Shown here one piece after another: positions 1-64,000 of a stretch of DNA of 64,000 nucleotides; position 1 is the stretch's first letter; every line of letters starts with the position of its first letter. The stretch spans positions 1-64,000 of the forward strand of contig JAPLDQ010000047.1 in assembly GCA_026391675.1 (NCBI GenBank), given 5' to 3'. This DNA is from Bacteroidota bacterium. GTDB taxonomy: Bacteria; Bacteroidota; Bacteroidia; Bacteroidales; JACABE01. The notes beneath the pieces are model-generated. The model was given only the letters and a program-made list of their open reading frames with translations, was not told the origin of the DNA and did not search any database. The translations under genes and the position numbers were made by a program.

Positions 1-1566
1 AACTACTGTTCCATTGGTATTGACTGTTAACGGGCCTGTTGGTGTTGATGTAATCGTTACACTGGCCGGATTTACTGCCACGCCATTCAATAAATCATTG
101 CTCAGAACATTCGATACTGTGCCGCCTGTCAGTCCGTTGACCGGTCCATAGCTGTCATCTACTGCAATAATCGAGGATACAGTTACTGTTACTGTGGCCG
201 TTGCAGTACATCCATTGGTATTCATATAAGTGATTACACTTGTTCCTGCACTCTGGCCAGTTACTATACCTCCACTTGTAATTGAAGCTACTCCAGTTAA
301 AGCTGAAGTCCAAGGTGTTGTTCCATGTGCTGTTGCTGAACCTGATAATGTTGTGGTTGAACCAACATAAACAGATAATGTTCCACTTATAGATGGTAAA
401 GCATTTATTGTTACTGTAGCTGTACCTGCCTGGATCTGGCTACAACTGTTAGCATCCGATACACTTATTAAGTTATAGGCAAAACTGCCTACTGTACCCG
501 TCGGAACTGAAACTGTTACACTACTTCCAGATGTTGTTGTTACGGTTGTATTTGTAGCTCCGTTTATATTATATGTAAATGTATAGGGTGCGGTGCCATT
601 GGAACCAGTAAAAGTGATATTCGGGGAAGAAGAATACTGACATACTGATGTAGTTGTACCTATAGCTGCAGTCGGTAATGGATTTATAGTTAGTGATGTT
701 GTCGCTGTTACGGTGGCACATCCTCCTGATGCGGCTATCGTATAGGTTACGGTATAGGTTCCTGCTGTACTTGAACTTGGAGTTATTGCTCCTGTACTTG
801 CATTAATATTCAATCCTCCAGAAGCGCTATATGTTCCACCTGAAGTTCCAGTCAGTGTTACAGATTGTGGTGTAACAATACTTGTACAGTATGGTGTTCC
901 TGCATAGCTGATTGTTGCTGTTGGCAACGTAGTAATGGTTACTGATGTCGTGGCTGTTACCGTGGCACATCCTCCGGAAGCAGCTATGGTATAGGTTACT
1001 GTATAAGTGCCTGCTATACTTGTAACTGGTAAAATGGAACCGTTTGGAGGGTTTATCGTTAAACCTGCAGCAGCAGAATATGTTCCTCCTGCCGTTCCTG
1101 TCCTTGATACTGACTGTGGTGATGAGACAGATTTACAGAATGGAGTTCCAGCATAGCTGATGCTTGCTGTCGGTAACGGAGTTATCGTTACTGATGTTTC
1201 TGCGGTTACTGTTGCACATCCTCCTGATGCGGCTATCGTATAGGTTACAGTATAGGTACCCGCTGTACTTGTACTTGGGGTAATCTGACCTGTTCCGCTA
1301 TTGATGCTTAATCCGCCTGTTGAAATGTAAACTCCTCCTGAGGTTCCAGTTAAATTAACTGAAACAGGTGAAGATGATGTACAGAAAGGTGTTCCTGTAT
1401 AAGATATGCTGGCTGTTGGCAACGTAGTAATGCTTACAGATGTAGTCGCTGTTACTGTGGCACATCCTCCTGATGCTGCTATCGTATAGGTTACGGTATA
1501 AGTTCCGGCTGTACTTGTACTTGGTGTAATGGCTCCTGTGCCTGCGTCTATTGTAAGACCTCCTGT
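1..1566 (-). pseudogene. Downstream continuation of the interrupted Ig-like repeat surface protein
   Basis: After the TAA stop at 1567-1569 the same reading frame stays open to the left edge of the window, so this is the C-terminal part of the upstream gene separated by one nonsense codon. It holds four more copies of the 82-84 residue Ig-like repeat (the GGCATVTA motif recurs at about 1466, 1220, 971 and 722). These are followed by a different stretch with Ig-like and cadherin-like strands (TTTSGSSVTVSVPTGTVG, then SNVLSNDLLNGVAVNP near position 100). No stop or sorting domain is reached, so the protein extends past the window. It has no start of its own and would only be made by readthrough or after reversion. 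Confidence 0.75.
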
Positions 1567-4400
1567 TTAACTGTAAACTCCTCCTGAGGTTCCAGTTAAA
1601 TTAACTGATACAGGTGAAGATGATGTACAGAAAGGTGTTCCTGTATAAGATATGCTGGCTGATGGCAGCGTGGTTATGGTTACCGATGTAGTCGCTGTTA
1701 CTGTGGCACATCCTCCCGCTGCTGCTATCGTATAAGTTACTGTATAGGTACCTGCTGTACTTGAACTTGGAGTTATTGCTCCTGTTGAAGCATTAATAGA
1801 TAACCCAACAGTTGAAGTATAAGCACCACCTGTTGTTCCGGTTTGTGTTATAGCCTGAGGTGTTGCAATTGATGTACAGTATGGTGTTCCTGTATAAGAT
1901 ATGCTGGCTGTTGGTAACGTGGTTATGGTTACTGATGTAGTCGCTGTTACTGTGGCACATCCTCCTGATGCTGCTATCGTATAGGTTACAGTATAAGTTC
2001 CGGCTGTGCTTGTACTTGGTGTGATCTGACCTGTTCCGCTATTGATGCTTAATCCTCCTGTTGAACTGTAAACGCCTCCTGAGCTTCCCGTTAAATTTAC
2101 TGATACCGGTGAAGATGAGGTACAGAATGGTGTTCCTGTATAACTGACTGTTGCTGTCGGTAATGCAGTAATAGTAACTGATGTTGTCGCTGTTACTGTT
2201 GCACAACCTCCTTCTGCGGCTATGGTATAAGTTACCGTATAGGTACCGGGAGTACTTGCACTTGGTGTGATGGCTCCTGTCGATGCATTGATACTTAAAC
2301 TACCTGATGCACTATAAGTTCCTCCTGCGGTTCCTGTTCGTGTTACAGACTGAGCTGCAACAACTGAAGTACAGTATGGACTTCCTGCATAGCTTATATT
2401 TGCTGTCGGTAATGCAGTAATAGTTACTGATGCTGTCGCTGTTACTGTTGCACAACCTCCAGCTGCGGCTATTGTATAAGTTACCGTATAGGTACCGGGA
2501 GTACTTGCACTTGGTGTGATGGCGCCTGTCGATGCATTGATAATTAAACTGCCTGATGCACTATATGTTCCTCCTGCTGTTCCTGAAAATGTTACAGACT
2601 GGGCTGCAACAACTGAAGTACAGTATGGACTTCCTGCATAGCTTATATTTGCTGTCGGTAATGCAGTAATAGTTACTGATGCTGTCGCTGTTACTGTTGC
2701 ACAACCGCCCGCTGCTGCTATGGTATAGGTTACGGTATAGGTGCCTGCTGTACTTGTACTAGGCGTGATAGCTCCTGTTGAAGTATTAACAGATAACCCA
2801 ACTGTTGAAGTATAAGTACCTCCTGTTGTTCCGGTTTGTGTTATAGCCTGAGGTGTTGCGATTGATGTACAGTATGGTGTTCCTGCATAACTTATGAATG
2901 CTGTTGGCAGTGCAGTAATGGTTACTGATGTCGTGGCGGTAACTGTGGCACATCCTCCGGATGCGGCTATCGTATAGGTTACAGTATAGGTACCCGCTGT
3001 ACTTGTACTTGGGATTACTGCTCCTGTGTTTGCATCTATTGTAAGACCTCCGGGTGATGATGTATATGTTCCTCCTGCCGCTCCTGTTCTTGTTACTGAC
3101 TGTGGTGATGAAACAGATTTACAGAAAGGTGTTCCTGTATAACTGATGCTTGCTGTCGGCAACGTAGTAATGCTTACTGATGTCGTCGCTGTTACTGTAA
3201 CACATCCTCCTGATGCTGCTATTGTATAGGTTACAGTATAAGTACCCGCTGTACTTGTACCTGGAGTGATCTGACCTGTTCCGCTATTGATGCTTAAACC
3301 TCCTGTTGAACTGTAAACACCTCCTGAGCTTCCCGTTAAATTTACTGATACCGGTGAAGATGATGTACAGAATGGTGTTCCTGTATAAGATATGCTGGCT
3401 GTCGGCAGTGTAGTAATAGTTACTGATGTCGTTGCTGTTACTGTGGCACAGCCTCCAGCTGCGGCTATGGTATAGGTAACTGTATAGGTACCCGATGCAC
3501 TTGTACTTGGGGTAATCTGACCCGTTCCGCTATTGATGCTTAAACCGCCTGTTGAACTGTAAATGCCTCCTGAGGTTCCTGTTAAATTTACTGATACCGG
3601 TGAAGATGAAGTACAGAATGGTGAACCGGTATAAGATATGCTGGCTGTCGGCAACGTAGTTATGGTTACAGATGTCGTCGCTGTTACAGTGGCACATCCT
3701 CCGGATGCCGCTATTGTATAGGTTACGGTATAAGTACCCGCTGTACTTGAACTTGGGGTAATGGCTCCTGTGCCTGCGGCTATTGTAAGACCTCCGGGTG
3801 ATGATGTATATGTTCCTCCCGCCGTTCCTGTTAGTGTTACAGACTGGCCTGATGATAATGATTTACAGAATGGCGTTCCTGCATAGCTGATGCTTGCTGC
3901 TGGCAGTGTTGTTATGGTTACTGATGTCGTGGCTGTTACTGTGGCACATCCTCCTGATGCGGCTATCGTATAGGTTACAGTATAGCTACCCGCTGTACTT
4001 GTACTTGGGGTAATGGCTCCTGTGCCTGCGTCTATTGTAAGACATCCGGGTGATGATGTATATGTTCCCCCCGCTGTTCCAGTTCTTGTTACTGACTGTG
4101 GTGATGAAACTGAGTTACAGAATGGTGTTCCTGCATAACTGATGCTGGCTGTTGGCAGTGCAGTGATGGTTACTGATGTTGTGGCTGTTACGGTTGCACA
4201 ACCTCCAGCTGCTGCTAAAGTATAAGTAACGGTATAAGTACCTGCTGTACTTGTATTTGGTGTGATTGCACCAGTTCCTGAATTTACACTTAATCCTGCA
4301 GGAGCGCTATATGTACCTCCTGATGTTCCTGTTAGTGTTACAGACTGGGGAGATGAAACAGTCTGGCAAAATGGAGTTCCTGTATAACTTATACCTGCAG
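700..4400 (-). repeat. 15 tandem Ig-like-domain repeats of 246-252 bp
   Basis: The motif encoding GGC(A/V)TVTA occurs at about 4202, 3950, 3698, 3452, 3206, 2954, 2705, 2456, 2207, 1961, 1712, 1466, 1220, 971 and 722, giving spacings of 246, 249 or 252 bp, always a multiple of three. Neighbouring copies are close to identical over tens of bases, so unequal recombination and copy-number change are likely, and short-read assembly here could be wrong. Confidence 0.93.
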
Positions 4401-5427
4401 TTCTAACAGGTGTTGTAATTATGGATGAACATGATGATGATAATCCATCTTGACCTGTCACAAAAACAGTAAATGTACCACCTGGCAATGCTGTAGCTGT
4501 TGCAGTAGTTTGTATCGGACTGCTGTTCCATGAATAAGTAAAAGGTGAAGTTCCACCTGATATTACAGTAACAGATGCTGAACCGTTAGGAGTAGTACAA
4601 GAGGTTGAATTGTTTATTACTGAACAGCTAAGTAAAGGTGCAGTATTGATTGGAGGTGGAAGAGTCCATGTTGGACCTCCGCCAAAATCCAGGAAATAAT
4701 AGGCGGCACCATTTCCATCAGCACCCACAGACGTTTCAAAAACACTTAAATTATCATATTTTACCTTAATCCTATTATTGTCTTCTGTTACGACTGTTGT
4801 ATTTTGATCAGTTTGAGACCTGAATTTAGTTAATCCTGTGCTTGAGTTATAGGTAGCTGTTATATTACCTGCAGTTGCAGTTACATACTGAGCAGTATTG
4901 TAACCGCCAAATTCAGCAAATTGATTTGAATTAGTATTGCCATTTCCATCAATATCATAAGTGTTTACATAAACATTTTGAAGAATAACTGCTGTTCCAG
5001 TATTGGTTGTATTATTATAACTACCCCCAAGTATAAATTCGAAACGAAATTTGCAATTTCCACCTCCTGAATTCCAACTAAATGTTGGCGAAAAAAACCG
5101 ATCCTGATTTGACGACATTGAGCCTCCGGTAGTTGAAGAATAATCAAACGGTATCGTTCCGCCGGGTGCACCTGATGGAAGGGCAAAACTTCCTCCGGTT
5201 AAACTTACTGTGCGGACAATACAATCAATTTGTTGCCCACTTATGTTGATAACATTAGTGTATAGAGTTACATCTCCTGCGGCAGCTCCATCGGTACCTA
5301 CTTTGTGTATTTTATTGGCAGCAAGAAAGTTAAAATCATTGAAATTCGCATCAAAAACAGATTGCGCATTTGTGGTTATAACAGAAAATATAACACACAA
5401 TAAAAGTAAAATTGTATTTTTTTTCAT
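1567..5427 (-). CDS. Giant secreted repeat protein (SprB-type and Ig-like repeats), cut by premature stop
   Basis: The protein has 1286 residues before the stop. It starts with a Sec signal peptide (MKKNTILLLLCVIFSVITTNAQ). Residues about 20-260 are a unique domain ending in an aromatic/Gly-rich strand. Residues about 265-345 match a SprB-type repeat (GSASVTVISGGTSPFTYSW). Then come 11 Ig-like repeats of 82-84 residues, with consensus ISYxGTPFC, TGxxGGTY, TAGTYTVTYTIAA and GGCATVTATTSV. This architecture is typical of very large T9SS-exported surface or motility adhesins of Bacteroidota. In the stop repeat, GVYS is followed by TAA where sister repeats have TCA, a single base change; the frame then continues to position 1. 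Either the gene is recently broken, the base is an error, or a shortened form is secreted without its sorting domain. Function as an adhesin is inferred. Confidence 0.85.
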   Translation of the reverse strand: MKKNTILLLLCVIFSVITTNAQSVFDANFNDFNFLAANKIHKVGTDGAAAGDVTLYTNVINISGQQIDCIVRTVSLTGGSFALPSGAPGGTIPFDYSSTTGGSMSSNQDRFFSPTFSWNSGGGNCKFRFEFILGGSYNNTTNTGTAVILQNVYVNTYDIDGNGNTNSNQFAEFGGYNTAQYVTATAGNITATYNSSTGLTKFRSQTDQNTTVVTEDNNRIKVKYDNLSVFETSVGADGNGAAYYFLDFGGGPTWTLPPPINTAPLLSCSVINNSTSCTTPNGSASVTVISGGTSPFTYSWNSSPIQTTATATALPGGTFTVFVTGQDGLSSSCSSIITTPVRTAGISYTGTPFCQTVSSPQSVTLTGTSGGTYSAPAGLSVNSGTGAITPNTSTAGTYTVTYTLAAAGGCATVTATTSVTITALPTASISYAGTPFCNSVSSPQSVTRTGTAGGTYTSSPGCLTIDAGTGAITPSTSTAGSYTVTYTIAASGGCATVTATTSVTITTLPAASISYAGTPFCKSLSSGQSVTLTGTAGGTYTSSPGGLTIAAGTGAITPSSSTAGTYTVTYTIAASGGCATVTATTSVTITTLPTASISYTGSPFCTSSSPVSVNLTGTSGGIYSSTGGLSINSGTGQITPSTSASGTYTVTYTIAAAGGCATVTATTSVTITTLPTASISYTGTPFCTSSSPVSVNLTGSSGGVYSSTGGLSINSGTGQITPGTSTAGTYTVTYTIAASGGCVTVTATTSVSITTLPTASISYTGTPFCKSVSSPQSVTRTGAAGGTYTSSPGGLTIDANTGAVIPSTSTAGTYTVTYTIAASGGCATVTATTSVTITALPTAFISYAGTPYCTSIATPQAITQTGTTGGTYTSTVGLSVNTSTGAITPSTSTAGTYTVTYTIAAAGGCATVTATASVTITALPTANISYAGSPYCTSVVAAQSVTFSGTAGGTYSASGSLIINASTGAITPSASTPGTYTVTYTIAAAGGCATVTATASVTITALPTANISYAGSPYCTSVVAAQSVTRTGTAGGTYSASGSLSINASTGAITPSASTPGTYTVTYTIAAEGGCATVTATTSVTITALPTATVSYTGTPFCTSSSPVSVNLTGSSGGVYSSTGGLSINSGTGQITPSTSTAGTYTVTYTIAASGGCATVTATTSVTITTLPTASISYTGTPYCTSIATPQAITQTGTTGGAYTSTVGLSINASTGAITPSSSTAGTYTVTYTIAAAGGCATVTATTSVTITTLPSASISYTGTPFCTSSSPVSVNLTGTSGGVYS

Positions 5428-5700
5428 TTTAATATATTTTTAACATTGTTTTTTAATAAAAATAAAGATTTAACAGATATATAAACAACTGGTTAATTAT
5501 TCATTACACTTTTAGAATTTTAATTATTAACAAATAATAATTAACAAACAAAAGTTAACAAAGTTAAAATAAATTTTTAAATATGTTAATTTTTTAATAA
5601 AAATTTTACATTATGTTTTATACTTATATCTGATTTATTGTTTTTATATTATTTTAAAAAATAAATCTGCAAATAATGATAGAAATTAAAAGATTTTTCT

Positions 5701-5708
5701 TACTTTTG
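5701..5708 (+). promoter_or_regulatory. -7 box of the rpsF operon promoter
   Basis: TACTTTTG fits the Bacteroidota -7 consensus TAnnTTTG and lies 52 bp upstream of rpsF. No clear -33 TTG is seen at the usual 19-21 bp spacing. The 332-bp gap 5428-5759 otherwise holds only AT-rich sequence. Confidence 0.6.
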
Positions 5709-5759
5709 CACTCCATTTTTAAAAATCATTAGTAATAACCATTTAAAAATTAAAACACA

Positions 5760-6134
5760 ATGTTAAACAATTACGAAACCGTTTTCATTATGACTCCCGT
5801 TTTGTCTGATGATCAGATGAAGGAAACGGTAAAAAAATTCCAGTCTTTTTTGAAAGAAAAAGGAGCTGAGATTGTTTATGAAAACAATTGGGGTTTAAAA
5901 AAACTGGCTTACCCTATCCAAAAGAAATCAACAGGATTTTATTATCTTATTGAGTTTAAAGCCGAAGGAACTCTTGTAGCTGAATTAGAAACTTCTTACA
6001 AACGTGATGAACGTTTATTGCGTTTCTTAACTGTAAAACTGGATAAACATGCCATAGCTTACAGCGAAAAAAGACGTAATATTGCCATTGGCAAGAAAAT
6101 AGAAGCAAAAGTAGAAACCACAGAATCAATTTAA
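5760..6134 (+). CDS. rpsF: 30S ribosomal protein bS6
   Basis: This is a 124-residue bS6 protein of the small-subunit platform, which pairs with bS18. The N-terminus [13 protein letters not shown] and the central [18 protein letters not shown] and [12 protein letters not shown] motifs are typical of the family. The length is usual for Bacteroidota, with a short charged tail after residue 105. It is first in an rpsF-rpsR-rplI operon, with 17 bp to rpsR. The ATG at 5760 is the only sensible start. Confidence 0.97.
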
Positions 6135-6151
6135 TTTAAAAATTTAAGATC

Positions 6152-6421
6152 ATGGCAGACAATAGTTCAGAAATCAAATATTTAACCCCGATAGCGGTTG
6201 AAACAAAAAAGAAAAAGTATTGCCGTTTCAAAAAAAGCGGAATCAAATACATTGATTACAAAGATGCAGATTTCTTATTGAAATTTATTAACGAACAGGG
6301 TAAAATTCTTCCAAGAAGATTAACCGGTACTTCTAATAAATATCAGAAAAAAGTATCTCAGGCTGTTAAAAGAGCAAGACATCTTGCTTTATTACCATAC
6401 GTAGCGGATTTATTAAAATAA
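6152..6421 (+). CDS. rpsR: 30S ribosomal protein bS18
   Basis: This 89-residue protein carries the bS18 signatures: [19 protein letters not shown] near the N-terminus, then [20 protein letters not shown], and [11 protein letters not shown] at the C-terminus. It binds 16S rRNA next to bS6. It sits between rpsF and rplI with short gaps. Its stop codon overlaps the start of the strong Shine-Dalgarno sequence of rplI. Confidence 0.97.
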
Positions 6422-6434
6422 GGAGGGCAAAACA

Positions 6435-6884
6435 ATGGAAGTAATTTTAAAACAAGACGTAGAAAACTTAGGTTACAAAGATGACCAGGTTAAAGTAAAA
6501 GATGGTTATGCCCGTAATTTTCTTATCCCTCAGGATATTGCAGTTATGGCAACAGCTACCAATAAAAAAATTCATGCTGAAAATTTAAAACAACGTGCAT
6601 TTAAACTTGAAAAAGTTAAAACTGAAGCAGAAACACTTTGCAAAGCTTTGGAAAATATTGTTGTGAAAATTGGAGCAAAAGCCGGTGAAAGCGGTAAAAT
6701 TTATGGTTCAGTTAACTCTATTCAAATTGCTGAAGCTATAAAAGAACAATTTAATTATGATGTAGATCGTAAGAAAATTCATATCGAAGGTGAATCTATC
6801 AAAGAATTAGGTTCTTACAAAGCAAAAATCAACTTACACAAAGATATTAAAGCTGAAATCAGTTTTGAAGTTATTGCTGAATAG
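6435..6884 (+). CDS. rplI: 50S ribosomal protein bL9
   Basis: A 149-residue bL9 with the usual N-terminal rRNA-binding domain (MEVILKQDVENLGYKDD, then VKDGYARNFLIPQ), the long connecting helix and the C-terminal domain (GKIYGSVNSIQIAEAI). It is the last gene of the rpsF operon. The start is preceded by AGGAGG at 6421-6426, a strong Shine-Dalgarno sequence, which is uncommon in Bacteroidota. A rho-independent terminator follows at 6907-6938. Confidence 0.97.
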   Translation: MEVILKQDVENLGYKDDQVKVKDGYARNFLIPQDIAVMATATNKKIHAENLKQRAFKLEKVKTEAETLCKALENIVVKIGAKAGESGKIYGSVNSIQIAEAIKEQFNYDVDRKKIHIEGESIKELGSYKAKINLHKDIKAEISFEVIAE

Positions 6885-6906
6885 TTCATTTTAAACATAT
6901 TTTATG

Positions 6907-6938
6907 AAAAACCCGGTTTTATCACCGGGTTTTTTTAT
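6907..6938 (+). terminator. Rho-independent terminator after rplI
   Basis: An ACCCGGT / ACCGGGT stem (6911-6917 with 6924-6930) with a short loop is followed by a run of T. It ends the ribosomal protein operon. Confidence 0.85.
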
Positions 6939-6961
6939 TTTTGCAGGTTAAATTTTAAGAA

Positions 6962-7082
6962 GAGATGCTTCCTTCGTCAGCATGACAAATAGATAGTCTT
7001 CAGCTTGTTTTGTCATTCTGAGCGTCAGCGAAGAATCTCAATAAAATAATGAGATGCTTCACTTCGTTCAGCATGACAAGAA
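6962..7082. repeat. REP-like palindromic intergenic repeat
   Basis: The gap between rplI and the SpoU gene holds three related segments: gagatgcttccttcgtcagc, then a segment with tgtcattctgagcgtcagcg and gaagaatctc, then gagatgcttcacttcgttca. The outer ones are inverted relative to the middle one, so they can pair. Repeats of the type TGTCATTCTGAGCG...GAAGAATCTC are dispersed in many bacterial genomes. No gene is seen in the element. Confidence 0.6.
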
Positions 7083-7133
7083 TAGAACAATATGACTAGA
7101 AATATCAATAGTATTCAGAAAATCGCATAATAC

Positions 7134-7901
7134 ATGTTAACTAAAAATACGATAAAACACATTAACGCACTGAAGCAAAAAAAATTCAGGGATGAATTTC
7201 AGCAATTTATGGCTGAAGGCGACAAACTGGTAAGTGAATTATTACACAGTCATTATAAAATTATTGAAATCTTTGCCCTGAATGAATGGCTGGATAATCA
7301 AAAAATACCTGAAAATATTGCGGTTACAGCAGTTACTACCGATGAACTGGAACGTATCAGCAGCCTGACTACTCCCAATAAAGTCATCGCACTAATAGAA
7401 ATACCTCAGCAACAAGCTATTGACAACTTAATTTTTAATAAACTTGTATTGGTGCTTGATGAAATTAAAGATCCTGGCAATCTGGGAACTATCATCAGAA
7501 TAGCAGACTGGTTTGGCATATCTGATATCATTTGTTCAAAACATACGGTTGATGCGTACAATCCAAAAGTAGTGCAGGCAACTATGGGTTCAATTGCAAG
7601 AGTTAAAATACATTATGCTGATTTGGCCGGTTTATTTAATTCCTTATCAAAAGAAATTCCGGTTTACGGCACTTTGCTGAATGGTGATAACATTTATACC
7701 CAAACACTGACTTCGAATGGCATTATTGTATTAGGAAATGAATCCAGAGGAATTTCAGAGGAAATACAATACTTTATCCAGCATAAGTTATATATTCCTT
7801 CTTATGCAGAAAATCCCCAAAATAAAGCAGAATCCTTAAATGCAGCGATTGCAGCTGCCATTGTTTGCGCTGAATTTAAAAGACGGTTTTTTAAAAAATA
7901 G
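7134..7901 (+). CDS. TrmH/SpoU-family RNA 2'-O-ribose methyltransferase
   Basis: This 255-residue enzyme transfers a methyl group from SAM to a ribose 2'-OH of tRNA or rRNA. Residues about 1-100 form the small substrate-binding domain (KFRDEFQQFMAEGDKLVSEL). The SPOUT domain follows, with DEIKDPGNLGTIIRIADWFG (motif 1), GNESRGISEEI (motif 2) and AESLNAAIAAAIVCAEF (motif 3, the knot that binds SAM). The length is normal. It is convergent with the MFS gene, with only 2 bp between the ends. Which RNA it modifies cannot be told from sequence; 23S rRNA (RlmB-like) is likely. Confidence 0.88.
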   Translation: MLTKNTIKHINALKQKKFRDEFQQFMAEGDKLVSELLHSHYKIIEIFALNEWLDNQKIPENIAVTAVTTDELERISSLTTPNKVIALIEIPQQQAIDNLIFNKLVLVLDEIKDPGNLGTIIRIADWFGISDIICSKHTVDAYNPKVVQATMGSIARVKIHYADLAGLFNSLSKEIPVYGTLLNGDNIYTQTLTSNGIIVLGNESRGISEEIQYFIQHKLYIPSYAENPQNKAESLNAAIAAAIVCAEFKRRFFKK

Positions 7902-7903
7902 TC

Positions 7904-9073
7904 CTATTCGGTTTTCTTTAAATTGGCAAAAGCCAATCCAACCAGGTATACAGCTGAGAAAACCAATATCAGCATACCTGAGGTAAAACTGACTTTATCA
8001 AAAAACCAAAGTATAAGTGACGGTATTACAGCACCACCAAATACAGCCGAAATCATCAATCCTGAAATTTCGTTGGCTCTGGTTGGATATTTTTCAACCG
8101 TTATTGAAAAAATAAGTGGGAAAATATTTGCAACTGTTAATCCGATAAGTAACATAACTGCTATCCCAACATTCTGACCCGGGGCAAACAGCAATAAAAT
8201 AATGGTTAATAGTGATGCAAGTGAAGTCCATAATAAGAATTTACGGCTGGCAAATTTCACAAGCAAAATAGCACCAAAGAAAGTACCAATCATTTTACCG
8301 AAGAAATAAAAACTACGGGCCGATTGGGCAAAGGTTGAATCCTTAGCCAATTCATATTTATTCATAAAGAACTGACCGGAAGCGGCATTAATCCCAACAT
8401 CTATACCAACAACAAGGAATATACCCAATACCATTAAAGCAATAAATCCAATTCCCAGTAATTTAAACGAAGAGCTGAAACTGGCTCTGCTTTCAAGATT
8501 ACGTGTTTCTTCAATCTTTATCAATCCTAACCAAAGGGCAGTTACTACCGAAACCAATCCAAATACAAGAAACATCAGTTTCCAGTCGCCATATTGCAGT
8601 GCCAACCATCCGGCAAAAGGTGCAGCCACCATGGAACCAACTGCCTTAACAAATTGAGAGAAGCTTAAAAAACTTGAGGCTCTGTTCGAAGGAACTACAT
8701 CAATCAATAACGGATTTGCTGAAACCTGAACAATGGTATTACCGATTCCCAAAAGTGCAAATCCGGCTAAAATGGCTGCAAAGGGTGTGAAGAAATAAGG
8801 AATCAATAAGCCAAGGGCTGTTATTAAGATACCTGTATTAAGCATTTTACGTTTACCAATCCTGTCCTGAATAATTCCTATTGGGATAGAAAGAATTAAG
8901 AACCAAATAAATACGGCTGAAGGGATTAAAGGGATGAGCCCTTTCATACTTTCACTAATTGATGGGTCATCTTTTAAACGATCTACCCCAACACCTACTA
9001 AATCGCAAAAACTCATAGCGAAAAACGACATGAGTACAGGAAACAAATAGTTGTAATTGATTTTTTTTGTCAT
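7904..9073 (-). CDS. MFS sugar permease, FucP/glucose-galactose type
   Basis: A 389-residue major facilitator superfamily protein with about 12 hydrophobic segments. The N-terminal NYLFPVLMSFFAMSFCDLVG, the loop DRIGKRKMLNTGILI after TM2, and the FFGKMIGTFFGAILL region resemble the fucose permease and glucose/galactose transporter group common in Bacteroidota. It lies 17 bp downstream of the ROK kinase gene on the same strand, so import and phosphorylation of the same sugar is likely. The substrate is not resolved. Confidence 0.8.
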   Translation of the reverse strand: MTKKINYNYLFPVLMSFFAMSFCDLVGVGVDRLKDDPSISESMKGLIPLIPSAVFIWFLILSIPIGIIQDRIGKRKMLNTGILITALGLLIPYFFTPFAAILAGFALLGIGNTIVQVSANPLLIDVVPSNRASSFLSFSQFVKAVGSMVAAPFAGWLALQYGDWKLMFLVFGLVSVVTALWLGLIKIEETRNLESRASFSSSFKLLGIGFIALMVLGIFLVVGIDVGINAASGQFFMNKYELAKDSTFAQSARSFYFFGKMIGTFFGAILLVKFASRKFLLWTSLASLLTIILLLFAPGQNVGIAVMLLIGLTVANIFPLIFSITVEKYPTRANEISGLMISAVFGGAVIPSLILWFFDKVSFTSGMLILVFSAVYLVGLAFANLKKTE

Positions 9074-9090
9074 GGCTTATAATTTTACGT

Positions 9091-10032
9091 TTACATTTTA
9101 GTCAATAAATCTTTTACTTTTTCATAATAATTATCATCAATTAATCGGGCTGCACCCACTATGGCGGCTGTTTCCATTAATTCTGACAAATAAACTTTTG
9201 TTGTGAGTTTATTTAATGTCAGTTTTGAATTTAACTCCTGTCCGAACAAATCAAAGGAGCCGATAATATTTCCTCCTATTACCAGACTTTGTGCATCAAA
9301 TTGCTTTAACCACGGTGCCAGAAAAACACCCAGATTTGTTCCATATTCTTTAAATAATTTCTGTGCTATCGCATCTGTCTTTTTCGCTTCTATTGAAATC
9401 CCTTTAACACCTGATATTTTCCTGCCGCTTCTTTGCAGATAGTTATTTTCAAACCACCGTGTAGAAAAAGAATCATCAGCTATGCCACCATTAAAGGGGA
9501 TATGCCACAAACAACCTGATTTTGCAACATTCTCACCTTCAAGAACAGGCAATCCATTATCAAAAAATGCTGATCCAAAACCTGTGCCTAATGTTAAAAC
9601 AACGGTTTTATTGTCATTTTTGGCTTTACCTATCCAGGTTTCTGCTATTCCAAAAGCGGTGGCATCATTAATAAAACGAAATCTGATATCATCCCCTAAG
9701 GACAAACTTTTTCTTAATGAAGCAGCAATATCTAAACCATGTAAATTTTCAAATTTTTGTACATCTTTTGTAAATAAAGCTATTCCTTTGGCATAATCAA
9801 AAGGACCCGGCATTGCAAATCCTATTCCTGCTAATTCGCTACTGTCAATCTTAGCCAAAGTGGCTTTAATGGCCTTTGTCCAGATACCTAAAATTTCCTC
9901 AGCAGATGCTTTATTGTTTACATTTTCGTCGGCATCTGTATTGGCAATAACTTCGTTTTTATTAATATCAATTGCAGCACAAGCTATATGATGTCCGCCA
10001 ATATCAACCCCAATAGCAATTCTTTTAGTCAT
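9091..10032 (-). CDS. ROK-family sugar kinase (glucokinase-like)
   Basis: A 313-residue ROK kinase. The phosphate-1 motif is GVDIGGHHIACA at the N-terminus, and the LTLGTGFGSAFFDNG motif binds ATP in the middle of the protein. The usual zinc-binding CGxxGCxE segment after the conserved GH is missing; the equivalent stretch reads SGCLWHIPFNGGIADDSF. Zinc-less ROK kinases exist in Bacteroidota, so this is not proof of inactivity. It forms an operon with the MFS permease and is transcribed divergently from the mannose-6-phosphate isomerase gene across 62 bp. Glucose or mannose are likely substrates, inferred from context. Confidence 0.8.
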   Translation of the reverse strand: MTKRIAIGVDIGGHHIACAAIDINKNEVIANTDADENVNNKASAEEILGIWTKAIKATLAKIDSSELAGIGFAMPGPFDYAKGIALFTKDVQKFENLHGLDIAASLRKSLSLGDDIRFRFINDATAFGIAETWIGKAKNDNKTVVLTLGTGFGSAFFDNGLPVLEGENVAKSGCLWHIPFNGGIADDSFSTRWFENNYLQRSGRKISGVKGISIEAKKTDAIAQKLFKEYGTNLGVFLAPWLKQFDAQSLVIGGNIIGSFDLFGQELNSKLTLNKLTTKVYLSELMETAAIVGAARLIDDNYYEKVKDLLTKM

Positions 10033-10056
10033 TTATGAATTTGTTTTAAAAAGTAT

Positions 10057-10076
10057 CAAAGATAATTATATTTTTG
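10057..10076. promoter_or_regulatory. Back-to-back -7 boxes for the ROK kinase and manA
   Basis: TATTTTTG at 10069-10076 on the plus strand lies 18 bp before the isomerase start. TATCTTTG on the minus strand at 10057-10064 lies 24 bp before the ROK start. Both fit TAnnTTTG, and they are four bases apart, so the two transcription units are likely controlled together. -33 elements are weak. Confidence 0.5.
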
Positions 10077-10094
10077 TAATCCAAAGTCAAATTT

Positions 10095-11858
10095 ATGAAG
10101 TTTAAATATCCTTCGCATAATAATTATGATAAATTCCCATTTATAAAAGTAAAAGGATTTGATGATAATTCTTGTTGTGTAGGATGGGAAAACATTTCAA
10201 CCCATTTAAAACATGAATTTGAAAATCTTCATCAAGAAAAACTGATTGTTGTTGCAGAATGCTATACTGGAATACATGATGAAGTTTTTACATATTTTAC
10301 TGAGAACATAAAGTCTGATTATGTTTTTCATTCCTTATCTTCATTTAAAACCAAGCTTGAAATTGATCAATTGGTCTTTCCTGACATAACCGATGATGAA
10401 ATTTTCGGTCAAATCAGTCGATTAGAATTATCAGACTTTTTAGATGCAGGAAAATTATCTGTTTTAAAAGAAGAAATTAATAATATATCCAAAGGAATAA
10501 TATTGATTTATGGAACAGCTGCATCATTATTGGCTGATGCTGATGTATTTATTTATCTGGATATGCCCCGTTGGGAAGGACAATTACGTTTTCGCAGGAA
10601 TGAAGTTGCCAATTTAGGTGCTGATAATAAATCGGAAAGAGCTTCATTGCAATATAAAAGAGCCTATTTTGTCGACTGGCGGGTATGCGATAAGCAGAAA
10701 ATAAAAACTTTGCAGCAATGGGATTTTGTTATAGATACGGTTGATAGTAAAACTCCCAAAATGATATACGGTGAGGCATATCGGCTGGGATTACAGCAAG
10801 CTGTAGTGCGTCCTTTCAGGGTGGTCCCGTTTTTCGACCCCGGTCCCTGGGGTGGGCAATGGATGAAGTCAGTATGCGATTTGGATAAAGAAGTTGATAA
10901 TTATGCCTGGTGTTTCGATTGTGTCCCCGAAGAAAATAGTTTATTGCTGAAATTTGGCGATGTTCTGTTTGAAACACCTTCTGTTAATTTAGTATTTTCC
11001 CATGCAGAAGCTTTGTTGGGAAAAGCTGTTTATAATAAATTCGGAGCTGAGTTTCCAATAAGATTTGACTTTTTAGATACAATGGAAGGCGGAAACCTAA
11101 GTCTCCAGGTACATCCTTTAACTGAATATATCCGGAAAAACTTCAGGATGGCTTATACGCAGGACGAAAGCTATTATATGCTGGATGCAGGCGAAGATGC
11201 CTGTGTTTATCTGGGACTAAAGGAAGACATACAGCCCCGGCAGATGCTGGATGATTTACGCTTATCCTTATCAACCACAGAATTTGATGCCGAAAAATAT
11301 GTTGAAAAGTGGAAAGCCAGAAAACATGATCACTTTCTGATTCCAGCAGGTACCGTCCATTGTTCAGGTGCAAATTCAATGGTTCTTGAAATAAGTGCCA
11401 CACCTTATATATTTACTTTCAAGCTATGGGATTGGAACCGCCTGGGGCTTGATGGCCGGCCCCGGCCGATTAATATTGATCATGGAGAGAAAGTAATTCA
11501 GTGGAATCGAAAAACAGCATGGACAAAGGCAAATTTAGTCAACCAGATTACACTTATTGCCGAAGGTGATGGCTGGAAAGAGGAAAAAACAGGTTTGCAC
11601 GAACTGGAATTCATCGAATGCCGCCGGCATTGGTTTACAAAGAAAGTAATTCATCAAAATCCACATGGAGTTAATGTATTAAATTTAGTAGAAGGTGCTG
11701 AAGTAATTATTGAAAGTCCCGAAAATGAATTTGATGCTTTTATTGTGCATTATGCTGAGACATTTATTGTACCTGCAACTATAAAAGAATATTCAATCCG
11801 TCCTTTTGGTAAAGCAGAAGGAAAATTATGTGCAACCATAAAGGCTTATATAAGATAA
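10095..11858 (+). CDS. manA: Class I mannose-6-phosphate isomerase with long N-terminal extension
   Basis: A 587-residue protein. Residues about 260-587 are a type I phosphomannose isomerase (fructose-6-P to mannose-6-P, zinc-dependent cupin): LSLQVHPLTEYIRKNF carries zinc-ligand residues, and HFLIPAGTVHCSGANSMVLE and TFKLWDWNRLG follow. Residues 1-230 are an extra domain containing IILIYGTAASLLADADVFIY and DMPRWEGQLRFRRNE. It looks like a nucleotide-kinase-like fold without a Walker A motif, and its role is unknown. It is divergent from the ROK kinase and permease, fitting a hexose-use locus. A terminator follows at 11882-11911. The catalytic assignment is firm; the N-terminal domain is not. 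Confidence 0.82.
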   Translation: MKFKYPSHNNYDKFPFIKVKGFDDNSCCVGWENISTHLKHEFENLHQEKLIVVAECYTGIHDEVFTYFTENIKSDYVFHSLSSFKTKLEIDQLVFPDITDDEIFGQISRLELSDFLDAGKLSVLKEEINNISKGIILIYGTAASLLADADVFIYLDMPRWEGQLRFRRNEVANLGADNKSERASLQYKRAYFVDWRVCDKQKIKTLQQWDFVIDTVDSKTPKMIYGEAYRLGLQQAVVRPFRVVPFFDPGPWGGQWMKSVCDLDKEVDNYAWCFDCVPEENSLLLKFGDVLFETPSVNLVFSHAEALLGKAVYNKFGAEFPIRFDFLDTMEGGNLSLQVHPLTEYIRKNFRMAYTQDESYYMLDAGEDACVYLGLKEDIQPRQMLDDLRLSLSTTEFDAEKYVEKWKARKHDHFLIPAGTVHCSGANSMVLEISATPYIFTFKLWDWNRLGLDGRPRPINIDHGEKVIQWNRKTAWTKANLVNQITLIAEGDGWKEEKTGLHELEFIECRRHWFTKKVIHQNPHGVNVLNLVEGAEVIIESPENEFDAFIVHYAETFIVPATIKEYSIRPFGKAEGKLCATIKAYIR

Positions 11859-11881
11859 AGCTAAAAAATCAGGATGTAAAA

Positions 11882-11911
11882 AAAGCGGAGAACATCCGCT
11901 TATTTTATTTT
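11882..11911 (+). terminator. Terminator between convergent manA and the T9SS gene
   Basis: An AAGCGGA / TCCGCTT hairpin (11883-11889 with 11895-11101 region, ending at 11901) is followed by ATTTTATTTT. With A-rich sequence on the other side it may act in both directions. Confidence 0.7.
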
Positions 11912-14249
11912 AATGATTTATTGCAATTCTTGATGTATAATATTTACCGGAAGAATCAGTAATTTTAATAAGATAAACTCCATTATTAAAATCCCTTACA
12001 TTCATTTTGCAAACTGAAGATTTTACGTTTAGCTGCTTATTATATATAGACTTGCCAACCAAGTCATATAACTCAATTTTAACTAATCCATCTTTGTTGT
12101 CAGAAATTTCAATTATTAATTCATCCGAAACCGGATTAGGATATATTATAAAACCTTTGTTACTGTTTACATCTGAAATTCCCACACCGCTCACAGTAAG
12201 TTGCTGACAATACGTATTAGTACTGCACCAATTCTTTGCTGTTAAACATACCTGAAATGTTCCGTCATGTGAAAAACTGTGTATTGGTGCACTGGCTGTA
12301 TCAAAAGAACCATCACCAAAATTCCATTTAATACTATCAGCATTAAGTGATGTATTTTGAAAACTTACAGTTAATTGATTGGTATTGAATGTAAATGAAG
12401 CATTTGCAATATTACATGCCACAATAACATTCTTACAGATACTATCAATTCCACAAGCGTTTTTTACTTTCATACAAACAATATAAGTTCCGGAATCGGC
12501 ATAAATATGTGTTGTATTTGCTCCTGTAGCAATGGCCCCATCCCCGAATTTCCAGCTTACAGTATCTGTTGCACTAAAAGTTGAAGAAAAATTAACCTGC
12601 CTTTTATTTACGGTAAAACTGAAATTAGCAGTTGGTGGTGTACAAAGTACAACAGTATGGCAAATGCTGTCAATTCCACATGAATTAATCACTTTTTGAC
12701 AAACAGTATATGTACCTGAAATTAAATAAGTATGACTTATACTAGCACCATATCCGACATTACCATCACCGAATTTCCAGCTTACACTATCTGTTGCATT
12801 AACTGTTGAAGTGAAATTAACAATATTCTGATTAACAGTAAAACTGAAATTTGCTGTTGGCGAAGTACAGGGTACAATATTCTGAGCATAAATTCTGCTT
12901 CCGCTTCCCCTGTCTTCAACCCAAACACAAACACCCAGCGTTGGAGAAGGTTTAGCGAAATCAACCCTTGATTTATAGGTAGAAGAATAGGTAGCCATAT
13001 TTAAAGATTGAGTTGTCCATGCAAAATTCCCATTGGTATCCAGACATGTAACTTTTAATGTAATGGGTAAACCTCCGTTATTTGTTCCGTCAGAATAAAT
13101 AAATAAGGGCTTATCATTTAATAATTGCAACCTTCCTTTATGGCTATTATCACTGGTGCCAATTGCAAAGACCATTTTGGCATTATTTGTTAAAAGTCTT
13201 GCACCGGTTGTTTTATTAAACTTTTGGACATATTCACCCATATTTGATTGAGAGGAAGGGGTAAATTCACACATAGACCAGATATATTGAGAGCCGGGTT
13301 GATAAGTAGTTCTTGTTGCTCTTTCATAATAAGTGGTTTGGGTTGAAAATCCGGATCCATTTAACCCCCAGGGTATTGTTCCGTTTGGATTTATTCTCTG
13401 CAGATAAGAAAAGAATGCTGAACCTGTAGCTGCAGAATAACCAATATAAACAGTATCCTGATCTGAAAAAGCATCGTAGCGCTTATTATAATAAGTAGCA
13501 TTTGTAGAAATGTTAAGTAAAGCCGGCCATAATCCTGTTCCTGTGCTATTGCTGTAACGCTGAGCATACATTGTGGAATTAACGGAATAACCAACTCTGT
13601 CATGAATAATCAGTACAAAATCACTGTTAGTCATTGCTGCCAATTCACCAATACTAGTCTTATGTCCTGTAACGGTGGCATAAACAGTTACCGGGCTTGT
13701 CCAGGCAATAGTACCATTAGCATTGATTTTTTGAAAAACAGCTTCATTCCCGGGCATCCAGGATGCAATAGCTTCACCATTTGGTAATGGAAGTATTTTT
13801 ACATCATAACCACTACCAAGTAAAAGTCCTTGTGTTCCCCACAGGTGTAAACCTGCTTGTGATATTTTATGAACATAAACTGAAGTACCTGTTCCTGATC
13901 CATTCAATCCCACATAAAGACATCCAAATTCATCCGTAGCAACAGACCATGTATTTGTAGATGAACTCATTGCTACAGTATTATTTACTACTATTCCTTG
14001 AGGCCCCAATAATCCAATCCCACTGGAACTCAGAAGTTGTGCCCTCATTTCATAATAAACAGGTGATGGCATTTCTTTCCAGTAAACGACCCAGGTATTA
14101 CCTCCTGTAGTTCCTATTGACTGACAATCTGATGTTTGATCAGATGATACTAATGTGTTTACATTTGTCTGTGTTGTCCATTGAGCATTAACGGATAAAG
14201 CCAGAACAATAAAAAATAATGTAATTAATTGATTAATAATTGTTTTCAT
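11910..14249 (-). CDS. Secreted PKD-domain protein with T9SS type A sorting domain
   Basis: A 779-residue secreted protein. A Sec signal peptide (QLITLFFIVLALSVNAQ) is followed by about 430 residues of beta-propeller-like sequence with repeating strands such as DKPLFIYSDG. Three PKD domains follow at about residues 465-700, with WKFGDG, WKFGDGA and WNFGDGSFD motifs. The C-terminal 75 residues are a T9SS sorting domain (FIIYPNPVSDELIIEI ... NNGVYLIKI). It would be exported across the outer membrane by the T9SS whose SprA lies in this window and anchored or released there. No enzymatic motif is seen; an adhesin or sensor role is inferred only. Confidence 0.85.
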   Translation of the reverse strand: MKTIINQLITLFFIVLALSVNAQWTTQTNVNTLVSSDQTSDCQSIGTTGGNTWVVYWKEMPSPVYYEMRAQLLSSSGIGLLGPQGIVVNNTVAMSSSTNTWSVATDEFGCLYVGLNGSGTGTSVYVHKISQAGLHLWGTQGLLLGSGYDVKILPLPNGEAIASWMPGNEAVFQKINANGTIAWTSPVTVYATVTGHKTSIGELAAMTNSDFVLIIHDRVGYSVNSTMYAQRYSNSTGTGLWPALLNISTNATYYNKRYDAFSDQDTVYIGYSAATGSAFFSYLQRINPNGTIPWGLNGSGFSTQTTYYERATRTTYQPGSQYIWSMCEFTPSSQSNMGEYVQKFNKTTGARLLTNNAKMVFAIGTSDNSHKGRLQLLNDKPLFIYSDGTNNGGLPITLKVTCLDTNGNFAWTTQSLNMATYSSTYKSRVDFAKPSPTLGVCVWVEDRGSGSRIYAQNIVPCTSPTANFSFTVNQNIVNFTSTVNATDSVSWKFGDGNVGYGASISHTYLISGTYTVCQKVINSCGIDSICHTVVLCTPPTANFSFTVNKRQVNFSSTFSATDTVSWKFGDGAIATGANTTHIYADSGTYIVCMKVKNACGIDSICKNVIVACNIANASFTFNTNQLTVSFQNTSLNADSIKWNFGDGSFDTASAPIHSFSHDGTFQVCLTAKNWCSTNTYCQQLTVSGVGISDVNSNKGFIIYPNPVSDELIIEISDNKDGLVKIELYDLVGKSIYNKQLNVKSSVCKMNVRDFNNGVYLIKITDSSGKYYTSRIAINH

Positions 14250-14490
14250 AAATATGGATGTTTAAAAAAATATTCAAAAATGATTTATTAATCTTTAACA
14301 AATATAAACTTAAGCTATTTGCTTTTTAATTAAACAAGAAAGCTAAATTACAATTTATTACAGCTAAGTGTATTTAAAACAATATTTATTTTCAACTATT
14401 TAATTACTGTTTTTTGAATACAATTTTTATAATAAATAAAAAAAACAAGTAAAATAGAAAACTGTGAAAAAGGATTAATTTTCTAAGGGT

Positions 14491-14940
14491 TTAGCTATTA
14501 TCAGAAGCATACCATTCAGCAAAGGAATTGGATGTTTCGTCAAGGCGAATACTGAATAATTGAATATGATGAGGGAGTTTGTTTTTAATTCTTTCAACAA
14601 AATCAAGGAGAAGGTTCTCGCAACTGGGTTGATAATCGGCTAAAATAAGTTTTTCTGCCAGGGATTTTGTTTCTTTTGAGTGGACATGCTCAGTCTTAGC
14701 ATTTAATATTAATGCATGGTCGAATGGTTTAACAATGCAGTCATTTATTATCTGTTTTAAAATTCCAAAATCCATTACCATGCCATTTTTAGGTGAACTG
14801 TCATCTTTTAATGGTTCTCCAATAACGGTAACGGCTAATCTGTAGGAATGTCCGTGAATATTCTTGCATGGTCCGTCATAACCCAACAATGCATGAGCAC
14901 TTTCAAATTTGAATTCTTTGGTAATTCTGATTTTTGCCAT
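14491..14940 (-). CDS. queD: 6-carboxytetrahydropterin synthase / 6-pyruvoyl-tetrahydropterin synthase
   Basis: A 149-residue T-fold enzyme of the queuosine precursor pathway that converts dihydroneopterin triphosphate to 6-carboxytetrahydropterin. Zinc ligands are His16 (ESAHALLG) and His29 and His31 (IHGHSYRL), and Cys25 in GPCKNIHGH is the catalytic cysteine. SCENLLLDFVERIK near residue 110 is the second conserved motif. Its ATG overlaps the stop of the upstream endonuclease gene by one base (TAATG), so the two are translationally linked. It could be the biopterin-type enzyme, but QueD is the usual bacterial role. Confidence 0.87.
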   Translation of the reverse strand: MAKIRITKEFKFESAHALLGYDGPCKNIHGHSYRLAVTVIGEPLKDDSSPKNGMVMDFGILKQIINDCIVKPFDHALILNAKTEHVHSKETKSLAEKLILADYQPSCENLLLDFVERIKNKLPHHIQLFSIRLDETSNSFAEWYASDNS

Positions 14941-16259
14941 TATCGGATAAATTTAAATACAGATTTGCAATTTTTACCACTTATGGTAATAAAATATACA
15001 CCTTTTTCGAGCTCAGCAATATCAAGTTTCTGATGATCTAAAACTGTTGAAGATTTATAGACAAGTTTACCTCTGATATCAGTAATTGCGATGATATCAG
15101 GATGAAACTGCATTTGTTTTATATCAATATTGAGGATTTCATTGGCTGGATTTGGATAAATTGTAACTTTATCATTTAAATCGATAAAATTAACTCCACT
15201 ACCCTGATTTGATATACTTATTTCTTTTATTCCATATACTCCGGAACCATCATTGGCTGTAGCAACAACGGTGTCAATACCATCGCTGACAGCAGTTAAA
15301 AGGCCTGCAGCATTTATTGTTGCTGTTGCATTTTTTACTGACCAGGTAACAGAACTAATAGTTGCATTGACTGGTAAAACTGTAGCGCCCATTTGTAAAC
15401 TGCCTCCTTGTGTAACAATGGAAGTAGCTCCTCCCTGTCCTTGCACAGTAATAGAATTTACAAAAACAATACTACCTCCGCCCCATATTAAATTAGCATA
15501 TTCAGGATGATCAATAAACGGATTTCTGTTCCCCTGAATTAAATAAACTGCATTGTTTCTGTCAATTTCTTTCTGACTAACGCTATCCTGAGCATTCCAT
15601 TGAAGCAATAAATTAATAGCCCAGGATGTAAAAGCTGGATAAGCATTTCCGGCGAGCATAGGTGATGTCCAGCTGGCTATTTTATTTTCATAGCGGGTAG
15701 CCAGGTATAAATAATTTCGTGCAAAATCTCCTTTATACTGATTTATTGGTTCAAAAACAACACCTGTATATCCGGCAAAGGTACATGGGCCTAATTTACT
15801 GCCGTTTTGCGAAGTATAGGTAGGTGTTGTAACTTGACCGAAGGGATAATTACTTCTTCTGTTATTCACATAACCATCAGTTGGCACTAAATGAAATAAA
15901 TCGGTATACATCGTATCCTGAGTTCCTCCCCACCAGCTGTTAGGCATTGAGTGTTCCCTGTTGTAACAATCGCATTCTGAACTATAATTACCACATTGAT
16001 TAGTTACAAAGGTAAAAGTACAGCCTGAATACATATCCCAGACCTTGCCAGCAGAAGTTTTATCGGTAGTCTGGAAATCAGTCCATAAATCGGCATATGA
16101 TCTTTCAGTATGATTTCTGATTATATTATGCAATGCAGATTTTAGTGGAGCACCGGTTAATCCATTGGCTGCATTATAATAACCAGATGGAATCTGTGCA
16201 AAACTTATTATTTGAGAGAATAAAAATATTGCAATGAATGTATATCGTATTTTAAACAT
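14940..16259 (-). CDS. Secreted endonuclease I with Ig-like domain and T9SS sorting domain
   Basis: A 439-residue extracellular nuclease. The signal peptide MFKIRYTFIAIFLFSQIISF leads into an endonuclease I (EndA/NucM-like) domain, residues about 20-255, with the active-site region YNREHSMPNSWWGG and the later GNRNPFIDHPEYANLIWG. A BIG2-like Ig domain covers residues about 265-350 (SSVTWSVKNATATINAAGLL). The last 75 residues are a T9SS sorting domain (VTIYPNPANEILNI ... LEKGVYFITI). It probably degrades extracellular DNA for nutrition or biofilm turnover. It is followed by queD with a one-base overlap. Confidence 0.9.
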   Translation of the reverse strand: MFKIRYTFIAIFLFSQIISFAQIPSGYYNAANGLTGAPLKSALHNIIRNHTERSYADLWTDFQTTDKTSAGKVWDMYSGCTFTFVTNQCGNYSSECDCYNREHSMPNSWWGGTQDTMYTDLFHLVPTDGYVNNRRSNYPFGQVTTPTYTSQNGSKLGPCTFAGYTGVVFEPINQYKGDFARNYLYLATRYENKIASWTSPMLAGNAYPAFTSWAINLLLQWNAQDSVSQKEIDRNNAVYLIQGNRNPFIDHPEYANLIWGGGSIVFVNSITVQGQGGATSIVTQGGSLQMGATVLPVNATISSVTWSVKNATATINAAGLLTAVSDGIDTVVATANDGSGVYGIKEISISNQGSGVNFIDLNDKVTIYPNPANEILNIDIKQMQFHPDIIAITDIRGKLVYKSSTVLDHQKLDIAELEKGVYFITISGKNCKSVFKFIR

Positions 16260-16281
16260 TTTTAAGTTAATTATTAAGTTA

Positions 16282-16305
16282 TTATAACAATTTATGTTGT
16301 TATAA
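16282..16305 (-). terminator. AT-rich hairpin in the endonuclease/mntP gap
   Basis: TTATAACAA (16282-16290) pairs perfectly with TTGTTATAA (16297-16305), with a six-base loop. It lies just downstream of mntP and upstream of the endonuclease gene, so it could end the mntP transcript. The stem is AT-only apart from two pairs, so it is weak. Confidence 0.35.
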
Positions 16306-16320
16306 GTTTATTTAAAATTA

Positions 16321-16887
16321 TCAGAAAACTTTTAAGTGTTCCAATAGTATCTTAATCCCAATACCAATTAATACCAGACCACCTATCAATTCAGCAGAAC
16401 GAGGCTTTATAAAACGATTGAGTTTACCTAAACAAATACCTCCATAAGAAACGATAAATGTAACCAAACCAATGATAATGGAGGCTTTAATAATAGATAC
16501 ATTTAAAAAGCCAAAGCTGATTCCCACAACAAAAGCATCTATTGTAGTTGCTAAAGCTAACATTATCAGAACATAATTTTTATTAATATTAAATTTACGT
16601 TCTTCCTGATTTACTTTAACAGCTTCATAAATCATTTTAAGTCCTATAATAAATAGTAATGAAAAAGCTATCCAATGGTCGATTTGCTCAATTAAATCTT
16701 TAAATGTAAGTCCCAACAACCATCCTAATACCGGCATAATTGCCTGAAAAACTGCAAAAACAACAGCAATTTTTAAACCTTTTTTGGGTGTAACACAATG
16801 TAAAGTTCCACTGGTTAGTGAAACTGCAAAACTATCCATTGATAAACCTAAGGCAATTAATATTAATTCTAAGAAACTCAAATTCAA
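16321..16887 (-). CDS. mntP: Manganese efflux pump MntP
   Basis: A 188-residue inner-membrane protein with six predicted TM segments in two homologous halves. The conserved acidic motifs GLSMDSFAVSLTSG in TM1 and TTIDAFVVGISFGF in TM4 identify MntP (DUF204), which exports Mn2+. The length is exactly family-typical. The stop codon is TGA (16321-16323), which shows that TGA is a normal stop in this genome. It lies 119 bp downstream of the ligase-like genes on the same strand. In other bacteria mntP is controlled by an Mn riboswitch or MntR; no riboswitch was recognised here. Confidence 0.93.
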   Translation of the reverse strand: MNLSFLELILIALGLSMDSFAVSLTSGTLHCVTPKKGLKIAVVFAVFQAIMPVLGWLLGLTFKDLIEQIDHWIAFSLLFIIGLKMIYEAVKVNQEERKFNINKNYVLIMLALATTIDAFVVGISFGFLNVSIIKASIIIGLVTFIVSYGGICLGKLNRFIKPRSAELIGGLVLIGIGIKILLEHLKVF

Positions 16888-17006
16888 AAAATTTTGGCTT
16901 GCAAAAGTAAGGAAATAATAAACTCAAAGAACTTTTATTTAATAAATTAATCCGCTTATATAATTTGTTTATTAGGGTTTTGATATAAGTTTTTAATCTA
17001 TTTAAA

Positions 17007-19445
17007 TTAGTTCTTTTTAATAACTGTAGCTTTTTGACAATATTTCTGATAATTTGCTGCAGCTTCATTAGCTGCATCTGAATCACCTTTATCCATAGAG
17101 GCTTTAAAATCAGCACATGCAGCATCTTTATTTCCAAGATTATAATTGTTAATCCCCCTTATTTCAAGCAAAGTTGAAGAAATTTTAATGCCTTTTTTAA
17201 TAGCTTTGTCAATATCCATAAGACTTTTAACATAGTCGTGCAAATAAAAAAGACAAAGAGCTCTATCCATGTATGCTTCTTGAATATCCGGTTTTTTGCT
17301 GATAAAATATGTTAGCATCTTATATGCTTCTGAATATTGTTTTGCTTTTAAGACATCGATTGCGCGATCATAAAGAGTATCGTAAGGGCTAAATCTTAAA
17401 ACGCTATTATATAAATTTCGTTGTTTTATAATATTTGTATCAGAAGGTAAATATAAAATTGCACTATCAAGCAGAAGTGTGGCCTTTTCCTTTTGACCTA
17501 ATTGCCAATATTGGTTTGCAGCAGAAATCCATATATTCGAATTATCTTTTACGGTCTTAAGGTAAGTAGCTAAAATTTGTGAAGCTTGCTGATATCTTCC
17601 TTTTATAAACAACTTAGAACTTAACTCTGTAACCATGTTTTCTTGAAGTGGTTTAAGAAGATATGCCTTTTCTGCCCAATAAAGAGAACTATCTTTCATT
17701 CCCAGTTTATCATATGCCCAGGCAAGGTGAGATTCACGACGACTATCATATGGACTTGCATTATCTTTCAGTAAAATTGTAATGGCTTCACGTGCTTTAT
17801 TTTCGTTAATCAGATAATACGCTTTATTAACTGCTAACGGCCATGCTTCGCAACTTAAATTTGGTATAGAAGGTAATCCATCGATGTAATATGCAGCAGA
17901 ATGTGGTTGGGTAATCATATTAAGTTCCTTTTTTAAAGAGAATTGGTATTTTAATGATATTACATTCAAATACAAAATATACGATGAAACAAAAATTAGT
18001 AACAGCATAAAATACATGACCCATTTGTGCTGAGCAAGTCTATTAATAAGTTGTAAAAAGTATGACTTATTTACTCCTTTTGAAAGACTAAAAAACCCTT
18101 CATCAATAAACGCAACTGCCGAAGCTGCAAATATTGCAAAGAGCACTTGTATCTCAGGTCTATCTGAAGGAAAATTAAAAAATGCATCTATACTATATGC
18201 AAAAATACCCATAGCAGGAAAAAACAAGAATTTCAATTTAGATTCTTCTGTCGTAGGTTTAAGGGATGTTCGTATAAATCCAAAAATAATCAGAAAAAAA
18301 ACTGAAAGAAAAGCCAATCCACCAAGGGCACCAGTTTCAGCAAATATCTCTATGAAATCATTATGGTTTTTCAACATAAACTGAAATTTTCCAGTATCTT
18401 TATTTTCATATTTCATAATGCATATTTTCCAGTTTCCTGTACCAACTCCAATTAGTGGATGCTCTTTAAAGAGTTCAAATGATCTTTTCCAGGTTACAAG
18501 CCTATGATTAACAGAAGTTTCCTCTGAATTTATAGTTGATAATCTGTTAGATAAATCTGTATTCCATACATCTTTTTTTGAAGGATATAAGTAGTGTTGT
18601 GTAAAATTGAAAACGACAACAGAAATCAACAATAACGCGGTATAATGAAAAAGCTTAATAAAAAAGTCCTTTTTCTTAATCGCAATATACCTTATTATTG
18701 CAAACAATAAAAGGGCAATTAACATCAGACCTAATCCTAAATAAAAAGCACGGGTACTCAAAAACAAGGTAGAAAGTATCGCACAGAAAACAGCAAGATA
18801 ACCCAAGTATTTTTGCCAGCCTTTAGTAAAATACATAAGGAAGATTGCTATTTGCAGTTTAACAAACAAAGCAGATGCAAACATATTTTTGTTTGAATAA
18901 ACTGATTTAATTTCATAGATTGAATCAACTTTCCCGTTAATATATTTTAAAATTCCGTAAAATACTGTAAAACAGTCTATCAATAAAAGTATAACAAGAG
19001 CTATAGCAATATGGAGCAGATATCTTCGGTCACTTCTTAATATTACATAAATCACATAAGTAGAAGTAAATATGGTGAATATTTTCACAATATTCATTAA
19101 AGATTCTATACGGTTTATAGCATTAATGAAAGAAAAAAGAGAAAATATTAAAAATAACACGTAAGCTATTCCTATTAAATTTTTAAAAAAGCCCAACCTT
19201 ATTTCAAAATTCTTCTTGAAGTCTGAATCAAATATGAAAATGATAAGTGCAGCTAAATTAATCAAGGATATTGCAAAAAATTTATCCCCATTAGTATCAA
19301 GTGTACCTAAATTTGGAGTAAAAACACTTACAAAAATATAGGCCATCAATAAAATATAGTAAGATGGCTTCAATTGTATTTTAAGCTGTTTTACCAATGG
19401 AGAAGGTTTTATTGGTTGTTTTTTAACAGGTTTATTTTTCATCAA
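17007..19445 (-). CDS. O-antigen ligase-like membrane protein with TPR domain (paralog 1)
   Basis: An 812-residue protein. Residues about 30-480 hold 10-12 TM segments with the Wzy_C/O-antigen-ligase signature, including GVGTGNWKICIMKYEN followed by KNHNDFIEIFAETGALGG in the large periplasmic loop. Residues about 520-800 are soluble TPR repeats (LAWAYDKLGMKDSSLYWAEK, AYMDRALCLFYLHDYVKSL). The family transfers or polymerises lipid-linked glycans in the periplasm; in Bacteroidota many members also have roles in S-layer or protein O-glycosylation. It is 61 bp downstream of a full-length paralog, a tandem duplication. The glycan substrate is unknown. Confidence 0.8.
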   Translation of the reverse strand: MMKNKPVKKQPIKPSPLVKQLKIQLKPSYYILLMAYIFVSVFTPNLGTLDTNGDKFFAISLINLAALIIFIFDSDFKKNFEIRLGFFKNLIGIAYVLFLIFSLFSFINAINRIESLMNIVKIFTIFTSTYVIYVILRSDRRYLLHIAIALVILLLIDCFTVFYGILKYINGKVDSIYEIKSVYSNKNMFASALFVKLQIAIFLMYFTKGWQKYLGYLAVFCAILSTLFLSTRAFYLGLGLMLIALLLFAIIRYIAIKKKDFFIKLFHYTALLLISVVVFNFTQHYLYPSKKDVWNTDLSNRLSTINSEETSVNHRLVTWKRSFELFKEHPLIGVGTGNWKICIMKYENKDTGKFQFMLKNHNDFIEIFAETGALGGLAFLSVFFLIIFGFIRTSLKPTTEESKLKFLFFPAMGIFAYSIDAFFNFPSDRPEIQVLFAIFAASAVAFIDEGFFSLSKGVNKSYFLQLINRLAQHKWVMYFMLLLIFVSSYILYLNVISLKYQFSLKKELNMITQPHSAAYYIDGLPSIPNLSCEAWPLAVNKAYYLINENKAREAITILLKDNASPYDSRRESHLAWAYDKLGMKDSSLYWAEKAYLLKPLQENMVTELSSKLFIKGRYQQASQILATYLKTVKDNSNIWISAANQYWQLGQKEKATLLLDSAILYLPSDTNIIKQRNLYNSVLRFSPYDTLYDRAIDVLKAKQYSEAYKMLTYFISKKPDIQEAYMDRALCLFYLHDYVKSLMDIDKAIKKGIKISSTLLEIRGINNYNLGNKDAACADFKASMDKGDSDAANEAAANYQKYCQKATVIKKN

Positions 19446-19506
19446 TATAAAGTATTAAAAAGTAATAATGATTGAACAATTAAATATAGCTTTTGACAAT
19501 AAATCT

Positions 19507-21894
19507 TTAATTTTTTATTACAGTGCCCGTTTTATCACAGAACCTTATGTAGTTATTTTTACCATCCGGGTCACCCTTTTCCATGGCTGCTTTAAAATCA
19601 GAACAGGCATCATCTTTTTTGCCTTGTTCCAGTTTGTTTAAGCCTCTTAAATTTAAAAATTGAGCACTAAACTCTCCTCCTATTTTAATGGCTTTTTCGA
19701 TATCGGAGAGGCTTTGGGTATAATTATGCATAGTATAATAACAGACTGCTCTTTGTTGGTATGCTTCAGCAATGTCAGGCTTTTTATTAATAAAATCAGT
19801 AAATAAAGATAATGCTTCTGTATATTTCTGAGTATTTAATGCTGAAATTGCCTGATTATAAAGAGATTCATAAGGTATAAATTTAATAAACCGCTTCATT
19901 TGCTGACGTTGAGCTATAATAGCCGAGTCATCAGGCAGATATTTAACTGCTGAATCAAGTATGCTAACAGCAATTAATTTATCACCGCATTGCCAATGTG
20001 AATTTGAAGCCAATAACCATGCCTGTGATGAGATTTTTATTTGTTTTGCATATTCATCTGTAATTTTCATGGCTTCATCTTTCAAACCTGCATTTATCGC
20101 CATTATACTTAGGTTCCTGTTTATATTATATTCCATAGGTTTCAGTAAACGGGCCTTTCGTCCCCAGACAATAGCACTGTCCTGTTTGCCCATCTGAGAA
20201 TAAGCTACCGATATATAGAATTCCTTACGTCCATCAAAAGGACTGGAATTGTCTTTCATCAGTAAATCTATTGCTTCCTGATTCTTGCCTTCATGAACAA
20301 GATAATAGGCAATATTGGAAACTATGGGTTCATTTAAACAACTTATATTTGGGATGGACGGAAATCCGGCTATCATTAAGGATGATGATTTTGTATATAA
20401 ATCATTTGTTTTATCTTCAAGATAATATCGTTGATACCTGGACGATTTAACATTCAGTATAAGTAAGTAAGTTGTAATGCAAAGTATTATGATAAAAAAG
20501 TAAGCAAACCATCTGGGTTTAAAATATTTATTTAGATTTTTCAGAACTGAAATATTAAATTCCTGCTTTGGATTAATACTTACTGCTATTGCCAGATAAA
20601 AAGCAAACAACATTTGTATTTCAGGCCTATCAGCCGGAAAATTAAAAAAGGCATCTATACTATAAGCTATAATACCCAAAACAGATAAAAATAAAAATTG
20701 TATTTTATTCTCATCCGTTGAAGTTTTTCTCATTGATTTTGCAAATCCATAAATTATGAAAAAGAAAATGGAAAGATATGATAATCCTCCTATAATACCC
20801 GTTTCAGCTGTGATCTCTATAAAATCATTATGATTTTTATAACTTGATATATAATTTTGTGAAGTTTTGTTTTCATATTTCAATATATTAATCTTCCAGT
20901 TTCCGGTTCCAACGCCTATAACTGGATGTTCTTTAATAAGTTGTAATGATTGTTGCCAGGAAATGAATCTTAAATTTCCTGAACTTACATCAGTACTTAT
21001 TGTTGATAATCTTGAAACCAGGTCTTTATTATAAATATTACTATTTGACGGGTAAAGGTAATGTTGCGTAATATTGAAAATCAAAACAGCTCCCAATAAC
21101 AATCCTGAAAAAAAGATAATTGATGAAAAAGTTTTCTTTTCTTTTATCTTAATACCCCTAAGAATTGCAAAAATAAGTAAGGTAATCAAAACTATAAACA
21201 GACCCAGATAAAATGCTCTGGTACTCATAAATAAAATCGAAAGCAGGGCGAAAAAAACAGCCAGATATGCCAGCTTTTTTCTCCATCCATTGCTATAATA
21301 AAGCAAAAATACTGCAATGGGAAGCTTTACAAATAATGCAGATGCTAATATATTCTTATTAGAATAAATCGATTTAATTTCATAAATCGAAGGGATTTTC
21401 CCTGCAATATATTTACTTATACCATAGAAAACAGTAATACTGTCAATGAGTAATAAAATAGTAAATGCTATAATTATATAATGCAGATATCCACGATTAT
21501 TTTCAATAATTACATAAAAAACGTAAGCGGAAGTAAATACTGTAAGGATTTTAACAATATTCATTATGGATTCCGAAAGATTAATGGCATTAGAAAATGA
21601 AAGGAGTGAAATTAATATAAAAATTGAATATGCTATTCCAATTTGACCCTTGAAAAAGCCCCATTGTAATTCGGGACGTTTTTTATATTCAGCATCTGAA
21701 AAGAATATTAACAATGAAATTAAATTTAAAATAGCTACAGCCAGAAACTTTGGTGCATTTGAATCGAGTGTATAAAAGTTAGGAGTAAATACGCTTACAA
21801 ATATATAAGCCATTAATAAAAAAATATACTGTGGTTTTAAACTAACTTTTTGCTGTTTAACAGGAGGAATTACTTTTGTTTGTTGTTTTTTCAT
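19507..21894 (-). CDS. O-antigen ligase-like membrane protein with TPR domain (paralog 2)
   Basis: A 795-residue protein with the same architecture as its neighbour: 10-12 TM segments, the loop motif GVGTGNWKINILKYEN and KNHNDFIEITAETGIIGG, then C-terminal TPRs (AEAYQQRAVCYYTMHNYTQS). Both proteins share the N-terminal pattern YIFVSVFTPN and the C-terminal KDxxCSDFKAAMEKGD. The copies have diverged in the TPR part, which suggests different partners or substrates. It is the first gene of the pair, followed after 61 bp by paralog 1. Function: glycan ligase or polymerase, inferred from family. Confidence 0.8.
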   Translation of the reverse strand: MKKQQTKVIPPVKQQKVSLKPQYIFLLMAYIFVSVFTPNFYTLDSNAPKFLAVAILNLISLLIFFSDAEYKKRPELQWGFFKGQIGIAYSIFILISLLSFSNAINLSESIMNIVKILTVFTSAYVFYVIIENNRGYLHYIIIAFTILLLIDSITVFYGISKYIAGKIPSIYEIKSIYSNKNILASALFVKLPIAVFLLYYSNGWRKKLAYLAVFFALLSILFMSTRAFYLGLFIVLITLLIFAILRGIKIKEKKTFSSIIFFSGLLLGAVLIFNITQHYLYPSNSNIYNKDLVSRLSTISTDVSSGNLRFISWQQSLQLIKEHPVIGVGTGNWKINILKYENKTSQNYISSYKNHNDFIEITAETGIIGGLSYLSIFFFIIYGFAKSMRKTSTDENKIQFLFLSVLGIIAYSIDAFFNFPADRPEIQMLFAFYLAIAVSINPKQEFNISVLKNLNKYFKPRWFAYFFIIILCITTYLLILNVKSSRYQRYYLEDKTNDLYTKSSSLMIAGFPSIPNISCLNEPIVSNIAYYLVHEGKNQEAIDLLMKDNSSPFDGRKEFYISVAYSQMGKQDSAIVWGRKARLLKPMEYNINRNLSIMAINAGLKDEAMKITDEYAKQIKISSQAWLLASNSHWQCGDKLIAVSILDSAVKYLPDDSAIIAQRQQMKRFIKFIPYESLYNQAISALNTQKYTEALSLFTDFINKKPDIAEAYQQRAVCYYTMHNYTQSLSDIEKAIKIGGEFSAQFLNLRGLNKLEQGKKDDACSDFKAAMEKGDPDGKNNYIRFCDKTGTVIKN

Positions 21895-21962
21895 TTAATC
21901 TAGTTTTTATATGCTCCTATCCGCAAGTAAAATTTTATATATAAAAATCAAATTTAGTAAAT

Positions 21963-22409
21963 TCAAATCAATGCAACTATCTTTTCCAGCCAAAAAGCAT
22001 CAACCTCATTAAAAGCAGCCAGATCTTTACTATCGATATCAAGTACTCCGTAAACATTGCCATTTTCATCATGTAAAGGAAGAACAATTTCTGATTTTGA
22101 ACGAGAATCGCAGGCAATATGCCCAGGAAATTGCTCAACATCATCCACAACTATCGTCTTGTTGGTATTAATTCCAGCCCAGCAAACACCCATGTTTTTT
22201 TTTAGTTCCATGCAAGCTACCGGTCCCTGATAAGTTCTGACAATTAGTTTTTCGTTTCTCAGACAGTAAAAGCCGGTCCAGAAGAATTTTTCCATTTTAT
22301 GATGTAAAACGGCAACTATGCTGCACATTCTTGCTTCCTTATCTTCACACTTAAGTAATAGTTCCTGCAATTGCTTATAAATATGCTCGTATCTCTTTGA
22401 TTTCTCCAT
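21963..22409 (-). CDS. GAF-domain free methionine-R-sulfoxide reductase
   Basis: A 148-residue single GAF domain of the fRMsr family, which reduces free methionine-(R)-sulfoxide. The diagnostic cysteines are present: Cys in GPVACMELKKNMGVCWAG (two) and in FPGHIACDSRSKSEIVLPL. The C-terminal NGNVYGVLDIDS strand is conserved. The gene ends with TGA (21963-21965). It is downstream of tnaA on the same strand but separated by a terminator. Older annotations call such proteins GAF domain proteins; the cysteine pattern supports the reductase. Confidence 0.86.
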   Translation of the reverse strand: MEKSKRYEHIYKQLQELLLKCEDKEARMCSIVAVLHHKMEKFFWTGFYCLRNEKLIVRTYQGPVACMELKKNMGVCWAGINTNKTIVVDDVEQFPGHIACDSRSKSEIVLPLHDENGNVYGVLDIDSKDLAAFNEVDAFWLEKIVALI

Positions 22410-22420
22410 ACTTTAATAAA

Positions 22421-22452
22421 AAGACGATGCTGAATAGTCTCAACATCGTCTT
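22421..22452 (-). terminator. Rho-independent terminator after tnaA
   Basis: AAGACGATG (22421-22429) pairs with CATCGTCTT (22444-22452), followed on the minus strand by a T-rich run. It lies between the tnaA stop and the GAF gene start. Confidence 0.8.
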
Positions 22453-22473
22453 CAAAATTAGTTTTATTTTTGG

Positions 22474-23850
22474 TTATAGTTTTTTTAATTCAACTGTAAA
22501 ATGACGCATAATAGGCGCTTCATAAATAATTTCAAAACCTTTTGTTATTTCATTCCGACGATCAAATACATTTTTTAATGCTACGGCAATTACATCCATG
22601 TGATTATTGGTGTAAACGCGGCGTGGAATAGCCAAACGCAAGAATTCCAATGCAGGGTAGCGGTTTTCGCGGGTAACAGGGTCTCTATCTGCTAATAAAG
22701 TTCCAATTTCAACACCACGGATACCTGCTTCAAGATATAATTCAACACCTAATGTTTGTGCAACATATTGTTCCTCAGGTAAATTAGGTAATATTTTTTT
22801 TGCATCCACAAATATGGCATGACCTCCAACAGGTTTTTGAAATGGAATTCCGAATTCTTCCAAACGTGCTCCTAAATATTCAATTTGTTTAATTCGTGTT
22901 TCCAGATAATCGAATTCAGTGGCTTCGTCCAGTCCTTGTGCCAATGCGTTCATATCACGACCTGACATACCACCATAAGTAATATATCCTTCGAACATAA
23001 TATTGAAAACACTTGCCTGACGATGCAATTCAATATCACGCATAGCAATAAATCCACCCATATTTACAATAGCATCTTTTTTACTGCTCATGGTCATGAT
23101 ATCAGCATAGGAAAACATTTCTTTTACAATTTCTTTAATCGTTTTGTTTTCATATCCTTTTTCGCGTAATTTAATAAAATAGGCATTCTCAGCAAAACGT
23201 GCTGCATCAAACACTATTTTTTTTCCGTATTTATCAGCAAGTTTTCTTATAGCTTTCAGATTTTCAATTGAAACAGGTTGTCCTCCTGATGAATTACAGG
23301 TAACTGTAACAATGATAAAAGGTATTTTTTCTGAAGGTGTTGATTTTAAAACACTTTCTAATTTTTCAACATCAATATTTCCTTTAAACGGATGAAGTAT
23401 TTCTGTATGAAAAGCTTCGTCAATAGTGCAATCAACTGCTTTTGCCTTACGATATTCAATATGTCCCTTGGTGGTATCAAAATGCGAATTACCGGGAACA
23501 ACATTACCTTCTTTAATTAATACTGAAAATAAAACATTTTCAGCTGCCCTGCCCTGATGTGTTGGTAAAAAATAATCATAACCGAGTATTTTTTGTATAG
23601 CTTCCTTCATTTTATAATAAGAAGAAGCTCCAGCATAACTTTCATCGCCTAACATTAGCTCGCTCCATTGTTTGTCACTCATAGCTCCTGTCCCGGAATC
23701 AGTAAGTAAATCAATGTAAACCTGTTCGCTTCTAAGGCCAAATAAATTATATTTTGCTTCTTTTATCCAGCGTTCTCTTTCTTCTCTTGTGCTTCTTTTA
23801 ATGGTTTCAACCATTTTTATTTTGTATGATTCTGCAAAAGGTAAATTCAT
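22474..23850 (-). CDS. tnaA: Tryptophanase (PLP-dependent beta-eliminating lyase)
   Basis: The frame is open for 474 residues, but the start is most likely the internal ATG at 23850 (MNLPFAESYKIKMVE), giving 458 residues, which matches the family. PLP is bound by a Lys in MSSKKDAIVNMGG (about residue 258). Tryptophanase and tyrosine phenol-lyase are close relatives. Here NSHFDTTKGH has Asp at the position where the phenol-lyase has Thr, and AGIRGVEIGTLL has Ile where the phenol-lyase has its substrate-binding Arg. Both features favour tryptophanase: tryptophan to indole, pyruvate and ammonia. No tnaB permease is adjacent. It is preceded by a long leader (see uORF). Confidence 0.88.
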   Translation of the reverse strand: MNLPFAESYKIKMVETIKRSTREERERWIKEAKYNLFGLRSEQVYIDLLTDSGTGAMSDKQWSELMLGDESYAGASSYYKMKEAIQKILGYDYFLPTHQGRAAENVLFSVLIKEGNVVPGNSHFDTTKGHIEYRKAKAVDCTIDEAFHTEILHPFKGNIDVEKLESVLKSTPSEKIPFIIVTVTCNSSGGQPVSIENLKAIRKLADKYGKKIVFDAARFAENAYFIKLREKGYENKTIKEIVKEMFSYADIMTMSSKKDAIVNMGGFIAMRDIELHRQASVFNIMFEGYITYGGMSGRDMNALAQGLDEATEFDYLETRIKQIEYLGARLEEFGIPFQKPVGGHAIFVDAKKILPNLPEEQYVAQTLGVELYLEAGIRGVEIGTLLADRDPVTRENRYPALEFLRLAIPRRVYTNNHMDVIAVALKNVFDRRNEITKGFEIIYEAPIMRHFTVELKKL

Positions 23851-23913
23851 ATTTTTATTTTTTATTTGGAAATTAAGGAATAATAATTTGATTAACAATA
23901 ATTTTTGAGAAAA

Positions 23914-23994
23914 TCACTGTTTAAAACTATCCCTGTCTTTTACATTTAAAAGAAGTTGTTTTTGAGGTTGTCCAATTAAATAAAGGCGATACAT
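23914..23994 (-). CDS. Possible 26-codon leader ORF upstream of tnaA
   Basis: Between a -7-like box on the minus strand (TATTTTTG, 24016-24023) and the tnaA start there is a short ORF, MYRLYLIGQPQKQLLLNVKD and six more residues, ending in TGA. E. coli tnaA is controlled by the TnaC leader peptide. This ORF has no tryptophan and no TnaC-like motif, so similarity of mechanism is doubtful. It may be chance. Confidence 0.2.
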   Translation of the reverse strand: MYRLYLIGQPQKQLLLNVKDRDSFKQ

Positions 23995-24015
23995 TTTCTA
24001 AGTAGATTATATTGA

Positions 24016-24023
24016 CAAAAATA
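24016..24023 (-). promoter_or_regulatory. -7 box for tnaA
   Basis: The minus-strand sequence TATTTTTG fits TAnnTTTG and lies about 166 bases upstream of the preferred tnaA start, implying a long 5' leader. Confidence 0.4.
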
Positions 24024-24106
24024 AATAAAAAATAAATACAAAATACGAGTTTTGAAAAAAAACCGTTACTTTAGCAATAAATATTGAAGAAAAAAACGCA
24101 ATAAAT

Positions 24107-25375
24107 ATGAAAAAGATAATTTTTATATTGCTGTTTATCAGCTATCTAAATGGATTTAGTCAATATAACAGGTATTTTGAGGATCGCTGTTTAAGAATTG
24201 ATTACTTTCATTCAGGAAATATCGAACATGAGTATTTTCGTCCGGATGAGTTAATTGAAAAAACAATTTGGGCAGGCTCAAAAATTAACTTAATCGATAC
24301 TTTTAATTACGGTAAAATCAGGGTGATGGTATATGAAAAACTTACTTCAAAACTGATATATTCAAGAACTTATTCCAGCCTTTTTGAAGAATGGCGTACA
24401 ACTACTGAGGGCAAAGGCAGTTGTGGCAATTTTTCTGAAACTGTACTTATTCCTTTTCCTAAAGTAGTTGTTAATGTTGTTTTTCAAAGTCGTGACTCGT
24501 TGAATAAATGGCATGATATTGCATCACAAATCATTAATACCAAAAAAGACTTTATTTTAAAGCCAAAAACAAGTCCAAGTGAAATCAATGAACTTCATCA
24601 TGGAGGAAATGTAAACGAAAAACTTGATATTGCCATTATTGCTGACGGATATACCATGGCTGATTTAGAAAAAATGAAAACAGATTTCCAAACCTTAAAA
24701 AATGCAATATTAAAATCCAAGCCTTATGAAAAAAATGCTGATAAAATAAATATTTGGGGAGTTATGGCAATTTCAAAACAATCAGGAGTTACAAATCCTT
24801 CGGATTCTTTTTATGTAAAATCGGCTGTAGGATGTAGTTTTAATACCATAAATTCTGACCGTTATTTAATGACAATGGAAAATAAATTACTGCACGATCA
24901 ATTGGCTAATGCTGCATACGACCAAATTATTATTATGTGTAATACCAATAAATATGGTGGTGGCGGTATTTATAATTTTTACAGCACAGTTGCAGCAGGT
25001 AATCCTCAGGTTAATTATTTGATTGAACATGAATTCGGACATGCTTTTGCCGGTTTAGCTGATGAATATTATACATCTTCCGTAACAGTAGAAAATTTTT
25101 ATCCTTTAAATATTGAACCCTGGGAACCTAATATTACCACCTTAATTGGATTTGATAAAAAATGGAAAAATATGCTGGACTCAACCACGGTTGTACCCAC
25201 TCCTGACAGTAAAGAAAACAATAATGTTATTGGAGTTTATGAAGGTGGTGGTTATATGAAGAAAGGTGTTTACAGACCTTATATCGATTGTACCATGAAA
25301 TCTATCCATTACGATGCGCTTTGTCCTGTTTGTTTACGGGCAACACAATGGATGATTGATTTCTATGCAAGATAA
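24107..25375 (+). CDS. Secreted M64-family (IgA peptidase-like) zinc metallopeptidase
   Basis: A 422-residue protein with a signal peptide (MKKIIFILLFISYLNGFSQ). The N-terminal domain (residues about 20-160) resembles the M64 N-terminal beta domain. The catalytic domain contains DIAIIADGYT and the zinc site IEHEFGHAFAGLADEYY (His308, Glu309, His312, Asp319). A C-terminal CTMKSIHYDALCPVCLRA motif follows, with three cysteines typical of the family. It probably degrades proteins outside the cell or in the periplasm. Cleavage of IgA is known only for one founding member and should not be assumed. No T9SS sorting domain is present. Confidence 0.88.
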   Translation: MKKIIFILLFISYLNGFSQYNRYFEDRCLRIDYFHSGNIEHEYFRPDELIEKTIWAGSKINLIDTFNYGKIRVMVYEKLTSKLIYSRTYSSLFEEWRTTTEGKGSCGNFSETVLIPFPKVVVNVVFQSRDSLNKWHDIASQIINTKKDFILKPKTSPSEINELHHGGNVNEKLDIAIIADGYTMADLEKMKTDFQTLKNAILKSKPYEKNADKINIWGVMAISKQSGVTNPSDSFYVKSAVGCSFNTINSDRYLMTMENKLLHDQLANAAYDQIIIMCNTNKYGGGGIYNFYSTVAAGNPQVNYLIEHEFGHAFAGLADEYYTSSVTVENFYPLNIEPWEPNITTLIGFDKKWKNMLDSTTVVPTPDSKENNNVIGVYEGGGYMKKGVYRPYIDCTMKSIHYDALCPVCLRATQWMIDFYAR

Positions 25376-25414
25376 AAAAATGAAAAAAAATACTCCTATC
25401 AAATAAAGTTTTCA

Positions 25415-25422
25415 TATTTTTG
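25415..25422 (+). promoter_or_regulatory. -7 box for the tRNA cluster
   Basis: TATTTTTG matches TAnnTTTG and lies 23 bp upstream of the first tRNA, as expected for a tRNA promoter. Confidence 0.55.
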
Positions 25423-25445
25423 CAATCCTTTTTCAGTAAGGGAAA

Positions 25446-25518
25446 CTCTCCGTAGCTCAGCTGGTAGAGCAATTGACTCTTAATCAATGGGTCGTGGGTT
25501 CGATTCCCGCCGGGGAGA
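25446..25518 (+). tRNA. tRNA-Lys (anticodon CTT)
   Basis: A 73-nt cloverleaf. The acceptor stem CTCTCCG pairs with CGGGGAG; the D arm is GCTC/GAGC; the anticodon arm is ATTGA-CTCTTAA-TCAAT with CTT at 34-36; the T arm contains TTCGATT. The 3' CCA is not encoded. It reads AAG. Confidence 0.95.
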
Positions 25519-25526
25519 CAAAATAG

Positions 25527-25568
25527 TTATAAGCTGTTGGCTTTTAGAAAAAAGCCAACAGCTTATAA
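25527..25568 (+). terminator. Perfect 19-bp hairpin after tRNA-Lys
   Basis: TTATAAGCTGTTGGCTTTT (25527-25545) and its exact complement (25550-25568) are separated by four bases. A third partial copy of the arm (aaaagccaacaac) follows. It could end the tRNA-Lys transcript, or it could be a small inverted-repeat element; the T run is weak. Confidence 0.55.
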
Positions 25569-25656
25569 TCAAAAGCCAACAACCATTAAACTGTAGTACT
25601 TAAAGCAAGCATTGTTTGATATAATAACTTATAATTCTTAATTTTAAATTGATTTT

Positions 25657-25729
25657 CGGGATGTAGCGCAGTTGGTAGCGTACCACGTTCGGGACGTGGG
25701 GGTCGGAAGTTCGAGTCTTCTCATCCCGA
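25657..25729 (+). tRNA. tRNA-Pro (anticodon CGG)
   Basis: The acceptor stem CGGGATG pairs with CATCCCG. The anticodon arm CCACG-TTCGGGA-CGTGG places CGG at 34-36. The discriminator A is followed by CCA (25730-25732), so this is the only tRNA of the three with an encoded CCA end. It reads CCG. Confidence 0.95.
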
Positions 25730-25749
25730 CCAATAATTAAGCAATTTTA

Positions 25750-25822
<73 letters not shown>

Positions 25823-25939
25823 CAACTTTTTACAATTTTAACACTAAAATATAAATAATCGTAATTATTTAAATTTAGAATTATCTCCTTCTTTCCATCA
25901 GATTTTCAAAAAGCTATAGTAATTTTAAATCAAAATTTG

Positions 25940-25947
25940 TATTTTTG
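25940..25947 (+). promoter_or_regulatory. -7 box for ruvA
   Basis: TATTTTTG lies 48 bp upstream of the ruvA start and fits TAnnTTTG; no -33 element is clear. Confidence 0.5.
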
Positions 25948-25995
25948 CATGCTTCTATGTAATAGAAAATCATATTTTTCAACTAAAACCCTTTT

Positions 25996-26580
25996 ATGTA
26001 CTCCTATTTCGAAGGAAAATTGCAGGAAAAAACGCCAACTTATGCTATTATTGAATGTAATGGCGTTGGTTATATGATAAATATTTCTCTTCATACTTTT
26101 ACTAAAATAAAAGATGAAGAACGCTGTAAATTATATACCCATTTGGCTGTAAAAGAAGATGCTCATACCTTATATGGCTTTGCTGACAAGGAAGAAAGAA
26201 CGTTATTCCGTCATTTAATCAGTGTATCAGGAGTTGGAGCAAATACAGCCCGTATGATGCTTTCCTCACTTAATCCTGAAGAGATTTTTCAAGCAATAGT
26301 TACAAGTAATGTTTCTATATTGCAATCCATCAAAGGAATTGGGACTAAAACAGCCCAACGCATTATACTCGATTTAAAAGATAAATTAGGAAAATTAGGC
26401 GGAGATAAAGAAATTTTGTTTGTAGAACACAATACAAAACGAGAAGAAGCGTTATCTGCTTTAATTTTACTTGGCTTTAATAAAAGTTCAGTTGAAAAAA
26501 TATTGGATAAAATTTTACGCGCTGAATCACCCGCTATTACTGTGGAACATTTGATTAAAAGCGCTTTAAAAAGTTTATAA
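25996..26580 (+). CDS. ruvA: Holliday junction DNA helicase subunit RuvA
   Basis: A 194-residue RuvA: N-terminal OB domain (MYSYFEGKLQEKTPTYAIIE), two helix-hairpin-helix motifs (ISVSGVGANTARMMLSSL and IKGIGTKTAQRIILDLKDKL) and the C-terminal domain III (REEALSALILLGFNKSSVEK) that contacts RuvB. It binds four-way junctions as a tetramer. Normal length. It is 57 bp upstream of sprA on the same strand, a neighbourhood often seen in Bacteroidota. Confidence 0.96.
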   Translation: MYSYFEGKLQEKTPTYAIIECNGVGYMINISLHTFTKIKDEERCKLYTHLAVKEDAHTLYGFADKEERTLFRHLISVSGVGANTARMMLSSLNPEEIFQAIVTSNVSILQSIKGIGTKTAQRIILDLKDKLGKLGGDKEILFVEHNTKREEALSALILLGFNKSSVEKILDKILRAESPAITVEHLIKSALKSL

Positions 26581-26637
26581 TTTGCTTATGCAAAACAACT
26601 TTTACAATTTTTAAAGTATAAAAAGAAGATATTTTAG

Positions 26638-29600
26638 GTGCGGATTATTAGATATATTATTAGTTTACTGTTTATTACTACTTTTGCAGCTTTCATCTTT
26701 CAGGTGCCTATGCTTAATGGTAAGCCTGTGGATGCAAGTTCATACAGGTATTCTCCTGATAACATTGCAATCCAACCTCCTGACAGCAGTTTAAAATACC
26801 CCTTTCCTAAAAAAACACAACCTTTCAACGGAGATAATCCTAATCATCCCATGTATCTAAGAGAGCCTTCCAATGTGAAAGACTCAATTGTATATGACCC
26901 GGTTAATAATGAATATATCTTCAACAGTAAAATTGGCGATCTGGATTATAATACGCCAAATACCATGAGTTTTGATGAATATCAAACCTATGACATTGAT
27001 AAATCCCTGCAAAATTACTGGCGCGAACGTTCAAAAGCTGCCAATGCAGGAAATCGCGGAGGATTAATTCCTCAGTTTAAAGTTGGAAGTGAAGTTTTTG
27101 AAAAGATATTTGGTAGCAATACAATAGATATTCGCCCTCAGGGATCAGCAGAACTTATATTTGCAATTATCGGGAATAAAAGAGATGACCCGTCAATAGA
27201 TACCCGTAACAGAACTACAACAAATTTTGATTTTCAGGAGAAAATTCAAATGAGTGTACTTGCCAAAATCGGCGATAAGATTGAATTTAAAATGAATTAT
27301 AATACCGAATCGATGTTTGCATTTGAAAACAAACTAAAATTACGGTATGAGGGTAAAGAAGATGAAATTTTACAATTGCTGGAAGCCGGTGATATCAACT
27401 TTCCTTTAAATACCACGCTTATTCAGGGTAGTCAGAGTTTATTCGGGATTAAAACAAAACTCAAATTCGGAAGAACAACCATTACAAGTGTTTTTTCGGA
27501 ACAGAAAGCAGAATCTAAAAACATTACTGTTCAGGGTGGTGCTGAGACCAACAAATTTAAAATCAAAGCTGATCAGTATGAAGAAAACAAGCATTTCTTT
27601 TTAGCCCAGTATTTTAGAGATAATTATAATAAAGCGATGTCTTCAATACCAATTATTGGTTCAAATATTAATATTACAAAAATTGAGGTTTGGCGAACCA
27701 ATATTGGTGCTCCTACAACCAATAACCGTAATATAGTAGCATTTACTGATCTGGGAGAAAATAATCCTTCAAATTCAAGTGTTTTGATTGGTGGTGGAAG
27801 TCCAAAACCTGCCAATAAATCAAATAATCTGTACAATAAGTTAACTTCAATTCCTGCTGATGAGTCACAAGTCAGAAATATTAATACTGTCAGTAATTTT
27901 TTAAGTGGAGCCACCTATGGTTATGTATCAGGACAGGATTTTGAAAAAGTGGAAAGTGCAAAAAAATTAGCACCAAATGAATATTATTTTAATAGTAAAT
28001 TAGGTTTTATCTCCCTTAACTCAACGCTGAATTCTGACCAGGTGCTGGCTGTTGCTTTTCAATATACAATTGCCGGCGACACTACAATCTATCAGGTTGG
28101 TGAGTTTTCTGACCAAGGTATAAGCGACCCGAAAGCACTTATTGTTAAATTGATAAAAAGCACAACCCTCAATACCCATGGAGTTTTGTGGAAATTAATG
28201 ATGAAAAATGTTTATTCATTGGGTGCCTATCAGGTAAATAGGCAGGATTTCAGATTAAATATACTTTATACTGGTGAAAAAGGCGGCGTTGCAACAGGGT
28301 TTTTTAATGAAGGACCTAAAAAAGGGATAGCTTTAATACGTCTATTACATTTAGATACATTAGATGCACAATTAAATCCGACACCTGATGGTGTTTTTGA
28401 TTTTATCGACAATGCTGCAACCTTAGGCGGCACTATGCAATCAAATAATGGTAGAGTCTACTTTCCTTTAATTGAACCTTTTGGTAGAGACTTAAGAAAT
28501 ATTTTAGGTGATCAATCTTATGCTGATAAATTTTGTTATGATTCATTATACTCATTAACCAAAACCGAAGCCCAGCAATTCCCTGATAAAAACAAATACA
28601 TACTCGAAGGAATCTACAAATCAGCCAGTGGTTCTGAAATTTCATTAGGTGGATTTAATATTCCTCAGGGATCGGTTAAAGTAACGTCAGGGGGCATGCC
28701 ACTTACTGAAAATGTTGACTATACAGTTGATTATACATTAGGCAGGGTAAGAATCATTAATGAAGGTATATTAAACTCCGGTGCTCCTATCAATATTTCA
28801 CTTGAAAGTAACTCGATGTTTAACATCATGACCAAACGTATGATGGGCACACATGTGGATTATGAAGTAAATAAAGACTTTACCATTGGGGCAACCATTA
28901 TGAACCTGCATCAGAGTCCGTTAACACAAAAAGTGAATTATGGTGATGAGCCCATAAGTAATACTATCTGGGGTTTTGATATAAATTATCAGACAGAATC
29001 AAGATTGTTGACTAAAATGGTTGATGCCTTGCCATTTATTCAAACCAAGGCACCTTCCAAGATAACCTTTTATGGTGAATTTGCACAATTTATACCGGGC
29101 CACTCAAGCGCTATTGGTTCAACCGGAACTTCATATATCGATGATTTCGAAGGAAGTAAATCATCCATCGACATGAAGAATATGGGAACTTGGTTCATGG
29201 CTAGCACACCTCAGGGCCAGACACAATCAGGAATGTTTCCTGAATGTTCACTAGGTTTTATTGATAGTCTTGCTTATGGATTTAACAGGGCTAAACTGGC
29301 GTGGTATGTTATAGACCCAATGTTTTACCGTTCTGATACAAGACCTGCAAATATCAGCAAAAGTGAAATTTCCCAGCCCTATGAAAGAGAAGTATTAGAA
29401 AGAGAAGTATTCCCGAATAAAGAATTACCCAATGGACAGGCACCCAATATTTCAGTTTTAAACTTAGCTTATTATCCTGATGAACGTGGTCCTTACAATT
29501 ATGATGTAGCCGGTATAGCAGGCATTTCATCGGGAATAAATCCTAACGGAACACTTAAAAATCCAAATGAAAGATGGGGTGGTATCATGCGTAAGATTGA

Positions 29601-32600
29601 AACTACCGATTTTGATGCTACTAACGTTGAGTATATCGAGTTCTGGATGATGGATCCATTTATTCAGAATACGACACACAGTGGTGGTCAGCTCTATTTT
29701 AACCTGGGTGATGTTTCTGAGGATATCTTAAGAGATGGAAGAAAGAGTTTTGAAAATGGACTCCCTACCTCAGCTGTAGTTACAAATGTTGATACAACTA
29801 TTTGGGGACGTGTACCAAAATTACAGGCTTTGGTAAACTCATTTGATAATAACTCAGCTTCACGGCCTTTTCAGGATGTTGGTTATGATGGTTTGCGAAC
29901 AGTTGATGAAGTTAGCTTTTTTGATAAATCCTATATCCAAAAAATTGTAACTGTTTTAGGAACAACATCTCAAGCATATTCAAATGCAATGAATGATCCT
30001 TCAGCTGATAACTATCATTATTTCAGAGGAAGTGATTTCGACCAGAATCCTGTTTATTCAAATATTTTAACAAGGTATAAAAATTACAATGGTCCTGATG
30101 GCAACTCCCCTACATCAGACCAAAGTACTGAAAGCTATCCAACCAATGCCACTACCATGCCCAATGTTGAAGATATAAATATTGATAATACTTTAAGCGA
30201 AGCTGAAAATTATTATCAGTATGTAATTGATTTGAAACCAAGCAAAATGGAAATCGGGACAAACTTTATTACTGATATTAATTATGCCCAGGGCGTTGCA
30301 TTACCTGATGGAAGCAATACCAATGTTAAATGGTATCAGTTTAAAATTCCGATTCGTACTCCTGATAAAACTATTGGAAAAATTCAAAATTTTCAGTCCA
30401 TCCGTTTTATCAGAATGTTTTTAAAAGGATTTTCACAACCAATAATATGCAGGTTTGCTACACTTGAACTTGTAAGAGGTGAGTGGAGAAAGTACTCAAA
30501 TCAGTTATTAACACCAGGAGATTATATTACAGGAGATCAATCCGGAACTACCTTTAATGTATCAGCTGTAAATATCGAAGAAAACGGAAAAAGATCACCT
30601 GTACCTTATGTAATTCCTCCCGGCATTACAAGAGAACAAGATCAAACCTCAACAAATTTTCAAAAACTAAATGAGCAATCATTGAGTATGAAAGTAACGA
30701 ATTTAATTGATGGTGATGCAAGAGCAATATATAAAACTACCGAATTTGACTTCAGACAGTTTAAATACCTAAAAATGTATGTCCATGCTGAAAAAGGAAA
30801 AGCTGAAGAAGATTTAAAATATGGTGATTTAAATGCATTTATCCGGATTGGTTCAGATTTTACTCAAAATTATTACGAAATCGAGATACCACTTTTATTC
30901 ACTCCATGGGGTACTTCAGATGCAGCATCAATATGGCCTGATGCTAATGAAATGATAATTGATCTTGCAAAAATTGTTGCGGTAAAAGAAAAAAGAAATG
31001 TATTGGTCAGGTCTGGTAATCCTAATATAAATAATTACTATATTGAGGTTGACGGTAAATATAAATATACGATAGTAGGATCACCCAGTATAAGTAATGT
31101 TAATACTATAATGATTGGTGTAAGAAACCCTAAAAAACGTTTACTGTCTGATAATGATGATATGCTGCCAAAATCTGCTGAGGTTTGGATTAATGAATTG
31201 CGGTTAACAGATTTTAATGAAAAAACCGGCTGGGCTGCAACTTCAAGAATCAGAGCTAATTTAGCCGACCTTGGTGATGTTTCAGTTTCAGGCACTTACT
31301 CTACTGCTGGATTTGGAAGCATTGAGCAAAAAATAAACGAAACCCAGAAAGATAATATTACGTCTTATGATTTAGCTACTAACCTTGAACTTGGAAAATT
31401 CTTTTCTGAAAAAATCGGACTAAAAATTCCGATGCACTATGATTATTCCAAATCAATCAGTAATCCTGAATATAATCCGTTAGACCCTGATGTAAAACTC
31501 GAAGACGACCTTGCTACTTATCAAACCGAAACGCAAAGAGATTCTATACGTCAACTGGTTCAGGATTATACTACCAGAAAAAACATTAACTTTATAAACG
31601 TACGTAAAGAAAGAGTTGGTGCAACAAAAAGAAACAGATATTATGATATTGAAAATTTTGATGCATCTTATTCTTATTCAGAGATCTATCATCGAAATAT
31701 TGACATTGAATATGATATTAAAAAAACATATAAAGGTGGTATAGGATATAATTTTTCAAAAACGCCAAAGAATGTAAGACCTTTTGAAAAAATCGGATTT
31801 ATCAGCAAATATTCTGCATTCTCGTTAATAAAAGCTTTTAATTTTAATTATGAACCTAAAATGCTTTCTTTCCGGACTGAAATGTTCCGTGAATTTGATG
31901 AAAATAAATTGCGGAATAAAAGTAGCGGTCTCATTATAATTGAACCCACTTATTTTAAAAGGTTTGAATGGAGTCGTATTTATGGCTTAAGATATGATCC
32001 TGCACAATCTGTCCAATTTGAATATAACGCTATTGCGAATGCAACAATTGATGAACCTCAGGGGCGCATAGATACTAAAGAAAAAAGAGATTCAGTCTGG
32101 AATAATATTTTAGATCTAGGCCGCCCACAACGTTTTACTCAAAATATCAGCATTAATTACAATATTCCTATCAATAAAATTAAACCGCTTGACTGGTTAA
32201 CTGCTCAGGCAAGATATGGTGCTGATTACCGCTGGGAAGCATCACCTCTTTCGCTGCAGGAAAGAATGGGAAATACCATTGAAAACAACAATGCGAAACA
32301 ACTTAATTTTAATGTTTCTATGACTTCAATATTTAATAAAGTTAAGTATTTAGAAAAGTTAAATAAAGGCGACCAGACCTCCCGAACACCTGTACAACCG
32401 AATAGAAGAGGGAAAACAAATATCCAGACAAAAACTAATCCTCTTCCTGCTGAAGAAAATGATAGCATAAAAAAGAAGCCTAACCAATTTAAAAATATCG
32501 GTGATGGAATTTTAAAATTTATAATGGGATTTAAAACCGCTTCGATTAATTTTACTGAAAACAATGGGACCTTAATCCCCGGCTTTATGCCATCTCCTGT

Positions 32601-33870
32601 TGCTATTGGAAATAACTGGAATAAAAATGCACCCGGTTTAGGATACATTTTTGGATCACAAGAAGATATCCGCGAAACTGCTGCTGCAAAAAATTGGTTA
32701 TCTACAGATACTTTAAGCAATAATCCCTATTTAACTAAATATACAACAACTGTTAATGCCCGTGCAAGTTTTGAGCCAATCCCTGACTTAAAAATTGAAT
32801 TTACAGCAACCAGAACTTATACTGAAAATACCAGTCAATATTATAGAGTTGATCCGAATAGTTCTCCCAGAATTGTTGGATCCATCCCAACTACAACCGG
32901 TAGTTTCAGCATTTCATTTATGTCAATTCTTACTTCATTTAGTAGTGATAATGAAGATTATTCTAATGCTACCTTCCAGAAATTTCTGGATAACCGCCAA
33001 ATAATTGCTACCCGTCTTGCAAATGCTAACCCAAACTGGAATGGCCAGTATAAAAACGATACATTAACAGGACAACTTTTCCCTGTGGGTTATGGATCTA
33101 CTACACAACAAGTTTTAATACCTGCATTTCTTGCAGCTTATTCCGGAAGAGACCCAAACAGTATTGGTTTAAACCCTTTCCCAAAAATACCAATACCTAA
33201 CTGGACATTAAATTATACCGGTTTAAGCAAAATTAAAGCTTTAAAAAACTTATTTAAAACGATTTCAATTTCAAACGGGTATCACTCAACCTATAGTGTT
33301 GGCTCTTTTACAAATAATATTTTATCAAAAGAAGATGCTAATGGAAATGAAACGGTTAAAAACATGCTGGGTAATTATGTTTCTAAAAAACAAATTGATC
33401 AGGTTTCAATAAGCGAACAGTTTAGTCCGTTATTCAGAATCGAATTGTCCTGGGTTAATAGTTTACTTACTAATATTGAATTTAAAAAATCAAGAAATTT
33501 ATCGTTGAGCTTTACAAATAATCAGTTGACAGAGCTTACAAGTAATGAGTTTATTGTTGGATTGGGTTATCGTATTAAAGATGTTGAAATTATTATCGGA
33601 AAGCTATTGAAAAGTGATATAACACTGAAATTAGATTTCTCAATACGATCAAACAAAACAGTATTACGAAGAATTGACCAGAATATAAACCAGATTTCCC
33701 AGGGTCAGCAAGTAATTTCGTTGAACTTCTCTGCTGATTATATGCTAAACGAAAGATTTACATTACGTGCATTTTTTGATAAGGTTATCAACAATCCGTT
33801 TATTTCATCTTCATTCCCCAACTCTACAACCAATGCAGGTATAAGTATCAGATTCTCCTTAGCTCAATAA
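26638..33870 (+). CDS. sprA: T9SS outer-membrane translocon protein SprA (Sov)
   Basis: A 2410-residue protein, the giant 36-strand beta-barrel that forms the type IX secretion pore in the outer membrane. The start is GTG at 26638, followed by a membrane-targeting signal (IRYIISLLFITTFAAFIFQ). Recognisable segments are the N-terminal FKVGSEVFEKIFGSNTIDIR plug/TonB-like region, TSYIDDFEGSKSSIDMKNMG in the middle, and a C-terminal aromatic beta-strand series ending in AGISIRFSLAQ. The length agrees with other SprA proteins (about 2400 residues). It lies between ruvA and gcvH. Clients in this window are the proteins with sorting domains at 11910, 14940 and 39705. Confidence 0.96.
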   Translation: MRIIRYIISLLFITTFAAFIFQVPMLNGKPVDASSYRYSPDNIAIQPPDSSLKYPFPKKTQPFNGDNPNHPMYLREPSNVKDSIVYDPVNNEYIFNSKIGDLDYNTPNTMSFDEYQTYDIDKSLQNYWRERSKAANAGNRGGLIPQFKVGSEVFEKIFGSNTIDIRPQGSAELIFAIIGNKRDDPSIDTRNRTTTNFDFQEKIQMSVLAKIGDKIEFKMNYNTESMFAFENKLKLRYEGKEDEILQLLEAGDINFPLNTTLIQGSQSLFGIKTKLKFGRTTITSVFSEQKAESKNITVQGGAETNKFKIKADQYEENKHFFLAQYFRDNYNKAMSSIPIIGSNINITKIEVWRTNIGAPTTNNRNIVAFTDLGENNPSNSSVLIGGGSPKPANKSNNLYNKLTSIPADESQVRNINTVSNFLSGATYGYVSGQDFEKVESAKKLAPNEYYFNSKLGFISLNSTLNSDQVLAVAFQYTIAGDTTIYQVGEFSDQGISDPKALIVKLIKSTTLNTHGVLWKLMMKNVYSLGAYQVNRQDFRLNILYTGEKGGVATGFFNEGPKKGIALIRLLHLDTLDAQLNPTPDGVFDFIDNAATLGGTMQSNNGRVYFPLIEPFGRDLRNILGDQSYADKFCYDSLYSLTKTEAQQFPDKNKYILEGIYKSASGSEISLGGFNIPQGSVKVTSGGMPLTENVDYTVDYTLGRVRIINEGILNSGAPINISLESNSMFNIMTKRMMGTHVDYEVNKDFTIGATIMNLHQSPLTQKVNYGDEPISNTIWGFDINYQTESRLLTKMVDALPFIQTKAPSKITFYGEFAQFIPGHSSAIGSTGTSYIDDFEGSKSSIDMKNMGTWFMASTPQGQTQSGMFPECSLGFIDSLAYGFNRAKLAWYVIDPMFYRSDTRPANISKSEISQPYEREVLEREVFPNKELPNGQAPNISVLNLAYYPDERGPYNYDVAGIAGISSGINPNGTLKNPNERWGGIMRKIETTDFDATNVEYIEFWMMDPFIQNTTHSGGQLYFNLGDVSEDILRDGRKSFENGLPTSAVVTNVDTTIWGRVPKLQALVNSFDNNSASRPFQDVGYDGLRTVDEVSFFDKSYIQKIVTVLGTTSQAYSNAMNDPSADNYHYFRGSDFDQNPVYSNILTRYKNYNGPDGNSPTSDQSTESYPTNATTMPNVEDINIDNTLSEAENYYQYVIDLKPSKMEIGTNFITDINYAQGVALPDGSNTNVKWYQFKIPIRTPDKTIGKIQNFQSIRFIRMFLKGFSQPIICRFATLELVRGEWRKYSNQLLTPGDYITGDQSGTTFNVSAVNIEENGKRSPVPYVIPPGITREQDQTSTNFQKLNEQSLSMKVTNLIDGDARAIYKTTEFDFRQFKYLKMYVHAEKGKAEEDLKYGDLNAFIRIGSDFTQNYYEIEIPLLFTPWGTSDAASIWPDANEMIIDLAKIVAVKEKRNVLVRSGNPNINNYYIEVDGKYKYTIVGSPSISNVNTIMIGVRNPKKRLLSDNDDMLPKSAEVWINELRLTDFNEKTGWAATSRIRANLADLGDVSVSGTYSTAGFGSIEQKINETQKDNITSYDLATNLELGKFFSEKIGLKIPMHYDYSKSISNPEYNPLDPDVKLEDDLATYQTETQRDSIRQLVQDYTTRKNINFINVRKERVGATKRNRYYDIENFDASYSYSEIYHRNIDIEYDIKKTYKGGIGYNFSKTPKNVRPFEKIGFISKYSAFSLIKAFNFNYEPKMLSFRTEMFREFDENKLRNKSSGLIIIEPTYFKRFEWSRIYGLRYDPAQSVQFEYNAIANATIDEPQGRIDTKEKRDSVWNNILDLGRPQRFTQNISINYNIPINKIKPLDWLTAQARYGADYRWEASPLSLQERMGNTIENNNAKQLNFNVSMTSIFNKVKYLEKLNKGDQTSRTPVQPNRRGKTNIQTKTNPLPAEENDSIKKKPNQFKNIGDGILKFIMGFKTASINFTENNGTLIPGFMPSPVAIGNNWNKNAPGLGYIFGSQEDIRETAAAKNWLSTDTLSNNPYLTKYTTTVNARASFEPIPDLKIEFTATRTYTENTSQYYRVDPNSSPRIVGSIPTTTGSFSISFMSILTSFSSDNEDYSNATFQKFLDNRQIIATRLANANPNWNGQYKNDTLTGQLFPVGYGSTTQQVLIPAFLAAYSGRDPNSIGLNPFPKIPIPNWTLNYTGLSKIKALKNLFKTISISNGYHSTYSVGSFTNNILSKEDANGNETVKNMLGNYVSKKQIDQVSISEQFSPLFRIELSWVNSLLTNIEFKKSRNLSLSFTNNQLTELTSNEFIVGLGYRIKDVEIIIGKLLKSDITLKLDFSIRSNKTVLRRIDQNINQISQGQQVISLNFSADYMLNERFTLRAFFDKVINNPFISSSFPNSTTNAGISIRFSLAQ

Positions 33871-33908
33871 TTTTTTTAAAAAAAATTATCTTATTTAATA
33901 AAAAAATG

Positions 33909-33916
33909 TAATTTTG
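33909..33916 (+). promoter_or_regulatory. -7 box for gcvH
   Basis: TAATTTTG fits TAnnTTTG, 24 bp upstream of the gcvH start, so gcvH probably has its own promoter rather than depending on sprA. Confidence 0.5.
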
Positions 33917-33940
33917 AAAATTAATAAAACATAAAAAATC

Positions 33941-34321
33941 ATGAATATACCAGAAAATTTAAAGTACACCAAAGATCACGAATGGTTAAAAGTAGAAGGA
34001 AATGAAGCATTTGTAGGCGTTACCGAATATGCTCAGGGCGAATTAGGCGATATCGTTTTCGTAGAAGTTGAAACAGTTGGCGAAACCCTTGAAAAAGAAG
34101 AAACTTTTGGAACAATCGAAGCTGTTAAAACAGTTTCTGATATGTTTATGCCGGTAGATGCAGAAGTGCTTGAATTTAACGAAGCATTAGAAGGTACTCC
34201 TGAATTAATCAACCAGGATCCATATGGAAAAGGCTGGATTGTTAAAATTAAAATGACCAATGCTGCTCAGGTTAATGAACTCCTTGACGCTGCTGCTTAT
34301 AAAGCATTAATTGGTGCTTAA
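33941..34321 (+). CDS. gcvH: Glycine cleavage system H protein
   Basis: A 126-residue lipoyl carrier that shuttles the methylamine of glycine between GcvP and GcvT. The lipoylated lysine is Lys63 in [20 protein letters not shown]. The N-terminal [15 protein letters not shown] and the C-terminal [15 protein letters not shown] are family-typical. No gcvT or gcvP lies nearby. A terminator follows directly. Confidence 0.97.
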
Positions 34322-34341
34322 TTTTATAAAAACGTATTAAA

Positions 34342-34378
34342 AAGCTCAAACTGAAAATACAGTTTGAGCTTTTTTTTA
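34342..34378 (+). terminator. Rho-independent terminator after gcvH
   Basis: AAGCTCAAACTG pairs exactly with CAGTTTGAGCTT around a six-base loop, followed by a T run. Confidence 0.9.
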
Positions 34379-34390
34379 TTGTTTATGCTA

Positions 34391-34873
34391 TTATATCAGC
34401 TTACCAATAATAACGACATAATTTTTACCGTATTTTTTTGCACATTTCGGACATGTAGTATACCACATATACCATTTTTCTAATTTATAATTATTCTTTT
34501 TAGTATAGGATTCAAAATCTTTCATCCATTTTTCAGTATTTTTAAAATCACCTTCATAAACTTTGCTTAAAAATTTTCCGGATATTGAAACATTATTGGC
34601 ATCTGATATCTCTCTGTCAACTGCAAGATAAATATCCATATTCCATTTTGAAGTATGATCTGATAAACAAAGCCAATCAGGTACTTCAGCACTTGCCCTT
34701 TCAATTTTTGTATTAAGTTTTTTAATTACTTTACCAAAATTCAATGGCATATAAAAAAAAGTAGACACCTTATCTTTAATAAATTTCTTGTTTTCCCATT
34801 CAAACAATTTTCCGTCCCAGGGTAAAGGCATAAACTCTGGACAACATTCTGGAGATGTAATATTATTTTCCAT
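34391..34873 (-). CDS. Small cytosolic protein of an uncharacterised (GyrI-like?) family
   Basis: A 160-residue soluble protein with no signal peptide. It has CPEFMPLPWDGKLFEWENKK near the N-terminus, FFYMPLNFGKVIKKL in the middle, and a cysteine pair CPKCAKKYGKNYVVI at the C-terminus. This pattern resembles a widespread bacterial family often labelled hydrolase without experimental support; the beta-rich layout suggests a GyrI-like ligand-binding fold. The CxxC plus the N-terminal CC could bind metal. It is monocistronic and convergent with gcvH. Confidence 0.5.
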   Translation of the reverse strand: MENNITSPECCPEFMPLPWDGKLFEWENKKFIKDKVSTFFYMPLNFGKVIKKLNTKIERASAEVPDWLCLSDHTSKWNMDIYLAVDREISDANNVSISGKFLSKVYEGDFKNTEKWMKDFESYTKKNNYKLEKWYMWYTTCPKCAKKYGKNYVVIIGKLI

Positions 34874-34941
34874 ATCTTTTAAAATTTGAATTGAATTTTT
34901 TTACAAAATTATTAATATTTTAATCTATTTTTTCATTTTTA

Positions 34942-35817
34942 CTATTTGTATTTTTCATCTTCTGCTTTCAATTTCAAAAAATTATAAGGCATTTTGGATT
35001 CAATTTTTATCTCCTCTTTTGTAATTGGATGTGTGAATGAAAGACTAAATGCATATAAACGGATCTGCCTGATATAAGTATCATCTGCTCCATAGCGTCT
35101 GTCGCCGACTATCGGGCAACCCATTTCCGAAAAATGAACACGGATTTGATTCTTACGACCGGTTTCTAAATTTACTTCCAGTAAGCTGTGCTCAGCTAAT
35201 TTTTCTAATACACGATAATGAGTAATGGCTAATTTGGCATCTTCGCTTTGAGGTACCGACATCATTTTTTGCTGTGTACTTTCTTTTAGCCAGCTATTAA
35301 TCGTTCCTTTATCATCTTTAGGTTGTCCTTCAATTAATGCATAATATAATTTTTCGGTGTTTTGCCAGTTTTCTTTCATTAATTGCATTACCTCTTCCGA
35401 TTTGGCAAGTAGAATAATTCCAGCCACTTCCCTATCCAGGCGATGAATAATAAAAGCCCGTTTTTTCCCTTTTGATTCTTCTTTTACATATTCAGTCATC
35501 GCTTTTAACAATGAAAGTGTTTTTTTACCAGTTTCACCATGAGTGAGCACACCGGCTGGTTTAATGACAGCTACAAGATATTCATCTTCAAATACAATTT
35601 GAAACGGAGCATGGACTTTACTACCTGTATCTTTATATTTAGTATATTCCAAAATTTCACCGGTTTGTATTATCGTATCAGCTTTTTTAATAGTTTTACC
35701 ATTTAGCTTAATGCTTCCTGAAATTATTAATTTCTTTACTTTACTTTTAGAAGCACTACCGAATTCTTCGAGTAAAATGACTGAAATTGTTGACGTTTTT
35801 TTTACAGTTATTTTCAT
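34942..35817 (-). CDS. RluA-family RNA pseudouridine synthase
   Basis: A 291-residue enzyme isomerising uridine to pseudouridine in rRNA or tRNA. Residues 1-60 are an S4-like RNA-binding domain (KSKVKKLIISGSIKLNGKTI). The catalytic Asp is Asp128 in HRLDREVAGIILLAKS. LETGRKNQIRVHFSEMGCPI and VGDRRYGADD complete the family motifs. A second, RluD-type paralog is at 41669. The target site is not predictable. Confidence 0.88.
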   Translation of the reverse strand: MKITVKKTSTISVILLEEFGSASKSKVKKLIISGSIKLNGKTIKKADTIIQTGEILEYTKYKDTGSKVHAPFQIVFEDEYLVAVIKPAGVLTHGETGKKTLSLLKAMTEYVKEESKGKKRAFIIHRLDREVAGIILLAKSEEVMQLMKENWQNTEKLYYALIEGQPKDDKGTINSWLKESTQQKMMSVPQSEDAKLAITHYRVLEKLAEHSLLEVNLETGRKNQIRVHFSEMGCPIVGDRRYGADDTYIRQIRLYAFSLSFTHPITKEEIKIESKMPYNFLKLKAEDEKYK

Positions 35818-35955
35818 GTGTTATTAATTTTATTTTTTTAAGGTCACATGGAATACGCCATATAATATCATTTTCGGTTTGTATGAATATTATTCTTATG
35901 GCTATTTCATTTTATAGAAAATTAATTATTAGTTAATATTTTATACGTCAATCAT

Positions 35956-37968
35956 TTACTCGATTAACAAATCAATATTGGCTGGGATAGAATCTGTTCT
36001 GATTATTAATGATTTTGCAGGACCTTTTACATCTATTTGTGGTAAAAGTTTATCAAAATCTTCCTGTGTAATCATTTCTTTTTTCAACATTCGCTTAGAT
36101 ACAAATGAATAATAATCAGCAAGGTAAGGCTTTAGATTCCCCTTCCCATCAAAAGAATAGCTAAACCATTTTGGATGAGGTATCATGCTGGTTAAAAACA
36201 GGGCTTCGGCCAGTGTTAGTTTAGAAGCATCTTTGCTGAAATAGAAATGCGAAGCTTCATTGGCTCCATAAACCATTGGTCCCCATTCTATTATATTCAG
36301 ATAAACCTCAAACATTCGTTCTTTGGACGTCAATCCGTTATTCTCTATTAACCACACTATTAATGCTTCTTCTAATTTGCGTGCTATGGTTTTGTTGCGG
36401 TTTAAGAAAACATTTTTAACCAGTTGCATGCTGATAGTACTGCCTCCACGGGCAAAACGATTGGTTTTTATATTTTTAGTTATAGATTCTTTAAATGATT
36501 CAGGCAAGAAACCCCGATGCCAGAAGAAAGCTCCATCTTCTGAAGTTAAAACAGCATTTTTTAAATATGGAGATATTTCATCGAGTCGTCTGAAGTTAGG
36601 ATTTTCGGACCCCACAATAAAACTCCTAACAGCTTCTCCTTTTTCAAATGCAGTATATAAAAAAGCCTCGTTCATCTTGCTAAAATTAGTCGCACCATTT
36701 TTTAAAATACTGAAATTGTAGCGTTTTAAATCCGATTCAAAAATAATTGAATCAGGATTATCAATGTCAACAAAAAAATCCAGATTATAAGCCAGCTCAC
36801 CCTTTGTTTGGATACCTTCCAGATTAATAAACAAACCTTTTGGCAAAGATTCGAATAAATCCTGTGCAGGAAATTTCTCTTTATGCAGTTTCAATGCAAT
36901 CTGACGGCATGGATTAGGCCTGTAATAAAAGTACGGATGCAAAATAAGCTTGTTAAAAACTGCCACTGAATTACTATCCAGTTCAAAATAATCTTCACCC
37001 ACATTCAATTGATATTCAATTGAAGCATTATTTAAAAACACATCTGAAACAGATACCCTTGAATGATTTATTAATAAACCATTTACTGATGCAACACCAT
37101 TGATAATTGTTATTCCATCCTCACTGCGGTTACCGTTAAAGCTAAAAGAGATGGTATCAAAAGCAATCAACCCTTTCCATTTATATTCAGTAAACGGTAA
37201 TTTAACCTTTAAATTATCGGAAGCATATACTTTAATCTTTATAAGATTTTCAGCAGGCTTAATTACACCTTCAGTTGACCAATGTGATGTTTTATTATTC
37301 TCTGTAATCTCAATCATTGAATTAAACTGATGTTCTATCAGTTTTAATTCAGGAAGTTTCATTGTAATCAAATGTCCATCAGTAAATGAACTTATTTCAA
37401 AATTGAGGATTTCAATATTGGAAGGGATTTTATAAAATACAGCATTTAGTAACCGTTGTACTGCTGATGCATAATCAGATTCTTTTGTAATATTTTGAAT
37501 GCCTTCATTATCTTTTGAAACAGAATTCCGTTTAAGTAAAAATGAATAATTATCAAGACTATCAGTTTTAACAATCGAAAAACGGGCATTTTGTAATTTA
37601 AAATCAGTCAGATTAACCTTAAAAATCAATAAATTCCAAAAGCTGACTTTTGCATACAGCGATTCTATTTTAAGTAAGGTATCACCTTTTATTGGTTTTA
37701 GCGAAATATTGCTGATTTCAGCTGCTGTAATACCTTTGAAACTAAAATCACCTATTTGCAAATCAGCTTGATATGCCGCATTAAATGAATTTAATTTATG
37801 ATTTATTATAGCTTTTACTATCGGCTGACGAAAGACAAACAATAAAATAACAAAACCTATAAAAATGCTTAATACAATGATAATTGTCTTTCTCAGGATA
37901 ATCCTTTGAATTAAAGCAATTATTTTTTGTGCAGATATTTTTAAAAAGTTAATAATTTTATGATTCAT
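35956..37968 (-). CDS. GT51 peptidoglycan transglycosylase (monofunctional) with AsmA-like N-terminal region
   Basis: The frame opens at 38034, but the better start is ATG at 37968 (MNHKIINFLK), giving 670 residues. An N-terminal TM (IIIVLSIFIGFVILLFVF) anchors the protein. About 400 residues of periplasmic beta-rich sequence resembling AsmA-type proteins follow. The glycosyltransferase family 51 domain covers the last 190 residues: SEDGAFFWHRGF with the catalytic Glu, then RGGSTISMQLVKNVFLNR, and LNIIEWGPMVYGANEAS. It polymerises lipid II into glycan strands; no transpeptidase domain is present. On the minus strand TATTTTTG lies five bases upstream of the ATG, so the mRNA would be almost leaderless. 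Confidence 0.85.
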   Translation of the reverse strand: MNHKIINFLKISAQKIIALIQRIILRKTIIIVLSIFIGFVILLFVFRQPIVKAIINHKLNSFNAAYQADLQIGDFSFKGITAAEISNISLKPIKGDTLLKIESLYAKVSFWNLLIFKVNLTDFKLQNARFSIVKTDSLDNYSFLLKRNSVSKDNEGIQNITKESDYASAVQRLLNAVFYKIPSNIEILNFEISSFTDGHLITMKLPELKLIEHQFNSMIEITENNKTSHWSTEGVIKPAENLIKIKVYASDNLKVKLPFTEYKWKGLIAFDTISFSFNGNRSEDGITIINGVASVNGLLINHSRVSVSDVFLNNASIEYQLNVGEDYFELDSNSVAVFNKLILHPYFYYRPNPCRQIALKLHKEKFPAQDLFESLPKGLFINLEGIQTKGELAYNLDFFVDIDNPDSIIFESDLKRYNFSILKNGATNFSKMNEAFLYTAFEKGEAVRSFIVGSENPNFRRLDEISPYLKNAVLTSEDGAFFWHRGFLPESFKESITKNIKTNRFARGGSTISMQLVKNVFLNRNKTIARKLEEALIVWLIENNGLTSKERMFEVYLNIIEWGPMVYGANEASHFYFSKDASKLTLAEALFLTSMIPHPKWFSYSFDGKGNLKPYLADYYSFVSKRMLKKEMITQEDFDKLLPQIDVKGPAKSLIIRTDSIPANIDLLIE

Positions 37969-38040
37969 AGTGCAAAAATACCATATATTTACAATAGAAT
38001 TAAAAAAGATTTTTTTGCTGTAAATTAACAACAAAAAACT

Positions 38041-38565
38041 ATGCGAAAATACATTATAATTTATATTATTTCTTTGATTCCATTTTTGCAGGAAACAGTT
38101 TATTCACAGCGCATTTTTTTGGTTGAAAAGCCCGGCACAGTTAATAATTTAAAATTCAGGATTGGCGACAGAATTGACCTGAAAACCACAAAAGGCGAAC
38201 GGTATAATGGAATCATAAATCAGATAAGAGATACAGCATTAATAATAAATTATGAACTCGTGCTAAACAAAGATATTTCAGCTATTTATACCACAAGAGC
38301 CTTAATTTCGATGTTTTCAGCAGCAGGAATTAGTGGAGGCGTTTTTTATATTTTTTTAGGAGGATTAACAAATATCGTAGATGGACGAACACCAATAATA
38401 AATAATTCTTCTTTAAAAACAGGAGGAATTATTTTTGCTACAGGAGGTTTATTAAGTGTTTTTTCAAAACGGAAAAGACATATCGATAATCATAAATGGA
38501 GGATTAAGGTATTAGATTTTACTATCATTAAAGATCCAGGTATATATGCAAACCCTGAAAATTAG
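38041..38565 (+). CDS. Small secreted/membrane hypothetical protein
   Basis: A 174-residue protein with a signal peptide (YIISLIPFLQETVYSQ), a central beta segment (LKFRIGDRIDLKTTKGERYN, resembling an SH3-like turn), and two hydrophobic stretches near residues 90-140 with glycines (GISGGVFYIFLGGL, GGIIFATGGLL). Such small proteins are frequent in Bacteroidota envelopes, but no function is known to me. It is divergent from the transglycosylase gene, with 72 bp to the preferred start of that gene. Confidence 0.6.
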   Translation: MRKYIIIYIISLIPFLQETVYSQRIFLVEKPGTVNNLKFRIGDRIDLKTTKGERYNGIINQIRDTALIINYELVLNKDISAIYTTRALISMFSAAGISGGVFYIFLGGLTNIVDGRTPIINNSSLKTGGIIFATGGLLSVFSKRKRHIDNHKWRIKVLDFTIIKDPGIYANPEN

Positions 38566-38627
38566 AAGCCTGTTGTCTTTAATATTTATTTTACTTTATT
38601 GATTATATGATTTTTAAAAACTTCAAC

Positions 38628-38647
38628 TATTTTCAAGCTTGAAAATA
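38628..38647. promoter_or_regulatory. 20-bp perfect palindrome upstream of the PASTA gene
   Basis: TATTTTCAAGCTTGAAAATA is a perfect inverted repeat in the 272-bp gap before the PASTA gene, about 120 bp upstream of its promoter. It could be an operator or the terminator of the upstream gene. No T run follows directly. Confidence 0.35.
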
Positions 38648-38745
38648 ATATTTAGTAAAGTTTATTTATTTTTATATCCGTTTCTTTTTCATACAATTAT
38701 ATTTTATATAAAGCAATTTTATGTACAGTTTTTATCTAAAAATGA

Positions 38746-38775
38746 TTGTTATCTGAAAAAATTCTTGTAGGTTTG
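38746..38775 (+). promoter_or_regulatory. Promoter for the PASTA-protein operon
   Basis: TTG (38746-38748) and TAGGTTTG (38768-38775) are separated by 19 bp, matching the Bacteroidota -33/-7 arrangement. Confidence 0.6.
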
Positions 38776-38852
38776 CAAAAGCAGTTGTACCACAATAAAA
38801 ATCAAAAATATTAGTTTATTAAAAGGTAAAATATTAGTTGCCTTACGAGAGC

Positions 38853-39683
38853 ATGAGTTTAATCGATTTTCTGAAAAGCCGTTTATTTTTTAAGCATTTA
38901 TTATTAGCCATAGTGTTGACAATAGTAATTGTATATTTAATTATTTTTTCTTTAAGTTTTTACACGCATCATGGTGAATTCTATACTGTTCCTGATTTCA
39001 GGGGAAAACAGCCGGATGAACTCAAGGTGTATGCAGAAGAAAATGGTTTTGATTTTGTTGTAGTAGATTCATTGTATGATGCCAAGTTACCTAAAGGGAG
39101 TGTTATTTTGCAGGATCCATTGCCCAATTCAAAGGTTAAACACAGCCGGACAATGTATTTAACGGTAGTTTCATCTGAACCTGAAAAAGTAAGTATGCCC
39201 AATTTAATTGATTTATCTTTGCGACAAACTATTTCTCTCTTGGAAACTTATGGTTTACAGATAGGTTCTTTGGAATACATTCCGGATATGGCCAAAAATG
39301 CAGTATTAAAGCAAAAATATAAGGGCGTTGAAATTGAAACCGGTAAACCGATAAGAAAAGGCTCAAAAATTGATTTGGTTTTAGGACAAGGAACAGGAGG
39401 CGATAAAATGACAGTTCCTTTTCTGCTTGGAAAAAAACAAAGTGAGGTAATGAAAATACTTCGTGCATCTTCTTTAAATATTGGTACAGAAGTATTTGAA
39501 GACAGCAAGGACACGGTTCATGCCAGAGTATATAAGCAAAGTCCTGCATATGGTGCGGGTAGATTAATCAACATGGGACAAAGTATCAATGTTTGGTATC
39601 GTTCCGATAAAAAAGTAAATTTTAATGAATTGATTAAAAATTATAAATACGATTCAACAGCCAATGAATCAGATAATTTTTAA
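38853..39683 (+). CDS. PASTA-domain membrane protein
   Basis: A TTG at 38838 opens the frame, but ATG at 38853 (MSLIDFLKSR) is the likely start, giving 276 residues. A TM anchor (HLLLAIVLTIVIVYLIIFSL) is followed by three PASTA domains, each with a VPNL/VPDF start (FYTVPDFRGKQPDELKVYAE, VSMPNLIDLSLRQTISLLE, MTVPFLLGKKQSEVMKILR). PASTA domains bind peptidoglycan or lipid II. No kinase domain is present. It is followed by a T9SS cargo and rluD, a linkage common in Bacteroidota. Confidence 0.88.
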   Translation: MSLIDFLKSRLFFKHLLLAIVLTIVIVYLIIFSLSFYTHHGEFYTVPDFRGKQPDELKVYAEENGFDFVVVDSLYDAKLPKGSVILQDPLPNSKVKHSRTMYLTVVSSEPEKVSMPNLIDLSLRQTISLLETYGLQIGSLEYIPDMAKNAVLKQKYKGVEIETGKPIRKGSKIDLVLGQGTGGDKMTVPFLLGKKQSEVMKILRASSLNIGTEVFEDSKDTVHARVYKQSPAYGAGRLINMGQSINVWYRSDKKVNFNELIKNYKYDSTANESDNF

Positions 39684-39704
39684 TAAATATTCTTATTCAA
39701 CATA

Positions 39705-41639
39705 ATGAAAAAAACATTTATACTATTCAGCATATTATTCGTTAACTTTTTCTGGGCTAATTCACAGGAAATTATAACCCAGTTAGGCTCAAATCCTCAA
39801 TTACAGGGGCATTACAGGGCAAAACACAACTATAAATCAAGCAATATTGCTGTAAAATTACCCTTTATTGATGATTTTTCGAACTATACCCTTTATCCGG
39901 ATTCCAATAAATGGATGGATAATTATGTTTTTATAAATACACAATTTGCCATTTATCCACCTACCATTGGAGTGGCTACTTTTGATGCCCTGAATGACAG
40001 TGGATTTATTTATCCATCAGCTATGACTTCCCAATTTCCGGCAGATACACTTACATCAAGACCCATTCGTCTTGATTCGATTTTTCAACCCACTTTAAAA
40101 GCATTAAAACTTTCTGATTCATTGTATTTTAGCTTTTACTTTCAACCCGGAGGAGGACGTGGTAATGCATGGGAACTTTTGGGAGATGCACCTGAACCGG
40201 AAGATTCGCTTGTTCTCGAATTTTACAGTCCTGTTAGCCAGTTGTGGTCATATGTATGGAGTACCAAAGGAATGCCTTTAGATTCAATTTATTTAAAGAC
40301 AAACAGATATTTTAAATATGTTATTATACCTGTAAATGACTCCGTAAATTATTACAAAAACGGGTTTCAGTTCCGTTTTAGGAATTATTGCAGCCTGGGT
40401 AACAGCACTTCGCCAAGTACCCTTAGTAACTGCGACCAATGGAATATTGATTATGTGTATCTGGGCGTTAATCGTACAAAAAATGATACCTCACGACTTG
40501 ATTTAACATTTATCGAAAAAGCACCATCTTTTCTTAAAAATTACCAGGCGATGCCTGCCAGTCAGTTTCAGGCAAGTGATTTAAAGGACAGCTTAAATAT
40601 ATTGCTGAGTAATCTGGATGTTACAACACATACGTCTAATTATAAATATGAAATCTATGACCAGAATAATGTTCAGGTCCATACAGAAAACCGCGGACTT
40701 GAAAATATCAGCTCTTTTTGGACATCTGGTTATCAAACAGCTCCTGTTCATGCTCATCCACCGGTTTCATATAACTTTCCCCTTGCTGTTGGAAATAAAT
40801 TATGGTATGAAATCAGACATATTTTTAAAGAAGGTGTTTCACAGGATTTACGACCGGAAAATGACACAAACAGATTTATACAAAATTTTGGCGATTATTA
40901 TGCATACGATGATGGTACGGCAGAGAATGGCTATGGCTTAACTCCTGCAGGTTCTAAATTAGCCTACAAATTTTCATTAAACAAAGCAGATACCCTTGTT
41001 GCAGTGGATATGTATTTCAATCCTTCATTTAACAATGCAAACCAACAATATTTTAATTTAACAGTATGGAAAGATAGTGGCGGTTATCCCGGAGACACTA
41101 TATACCAAAGCAATCTTATTATGCCAGTATTTGAAAAAGCTATTAATAAATTTCATACTTATCTGCTCGACAGACCTTTAAAATTAGCTGCAGGAAGCTT
41201 TTATGTCGGATGGGAGCAAACTACAGACGATAATTTAAATGTTGGATTTGACAGAAATACGGCTTCACAGAATAATGTTTATTATAATTCATTCGGGTTT
41301 TGGGAAATTTCTTTTAAAAGAGGCTCACTGATGATTCGTCCGATTTTTGGACTAAATTTCTTAAATGTAAATGAAAAGGAAAAAGATATAATTACTTTTG
41401 ATATCTATCCCAATCCTTTAAGCGAAGGTAGTTTATCATTATCATTAAAAATCAAAGGATTACTAAAGGAAAAAGATTATCAACTGAAAATAATAAATAT
41501 GATGGGTGCTGTGGTTTACCAATCAGCATACCAATCCACTATTGATTTAAATCAATTGCAAAATGGTGTTTATTTTATAAACATCGTTAATATCAAAACC
41601 AGGCTACAACAGGTAAAAAAACTGATAATAGCCCGCTAA
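39705..41639 (+). CDS. Secreted protein with T9SS type A sorting domain
   Basis: A 644-residue protein with signal peptide (MKKTFILFSILFVNFFWANS). The body has beta-sandwich-like segments (IDDFSNYTLYPDSNKWMD, DDGTAENGYGLTPAGSKLAY) but no catalytic motif. The last 85 residues are a T9SS sorting domain (ITFDIYPNPLSEGSLSLSL ... LQNGVYFINI). It lies 21 bp after the PASTA gene and 29 bp before rluD, so it is probably part of that operon. Function unknown; a cell-surface role is inferred. Confidence 0.83.
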   Translation: MKKTFILFSILFVNFFWANSQEIITQLGSNPQLQGHYRAKHNYKSSNIAVKLPFIDDFSNYTLYPDSNKWMDNYVFINTQFAIYPPTIGVATFDALNDSGFIYPSAMTSQFPADTLTSRPIRLDSIFQPTLKALKLSDSLYFSFYFQPGGGRGNAWELLGDAPEPEDSLVLEFYSPVSQLWSYVWSTKGMPLDSIYLKTNRYFKYVIIPVNDSVNYYKNGFQFRFRNYCSLGNSTSPSTLSNCDQWNIDYVYLGVNRTKNDTSRLDLTFIEKAPSFLKNYQAMPASQFQASDLKDSLNILLSNLDVTTHTSNYKYEIYDQNNVQVHTENRGLENISSFWTSGYQTAPVHAHPPVSYNFPLAVGNKLWYEIRHIFKEGVSQDLRPENDTNRFIQNFGDYYAYDDGTAENGYGLTPAGSKLAYKFSLNKADTLVAVDMYFNPSFNNANQQYFNLTVWKDSGGYPGDTIYQSNLIMPVFEKAINKFHTYLLDRPLKLAAGSFYVGWEQTTDDNLNVGFDRNTASQNNVYYNSFGFWEISFKRGSLMIRPIFGLNFLNVNEKEKDIITFDIYPNPLSEGSLSLSLKIKGLLKEKDYQLKIINMMGAVVYQSAYQSTIDLNQLQNGVYFINIVNIKTRLQQVKKLIIAR

Positions 41640-41668
41640 TCTTCTGTTAACAGCCCCATTAAATTTAT

Positions 41669-42739
41669 ATGATTGAAGAAAACAGCCTTATTGAGGACGA
41701 AATTAATAGTATTTCAGAAGAGGAAGAACAAGATTTTTTTGAACATTATCGCTTTGTAGTTGATAAGGGACAGGGCTTATTGCGTATCGATAAATATCTG
41801 ATGATTCGCATTGAACACGCTACCCGTAATAAAATACAAAATGCTGCCCATGCCGGGAATATATTGGTTAATGACAAAGCGATAAAACCCAATTATAAGG
41901 TTAAACCGCTGGATGTCATTAGTATTGTTATGGCTTATCCTCCCCGTGATGTTGAGATACTGCCGGAAAATATTCCTTTGAATATTGTTTATGAAGACAA
42001 AGATTTACTTCTGTTAAACAAAACACCTGAAATGGTGGTACATCCGGGATTTGGTAATTATACCGGCACATTGGTAAATGCACTAACTTATCACCTTTGC
42101 AAGGATGGCAAAGAACTCAACGATTCCAATCGTCCGTATTTAGTTCACCGTATTGACAAAAATACTTCAGGTATATTACTGGTTGCCAAAAACGAACTTA
42201 CACAAACCCATCTTGCCCGACAGTTCTTTGATCACAGTATCGAAAGGAAATATAATGCTTTGGTTTGGGGCGATTTTAAAGAAGATGAAGGTACTATTGA
42301 AGGTAATATTGGCCGTCATCCGCGCGACAGAAAGATAATGACTGTATTTCCCGATGGAAGTGCAGGAAAAAAAGCGATTACTCATTATAAAGTAATTGAA
42401 AGATTAGGTTATATTAGCTTAATAGAATGTGAATTAGAGACAGGACGCACCCATCAGATAAGGGCACATTTAAGATACATTGGCCATCCGGTTTTCAACG
42501 ATGAAACCTATGGTGGCAATCACATCATTAAAGGAACTACGTTTACAAAATATAAACAGTTTGTCGAAAATTGTTTTAAGATAATTCCCCGTCATGCTTT
42601 GCATGCCAAATCTTTAGGCTTTATTCATCCCGGCACAGGAAAATTTATTTTTTTCGATTCCGAATTACCCTATGATATGCAGGAAGTCATTGAAAAATGG
42701 AGGAAATATTCTACGTTTAAGGCCTTAGAGGAAGAATAA
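41669..42739 (+). CDS. rluD: Ribosomal large subunit pseudouridine synthase RluD-like
   Basis: A 356-residue RluA-family enzyme. The S4 domain spans residues about 35-95 (GLLRIDKYLMIRIEHATRNK). The catalytic motif is HRIDKNTSGILLVAKN with Asp163, followed by LETGRTHQIRAHLRYIGHPV. The acidic 30-residue N-terminus is usual in Bacteroidota RluD. It likely modifies helix 69 of 23S rRNA. It closes the PASTA operon and is convergent with the glycosyltransferase genes (5 bp gap). Confidence 0.88.
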   Translation: MIEENSLIEDEINSISEEEEQDFFEHYRFVVDKGQGLLRIDKYLMIRIEHATRNKIQNAAHAGNILVNDKAIKPNYKVKPLDVISIVMAYPPRDVEILPENIPLNIVYEDKDLLLLNKTPEMVVHPGFGNYTGTLVNALTYHLCKDGKELNDSNRPYLVHRIDKNTSGILLVAKNELTQTHLARQFFDHSIERKYNALVWGDFKEDEGTIEGNIGRHPRDRKIMTVFPDGSAGKKAITHYKVIERLGYISLIECELETGRTHQIRAHLRYIGHPVFNDETYGGNHIIKGTTFTKYKQFVENCFKIIPRHALHAKSLGFIHPGTGKFIFFDSELPYDMQEVIEKWRKYSTFKALEEE

Positions 42740-42744
42740 AAATA

Positions 42745-43755
42745 TTAAATTGCCAGCTTGTCCAGATAAGCTTTTATTTCATCTGCTTTTATTTCTTTCA
42801 TGCAATGGCAAGCCTGATTTTTCCGGCAATCGTGACAAACAATATCTTTTACAAAATAGTATGCATTTTCTCCAATTGGTTTCCAACGACCAGGATGCAT
42901 AGGTTTTATAGGTGGATATATACCAATCGCATGTTTTCCTAAGGCTGCAGCTATATGTAAAGGTCCGGTGCTCGCTGCAACCAAGCCATCAGAGGCTGCA
43001 ATAAATGAAATAAATTCTGAAAGTGTTAATTTCCCGGTTAAATCTGTAATATTCTCGTATTTATCCAAAATTTCCGACTGCATCAATTCAGCTTCTTCAG
43101 CTGTAGCTGTAATAAATATTTTATATTTATCATTTGGTAATATTTCAATTAATCTGGCGAAGTTCTGCAAACCCCATTCTCTTGCACTTCCTTTGGATTT
43201 TGGATGCAGTATTAAATTAAATTTTCCTTTGTCAATTAATGAATTAAATTTATCGGACAAGGCATTTATTCTACTAAATCCATAAAAACCCTGTATTTCA
43301 ACCAGACTAAATTCGTTATCAATGCCAAGTGGTTTTAAAAGTTTTGTATTTAGTTGTGATTCGTGCAAAGTAGAGTTTTTGCGTGATAGTTTTACTAATT
43401 TGTTGCAATTGAGCCAATGATAAGTTCTGTTTGTAGTTCCAATTCTATTTTTAATATTTGCATTTTTTGCTAAACGCGCAATTTCTTTGCGTGGAAATAC
43501 ATGTATAATGGTATCAGCATTGTATTTTTTTATTTCATATACGGCATCTTTTTCTGAAAGTTTACTTATTGAAGTCCAATCTATAAATTCATCAACGTAT
43601 ATTGATGATTCAACAATGTTTTTGGTATAAGTACTTCCTAAAAAGAGGATATAAGTTTCGGGAAAATATTTTTTAATTATTCCAGCCAATGGCAAAGTTA
43701 GCATCACGTCTCCAATACTATCAGTGCGACTGATAATTAGTCGTTTGCTATTCAT
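42745..43755 (-). CDS. Glycosyltransferase family 9 (heptosyltransferase-like)
   Basis: A 336-residue GT9 enzyme with the N-terminal SRTDSIGDVMLTLPLAGII motif (the donor-site Asp is the family signature), a central LILHPKSKGSAREWGLQNFA and SDGLVAASTGPLHIAAALGK. It adds heptose or a related sugar to the LPS core from the cytosolic side. The C-terminal CHDCRKNQACHC carries four cysteines, possibly a metal site. It overlaps the upstream GT2 gene by four bases (ATGA), so they are co-translated. Confidence 0.88.
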   Translation of the reverse strand: MNSKRLIISRTDSIGDVMLTLPLAGIIKKYFPETYILFLGSTYTKNIVESSIYVDEFIDWTSISKLSEKDAVYEIKKYNADTIIHVFPRKEIARLAKNANIKNRIGTTNRTYHWLNCNKLVKLSRKNSTLHESQLNTKLLKPLGIDNEFSLVEIQGFYGFSRINALSDKFNSLIDKGKFNLILHPKSKGSAREWGLQNFARLIEILPNDKYKIFITATAEEAELMQSEILDKYENITDLTGKLTLSEFISFIAASDGLVAASTGPLHIAAALGKHAIGIYPPIKPMHPGRWKPIGENAYYFVKDIVCHDCRKNQACHCMKEIKADEIKAYLDKLAI

Positions 43756-44519
43756 TTTTGCAATTTATTATTTTGATGCAATTCTTTAAGTTTCATATAT
43801 TTCAGGAGACTGGCAAAAGCAGAAATTTTGCAAATTATAAAACCATGGTAACCGTCTAAAAACCCAAGTTTTAGAAAATAATCCCGAATAAATTTTACCC
43901 AGGGACTAAAAATTATTTTAAAAATACTTGCTTTTTTGCCTTTTCTATAGGCTTCCATTGCTGTTAAATCGGTAAATTTATTTGCCTGATTTATATGCTG
44001 TTGAATTGAAAAATACGAATAATGAAGCAAATCGCCTTTAAAACTGGCAATAGTTGAATCTTTTAGCATTATTACTTCTTCGTGAATATTTCCTTCCCAC
44101 TTTCCTCTCTGCTTGTTCCATAGCCTGAGTTTTGTATCAGGATACCAGCCACAATGATAAATCCAACTTCCGCAATAATTAGTTAACCGGTTAAAGCGGT
44201 ATGCATCTTTTGGATTATTTGAATTTTTAAATTCAATAATTTCTTTTTTAAGTGCTTCAGCTAAAACTTCGTCAGCATCTATTGAAAGGATATAATCAAA
44301 CTCAGCCAAATTATTTCCATAATTTTTAGTTTTAGCATAACCATCCCATTTTGTTTGAAAGAATTTAACGCCTATGGAGTTACAAATTTCAGCAGTTTTA
44401 TCAGTAGAAAATGAATCTACTACTACAATTTCGTCAGCAACAGCGTGTAATGAACTGATACAGCGCTGAATATTACGCTCTTCATTAAAAGTGATAATTA
44501 CTGCTGAGATTTTTATCAT
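43752..44519 (-). CDS. Glycosyltransferase family 2 (WaaE/KdtX-like)
   Basis: A 255-residue GT-A fold enzyme. AVIITFNEERNIQRCISSL and the DEIVVVDSFSTDKTAEIC segment bind the nucleotide sugar; LSIDADEVL is the DxD-type metal motif; KLRLWNKQRGKWEGNIHEEV is typical of the LPS core beta-1,4-glucosyltransferase subgroup. It is the first gene of a two-gene LPS unit with the GT9 gene. The exact sugar is not resolved. Confidence 0.87.
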   Translation of the reverse strand: MIKISAVIITFNEERNIQRCISSLHAVADEIVVVDSFSTDKTAEICNSIGVKFFQTKWDGYAKTKNYGNNLAEFDYILSIDADEVLAEALKKEIIEFKNSNNPKDAYRFNRLTNYCGSWIYHCGWYPDTKLRLWNKQRGKWEGNIHEEVIMLKDSTIASFKGDLLHYSYFSIQQHINQANKFTDLTAMEAYRKGKKASIFKIIFSPWVKFIRDYFLKLGFLDGYHGFIICKISAFASLLKYMKLKELHQNNKLQK

Positions 44520-44616
44520 AATTCAAGTTTTCAATTTCAAAAGTACATAATAAATTCTTATTTTTTTTAATTCAGAGATTTTTAAAAGAAATAATTTAAA
44601 ATAGCCCTTAAAAATA

Positions 44617-44624
44617 TATTTTTG
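44617..44624 (+). promoter_or_regulatory. -7 box upstream of the gmk operon
   Basis: TATTTTTG at 44617-44624 fits TAnnTTTG and lies 62 bp before the hypothetical gene that precedes gmk. Confidence 0.45.
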
Positions 44625-44685
44625 ACTAATTTTATCGTGATAAATTTTTAGCAGTTCTCTTTTTAAATATTAATCTTAATTTTTT

Positions 44686-45501
44686 ATGGATAAAGCAATT
44701 ATCAAGGAAAACATCAACAGACAGTTGGAAATAATTCTTGAACAAAATAATACTATTCAAGCCAATACCGGAAAAATTCCACAAATCGAAATTGATATTC
44801 TTAAGGCCAATATCCGGAAATTTTATGAGCAATATTGCGAACTTGAGCATGCAAATACCATTGCAGGTATTGATAAGTCTAAAGAAATAAAAGAAGTTAT
44901 TCCGTCAGTTATTGCTGAAATAAAGGAAACAAAAGAGAATCCATTGCTTATTGTCCATGATGAAACGAAAGCAGATGCAAAACCAGGTTTAAGTATTGAA
45001 ACTACTAGCATTTTGGTTGATGAAAAAATTGAAGTGGTATTTACACCTGAGCCCAAAGCTATTGTTGAAGAGAAAGCCTTTGAAATAAAAGAAGAAGAAA
45101 CTCCGGTTGAAATTCCGCAACCAAATGCAAAAACTGATATTCCGATTGATTTATTCGGAAATGCGCCTACCATTGCAGATAAATATAAAATTGAAAAAGA
45201 ATCGCTGAATGAAAAGCTTCAGAAAACCAAAACGGATAAAAGTATTGGTACAAGAATGCAGCATCATGCGATTAAGGATTTAAAATCGTCCATAGGTATT
45301 AACGAGAAGTTCCTGTTTATCAATGAATTGTTTAAAGGAAATATGAAAGAATACAATGAATCTATCTTAATTTTCAATAACTCAGCTAACCTGAAAGATG
45401 CCATTGATGTTTTAAACGGATTAAAGGAAAAACATATGTGGAAAGAGGATATGCCTGCTTATCTAACATTGAAAGACTTTGTTGAAAGAAAACACATGTA
45501 A
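44686..45501 (+). CDS. Conserved Bacteroidota hypothetical protein next to gmk
   Basis: A 271-residue cytosolic protein. Residues about 1-60 are helical (KAIIKENINRQLEIILEQNN); residues about 65-165 are an acidic low-complexity linker rich in E, K, P and I; residues about 185-271 are a compact C-terminal domain (KDLKSSIGINEKFLFINELF ... DFVERKH). The C-terminal domain is recurrent upstream of gmk in Bacteroidota. Function unknown. It ends one base before the gmk start region, so the two are coupled. Confidence 0.65.
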   Translation: MDKAIIKENINRQLEIILEQNNTIQANTGKIPQIEIDILKANIRKFYEQYCELEHANTIAGIDKSKEIKEVIPSVIAEIKETKENPLLIVHDETKADAKPGLSIETTSILVDEKIEVVFTPEPKAIVEEKAFEIKEEETPVEIPQPNAKTDIPIDLFGNAPTIADKYKIEKESLNEKLQKTKTDKSIGTRMQHHAIKDLKSSIGINEKFLFINELFKGNMKEYNESILIFNNSANLKDAIDVLNGLKEKHMWKEDMPAYLTLKDFVERKHM

Positions 45502-45502
45502 T

Positions 45503-46156
45503 ATGGCAGATGGTAAACTTATTATTTTTTCAGCTCCTTCCGGAGCAGGTAAAACAACGATAGTTAAACAACTATTGGCTCATTTCCCACAACTTGAATT
45601 TTCTGTTTCTGCCACCAGCAGGGCTATGCGAGAAGGAGAAATCAATGGAAAGGATTATTATTTTATTGCTGCAGATGATTTTAGGGAAAAAATAGCTAAA
45701 AATGAATTTCTCGAATGGGAAGAAGTATACAAAAATCAATATTACGGTACACTGAATTCGGAATTGCAAAGGATATGGGCAAAAGGACATCAGGTAATTT
45801 TTGATGTAGATGTTGTAGGTGGATTAAATATAAAAAATGCTTATCCTGAGAAATCACTGGCTGTTTTTGTAATGCCTCCATCCTTTGAAGTTTTAAAAGA
45901 AAGATTAACTAAACGGTCAACTGAAAGTGAGGAAAGTTTAAAAAAACGGTTGGAAAAAGCCCAATGGGAACTCAACTTTGCTGATAAATTTGATGTAATC
46001 CTGATTAATGATAAACTGGAAGAAAGCGTGAGAAAGGCGGTAGATTTGGTTGGTGACTTTTTAAAGGTAGAAGGTAGAAGGGAGAAGGCAGAAGGGAGAA
46101 GGGAGAATTCAATATACCAAGCATTTAAACTTAAATTTAAAACTCTAATTATATAA
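45503..46156 (+). CDS. gmk: Guanylate kinase with repeat-derived C-terminal tail
   Basis: Phosphorylates GMP to GDP. The frame opens at 45479, but ATG 45503 (MADGKLIIFSAPSGAGKTT) is the real start. The P-loop is SAPSGAGKTT; the GMP site is VSATSRAMREGEINGKDYYF. The core ends around residue 190 (AVDLVGDFLKVEG). The last 27 residues (RREKAEGRRENS and onward) are encoded by an AGAAGG-type repeat and do not belong to the family. It looks as though an inserted element removed the native stop and extended the protein. The enzyme is probably still active. Confidence 0.92.
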   Translation: MADGKLIIFSAPSGAGKTTIVKQLLAHFPQLEFSVSATSRAMREGEINGKDYYFIAADDFREKIAKNEFLEWEEVYKNQYYGTLNSELQRIWAKGHQVIFDVDVVGGLNIKNAYPEKSLAVFVMPPSFEVLKERLTKRSTESEESLKKRLEKAQWELNFADKFDVILINDKLEESVRKAVDLVGDFLKVEGRREKAEGRRENSIYQAFKLKFKTLII

Positions 46157-46622
46157 TACAATGTCATTCATTCTAATTTCTAAATTCTAAACTCTAATTT
46201 CTAATTTTACTAAAATGTTTAACGATTTAAAACAAAGAACCAAGAGATTTTCATTGTCAATAATTGAATTGATTGAAAGTTTACCAAATACTATTTCCTG
46301 AAGGGCAATTTCTAATCAATTAGTAAGAAGTGGAACATCTGTAGGTGCTAATTACAGAGCAGTATGTAGGGCAAGAAGCGATAAGGAATTAATTTCTAAA
46401 ATGAATATTGTACTCGCGGAAGCTGATGAATGTTGTTTTTGGCTGGAAATAATCGAAGAGAAAAAATGGAAAGACACTAAAATATTATTAAAAGAAGCGA
46501 ATGAATTAACAGCAATATTTGTTAGTTCATTAAAAACAATGAATAAAAAAATTAGTGTAGAAAGAAGAATGTAGATTTTTAATTCAGCATTCTACCTTCT
46601 ACCTTCTAAATTCTACCTTTAT
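46062..46622. mobile_element. Inverted-repeat-bounded insert carrying a four-helix-bundle gene
   Basis: The left end (46062-46110) is a purine-rich repeat (aaaggtagaaggtagaagg). The right end (46589-46622) is the pyrimidine-rich complement (attctaccttctaccttc). Both share the core AAAGGTAGAA in opposite orientation. Between them is the broken four-helix-bundle gene. The left end encodes the odd tail of Gmk, so it invaded or expanded into the gmk 3' end. No transposase is present, so movement would need help in trans. Call as a mobile element is tentative. Confidence 0.4.
46215..46574 (+). pseudogene. Four-helix-bundle protein (S23/IVS type), in-frame TGA
   Basis: The frame from ATG 46215 to TAG 46572-46574 encodes a 119-residue protein of the 23S rRNA intervening-sequence/four-helix-bundle family: RTKRFSLSIIELIESLPN, then NQLVRSGTSVGANYRAV and ADECCFWLEIIEEKKW. 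Codon 29 is TGA (46299-46301), where the family normally has Gly or Glu in the pattern xGRAISNQ; GGA to TGA is the simplest change. Either a pseudogene or a sequence error. The family is small and structural, with no established enzyme activity. Confidence 0.75.
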
Positions 46623-47204
46623 ATGAAAAAAACAGGATTATTTTTCGGTTCATTTAACCCTATACATATCGGGCATCTTGTTATAGCCAATCAAATGCTT
46701 GCTAATTCTGATATTGATGAAGTATGGTTTGTTATTTCCCCTCATAACCCATTAAAAGAAAAACAAAGTCTGCTTAAAGATTATCACAGGCTTGCCTTGG
46801 TTAAAACAGCCATTGAAGACGATCCCCGTTTAAAGGCCTGTGATATTGAATTTAAGCTTCCTCAACCATCATATACCATTCACACCCTTGTAAATCTTGA
46901 AGAACTATATCCTGACCGTTCATTTGTGCTGATTATTGGATCTGATAATCTGAATAATTTTAAAAAATGGTATAATTACGAAGAAATTCTCAGGAATTAT
47001 CAGTTATACGTATATCCCCGTCCAAATTATAATGGTGGCGAATTTGCCCATCATCCGGCTGTAAAATGGGTAGCATCACCCCTGATGGAAATTTCATCCA
47101 GCTACATCCGTAATGCAATACAACAAGGACTTTCAGTAAAATATCTCCTTCCAGAAAAAGTATTGGACTATATTCTCGAAATGCATTTTTACGAAAATAA
47201 ATAG
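46623..47204 (+). CDS. nadD: Nicotinate-nucleotide adenylyltransferase
   Basis: A 193-residue NadD that forms nicotinate adenine dinucleotide from NaMN and ATP in NAD synthesis. The nucleotidyltransferase motif is GSFNPIHIGHL at the N-terminus (HxGH), the substrate motif SFVLIIGSDNLNNFKKW is in the middle, and ISSSYIRNAI near the C-terminus is the (S/T)xxR adenylyl-binding motif. Normal length. It is directly upstream of dusB (1 bp gap). Confidence 0.95.
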   Translation: MKKTGLFFGSFNPIHIGHLVIANQMLANSDIDEVWFVISPHNPLKEKQSLLKDYHRLALVKTAIEDDPRLKACDIEFKLPQPSYTIHTLVNLEELYPDRSFVLIIGSDNLNNFKKWYNYEEILRNYQLYVYPRPNYNGGEFAHHPAVKWVASPLMEISSSYIRNAIQQGLSVKYLLPEKVLDYILEMHFYENK

Positions 47205-47205
47205 T

Positions 47206-48183
47206 ATGCTAAAAATCGGAAATATCATTATTCCTCATTTCCCGCTTTTACTGGCACCAATGGAAGACATAACAGATCCTCCGTTCAGGGTTTTGTGCAA
47301 AAAGTTCGGGGCTGATATTATGATAACCGAGTTTATTTCTTCGGAAGGCTTAATTCGTGATGTGGTAAAAAGTACAGAAAAACTCGATTTTGATGAAAGC
47401 GAGCGACCTGTAGGTATACAGATTTTCGGGCATAATCTTGAATCTATGTGCCGTGCAACGGAAGTTGCCACCGCTGCCAATCCTGATTTTATCGATATCA
47501 ACTGGGGTTGTCCTGTTAAAAAAGTAGCTTCAAAAGGAGCCGGTTCAGGCATTTTAAATGATATTCCAAAAATGCTTGAAATTACCGCTGCTGTTGTAAA
47601 GGCGACACATTTACCGGTAACTGTAAAAACCAGGCTGGGATGGGATGAACAAAGCAAACCCATAGTAGAAATAGCAGAACGCTTGCAGGATGTCGGCATA
47701 CAAGCCATCAGCATACATGGCAGAACAAAGGCACAATTGTATCATGGCGAAGCAGACTGGACACTGATTGGAGAAGTAAAAAGCAATCCACGCATGAAAA
47801 TTCCGGTTTTTGGCAACGGAGATATTGTCAGCCCTGAAAAAGCCAAAGAAATGCTTAAATACGGTACTGACGGACTGATGATAGGCAGGGCATGCATAGG
47901 AAATCCATGGATTTTCAGTGCCATTCATACATTTCTTAACACAGGAGAAATTCCACCGCCCCCATCTATAAGTGAAAAAGTAAATATCTGTAGCATCCAT
48001 TTATTAAAATCCATTGCATGGAAAGGTGAAAAAGTGGGTATAGCAGAAATGCGCAAGCATTACAGCGGATATTTTAAGAACATCCCCGATTTTAAGCCCT
48101 ATCGGATGAAGCTGGTTACGAGTACATCTCAGGATGAAATTCTGGATACACTCAATCAGATTGAAAATATGAAAATTGACTAA
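47206..48183 (+). CDS. dusB: tRNA-dihydrouridine synthase
   Basis: A 325-residue FMN enzyme reducing uridines in tRNA. LLLAPMEDITDPPFRVLCKK is the N-terminal flavin motif; NWGCPVKKVASKGAGSG carries the catalytic Cys102; VTVKTRLGWDE and AISIHGRTKAQLYHGEADW follow, and GTDGLMIGRACIGNPWIF is the phosphate-binding loop. The C-terminal helical domain is short, as in DusB. It follows nadD. A strong hairpin terminator lies downstream at 48312. Confidence 0.93.
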   Translation: MLKIGNIIIPHFPLLLAPMEDITDPPFRVLCKKFGADIMITEFISSEGLIRDVVKSTEKLDFDESERPVGIQIFGHNLESMCRATEVATAANPDFIDINWGCPVKKVASKGAGSGILNDIPKMLEITAAVVKATHLPVTVKTRLGWDEQSKPIVEIAERLQDVGIQAISIHGRTKAQLYHGEADWTLIGEVKSNPRMKIPVFGNGDIVSPEKAKEMLKYGTDGLMIGRACIGNPWIFSAIHTFLNTGEIPPPPSISEKVNICSIHLLKSIAWKGEKVGIAEMRKHYSGYFKNIPDFKPYRMKLVTSTSQDEILDTLNQIENMKID

Positions 48184-48311
48184 GTTCCACTGCTAAGCAT
48201 AGCATTCCGATTAGTAGTGTTATTCTGTTTAATAAATTGGAGGTACTAAATTGGCATCACCAATAAAAATAAATGAAAACGAATATAAGTATGAATAAAA
48301 ATCTTATTTTG

Positions 48312-48355
48312 TAAAATAGGTGGTTGCATATTGTGACTACCTATTTTATTTTTTT
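48312..48355. terminator. Bidirectional-looking hairpin terminator between dusB and ORF6N gene
   Basis: TAAAATAGGTGGT (48312-48324) pairs with ACTACCTATTTTA (48336-48348), one G-T mismatch, then a run of T. It probably ends dusB transcription. It marks the left edge of the accessory region. Confidence 0.7.
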
Positions 48356-48362
48356 ACTTTTG
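48331..48362 (+). promoter_or_regulatory. Promoter of the ORF6N gene
   Basis: TTG (48331-48333) and TACTTTTG (48355-48362) are 21 bp apart, matching the Bacteroidota consensus. The -33 overlaps the loop of the terminator hairpin. Confidence 0.5.
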
Positions 48363-48384
48363 TTTTTTTATAATATGTAAACAT

Positions 48385-48921
48385 ATGACGAAAGAAAATC
48401 AACCATTATTAAATGAAGGAATAATAGCAAGTAAAATCGTTATATTAAGGGATGAGAAAGTAATTCTTGATGTTCATCTTGCAGAACTGTATGAGGTAGA
48501 AACAAGAGTTCTAAAACAAGCTGTACGTAGAAATATTGGTCGTTTCCCTGATGATTTTATGTATCAGCTTACTGATGCTGAAATAGAAGATGTGGTATCA
48601 CAAAATGTGATACCTTCTAAAAGGCATCTTGGTGGTGCTATTCCATTTGCATTTACAGAAAGTGGTGTAGCAATGTTATCAAGCGTACTTAACAGTAAAA
48701 AAGCTATTTATGTGAATATTGCAATAATGCGAACATTTACAAAATTATGAAAAATGTTGAGTACACATAAAGAGATTTTAAAGAAATTTGATCAAATAGA
48801 ATCAAAATTATCATATCATGACGATCAATTTATGCTAATTTTTGAATATCTGAAACAGTTTGAAGAAGCCAAACAACAACATTTAGAACAGAAAAACCGT
48901 AAGAAAATTGGTTATCGATAA
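48385..48921 (+). pseudogene. ORF6N-domain protein interrupted by an in-frame TGA
   Basis: Residues 1-121 are an ORF6N DNA-binding domain (VILRDEKVILDVHLAELYEV, then VLKQAVRRNIGRFPDDFMYQ and AFTESGVAMLSSVL). The frame stops at TGA 48748-48750 and then continues for 57 more codons with the normal C-terminal part (KMLSTHKEILKKFDQIESKL ... RKKIGYR). Sister proteins have Arg (CGA) here, so CGA to TGA is a single change. ORF6N proteins are associated with phages and mobile elements. The N-terminal domain alone could still fold. Confidence 0.82.
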
Positions 48922-49223
48922 TCCGGAGAATAACATTGCATATAAAACGTACAACCCTACGCATATTCTAATCTCTGCCACCACATATAACCCAATAACC
49001 TAATAATAACTCATAATCTGGTGACTCCTGGCAGCCCAAACAGTTTGGGCCACTAGATTGCAGTAATACCTAAGCAAAGACCCCTAGCGTTCCATCATTT
49101 CAGTAGTATGTATATAAGAGATAAAAATATTTTCTCCTTTTAACAAGAATTTCTGATAATTATTATTTTATCTAAAAATAATCATTATTTTTACAAGCCT
49201 TAATCCTTAAACGAAAACAGCCC
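48922..49223. other. Gap before the Rhs array; perfect 17-bp inverted repeat, no gene
   Basis: This stretch holds no ORF I would call. GCCCAAACAGTTTGGGC is a perfect hairpin around 49032-49048. The left part is more GC-rich than the neighbours. The right part leads into the first orphan Rhs fragment without a recognisable ribosome-binding site. Confidence 0.5.
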
Positions 49224-50159
49224 TTGTTACAAAATCATTACATATCTAATTTTTCAATTTACTGTACAGGCGCATATAGATTCGGATTCAATGGAAAAGA
49301 AAAAGATGATGAGGTAAAAGGCACTGGAAATAGCTTAGATTTTGGTGCAAGGATTTATGATCCAAGGATTGGAAGATGGTTAAGTGTTGATCCGAAAGAT
49401 GATGAATATATTTCTTATAGCCCTTATAATTTTTCTCTTTGTAATCCAATTGCAAATAATGACCCTAATGGTAAATGGGTTGAAAAAAAGATTGTTAGAA
49501 AAGATAAAGATGGTAATATTAAGAAATGGTGGCATTTTTGGGTAAAAACTCAATCAAAAGAAATATCAATTATTGTTCATAATGCAAAATTTTATAATGA
49601 TGACGGTTTTATCTCTGAAAAAAAAGAAGTTGATGGTGAACAAAATACAGTAAAAAGGAAACCAACATTAGATGAATTGCAAAAAAGAGCGGATCTAATT
49701 CAACAAGAAATTGAGAAAAATTTCAATACTGAAATATCAGAGAATGGGAAAAAGGTTACTACTACTGTTACTTTCGATGGGGGTATTAAAGCTATTGATA
49801 ATTTAGATAATGTTGTGACAGATGGAAAAAAACCTGACGACCTAATCATTGCTTCAGATAAAATAACTTCAGAAAAGGGCGATGAAGGATTTATTAATTC
49901 AACATCAGATAACTTAATGTTTATAAAACCCAGATCAGCATACTTAAGCGAAGGATCTGAGAATACTGAATCTCTTGACCCAGTTAGTAGCCATGAGTTT
50001 TTGCATCAAGGTCGTGGCGACCGTAACCATAAAACTGGAGGTCTTTTTAGTCCTGGAAGCAAATTGAATTTTCAAAACTTATGGAAATTTGGACCCGACT
50101 TTAGAAATAGAGGTTTTAAATATGATCCTGATTATAAAAAACTAGAAAACAAAAAGTAA
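49224..50159 (+). CDS. Orphan Rhs tip A: core plus zincin-like toxin candidate (HExxH)
   Basis: A 311-residue fragment with a TTG at its open end and no upstream Rhs repeats. Residues about 20-60 are the Rhs core (YRFGFNGKEKDDEVKGTG, then YDPRIGRWLSVDP), after which the sequence becomes unique. Residues about 80-311 form the variable tip, with HEFLH at residues 257-261 in SSHEFLHQGRGDRNH, a HExxH zinc-metallopeptidase motif, with His269 a possible third ligand. Full-length Rhs proteins are polymorphic toxins delivered by secretion systems; this piece lacks the barrel and is probably a donor cassette. Its stop overlaps the start of the next gene by one base, as in toxin-immunity pairs. Confidence 0.7.
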   Translation: MLQNHYISNFSIYCTGAYRFGFNGKEKDDEVKGTGNSLDFGARIYDPRIGRWLSVDPKDDEYISYSPYNFSLCNPIANNDPNGKWVEKKIVRKDKDGNIKKWWHFWVKTQSKEISIIVHNAKFYNDDGFISEKKEVDGEQNTVKRKPTLDELQKRADLIQQEIEKNFNTEISENGKKVTTTVTFDGGIKAIDNLDNVVTDGKKPDDLIIASDKITSEKGDEGFINSTSDNLMFIKPRSAYLSEGSENTESLDPVSSHEFLHQGRGDRNHKTGGLFSPGSKLNFQNLWKFGPDFRNRGFKYDPDYKKLENKK

Positions 50160-50668
50160 TGAAAAACAATATTTTAAATTTTTTTTTAAGCATTATTATA
50201 TTAACTCTTGTATTAATAATCAGTGAAAATATATTTGGTCAAAAAAAACTTAGATTACATTTTATTTCAAATTATAAAAAAAATGAAACATTTCAGATAT
50301 ATGCTAATGATAGTATTTACGTTATAAAAAATAATCGTTATCATTTATTTAAGGCAATTGATATTATCTTACCGGATAGTTTTAAACGAGACGATAGAAT
50401 TCCAATTCTTATTGAGCATAAATTTTGGTATAATTTTTGGTTTAAAAATACAGGAATTGAAGTTTATTATGAACCTGAAAATAAATATTTATACATTTTA
50501 AGAGATTATAGGCAAAAAGGTCATTATGCAATTGAAGCTCATTGGGCATATAAACCTTATCGAACATCCTATGATTATTTAAAAATGGATGGGTTCTATG
50601 ATAGTGATTCAATCTCTAAAATTTTTCGACCAGATAAAATATATTTTAATAAAAACATTAATAAATAA
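50159..50668 (+). CDS. Putative secreted immunity protein for tip A
   Basis: A 169-residue protein with an N-terminal signal peptide (ILNFFLSIIILTLVLIISE) and a likely cleavage at FG/Q. The mature part is rich in Tyr, Phe and Lys (YKPYRTSYDYLKMDGFYDSD) and has no known domain. It overlaps the zincin-like tip gene by one base. Position, size and export signal make it the candidate immunity protein, which would neutralise the toxin in the periplasm. No homology is recognised, so this is inference from context. Confidence 0.5.
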   Translation: MKNNILNFFLSIIILTLVLIISENIFGQKKLRLHFISNYKKNETFQIYANDSIYVIKNNRYHLFKAIDIILPDSFKRDDRIPILIEHKFWYNFWFKNTGIEVYYEPENKYLYILRDYRQKGHYAIEAHWAYKPYRTSYDYLKMDGFYDSDSISKIFRPDKIYFNKNINK

Positions 50669-50698
50669 TTAATGGATTAATCTTAATTTATCAGGTAT

Positions 50699-50748
50699 CC
50701 AAAATGTCATAAAGTCAATACCGTAGTTTTACAATATTGATAAATAAA
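50699..50748 (+). repeat. Rhs-module leader repeat, copy B (degenerate)
   Basis: CCAAAATGTCATAAA ... TAGTTTTACAATATTG is related to the leader copies at 52258 and 55452. It lies about 110 bp before the tip B start. Confidence 0.6.
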
Positions 50749-50859
50749 GTAGAATGAAAATAATAATTGTAAATAATCTTAGAAGATATTTATAAGTTAG
50801 AAAAACAATTAGTATATTTACAATTTAAAACTTACAACTTAAAACTTGTAAAACGTTTT

Positions 50860-51765
50860 ATGACAGGATATTACATATCAAATTTCTATACCGGCGAGTG
50901 TCGGTTCGGATTCAATGGACAAGAGAAAGACCAGGAGATTTACAACAACCAAAGTACCACTACCGCCCTGTTTTGGGAATATGATGCTAGGATTGGCAGA
51001 AGATGGAATAGAGATCCAAAATCAGATGCTTCTATTTCAAATTATGCTTCTTTTGCAAATAATCCTATATGGTTTTGTGATCCTTTTGGAGATACAATGC
51101 GAATTGCTGGTGTTTCTACTTGGGATAATAATTTATCTAAAAACGGAGAATTTTTTAAGGACAGAATGGGTAAGTTATTTAACGATAAAGTTGATGTAGA
51201 ATACTCAACAAGCAACGATATGGGAGATTACTCAATGACATTTAAGGTGAAGGAAGGCGCAGTATTAAACGAGCAAGAACAAGCAAAGTTTGATTATATT
51301 AATAAAATTAACTCAGATAAAGAAGATTTTAAAGTTTGTTTATTTGGGAATGATGAAGGTGGATATGCACAAATACCATCTAAGCCTGGGTCCTTTTTTA
51401 CAAATAATTTAAAAGTAGATAATGGTAGAGAAACATTTAATGTAGCATTTAATATTGATTATTTAGTTAAAGTTGATAAGAATGCATCTGAGAATGCAAC
51501 TATGACAAGTAAAGATTTAATTCTTTTGGGAATAACAGAAAATAATTATAATACTTATAATAAAATTAGCAATACTAAAATTAAAAGTTTTTATCAAGGG
51601 AAAAATACTAATTTCCTTGGACAAAAATATAACTTATTTGGTTTTAATATTTATAAATGTAAAGCAGTTTTTGAAACAGTAAAATCGAAAACTATAAAAT
51701 GGATTATTCACATTCCTGAACAAGGGGCATATGATCCTAAAAAAATAGATATTTATACTAAATAA
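50860..51765 (+). CDS. Orphan Rhs tip B: second core class, unassigned toxin candidate
   Basis: A 301-residue fragment with ATG start and no repeats upstream. It begins with the shared YYISNFYTGECRFGFNGQEK but then switches to the other Bacteroidota core type (NNQSTTTALFWEYDARIGRR, then NNPIWFCDPFGD). Residues about 80-301 are the tip; I see no catalytic motif. It is rich in Asn, Lys and Phe. A lipoprotein gene follows after 22 bp. The mixed core suggests recombination between two rhs lineages at the conserved box. Confidence 0.6.
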   Translation: MTGYYISNFYTGECRFGFNGQEKDQEIYNNQSTTTALFWEYDARIGRRWNRDPKSDASISNYASFANNPIWFCDPFGDTMRIAGVSTWDNNLSKNGEFFKDRMGKLFNDKVDVEYSTSNDMGDYSMTFKVKEGAVLNEQEQAKFDYINKINSDKEDFKVCLFGNDEGGYAQIPSKPGSFFTNNLKVDNGRETFNVAFNIDYLVKVDKNASENATMTSKDLILLGITENNYNTYNKISNTKIKSFYQGKNTNFLGQKYNLFGFNIYKCKAVFETVKSKTIKWIIHIPEQGAYDPKKIDIYTK

Positions 51766-51787
51766 AAAAAAATAATTTAAAAATACG

Positions 51788-52246
51788 ATGAGAATTAATG
51801 TTTTAATATTTATTTGTGCGATCATTTTATTTTGTGGTGGTTGTAGCTCACATAAATGTAATTGTAGGAATCAGGTTAAAAATTTTAATTACATAGAACC
51901 AAGGTATAAAAGATATCTATTTTCTACAGGACGTTACGAAGAGTCAAAAAAGTATTCAAGTTTTGATTCAATTCCTTTAAAAAGAATAAATAAGCACATT
52001 TATTTAATTCTAAAATGCACTAATATTAAAATATATTTACCCACTAATACATTAGATTTTCCACTATATAAAGATCAAGTAGAAGCATATAGGAGTTGGA
52101 TAAAAAATAATTGTGGGGAGGAATACAAAAAGTATTATACTCCACCGAATGATGATTATATTTATACACCTTGGAAAACCATTAATAAAAAGCGTAAAAA
52201 TGGAAACACATCATTACCAATCAAGGTAAAAACGTTGGTTCGCTAA
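51788..52246 (+). CDS. Putative lipoprotein immunity protein for tip B
   Basis: A 152-residue protein starting MRINVLIFICAIILFCGGC; the Cys at about residue 19 sits in a lipobox-like context, so a lipoprotein. The mature part is basic and tyrosine-rich, with no known domain. It follows tip B after 22 bp. The immunity role is inferred from order and from the same pattern in the other modules. Confidence 0.45.
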   Translation: MRINVLIFICAIILFCGGCSSHKCNCRNQVKNFNYIEPRYKRYLFSTGRYEESKKYSSFDSIPLKRINKHIYLILKCTNIKIYLPTNTLDFPLYKDQVEAYRSWIKNNCGEEYKKYYTPPNDDYIYTPWKTINKKRKNGNTSLPIKVKTLVR

Positions 52247-52257
52247 TTTGTTACCCT

Positions 52258-52308
52258 GCCCAAAACGCCATAAAAACAAAATAATAGTTTTGCACTATTG
52301 GCAATTAA
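52258..52308 (+). repeat. Rhs-module leader repeat, copy C
   Basis: From 52256 the sequence shares 26 identical bases with 55450-55475 (both contain CCCAAAACGCCATAAAAAC), then TAGTTTTGCACTATTGGCAA. TAGTTTTG at 52285-52292 fits the -7 consensus, so the repeat may carry a promoter. Confidence 0.7.
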
Positions 52309-52404
52309 AAACAGGATGAGGAGTTTAGGTTAAGATGACTTTTAGAAGATGTTTTTTTAAGAAGAAAAATAGTTACAATCTGCAATATTTAACTCATAAG
52401 ATAC

Positions 52405-53364
52405 TTGAAATTAAATCATTACATATCAAATTTCATTACAACCGAGTGTCGGTTCGGATTCAATGGGAAAGAAAAGGATGATGAGGTAAAAGGTAATAAT
52501 AACAGCTATGATTTGGGAGCTCGGATTTATGATCCACGAATTGGTAAAATGCTAAGCCCTGATCCTAAAGAAATTGAATATCCTTGGCAAACTACTTATG
52601 CTTATTATGGTAATTCCCCTATATCTCAACTTGATTTCAATGGAGAAGGAGACTATTACAATAAAAATGGTAAACATTTAGGTTCGGATGGGAAAACTGT
52701 TACAGTTGGGGAAGGAAAAGATGCAAAGCAAGTCCCAGATGATAAGGTTTATACTGCTGATGAAAAAAATAAAGATGGAACATTTAGTAATGTTGTTGAT
52801 TTAAATATTACTCATACTCAGTTCTTGAATAAAGCTGCAACAGTATATGGTGAAAGTTCTCACACAAGCGATGAAGAAGCTTGGGCAATTGCAAGTGTGC
52901 ATGAGAATCATCCAGAGAAAGCTGCGTATAGAGCAAATAATTCAGAAGCTAAAAAATTTAAAAAAGCAACTCCAGAAAAGAGAAATGGAACTTTCATGCA
53001 AGTATGTAATGCTGGAGTTATTAATGCCCTTAATGGAGGCTTTGATTATAGTAATGGAGCTGATGCTTGGGATGGAATAGATCAGGCAATAATACGTGGG
53101 AATGAGTGTTCTGAAAATGGGTCTGAATCACATGCTGCTACTATTGGGTGGACTATCAAGAAAACCCTTTTTGATAAATGGAAAACAAACGTTGAAAAAA
53201 TAAATGGAAAAGGAACGTTTGTTGCACCACAACATAATAGAGCCTGGAATTATAAAGGATATAAAAATGTTAATTTAATGAGATATAATGCTACGGCAGT
53301 TCATGGGCCTACCATTTTTTGGAAGACTAGAGCACCAAAAAATGCTTCAACTGAAACCAATTAA
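52405..53364 (+). CDS. Orphan Rhs tip C: core plus cell-wall-hydrolase-like toxin candidate
   Basis: A 319-residue fragment with TTG start. Residues about 8-55 are the Rhs core (CRFGFNGKEKDDEVKGNN, then YDPRIGKMLSPDP). In the tip, AATVYGESSHTSDEEAWAIA (Glu150) and GGFDYSNGADAWDGIDQAI resemble the SleB-type cell-wall hydrolase/lysozyme-like fold, where a Glu after a YGE motif is catalytic. This is a pattern match by eye, not a domain search. A peptidoglycan target fits the secreted partner encoded 4 bp downstream. Confidence 0.6.
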   Translation: MKLNHYISNFITTECRFGFNGKEKDDEVKGNNNSYDLGARIYDPRIGKMLSPDPKEIEYPWQTTYAYYGNSPISQLDFNGEGDYYNKNGKHLGSDGKTVTVGEGKDAKQVPDDKVYTADEKNKDGTFSNVVDLNITHTQFLNKAATVYGESSHTSDEEAWAIASVHENHPEKAAYRANNSEAKKFKKATPEKRNGTFMQVCNAGVINALNGGFDYSNGADAWDGIDQAIIRGNECSENGSESHAATIGWTIKKTLFDKWKTNVEKINGKGTFVAPQHNRAWNYKGYKNVNLMRYNATAVHGPTIFWKTRAPKNASTETN

Positions 53365-53368
53365 GTAT

Positions 53369-54100
53369 ATGAAAAAAATAATATTTTTAGTATCTTTAAT
53401 ATTATTATTAAGTTTTTGTTATGTAAATAATAATTTAAGAAAATATTTAATTGTTGAAAAATATATTATTAAATATGGAAAAGAAAAAAGAGTTTTTGTT
53501 AAATACTTTGATTCAATAAATAATATATTGTTATATAAAGAAGGGAATATTAATATTACTGATTCAACAATTTATAATTATGATTATAAACTTAGAAATG
53601 TTGAAATTATAAATTATTTACCAAATGAAAGTGGTGAATTAATCTTAAATAGTACTAATAATATGAATATTGATAAAATTACAAAAAACTCTTTTTTGCC
53701 TTTTTATACTGATACTTTTGGGTTGTATGATGAAAATAATTTTAAGGAAATTGAAATTAACTATAAGAAAAATTTAAAAATCACTTCACAAATTATTGAT
53801 TCAGAATTGGTTTATAAATTAAAATATTTTGTAAATTCAAAAGTGTTTATAGTTTTACCTTTTACAAATAATAACAGAGGAGTTGACGAATCTGAAATAT
53901 TAGATTCTCTTATATTATATTGTCATAATCTCCGAATATATAAAGAAGATTACTTTTTTAGAAAAAAAACAATTACTAAAAAGTATTCATATGAAGATGA
54001 TCGCTTAACAAAAGTTAAAACAAAAGTTAATTCAACTTTTGTTAAGGATAGTCTTATTGAAACATTTAAATATAGACTTTCTGATCTGCCTTACAAATAA
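53369..54100 (+). CDS. Putative secreted immunity protein for tip C
   Basis: A 243-residue protein from ATG 53369. An open frame extends further upstream but overlaps tip C, so I prefer this start, four bases after the tip stop. The signal peptide is MKKIIFLVSLILLLSFC, with a weak lipobox at Cys17 (F at -1 is unusual). The mature protein is rich in Asn, Lys and Ile with short beta strands. No domain is recognised. Immunity is inferred from the position. Confidence 0.45.
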   Translation: MKKIIFLVSLILLLSFCYVNNNLRKYLIVEKYIIKYGKEKRVFVKYFDSINNILLYKEGNINITDSTIYNYDYKLRNVEIINYLPNESGELILNSTNNMNIDKITKNSFLPFYTDTFGLYDENNFKEIEINYKKNLKITSQIIDSELVYKLKYFVNSKVFIVLPFTNNNRGVDESEILDSLILYCHNLRIYKEDYFFRKKTITKKYSYEDDRLTKVKTKVNSTFVKDSLIETFKYRLSDLPYK

Positions 54101-54464
54101 AGCATTTCTCTTTTTAATGGAAACCACAAAAGAGGTGTACTGTTTCTTACTATTTAGTATTAAAAAAGAGTTAATTTGATTCTATTAGTAATAAAATGAA
54201 ATGAATATACACATAATTCAAGTGTTAATCACTTTTAACACACTTCTCGTAAGATCTAAAACAATTATGGATTTCATATTGTGTATTTTGAATTGTGTTA
54301 ATCTTGTAATTATGATGAACGTTTTTATTTTGAGGCGACATAAGTATAAAATTCTGCATTTTTATCATAACCAAAATTAAAATTCGAATACATACTTATT
54401 TTTTTAAAACCAGATTCATTTAATAATTCAATTAGTTCTCCTTTTTTAAAAGGATACATTTTAA
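54101..54464. other. Remnant-filled gap between modules C and D
   Basis: This 364-bp stretch holds an inverted repeat (GTGTTAATCACTTTTAACAC near 54222) and a minus-strand methyltransferase-like remnant (54325-54459, see separate entry). No intact gene. It looks like a junction where a piece of foreign DNA replaced the 5' part of module D. Confidence 0.55.
54325..54459 (-). pseudogene. C-terminal remnant of a SAM-dependent methyltransferase
   Basis: The 44-codon minus-strand frame reads MYPFKKGELIELLNESGF, then KKISMYSNFNFGYDKNAEFY and ends in TYVASK. The GF..I..Y.DF..GYD...FY.YV pattern is the usual C-terminal strand pair of class I methyltransferases. Nothing of the SAM-binding part remains. 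It ends at the same breakpoint where tip D begins on the plus strand. Confidence 0.4.
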
Positions 54465-54878
54465 AAACCAGGAACAAGTAATCATGAAGGTGGGTTTGGG
54501 TTTGATTTTAATGTTAAATCTATTGGTATAAAAAAAACAAACGGTGTTTTTTCTGAAGAAGCAAAAGAAAAAATGGGGAATTTAAAGGAAACTGCAAAAG
54601 AATTTGGAATTGACTACTTAGGTGCATTTGATGCCGTTCATTTCTCAATTAATCCTGTAAAAGGAGGATATTATGAGAAAAAAGGAGCTGATATAGAAAC
54701 TAATGCTCAATATTATAAAGACAATAAAGATAATATTCCATTTTATAATCCAAATGAGTCAACAAAAAAAGAAGATTACTTGATAGATTTGAATAAGTAT
54801 CAATATAATGATGCAGCAAAAGATAATACTGATTTAAAACCACCCCTTGTTAAAGAACAACCAATAGTAAAAAAATAA
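54465..54878 (+). pseudogene. Orphan Rhs tip D, 5'-truncated (no core)
   Basis: An open frame from 54465 to TAA at 54878, without a start codon before ATG 54573. It begins PGTSNHEGGFGFDFNVKSIG and contains YLGAFDAVHFSINPVKGGYY. The D-x-V-H-F motif recalls the end of M15 D,D-peptidase domains, but the part that would carry other zinc ligands is missing. Proline-rich end. It would not be translated as a working toxin, but it is followed by a lipoprotein gene, so the order tip-lipoprotein is preserved. Confidence 0.5.
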
Positions 54879-54930
54879 TTTTTATAACATAAAATTTATG
54901 TTAGATTTTCTAAAATAAAATCATATAAAA

Positions 54931-55317
54931 ATGAAAAATAATAGAATTATAGGATTATTTATTGTAATATTTGTTATTATACAAAATGTTTCTTGTAATA
55001 TTAATAATAATACACAAAATCATAGTATTGAAAATAAAAATGAAATTAACACAAAAATAAAAGATATACCAGATACTCTTTTTTATTGTGATAAAGACAC
55101 ATTTGCCTTGTATTATAATTTATCTTCAACAGAAATAAAAATAAAAGTATTTAAAAACGCACATAATTTATTTGATAAAATTCTTAATATAAAAGATATT
55201 ATTGGAGATGTTGATTATATTGCACAAGCATATTTTAATAGTCTGTTTTTAACTGATTTTGACAAAGAAAGTCAACAGTTTATTTTTACTACGTATATTA
55301 AAAAAAAAAAACAATAA
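54931..55317 (+). CDS. Lipoprotein, probable immunity of tip D, frameshifted at an A12 tract
   Basis: A 128-residue lipoprotein (MKNNRIIGLFIVIFVIIQNV followed by Ser-Cys) with a serine at -1 of the Cys, a good lipobox. It ends ...YIKKKKQ at a run of 12 A (55300-55311). With 11 A the frame would instead run on to TAG at 55382-55384, adding NNKKFNLEATFKFDIEGNLD and three more residues. The tail encodes regular beta sequence and reads as coding. The tract therefore switches the protein between two C-termini, or is a sequencing artefact. Confidence 0.55.
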   Translation: MKNNRIIGLFIVIFVIIQNVSCNINNNTQNHSIENKNEINTKIKDIPDTLFYCDKDTFALYYNLSSTEIKIKVFKNAHNLFDKILNIKDIIGDVDYIAQAYFNSLFLTDFDKESQQFIFTTYIKKKKQ

Positions 55318-55451
55318 AAAATTTAATCTTGAAGCTACTTTTAAATTTGATATCGAGGGCAATCTTGATGTAATGAGGGAGTAGTTATTCCTTTCTCTTT
55401 AATTGTCCGTTAGAAACTTTATCAAAAGTTAGTCTATGCAAAATGGCCACT

Positions 55452-55501
55452 GCCCAAAACGCCATAAAAACAAAAATTGTTTTGCAATATTGGTAATTAA
55501 A
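55452..55501 (+). repeat. Rhs-module leader repeat, copy E
   Basis: CCCAAAACGCCATAAAAAC then TTGTTTTGCAATATTGGTAA. It shares 26 identical bases with copy C and precedes the truncated core E. Confidence 0.7.
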
Positions 55502-55550
55502 TTTTATTAGTATTTTTACAAATTACAATTTTATAATTTATAAGGATTTT

Positions 55551-55606
55551 GAAACCAATATATTACATATCAAACTACTATACCGGCGAGTGTCGGTTCG
55601 GATTCA
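55551..55606 (+). pseudogene. Rhs core fragment E, cut after RFGF
   Basis: A short piece encoding PIYYISNYYTGECRFGF with the usual leader, then the sequence breaks into the end of a minus-strand gene. It is the left end of a module whose tip was lost or inverted. Confidence 0.6.
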
Positions 55607-55609
55607 TGT

Positions 55610-56086
55610 TTAATTGTCTTCATTTTCTAAAATTAAATTATAGTTTAATGGATCAATGGTATGATATGTTGTCTTATATAAATTCGTACTAACAGCAAAC
55701 TTTTTTAGTTTTTTCACATCGTCTTTGATTCCTCCATTCCTTAAGTTATATCTCTCTAATGAAGTATAAAAATGAGAAAGTTTATCACTAAAATCATCAT
55801 TTAAAAATGACATATTTTCAATTAAATGTTTATAAGCTATGCCTTCTGAATGAGTTTGACGTGCTGAACGATAATGGTCAATGGCCATTTCAGCATGATA
55901 ACGTTCTGAAATAAATTTCATATTATCTTCACCAATTAGTCTTTCTAAAAGGATTTTAGTATCTGTTAGCTTCTTTTTATTTTTTATTTGTACTTTTGTA
56001 TTTAAAAACTTGTTGAAAGAATAATAGTATGAACACCAAGTTATTAATTTGTTATGTATTGATGCAATTAAAGAATTATTAAACAC
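55610..56086 (-). CDS. Helical hypothetical protein without clear start (module fragment E')
   Basis: The first usable start is a GTG at 56086, giving 158 residues, but the frame is open back to 56224, directly after the TAG stop of the upstream gene and in phase with it (IFFSANYNKKEESEIIYLKF). The total open frame is 205 codons with no ATG, GTG or TTG before 56086. The protein is alpha-helical (RYHAEMAIDHYRSARQTHSE) with no recognised domain. It is probably the 3' part of an older immunity or effector gene fused behind module F, ending at the core E breakpoint. Confidence 0.4.
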   Translation of the reverse strand: MFNNSLIASIHNKLITWCSYYYSFNKFLNTKVQIKNKKKLTDTKILLERLIGEDNMKFISERYHAEMAIDHYRSARQTHSEGIAYKHLIENMSFLNDDFSDKLSHFYTSLERYNLRNGGIKDDVKKLKKFAVSTNLYKTTYHTIDPLNYNLILENEDN

Positions 56087-56224
56087 ATTAGTAGTACCAT
56101 ACGTATGAGAAATTTTTATTATTTCAAGTAAACAATAAATTGAATCTGTTATTAAGTGTTGAATAAATTTTAGATATATTATTTCAGATTCTTCTTTTTT
56201 ATTATAATTAGCAGAGAAAAATAT

Positions 56225-56770
56225 CTATTCTATATAATTTCGCTTTTTAGCTTCTTTTTTTAAGTAAGAATTAATTTTATCTTGGTTTTTAATTATAAAA
56301 TCTTTAAACATTTTTTTCTGTTTTGGCCTAGAATAAAGACCCATCCATTCCCAATTTGTAGATATGCTGTCATCATTTTCTGGAGTTCTTATTAAATTAC
56401 AATTCATAATTGCTCGATAGACAACTGTATCAACATTCGGATAAAATCCAAATAAATTAATAAAACTTGGATTTCCATAAGGGAAACATTTGATATTTTT
56501 TATAAAAGAAGAAAATATCTTTATCTCAAGAGTATCTCCAATATAAGAAGTATCAATAATTAATCCTTCAATAAAGCAAATGTTTATATCAACTACCTTA
56601 TTATCAACACATCCTATTTTATTCGATTTAAAATTTGATTCATAATAAAGCCATTTTGCAGCATTGAGCCTTCTATCGTATATACTTTCTTGTTTCTTAT
56701 TACAAAGACATAAAATTAATAAACAAAAAAATAAAATTATTGTATTCAGATAAATATAAAACTTTTTCAT
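56225..56770 (-). CDS. Putative lipoprotein immunity protein for tip F
   Basis: A 181-residue protein with the lipoprotein-type N-terminus MKKFYIYLNTIILFFCLLIL followed by Cys-Leu-Cys. The mature part has DRRLNAAKWLYYESNFKSNK and ends in a lysine-rich helix. It overlaps the JAB-like tip gene by four bases (ATGA), the tightest coupling in the array. No known domain. The immunity role is inferred. Confidence 0.5.
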   Translation of the reverse strand: MKKFYIYLNTIILFFCLLILCLCNKKQESIYDRRLNAAKWLYYESNFKSNKIGCVDNKVVDINICFIEGLIIDTSYIGDTLEIKIFSSFIKNIKCFPYGNPSFINLFGFYPNVDTVVYRAIMNCNLIRTPENDDSISTNWEWMGLYSRPKQKKMFKDFIIKNQDKINSYLKKEAKKRNYIE

Positions 56771-57645
56771 TTTTGTGTTGATCCTTTTTCTAATGTTTTT
56801 TTATCTACAACTATATCATTTTTCATAGATTTACCATAAATATAAATTTGCTCTCTACCAACAATAATATCAAGATTACCTTGGTTTGGATAATCTGCAT
56901 CTAAACTTGGATGATATTCACCTGTCCCAAATCCCGTACTTAAGCCTTCATTTGGGTGATCATGTATAGTGCCAATTTTATTTCCCATTTCTGGTTCATC
57001 TTCAGGAAAACCAGCAACAGTTGTAAGTCCACCCTTTATAGTTTTACTACCAATATTTATATTGCCATTTTTATTATAAAGATTAGATTTTGATTCATTA
57101 AAAAAGCCAGGTGTATATTGTCCAGTTGGAGATTCTTCACTTAAATTATCTTTGCCAACAATTGTATTTTTATTATAAAATGTTCTAAGTGATTTTACAT
57201 CAATAGTAAGTCCCATTTTTCGCCAACGTTCATTAGGCATATTAAAAGAAGATAAATCATCTTTACCTCCCTTCCCTTTGAATATTTTTAAGGAAATTGT
57301 AAAGTGCTTTAAATTTTTATCAGTAATTATAGTTATTGCAGTAGATAGTTTGTCATAAGATGTATGAAGTAAATCACCATTTTGATTATAATAAAGAGTT
57401 GTATCACCACCGGGATCTAAAATACATATTGGATTGTTCTCAAATGCTTCAAAAGGTGATAAGAATGGATATTTTGCTGCTTTAGGGTCAACACTCAACC
57501 ATCTCCCAATCCTCGGATCATAAATTCTTGCACCAAAATCTAAACTATTTCCAGTACCTTTAACCTCATCATCCTTCTCTTTCCCATTGAATCCGAACCG
57601 ACACTCGCCAGTATAGTAATTTGATGTGTAATTCCTTGTTATCAA
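56767..57645 (-). CDS. Orphan Rhs tip F: core plus JAB/JAMM-like toxin candidate
   Basis: A 292-residue fragment on the minus strand, TTG start. Residues about 8-55 are the core (CRFGFNGKEKDDEVKGTG, then YDPRIGRWLSVDP), nearly identical at DNA level to module A. In the tip, GTIHDHPNEGLSTGFGTG (His228, His230, Pro231) and HPSLDADYPNQGN (Ser247, Asp249 or Asp251) reproduce the HxHP...SxxD zinc site of JAB/MPN peptidases, with DIIVGREQIYIYG as the following strand. JAB-type tips are known among polymorphic toxins. A lipoprotein gene overlaps its end by four bases. It is inverted relative to the other modules. Confidence 0.68.
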   Translation of the reverse strand: MITRNYTSNYYTGECRFGFNGKEKDDEVKGTGNSLDFGARIYDPRIGRWLSVDPKAAKYPFLSPFEAFENNPICILDPGGDTTLYYNQNGDLLHTSYDKLSTAITIITDKNLKHFTISLKIFKGKGGKDDLSSFNMPNERWRKMGLTIDVKSLRTFYNKNTIVGKDNLSEESPTGQYTPGFFNESKSNLYNKNGNINIGSKTIKGGLTTVAGFPEDEPEMGNKIGTIHDHPNEGLSTGFGTGEYHPSLDADYPNQGNLDIIVGREQIYIYGKSMKNDIVVDKKTLEKGSTQK

Positions 57646-57684
57646 ACGATTTATGTATTTGATTTTTATAGTCTTATTAATAGG

Positions 57685-58197
57685 TCACAATATTATTTCT
57701 TTTCGCATTTTATTAACTTCTAATTCAAGCTTTTCATTTTCCAATTTTAAAATATTATCATCATATTTCTTTGCTTTTCCCCATTTAAGGAAACCATAAA
57801 TTGTCAAACAAATGCCAATTGGAAAAAATAGCCAAAACATAATATTATATAGTTTAATATTTTTTGTTCTAATAATAATCTCAAAAAATTTCTTTTCAGA
57901 TTCTATTTGATTAAAATGATTGGTATTATTTAATTCGGATAACACTTTTAGTAATTCCTTGCCATCTTTTGTTGTCCCATTTCTTGCAATGCTAAATTGG
58001 AGACTTTTTACATTTTTAGAATTCTCGTTAATTTTATAATTTAATATTTTAACGTCGTTCTCCAATTGAATTTTAATTATTTCTAACTCTTGCTTTTCTT
58101 TTAATGGATAGTAAACAGTTAATACAATTAGTAAAATACCAATTGAAACGAAATATTTATATAAGTTTTCGGAATCTGAAAAATAACTAGTTTCCAT
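57685..58197 (-). CDS. Two-TM coiled-coil membrane protein (partner of the PUA-like gene)
   Basis: A 170-residue protein. TM1 is at about residues 14-32 (FVSIGILLIVLTVYY), then a coiled coil of about 65 residues (KQELEIIKIQLENDVKILNY), TM2 at about residues 118-138 (MFWLFFPIGICLTIYGFL) and a second C-terminal coiled coil (ILKLENEKLELEVNKMRKE). Its start lies 11 bases inside the end of the upstream gene, so the two are translationally coupled. No family recognised. The coiled coils suggest oligomerisation, possibly a signalling or pore-forming partner; that is inference. Confidence 0.6.
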   Translation of the reverse strand: METSYFSDSENLYKYFVSIGILLIVLTVYYPLKEKQELEIIKIQLENDVKILNYKINENSKNVKSLQFSIARNGTTKDGKELLKVLSELNNTNHFNQIESEKKFFEIIIRTKNIKLYNIMFWLFFPIGICLTIYGFLKWGKAKKYDDNILKLENEKLELEVNKMRKEIIL

Positions 58198-59113
58198 TTT
58201 TATTAAACGGCTTAGTTAATTCGTAAGTATTCATTTTTAAAGTATCTATTACCACTGAGGTGCTTTTTAGAACAGTTTTATTCAGTTCAATAAACTTAGC
58301 AATTTCATTATCTTTTTCAGTGTCAAGGTTATTACAAGACGTTAAAAATATAAGATATGCTAAAACGGCAAGGCTTTTCCCTTTTTTTATTAATTCTAAA
58401 TTACCTTTAGATTGTAAATTTATTTTAATATAAAATTCATTTGTGTTTTCATTAAATCCAAAGTCCTGATTTATATTTTGCATCAATATTTTAATGTTAT
58501 CCATTAATAATTGCAGTTCATCAAAATTTACATCATCCGTTTTATCAATTTTTAAGACATAATGAGTATTATCTCCCTTTTTAAATAAATTACCAATTAC
58601 TCTGTCAATATGCGAGGCATAGTGATTTATACTACTAATTGCATGTTGGTTAGATTTAACCTTATAGAAAATAGGATTTAAATCTTCCATAGACTTGATC
58701 TCATACCATTCTACCTTTCTGCGTTTTATAAACTCTTTAACAGATAAATCTTCATAGGCTGCGTCATCATCAACTCTTCCAAATGCAAGTCTATCTGAAT
58801 TTCTACTCGGCATTACGATAATATCATCCTTTTTTAAGGAAATAAAGGTTTGTATTTTATTATAAGCCAAAGAAATCTTCATTTTTCCACTAAAAGTATT
58901 TAAGTCAACTTTTTCTATATCTGCCATTTTTTTCTTAATAGCTTCTATATTGCCGTTTCTAATATCATAAAGGGTTAAATAATCCCATCCTATTGCAATA
59001 AAATTATTCTGATAAAAATCTTCAAAAAGTCTCCCATAGTCAGTCCTAACAAACCAATAGTTTGACTCCGTGTTTACACTTTCTACCTTTAGAATTATTT
59101 CACTAATTGTCAT
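58187..59113 (-). CDS. PUA/Mrr-N-like sensor protein with C-terminal TM segment
   Basis: A 308-residue protein. Residues about 18-125 carry NYWFVRTDYGRLFEDFYQNN, then FIAIGWDYL and KKDDIIVMPSRNSDRLAFGR. This is the layout of the Mrr N-terminal/EVE-PUA-like domain found in restriction and defence proteins (a wxVRa...GW motif, then GDxVxxP...iGxV). The middle part is helical. A single hydrophobic segment (SLAVLAYLIFLTSC) near residue 240 and a helical tail of about 55 residues follow. No nuclease motif is visible. It overlaps the next gene by 11 bases. A ligand- or nucleic-acid-sensing role is inferred by analogy, not proven. Confidence 0.55.
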   Translation of the reverse strand: MTISEIILKVESVNTESNYWFVRTDYGRLFEDFYQNNFIAIGWDYLTLYDIRNGNIEAIKKKMADIEKVDLNTFSGKMKISLAYNKIQTFISLKKDDIIVMPSRNSDRLAFGRVDDDAAYEDLSVKEFIKRRKVEWYEIKSMEDLNPIFYKVKSNQHAISSINHYASHIDRVIGNLFKKGDNTHYVLKIDKTDDVNFDELQLLMDNIKILMQNINQDFGFNENTNEFYIKINLQSKGNLELIKKGKSLAVLAYLIFLTSCNNLDTEKDNEIAKFIELNKTVLKSTSVVIDTLKMNTYELTKPFNKNGN

Positions 59114-59326
59114 ATTTCATTATTTATTGTATAGTATCTTTTTTTGAATTTGATTTAAAGCTTTATAAATTGTAAAAATACTAAATAATCCTTGGTAATG
59201 TAATTGTTGTTAGTTAATCTTATTTACCGTTATAAAAATTTGTTTTACCGTAACTAAATTTTATTTTATCGTTGTTGCATTATTAAAGTTGAATTTTAAA
59301 TTATTAAGGTTTTTTAGCGGAGTACG

Positions 59327-59334
59327 CCCCCCCC
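59327..59334 (+). other. C8 homopolymer in a remnant-like gap
   Basis: Eight C in a row in an otherwise AT-rich 274-bp gap (59114-59387), inside a locally GC-richer patch (gcggagtacg before it). Such patches often mark scars of recombination or slippage. No gene is seen in the gap. Confidence 0.4.
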
Positions 59335-59387
59335 TTGTTGCAGGTCAACTATTAACCACAGTTCTACTTTTTATCGGTGTTACTTTA

Positions 59388-60482
59388 TTATTTTCCATTG
59401 CCTTTAGTTACTGTAGGGTTCTTACGAATAAACCCTTCAATAAAATCAGTGCCTGCATAACCCGCTGCTATAAATGCAAAGATTGTTGATTTAGTAAATG
59501 CCAAGTCTGCACTTCCAACGGCAGCAAGCACACCAGCAATAGCTCCAACTGCAGAAGCAATGAACAAACTTAAAACAAGTTGCTGAGTTTTGATAAGTTC
59601 TTTTTGTTCTTGTCCTGTTCTTATAGCTTCGTCTCCAATCTTTTTAATACCCACAACTACTCGAAGTCCTTGACCAACCATTCCAAGAATGGCTCCTAAA
59701 AGAATAATAATTAATGTGTTCATTGGTGTTGATTCCATTGTATTGATTTTTTTATTTGTTGTTGAATTGTTTGTGTTTGAATTAATTGTAACTGGAGTTG
59801 GAGATTCATTTTCCTCATTAAAAGCAGATGCAGATGCCATTGCTTCTTTCTCATCAAGAATTTCTAAATTTGTGATAGGATGGATTTCCCAAGACGTTGC
59901 TCTCCAATTTGTTCTACCAATATTGTCCTTTGGGTCGTCAGCAAAGTTTTCTGTTTCATGACTAAAATCGTAGAATAACCAACCTTGAATTTTCACCATA
60001 TGTCCTTTCATTTTTCCCTTAAGAGCTTCTGTTGTCCAATCAACACCTTGGTCAGCAAGTTTCTTTCTGATTCTTGGGGTAACTTCTACAATGAATCGTT
60101 TTTCGGGTCCTGTATCTTGGTCATTAAGAGTAAGTTCAATGTGAGTGTCTCTAAACAAGGGGTCTGATGTTTTACAATTACAGGTTTCTATCCCACCAAC
60201 TTTAACATCATAAACGTATCCTGTTACTTCAACTGCTTTAGCTTGGTTAAATTTTCCTTTGACAGCAGTGCCATCTATAAAATTTTCTAATGATAACCCA
60301 GTTTCAAAGTCGCCAGCTTTCGGAAAGTTATAACGATTCTTAAAAGGATTTTGATCATACTCTTTAGTCCCTTGCCTAGATGAACCATGCAAATTACAAG
60401 GTTGTCCGTCAATTGTAATTTCGTCTTGTCCATAAGCAACAAATGAAATTACTATCATGAGAAGTGTTAGAATTTTTTTCAT
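59388..60482 (-). CDS. Secreted OB-like domain fused to a multi-TM C-terminus
   Basis: A 364-residue protein. The signal peptide MKKILTLLMIVISFVAYG is followed by an OB-like region at about residues 75-215 with EVTGYVYDVKVGGIETCNCK and GHMVKIQGWLFYDFSHE. This is the form of the OB-like domain that in Bacteroidota often accompanies periplasmic or surface proteins. A Ser/Thr/Asn-rich linker (SPTPVTINSNTNNSTTNKK) leads to three hydrophobic segments (MNTLIIILLGAILGMVGQ; LSLFIASAVGAIAGVLAAV; ...FAFIAAGYAGTDFIEG). The C-terminal half resembles small phage- or element-encoded membrane proteins. Function unknown. Confidence 0.5.
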   Translation of the reverse strand: MKKILTLLMIVISFVAYGQDEITIDGQPCNLHGSSRQGTKEYDQNPFKNRYNFPKAGDFETGLSLENFIDGTAVKGKFNQAKAVEVTGYVYDVKVGGIETCNCKTSDPLFRDTHIELTLNDQDTGPEKRFIVEVTPRIRKKLADQGVDWTTEALKGKMKGHMVKIQGWLFYDFSHETENFADDPKDNIGRTNWRATSWEIHPITNLEILDEKEAMASASAFNEENESPTPVTINSNTNNSTTNKKINTMESTPMNTLIIILLGAILGMVGQGLRVVVGIKKIGDEAIRTGQEQKELIKTQQLVLSLFIASAVGAIAGVLAAVGSADLAFTKSTIFAFIAAGYAGTDFIEGFIRKNPTVTKGNGK

Positions 60483-60544
60483 TGTCGTTGATTTTTAAAA
60501 TTGTTTGTTTAATTGACTGTTTATTTCATGCAGAAACTCTCGGA

Positions 60545-60652
60545 TTAGCTATCTTCCCATGAGTTGCGGTTAACGTTTGTTGATTTTTTCATTTTATAAC
60601 CACCATCTTTTTTCCTCCACCATTCTATCCTTTCGTCTGTAACTGGGTCATA
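60545..60652 (-). other. Short remnant reading frame after the DeoR-sensor-like gene
   Basis: A 35-codon frame on the minus strand reads DPVTDERIEWWRKKDGGYKM, then KKSTNVNRNSWEDS, with no good start apart from an internal ATG. The tryptophan-rich start looks like coding sequence. It lies between two intact genes and is probably a decayed gene end. Confidence 0.25.
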
Positions 60653-61919
60653 TTACAGCATTTGGGTTTACGCTAAAAAAGTGTTTTAAAAATTCAGGGT
60701 TTCTAGTAATTTTATGAGGAAATTCCATTTCTATTTCAAAATAGCGGTTATCCGGGATTTTTGGAAATGGAAACATAATGTGGTTAACATTCTCAATTTT
60801 ATTACCTTTCATGCTAATACCTTCATCAGGTTTTAAAAGTGTTTTCAATGACTCAGAATGACCATGTAATAAATAATCCTGTTCAGATCTGCTGGTACTT
60901 ACTAATTTTATTTTTTTTGGGTTTGTTAGTTCATTATCATCTTTAATATCTAAATCATCATATCTTTCTTCATCAGGATAATTAAAACATGAATTAAGAC
61001 CTAATTGCTCGTTTATTTCATCATTACCTACATTTTTGAAAACTTTACCCAAAGGAGAAATAACAAAAACTTCATCAGAACAATTTACAATTTCTTGCTT
61101 AAATGCTAGATGACCTTTTCCACGTGCCATTGGAACAGGACAAAAATGTTGACTCCTACGTATTCGAATCCAATTCCCAACAGTTATTCCGATGAAAACT
61201 GGATCCTTAATTTCCTTTTGTAAATCAAAAATATATTTAAAATCTCTTTTCAAATTTTTAAGAGAATCTATAGTGACATTCCCAGTAACTGCTCCATAAA
61301 TTGCAAGCGGCTCACCAGGTAAAAAATGACATTTAAAAGCTAAAGGAGAAAATCTATCCTGTGGATTTACACGACCTTTTTCCATTGCTATCTCAATTCC
61401 AGGCAAATTATTTGTTGAAATATAAAGTTTATCAATCCAAGTTTGCTTTTTATATGAACAGGAAACAATACCTTCTGATAATACCTCAAAAAAATCAAAT
61501 AAAGTAGTTCCAGAATCTATTAACAGGCATACTTCTTTGCCATTGTTTATATGATTTTGACACCTGTTTAGCAATAAAGGAACAAATTTCTCTGCAATAA
61601 ACTTTTTTTCAATTTCGAAATGGCTTAATCTTTCACCAAATAATGTTTTTGAATTAGTCCCAATTTTTGCTTGTATCATTGCAGTTGTAAGCCAAGTTAC
61701 ATCTTTAACAAGTTCTTTTTGTATACTCTCACCTAATGGCACGGCTACTTCTTTGAGTTTCATTGTTTCAGTACTAAGCCATTTTTCATGCTTTTTTCTA
61801 AGTTCCTCTTCGTCATCATATTTTTTTTTACTAAACTGAAGTTCTTTATATAATAAATACAATCTTAGAATTACATCAATTAAAAGAATGCCAAGACCTA
61901 TCACTAAAACATTTTCCAT
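60648..61919 (-). CDS. Membrane-anchored DeoR-sensor-like (ISOCOT-fold) protein
   Basis: A 423-residue protein. An N-terminal TM (NVLVIGLGILLIDVILRLYL) is followed by a charged coiled segment. From about residue 130 the sequence follows the DeoR-type sugar-phosphate sensor order: EVCLLIDSGTTLFDFFEVL, DKLYISTNNLPGIEIAM, EPLAIYGAVTGNVTIDSL, DPVFIGITVGNWIRI, then a Lys-rich HLAFKQEIVNCSDEVFVIS. The helix-turn-helix of DeoR regulators is replaced by the membrane anchor. The C-terminal 120 residues are unique. It may sense a phosphorylated metabolite or nucleotide at the membrane; that is inference. It ends in TGA. Confidence 0.5.
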   Translation of the reverse strand: MENVLVIGLGILLIDVILRLYLLYKELQFSKKKYDDEEELRKKHEKWLSTETMKLKEVAVPLGESIQKELVKDVTWLTTAMIQAKIGTNSKTLFGERLSHFEIEKKFIAEKFVPLLLNRCQNHINNGKEVCLLIDSGTTLFDFFEVLSEGIVSCSYKKQTWIDKLYISTNNLPGIEIAMEKGRVNPQDRFSPLAFKCHFLPGEPLAIYGAVTGNVTIDSLKNLKRDFKYIFDLQKEIKDPVFIGITVGNWIRIRRSQHFCPVPMARGKGHLAFKQEIVNCSDEVFVISPLGKVFKNVGNDEINEQLGLNSCFNYPDEERYDDLDIKDDNELTNPKKIKLVSTSRSEQDYLLHGHSESLKTLLKPDEGISMKGNKIENVNHIMFPFPKIPDNRYFEIEMEFPHKITRNPEFLKHFFSVNPNAVI

Positions 61920-61998
61920 AATATTAATTTTTTAAGTTTTTATTATTCGTCTGTCTTTCCTGTCAAACCCCGTTTATTATTAATATCTACTTTTCACT

Positions 61999-62838
61999 TT
62001 ATTTCGGTGTCGTTTTATTTTCTGCAGAAGATTTTAAATAAGCTTCAATACTTTTGTTTACAACCTCTGGAATAATATCTATCACACGATGTATAATTGT
62101 CTTTGTCATTTTATCCGGTTGAATATCTTTAAACGCTGTTGAGAATTCCTGGTTCCATTTAAATGCATCTTCCAATTCCTTGTAATCGACTTTCCCTTTT
62201 TTGATATAAACATATAATCTTCCAAAACGTAAAGCATGCCTACGTGAAAATAGAGTCAAGCCTTCATGAAACAAAGCTCGGGTAATTGCAATTAAGAAAT
62301 AACCAAGAGCAAGAATTATTGAGGCGATAGTCAACTTCTTTAAAACAATTAGTGTTAGGCTATAACCATTTAAATTTAATGCTGTTATTTCTGAATCATT
62401 ATGATTTAGATAATAATACCAAGTGACGCCTAATAAAAAAACAACAAGTACAATTGATAAAATTATACCAGTTGTAATTAGCATTCTTCCACGTTTCGTT
62501 AATAACCTTTGAGCTTTCTCTACAAAAATATCAGTAGCTGCAAGAACGAAAGGCTCATCTATACCATTAGCATTAAGGTCTTTTTGTGCTGATAAGAGTA
62601 ATGTTTTACGAGCATAGACTTCCTTGCCGATATCTACCCATCTTTCTGGAATACGCTCATTGCTTTTTTCCTTTTTTTTCCAAAGATTAGAAATGTTGAT
62701 GCAAATCTTACCAATAAAACTTCTTTTTTCTTCAAGCTTGCTTAAGTTATATTCTATCCATTTAAGTACTTCAGAATCTTCAATTATTTTATTAGTTGTT
62801 TCATCTTCGCTATTATTAGTTTTTGTTTCTTCGATCAT
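61999..62838 (-). CDS. Two-TM membrane protein of unknown function
   Basis: A 279-residue protein. The N-terminal 115 residues are cytosolic and helical, with acidic start (TKTNNSEDETTNKIIEDSE). TM1 is at about 120-142 (MLITTGIILSIVLVVFLLGV), a short loop follows, and TM2 is at about 165-187 (LTIASIILALGYFLIAITRA). The C-terminal 90 residues are helical (HALRFGRLYVYIKKGKVDYK). No family recognised. It lies 79 bp upstream of the DeoR-sensor-like gene on the same strand, likely one transcript. Confidence 0.5.
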   Translation of the reverse strand: MIEETKTNNSEDETTNKIIEDSEVLKWIEYNLSKLEEKRSFIGKICINISNLWKKKEKSNERIPERWVDIGKEVYARKTLLLSAQKDLNANGIDEPFVLAATDIFVEKAQRLLTKRGRMLITTGIILSIVLVVFLLGVTWYYYLNHNDSEITALNLNGYSLTLIVLKKLTIASIILALGYFLIAITRALFHEGLTLFSRRHALRFGRLYVYIKKGKVDYKELEDAFKWNQEFSTAFKDIQPDKMTKTIIHRVIDIIPEVVNKSIEAYLKSSAENKTTPK

Positions 62839-63132
62839 AGATTTTTAATTATTATTTTTGTGTTAACCATTAATTCAATTATATTGTAATGGTTGTTTTA
62901 TTACTGCGATGTCGCTTTTTTTACGGCTTATTGATAACTTTTCGCATGTCGCAGTTTGTAATCACTTTCTATTTTAAAATAAAATTCGATATCTGAATTT
63001 TTCTAAAATTAATAATTATAAAGCCTTAAATATTATATGATTAAATCTTTTTTTTATCGTTTTAAATATATGTATAATCGTAACAATTTTTTAATTTAAC
63101 GTTAAAAATTAATTTAAAACCCATTCCCTGAT
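62839..63132. other. Gap between integrase and two-TM gene; inverted repeats
   Basis: No gene is seen in these 294 bp. ACTGCGA (62903-62909) and TCGCAGT (62949-62955) are exact complements with GTCGC/GCATGTCGC between them, a possible cruciform or attachment site. A second perfect palindrome, TTAACGTTAA, is at 63097-63106 next to the integrase stop. Confidence 0.4.
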
Positions 63133-63969
63133 TCATCTCAAAGGATGAAATTTATTTATCATTTCTCTTTGTTCTTCTAATGGAGTATATCGATATCTGA
63201 TAGTTGCTGATATCCATCTATGTCCTGCCATTAATTGCACTTGTTCTAGAGGGAGACGTTTTTCATTTAGCCAGTTTGATATTACACTCATTCTGATTGT
63301 AAGTGCATTTAAATTCCTGTCAGGAAATAGGGATTTATAGGTAGATACCATATAATTAACATCATCAACAGTCACTGGTGTACCTAGCTTCCCTACCAAT
63401 AATCTATCTGTTTTTGTAGAAATTAGCTTTTTTCTTGTTTCATTTATATATCTATCAATAATCCTGTATTGCTTGGGTATAAGTTCTAAATGTCGGCTGG
63501 TTGTTTTACCTGTTCCTTTTATATATAAAGTTCCATTATCCAAATCAACATTACTGACTTTAATGTTAGCGACTTCTCCTGCAGTAATCCCTTGATAGAT
63601 GAGTATAGAAATCAAAGTCCGGCTTTTTAGTTTTAAAATTTCATAACGTTCTTCCCTTTCCATTAGCATTTCCAATTCAGCTGTAGTAAACAAATCCTGA
63701 TGAATAATATCCCTGTTTCTCCTTTTACTTAATATCAAAGTCTTACATGGATGATCATTTCTTAATCCAATATCAATTAAAAAATCATAATATTTCTTTA
63801 CGGCTGCCAAAATCCCATTCTTTATATCGGAATTACTAAAATCCTTTACCTTTTCATTTAAATAGTTCAATATATCTTTGTATTTATAAATTTCTGCTTC
63901 AGGATTTGATTGAAGAAAATTTTTAATTGCATACATATAACTTTTGATTGTTTGCTTTGTATGTCCCAT
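63133..63969 (-). CDS. Tyrosine recombinase/integrase, 5' end beyond the window
   Basis: The visible part has 278 residues from an internal Met, but the frame is open upstream to the window edge (NEIENYLSHMGHTK), so the start is outside. The N-terminal SAM-like core-binding domain has TKQTIKSYMYAIKNFL. In the catalytic domain the first Arg is replaced: LIYQGITAGEVANIKVSNVD has Ala where GLRxxE is usual. The second Arg is kept in ALTIRMSVISNWL, and GHRWISATIRYRY holds the final His and the catalytic Tyr. This form recurs in Bacteroidota and is often encoded in tandem. It probably drives integration or rearrangement of the island. Confidence 0.8.
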   Translation of the reverse strand: MGHTKQTIKSYMYAIKNFLQSNPEAEIYKYKDILNYLNEKVKDFSNSDIKNGILAAVKKYYDFLIDIGLRNDHPCKTLILSKRRNRDIIHQDLFTTAELEMLMEREERYEILKLKSRTLISILIYQGITAGEVANIKVSNVDLDNGTLYIKGTGKTTSRHLELIPKQYRIIDRYINETRKKLISTKTDRLLVGKLGTPVTVDDVNYMVSTYKSLFPDRNLNALTIRMSVISNWLNEKRLPLEQVQLMAGHRWISATIRYRYTPLEEQREMINKFHPLR

Positions 63970-64000
63970 ATGGGAAAGATAGTTTTCTATTTCATTTGAT

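What the first reader, a model, noticed from the sequence alone, without database searches (positions are those of the whole stretch)
54931..55384. A12 tract toggles the C-terminus of a lipoprotein
At 55300-55311 there are 12 A. With 11 A the frame extends by 23 codons of normal-looking sequence to TAG 55382. Slippage there would switch the putative immunity protein on or off, or change its end.
Basis: partly seen in the sequence, partly recalled or inferred. Interest (0 to 1): 0.6.

Follow-up and report, generated by a model that had tools for sequence, protein, structure and literature searches.

The report
Frameshifted lipoprotein in decaying toxin array
A small bacterial lipoprotein gene, probably an immunity gene left in a decaying array of toxin cassettes, has a run of 12 A near its end that most likely shifted it out of frame; an on/off switch is possible but nothing here shows one.

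Summary
The tract is real: A12 at 55300-55311. At 11 A the frame runs to TAG 55382-55384 and gives 150 instead of 128 residues. A12 is rare in this genome: four A/T tracts of 12, none longer, in 4.04 Mb. Of the six tracts of 11 or more, only this one lies in an ORF of 80 aa or more. The out-of-frame tail looks like lost coding sequence: codon score in the range of real gene ends, strand-like alternation, and a stop nearer the repeat that follows four sibling cassettes (66 nt rather than 133; siblings 10-48). Each sign is modest. The surroundings are an orphan Rhs tip/immunity array with broken parts: a peptidase tip lacking its front, a bare tip start, a frame whose first start codon is 46 codons in, an ORF6N gene with an internal stop. 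Best reading: ordinary frameshift decay at a slippery tract. Phase variation or RNA slippage is possible, undemonstrated. It would alter only the C-terminus, and one extra A leads to a third frame, not the tail.

The parts
54931..55317 (+). putative immunity lipoprotein, 128 aa as the sequence stands
   Evidence: signal-like N-terminus MKNNRIIGLFIVIFVIIQNVSC read by eye; no Pfam family
55300..55311 (+). A12 tract
55313..55384 (+). out-of-frame tail, 23 codons, and TAG 55382-55384
54477..54878 (+). Rhs tip remnant: C-terminal part of an M15/VanY-like peptidase, front missing
55451..55503 (+). cassette-end repeat of about 50 bp (right edge approximate)
55535..55606 (+). start of a further Rhs tip, cut off at 55606
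49224..50159 (+). Rhs tip (TIGR03696 over cut-off); 50159-50668 behind it, repeat at 50696
50860..51765 (+). Rhs tip (TIGR03696, 27 bits, under the 32.5 cut-off); 51788-52246 behind it, repeat at 52257
52405..53364 (+). Rhs tip (TIGR03696 over cut-off); 53288-54100 behind it, no repeat found
56767..57645 (-). Rhs tip in opposite direction (TIGR03696 over cut-off); 56225-56770 behind it, no repeat found

Best explanation
The gene is probably the immunity gene of an orphan Rhs tip/immunity cassette that is decaying. Shown: the tip before it lacks its Rhs part and the front of its peptidase domain; the frame behind A12 has several marks of coding sequence. Inferred: slippage in the A tract put the last 23 or so codons out of frame, and the change was tolerated because the cassette is under weak selection. 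As it stands the product would be a 128-residue lipoprotein without its last strand; whether it still works is unknown. Further slippage at 12 A, in DNA or RNA, is likely as a side effect rather than an evolved switch.
For: Tail codon score 0.124 against a median of 0.091 for 49 gene ends (0.187 against 0.138 for 12 array genes). Strand-like alternation reached by 1.1% of 853 stop-free windows and 1.9% of 5000 shuffles. Stop-to-repeat spacing 66 nt for the long form, 133 for the short, 10, 27, 40 and 48 in four siblings. Tip remnant starts at residue 137 of its 242-aa relative, whose VanY match spans 80-183. Other broken parts nearby. A tracts of 11 or more otherwise lie outside ORFs of 80 aa or more here, 0 of 5.
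Against: No homologue proves the long form. Of 521 intergenic stop-free windows 23% score as high as the tail with all genes as model (3.3% with array genes); the 23 in-frame codons just before the tract score lower than the tail (0.003 and -0.037), so the score discriminates poorly at this length. A spacing of 66 is still outside the sibling range. The long form did not fold better: mean pLDDT 39.5 against 53.7 for the short, both poor. The strand and spacing tests were chosen after seeing the tail. Apart from the tract, the 128 codons are open.
Confidence: 0.5

Rival explanations
1. The gene really ends at KKKKQ and the open frame behind it is chance, non-coding sequence.
For: Openness has a 10-13% chance by composition; 6 of 48 other genes do the same. 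23% of intergenic stop-free windows score as high with the general model. The short form gave the better, though poor, model.
Against: Array-trained codon score (3.3% of intergenic, 0.1% of out-of-frame windows), alternation (1.1%), spacing.
Confidence: 0.22
2. Assembly or sequencing error: the cell has an in-frame tract and an intact 150-aa gene.
For: Homopolymers are a usual place for errors (general knowledge); the genome is in 48 contigs, reads not available.
Against: Long genes elsewhere in the window are open, and neighbouring breaks do not lie in homopolymers (ORF6N stop; missing tip front).
Confidence: 0.13
3. Functional slippage: phase variation in DNA, or RNA slippage that makes two forms, as with tssM1 of Citrobacter rodentium.
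For: A11 in tssM1 gives 20-25% frameshifting and both forms are needed (PMC4256274, abstract and passages). The tract is one of the four longest in the genome and the only one of 11 or more in an ORF of 80 aa or more.
Against: Slippage on A runs mostly adds bases (PMC5574713, abstract and passages), and one added A leads to a third frame ending NLILKLLLNLISRAILM, not to the tail. No conservation to judge by. Neighbours are broken too.
Confidence: 0.1

Closest known systems
tssM1 of Citrobacter rodentium (A11 transcriptional slippage, PMC4256274)
   Same: A long A tract shortly before a stop, with a longer product in another frame.
   Different: There added A bases restore the full-length frame, and the loss of the C-terminal domain is judged against a known family; here one added A gives a third frame, and no relatives are known.
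Homopolymer frameshifts in Blochmannia (PMC3017870)
   Same: An indel in a long A tract of an AT-rich genome breaks an otherwise open gene; slippage may partly correct it.
   Different: There orthologues prove the frame (eight genes in B. vafer, abstract); here the gene is an orphan in a mobile-like array.
Orphan Rhs toxin/immunity modules of Salmonella (PMC3967940)
   Same: Tip fragments without start signals, each with a gene behind it.
   Different: Here the tip before the gene has also lost the front of its toxin domain, and the array lies on another contig than the two long Rhs frames.

Membership tests
Orphan Rhs tip/immunity module | tip with the Rhs-associated core end but no full Rhs gene | tested here: inconclusive
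   Met by four other tips of the array (one under the cut-off). The tip before this gene has no core part left; its relative L012 has one.
Orphan Rhs tip/immunity module | small gene directly behind the tip, same strand | tested here: met
   52 nt between 54878 and 54931.
Orphan Rhs tip/immunity module | the gene protects against that tip | not testable with these tools
   needs a bench test
Lipoprotein | signal peptide with a lipobox cysteine | tested here: inconclusive
   Read by eye only: ...IIQNVSC-N; position -3 is N, not the usual L (recalled consensus). No signal-peptide program at hand.
Phase-variable gene (homopolymer) | tract length varies between cells or strains | not testable with these tools
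   no reads; no second copy or homologue
Transcriptional slippage gene (tssM1-like) | added A leads to the longer, functional frame | tested here: not met
   One added A gives the third frame, 147 aa, stop at 55371; the tail needs one A fewer or two more.
Frameshifted gene (decay) | homologues carry the tail in frame | tested here: inconclusive
   no homologue found

The most novel reading that the evidence does not exclude
An Rhs-cassette immunity lipoprotein whose C-terminus is switched by slippage on an A12 tract, so that a clonal population holds cells with two forms of protection.
Probability: 0.07. Interest if true: 0.5.

Novelty: new member of a known kind. Interest (0 to 1): 0.2.

Why it matters
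If it were a switch, it would be a case of phase-variable immunity to a contact-delivered toxin. More probably it is one more example of how orphan toxin/immunity cassettes decay, and a caution: an open frame behind a homopolymer in an AT-rich orphan gene is weak evidence by itself.

Tried and rejected
Homologues of the lipoprotein. The genome search: 148 relatives (8 genomes besides the own at E <= 0.01), 395 of the class (3 besides the own at E <= 0.001), 393 of the order with the read-through form (5 besides the own at E <= 0.001); the sets overlap. The hits had 17-23 bits. I looked at ORFs around L003, L007, L008, L010 and L014: other genes, or frames with stops. PDB by sequence: 0. Pfam and NCBIfam: only hits far under their cut-offs.

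The tip relative was followed for a related immunity gene: one besides the own in 148 genomes, none besides the own in 395 of the phylum at E <= 1e-5, one locus in genome contigs, probably the same record. The gene behind it (ORF 1727-2578 of L012) has no Pfam family (stretch 1811-2575); L012 did not appear in the tblastn.

Structure without an alignment: short form mean pLDDT 53.7, read-through 39.5; too poor to use. In the long model residues 132-140 form a strand, not counted as evidence. No fold search was run.

Terminator behind either stop: none found in 54000-55700. The tail as a gene of its own: rejected, since its frame has no start codon after the tract except an ATG three codons before the stop.

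Papers: PMC4256274, PMC1088944, PMC3017870, PMC5574713 and PMC3967940 were seen as abstract and found passages, not whole. Listings of searches for an immunity gene switched by a homopolymer showed none by title or abstract start; that is no proof of absence.

Full report
Observation. The window holds A12 at 55300-55311 inside the ORF 54931-55317 (+), 128 aa. With 11 A the frame runs to TAG 55382-55384 (150 aa); with 13 A it ends at 55371 (147 aa).

How unusual is the tract? Composition alone gives a run of 12 in 52-72% of simulated windows, but the real genome has few. In 4.04 Mb there are 18 A/T tracts of at least 10: twelve of 10, two of 11, four of 12, none longer (overlapping matches merged by me). 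Of the 17 others, 4 overlap an ORF of at least 80 aa: one by 2 nt, one directly after an ATG, two inside ORFs of 222 and 461 aa. None of the five others with 11 or more does. So this is the only tract of that length in such an ORF. That fits relaxed selection as well as a switch.

Surroundings. 49224-57645 is an array of Rhs tips with genes behind them. Four tips match TIGR03696, three over its cut-off. The own genome has two more such tips on contig C41 and two long Rhs frames, on C30 and C41. Before the lipoprotein lies 54477-54878, an open frame whose first start codon is at 54573. It aligns at 41% identity with the C-terminal part of a tip in another genome of the order (L012:1087-1815) that carries Rhs_assc_core and VanY/Peptidase_M15_4. 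The window copy begins at residue 137 of that tip, so its Rhs part and the front of its peptidase are missing; on its own it matches no Pfam family. The locus found in genome contigs is a Rikenellaceae MAG. That the window belongs to Bacteroidales follows if that MAG is the genome G075, which I infer from nearly the same match position and the same identity.

Other broken parts. A tip start is cut off at 55606, where an inverted block begins; an inverted copy lies at 57588-57659. The frame 56224-55613(-) is open over 204 codons, but its first start codon is GTG 56086, 46 codons in. The ORF6N gene at 48385 has TGA 48748-48750 and goes on open in the same frame to 48921. A 44-aa frame at 54459-54325(-) ends 17 nt before the tip remnant and has no Pfam match; that it is a gene remnant is a guess.

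Is the tail coding? Codon log-odds per codon, coding against intergenic. With all window genes as model: tail 0.124, median of 49 gene ends 0.091; 0.8% of 917 out-of-frame and 23% of 521 intergenic stop-free windows reach the tail. With array genes as model: 0.187, median of 12 gene ends 0.138; 0.1% and 3.3%. The windows overlap, and the 23 in-frame codons just before the tract score lower than the tail (0.003 and -0.037), so the test is weak at this length. The tail's alternation is reached by 1.1% of 853 stop-free windows and by 1.9% of 5000 shuffles. That test and the spacing were chosen after reading the tail.

Spacing. A repeat of about 50 bp lies behind cassette genes at window 50696, 52257 and 55451 and C41 144387(-) and 139935(-). 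It was not found behind 53288-54100 or in the minus-strand block of the window. A pattern for its core has 6 matches in the genome, 1 for the backward control; five are these; the sixth, C25:154793, lies in a stretch where I listed only closed ORFs and found none of 60 aa. From stop to repeat: 27, 10, 40 and 48 nt in the four other cassettes; here 133 nt from the present TAA and 66 nt from the TAG (the 27, 40 and 48 worked out by me). This favours the long form, with n = 4 and the value still outside the range.

Homologues. Structure models without an alignment are too poor to use and do not favour the long form.

Mechanism. Most likely an indel in a slippery tract of an immunity gene whose partner is already broken. 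In the closest parallel, C. rodentium tssM1, added A bases on an A11 tract give 20-25% frameshifting and both forms are needed (PMC4256274). Slippage on A runs mostly adds bases (PMC5574713), and here one added A leads to a third frame, so the parallel does not carry over simply. Runs of A or T of about nine are selected against in coding regions of many bacteria (PMC1088944). Frameshifts in such tracts are known from Blochmannia (PMC3017870), and orphan Rhs tips with immunity genes from Salmonella (PMC3967940).

Verdict. Observation confirmed; toggle not shown; a frameshift in a decaying orphan cassette is the best reading at 0.5. Interest 0.2.

Noticed in passing
window 50696, 52257, 55451; L054 (C41:144387 and 139935, minus strand): A repeat of about 50 bp (TGCCCAAAACGnCATAAA...GTTTTGCAATATTGG) lies 10-48 nt behind the gene that follows four Rhs tips, and behind this lipoprotein. 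It may be a cassette end or a recombination site; unexplained.
   Followed up: partly
window 55535-55606 and 57588-57659: Two Rhs tip starts face each other as a 72-nt inverted repeat (81%) around an inverted tip/gene block; recombination between them could flip the block.
   Followed up: no
window 48385-48921: ORF6N-domain gene with TGA at 48748-48750, open in the same frame afterwards.
   Followed up: partly
window 55613-56224 (minus): Open frame of 204 codons whose first start codon is GTG 56086; probably lost its start.
   Followed up: partly
window 59327-59334: C8, the only G or C run of 7 or more in this 32.6% GC window, just inside the listed short plus-strand ORF 59289-59489 and next to the 3' end of the minus-strand gene 59388-60482.
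   Followed up: no
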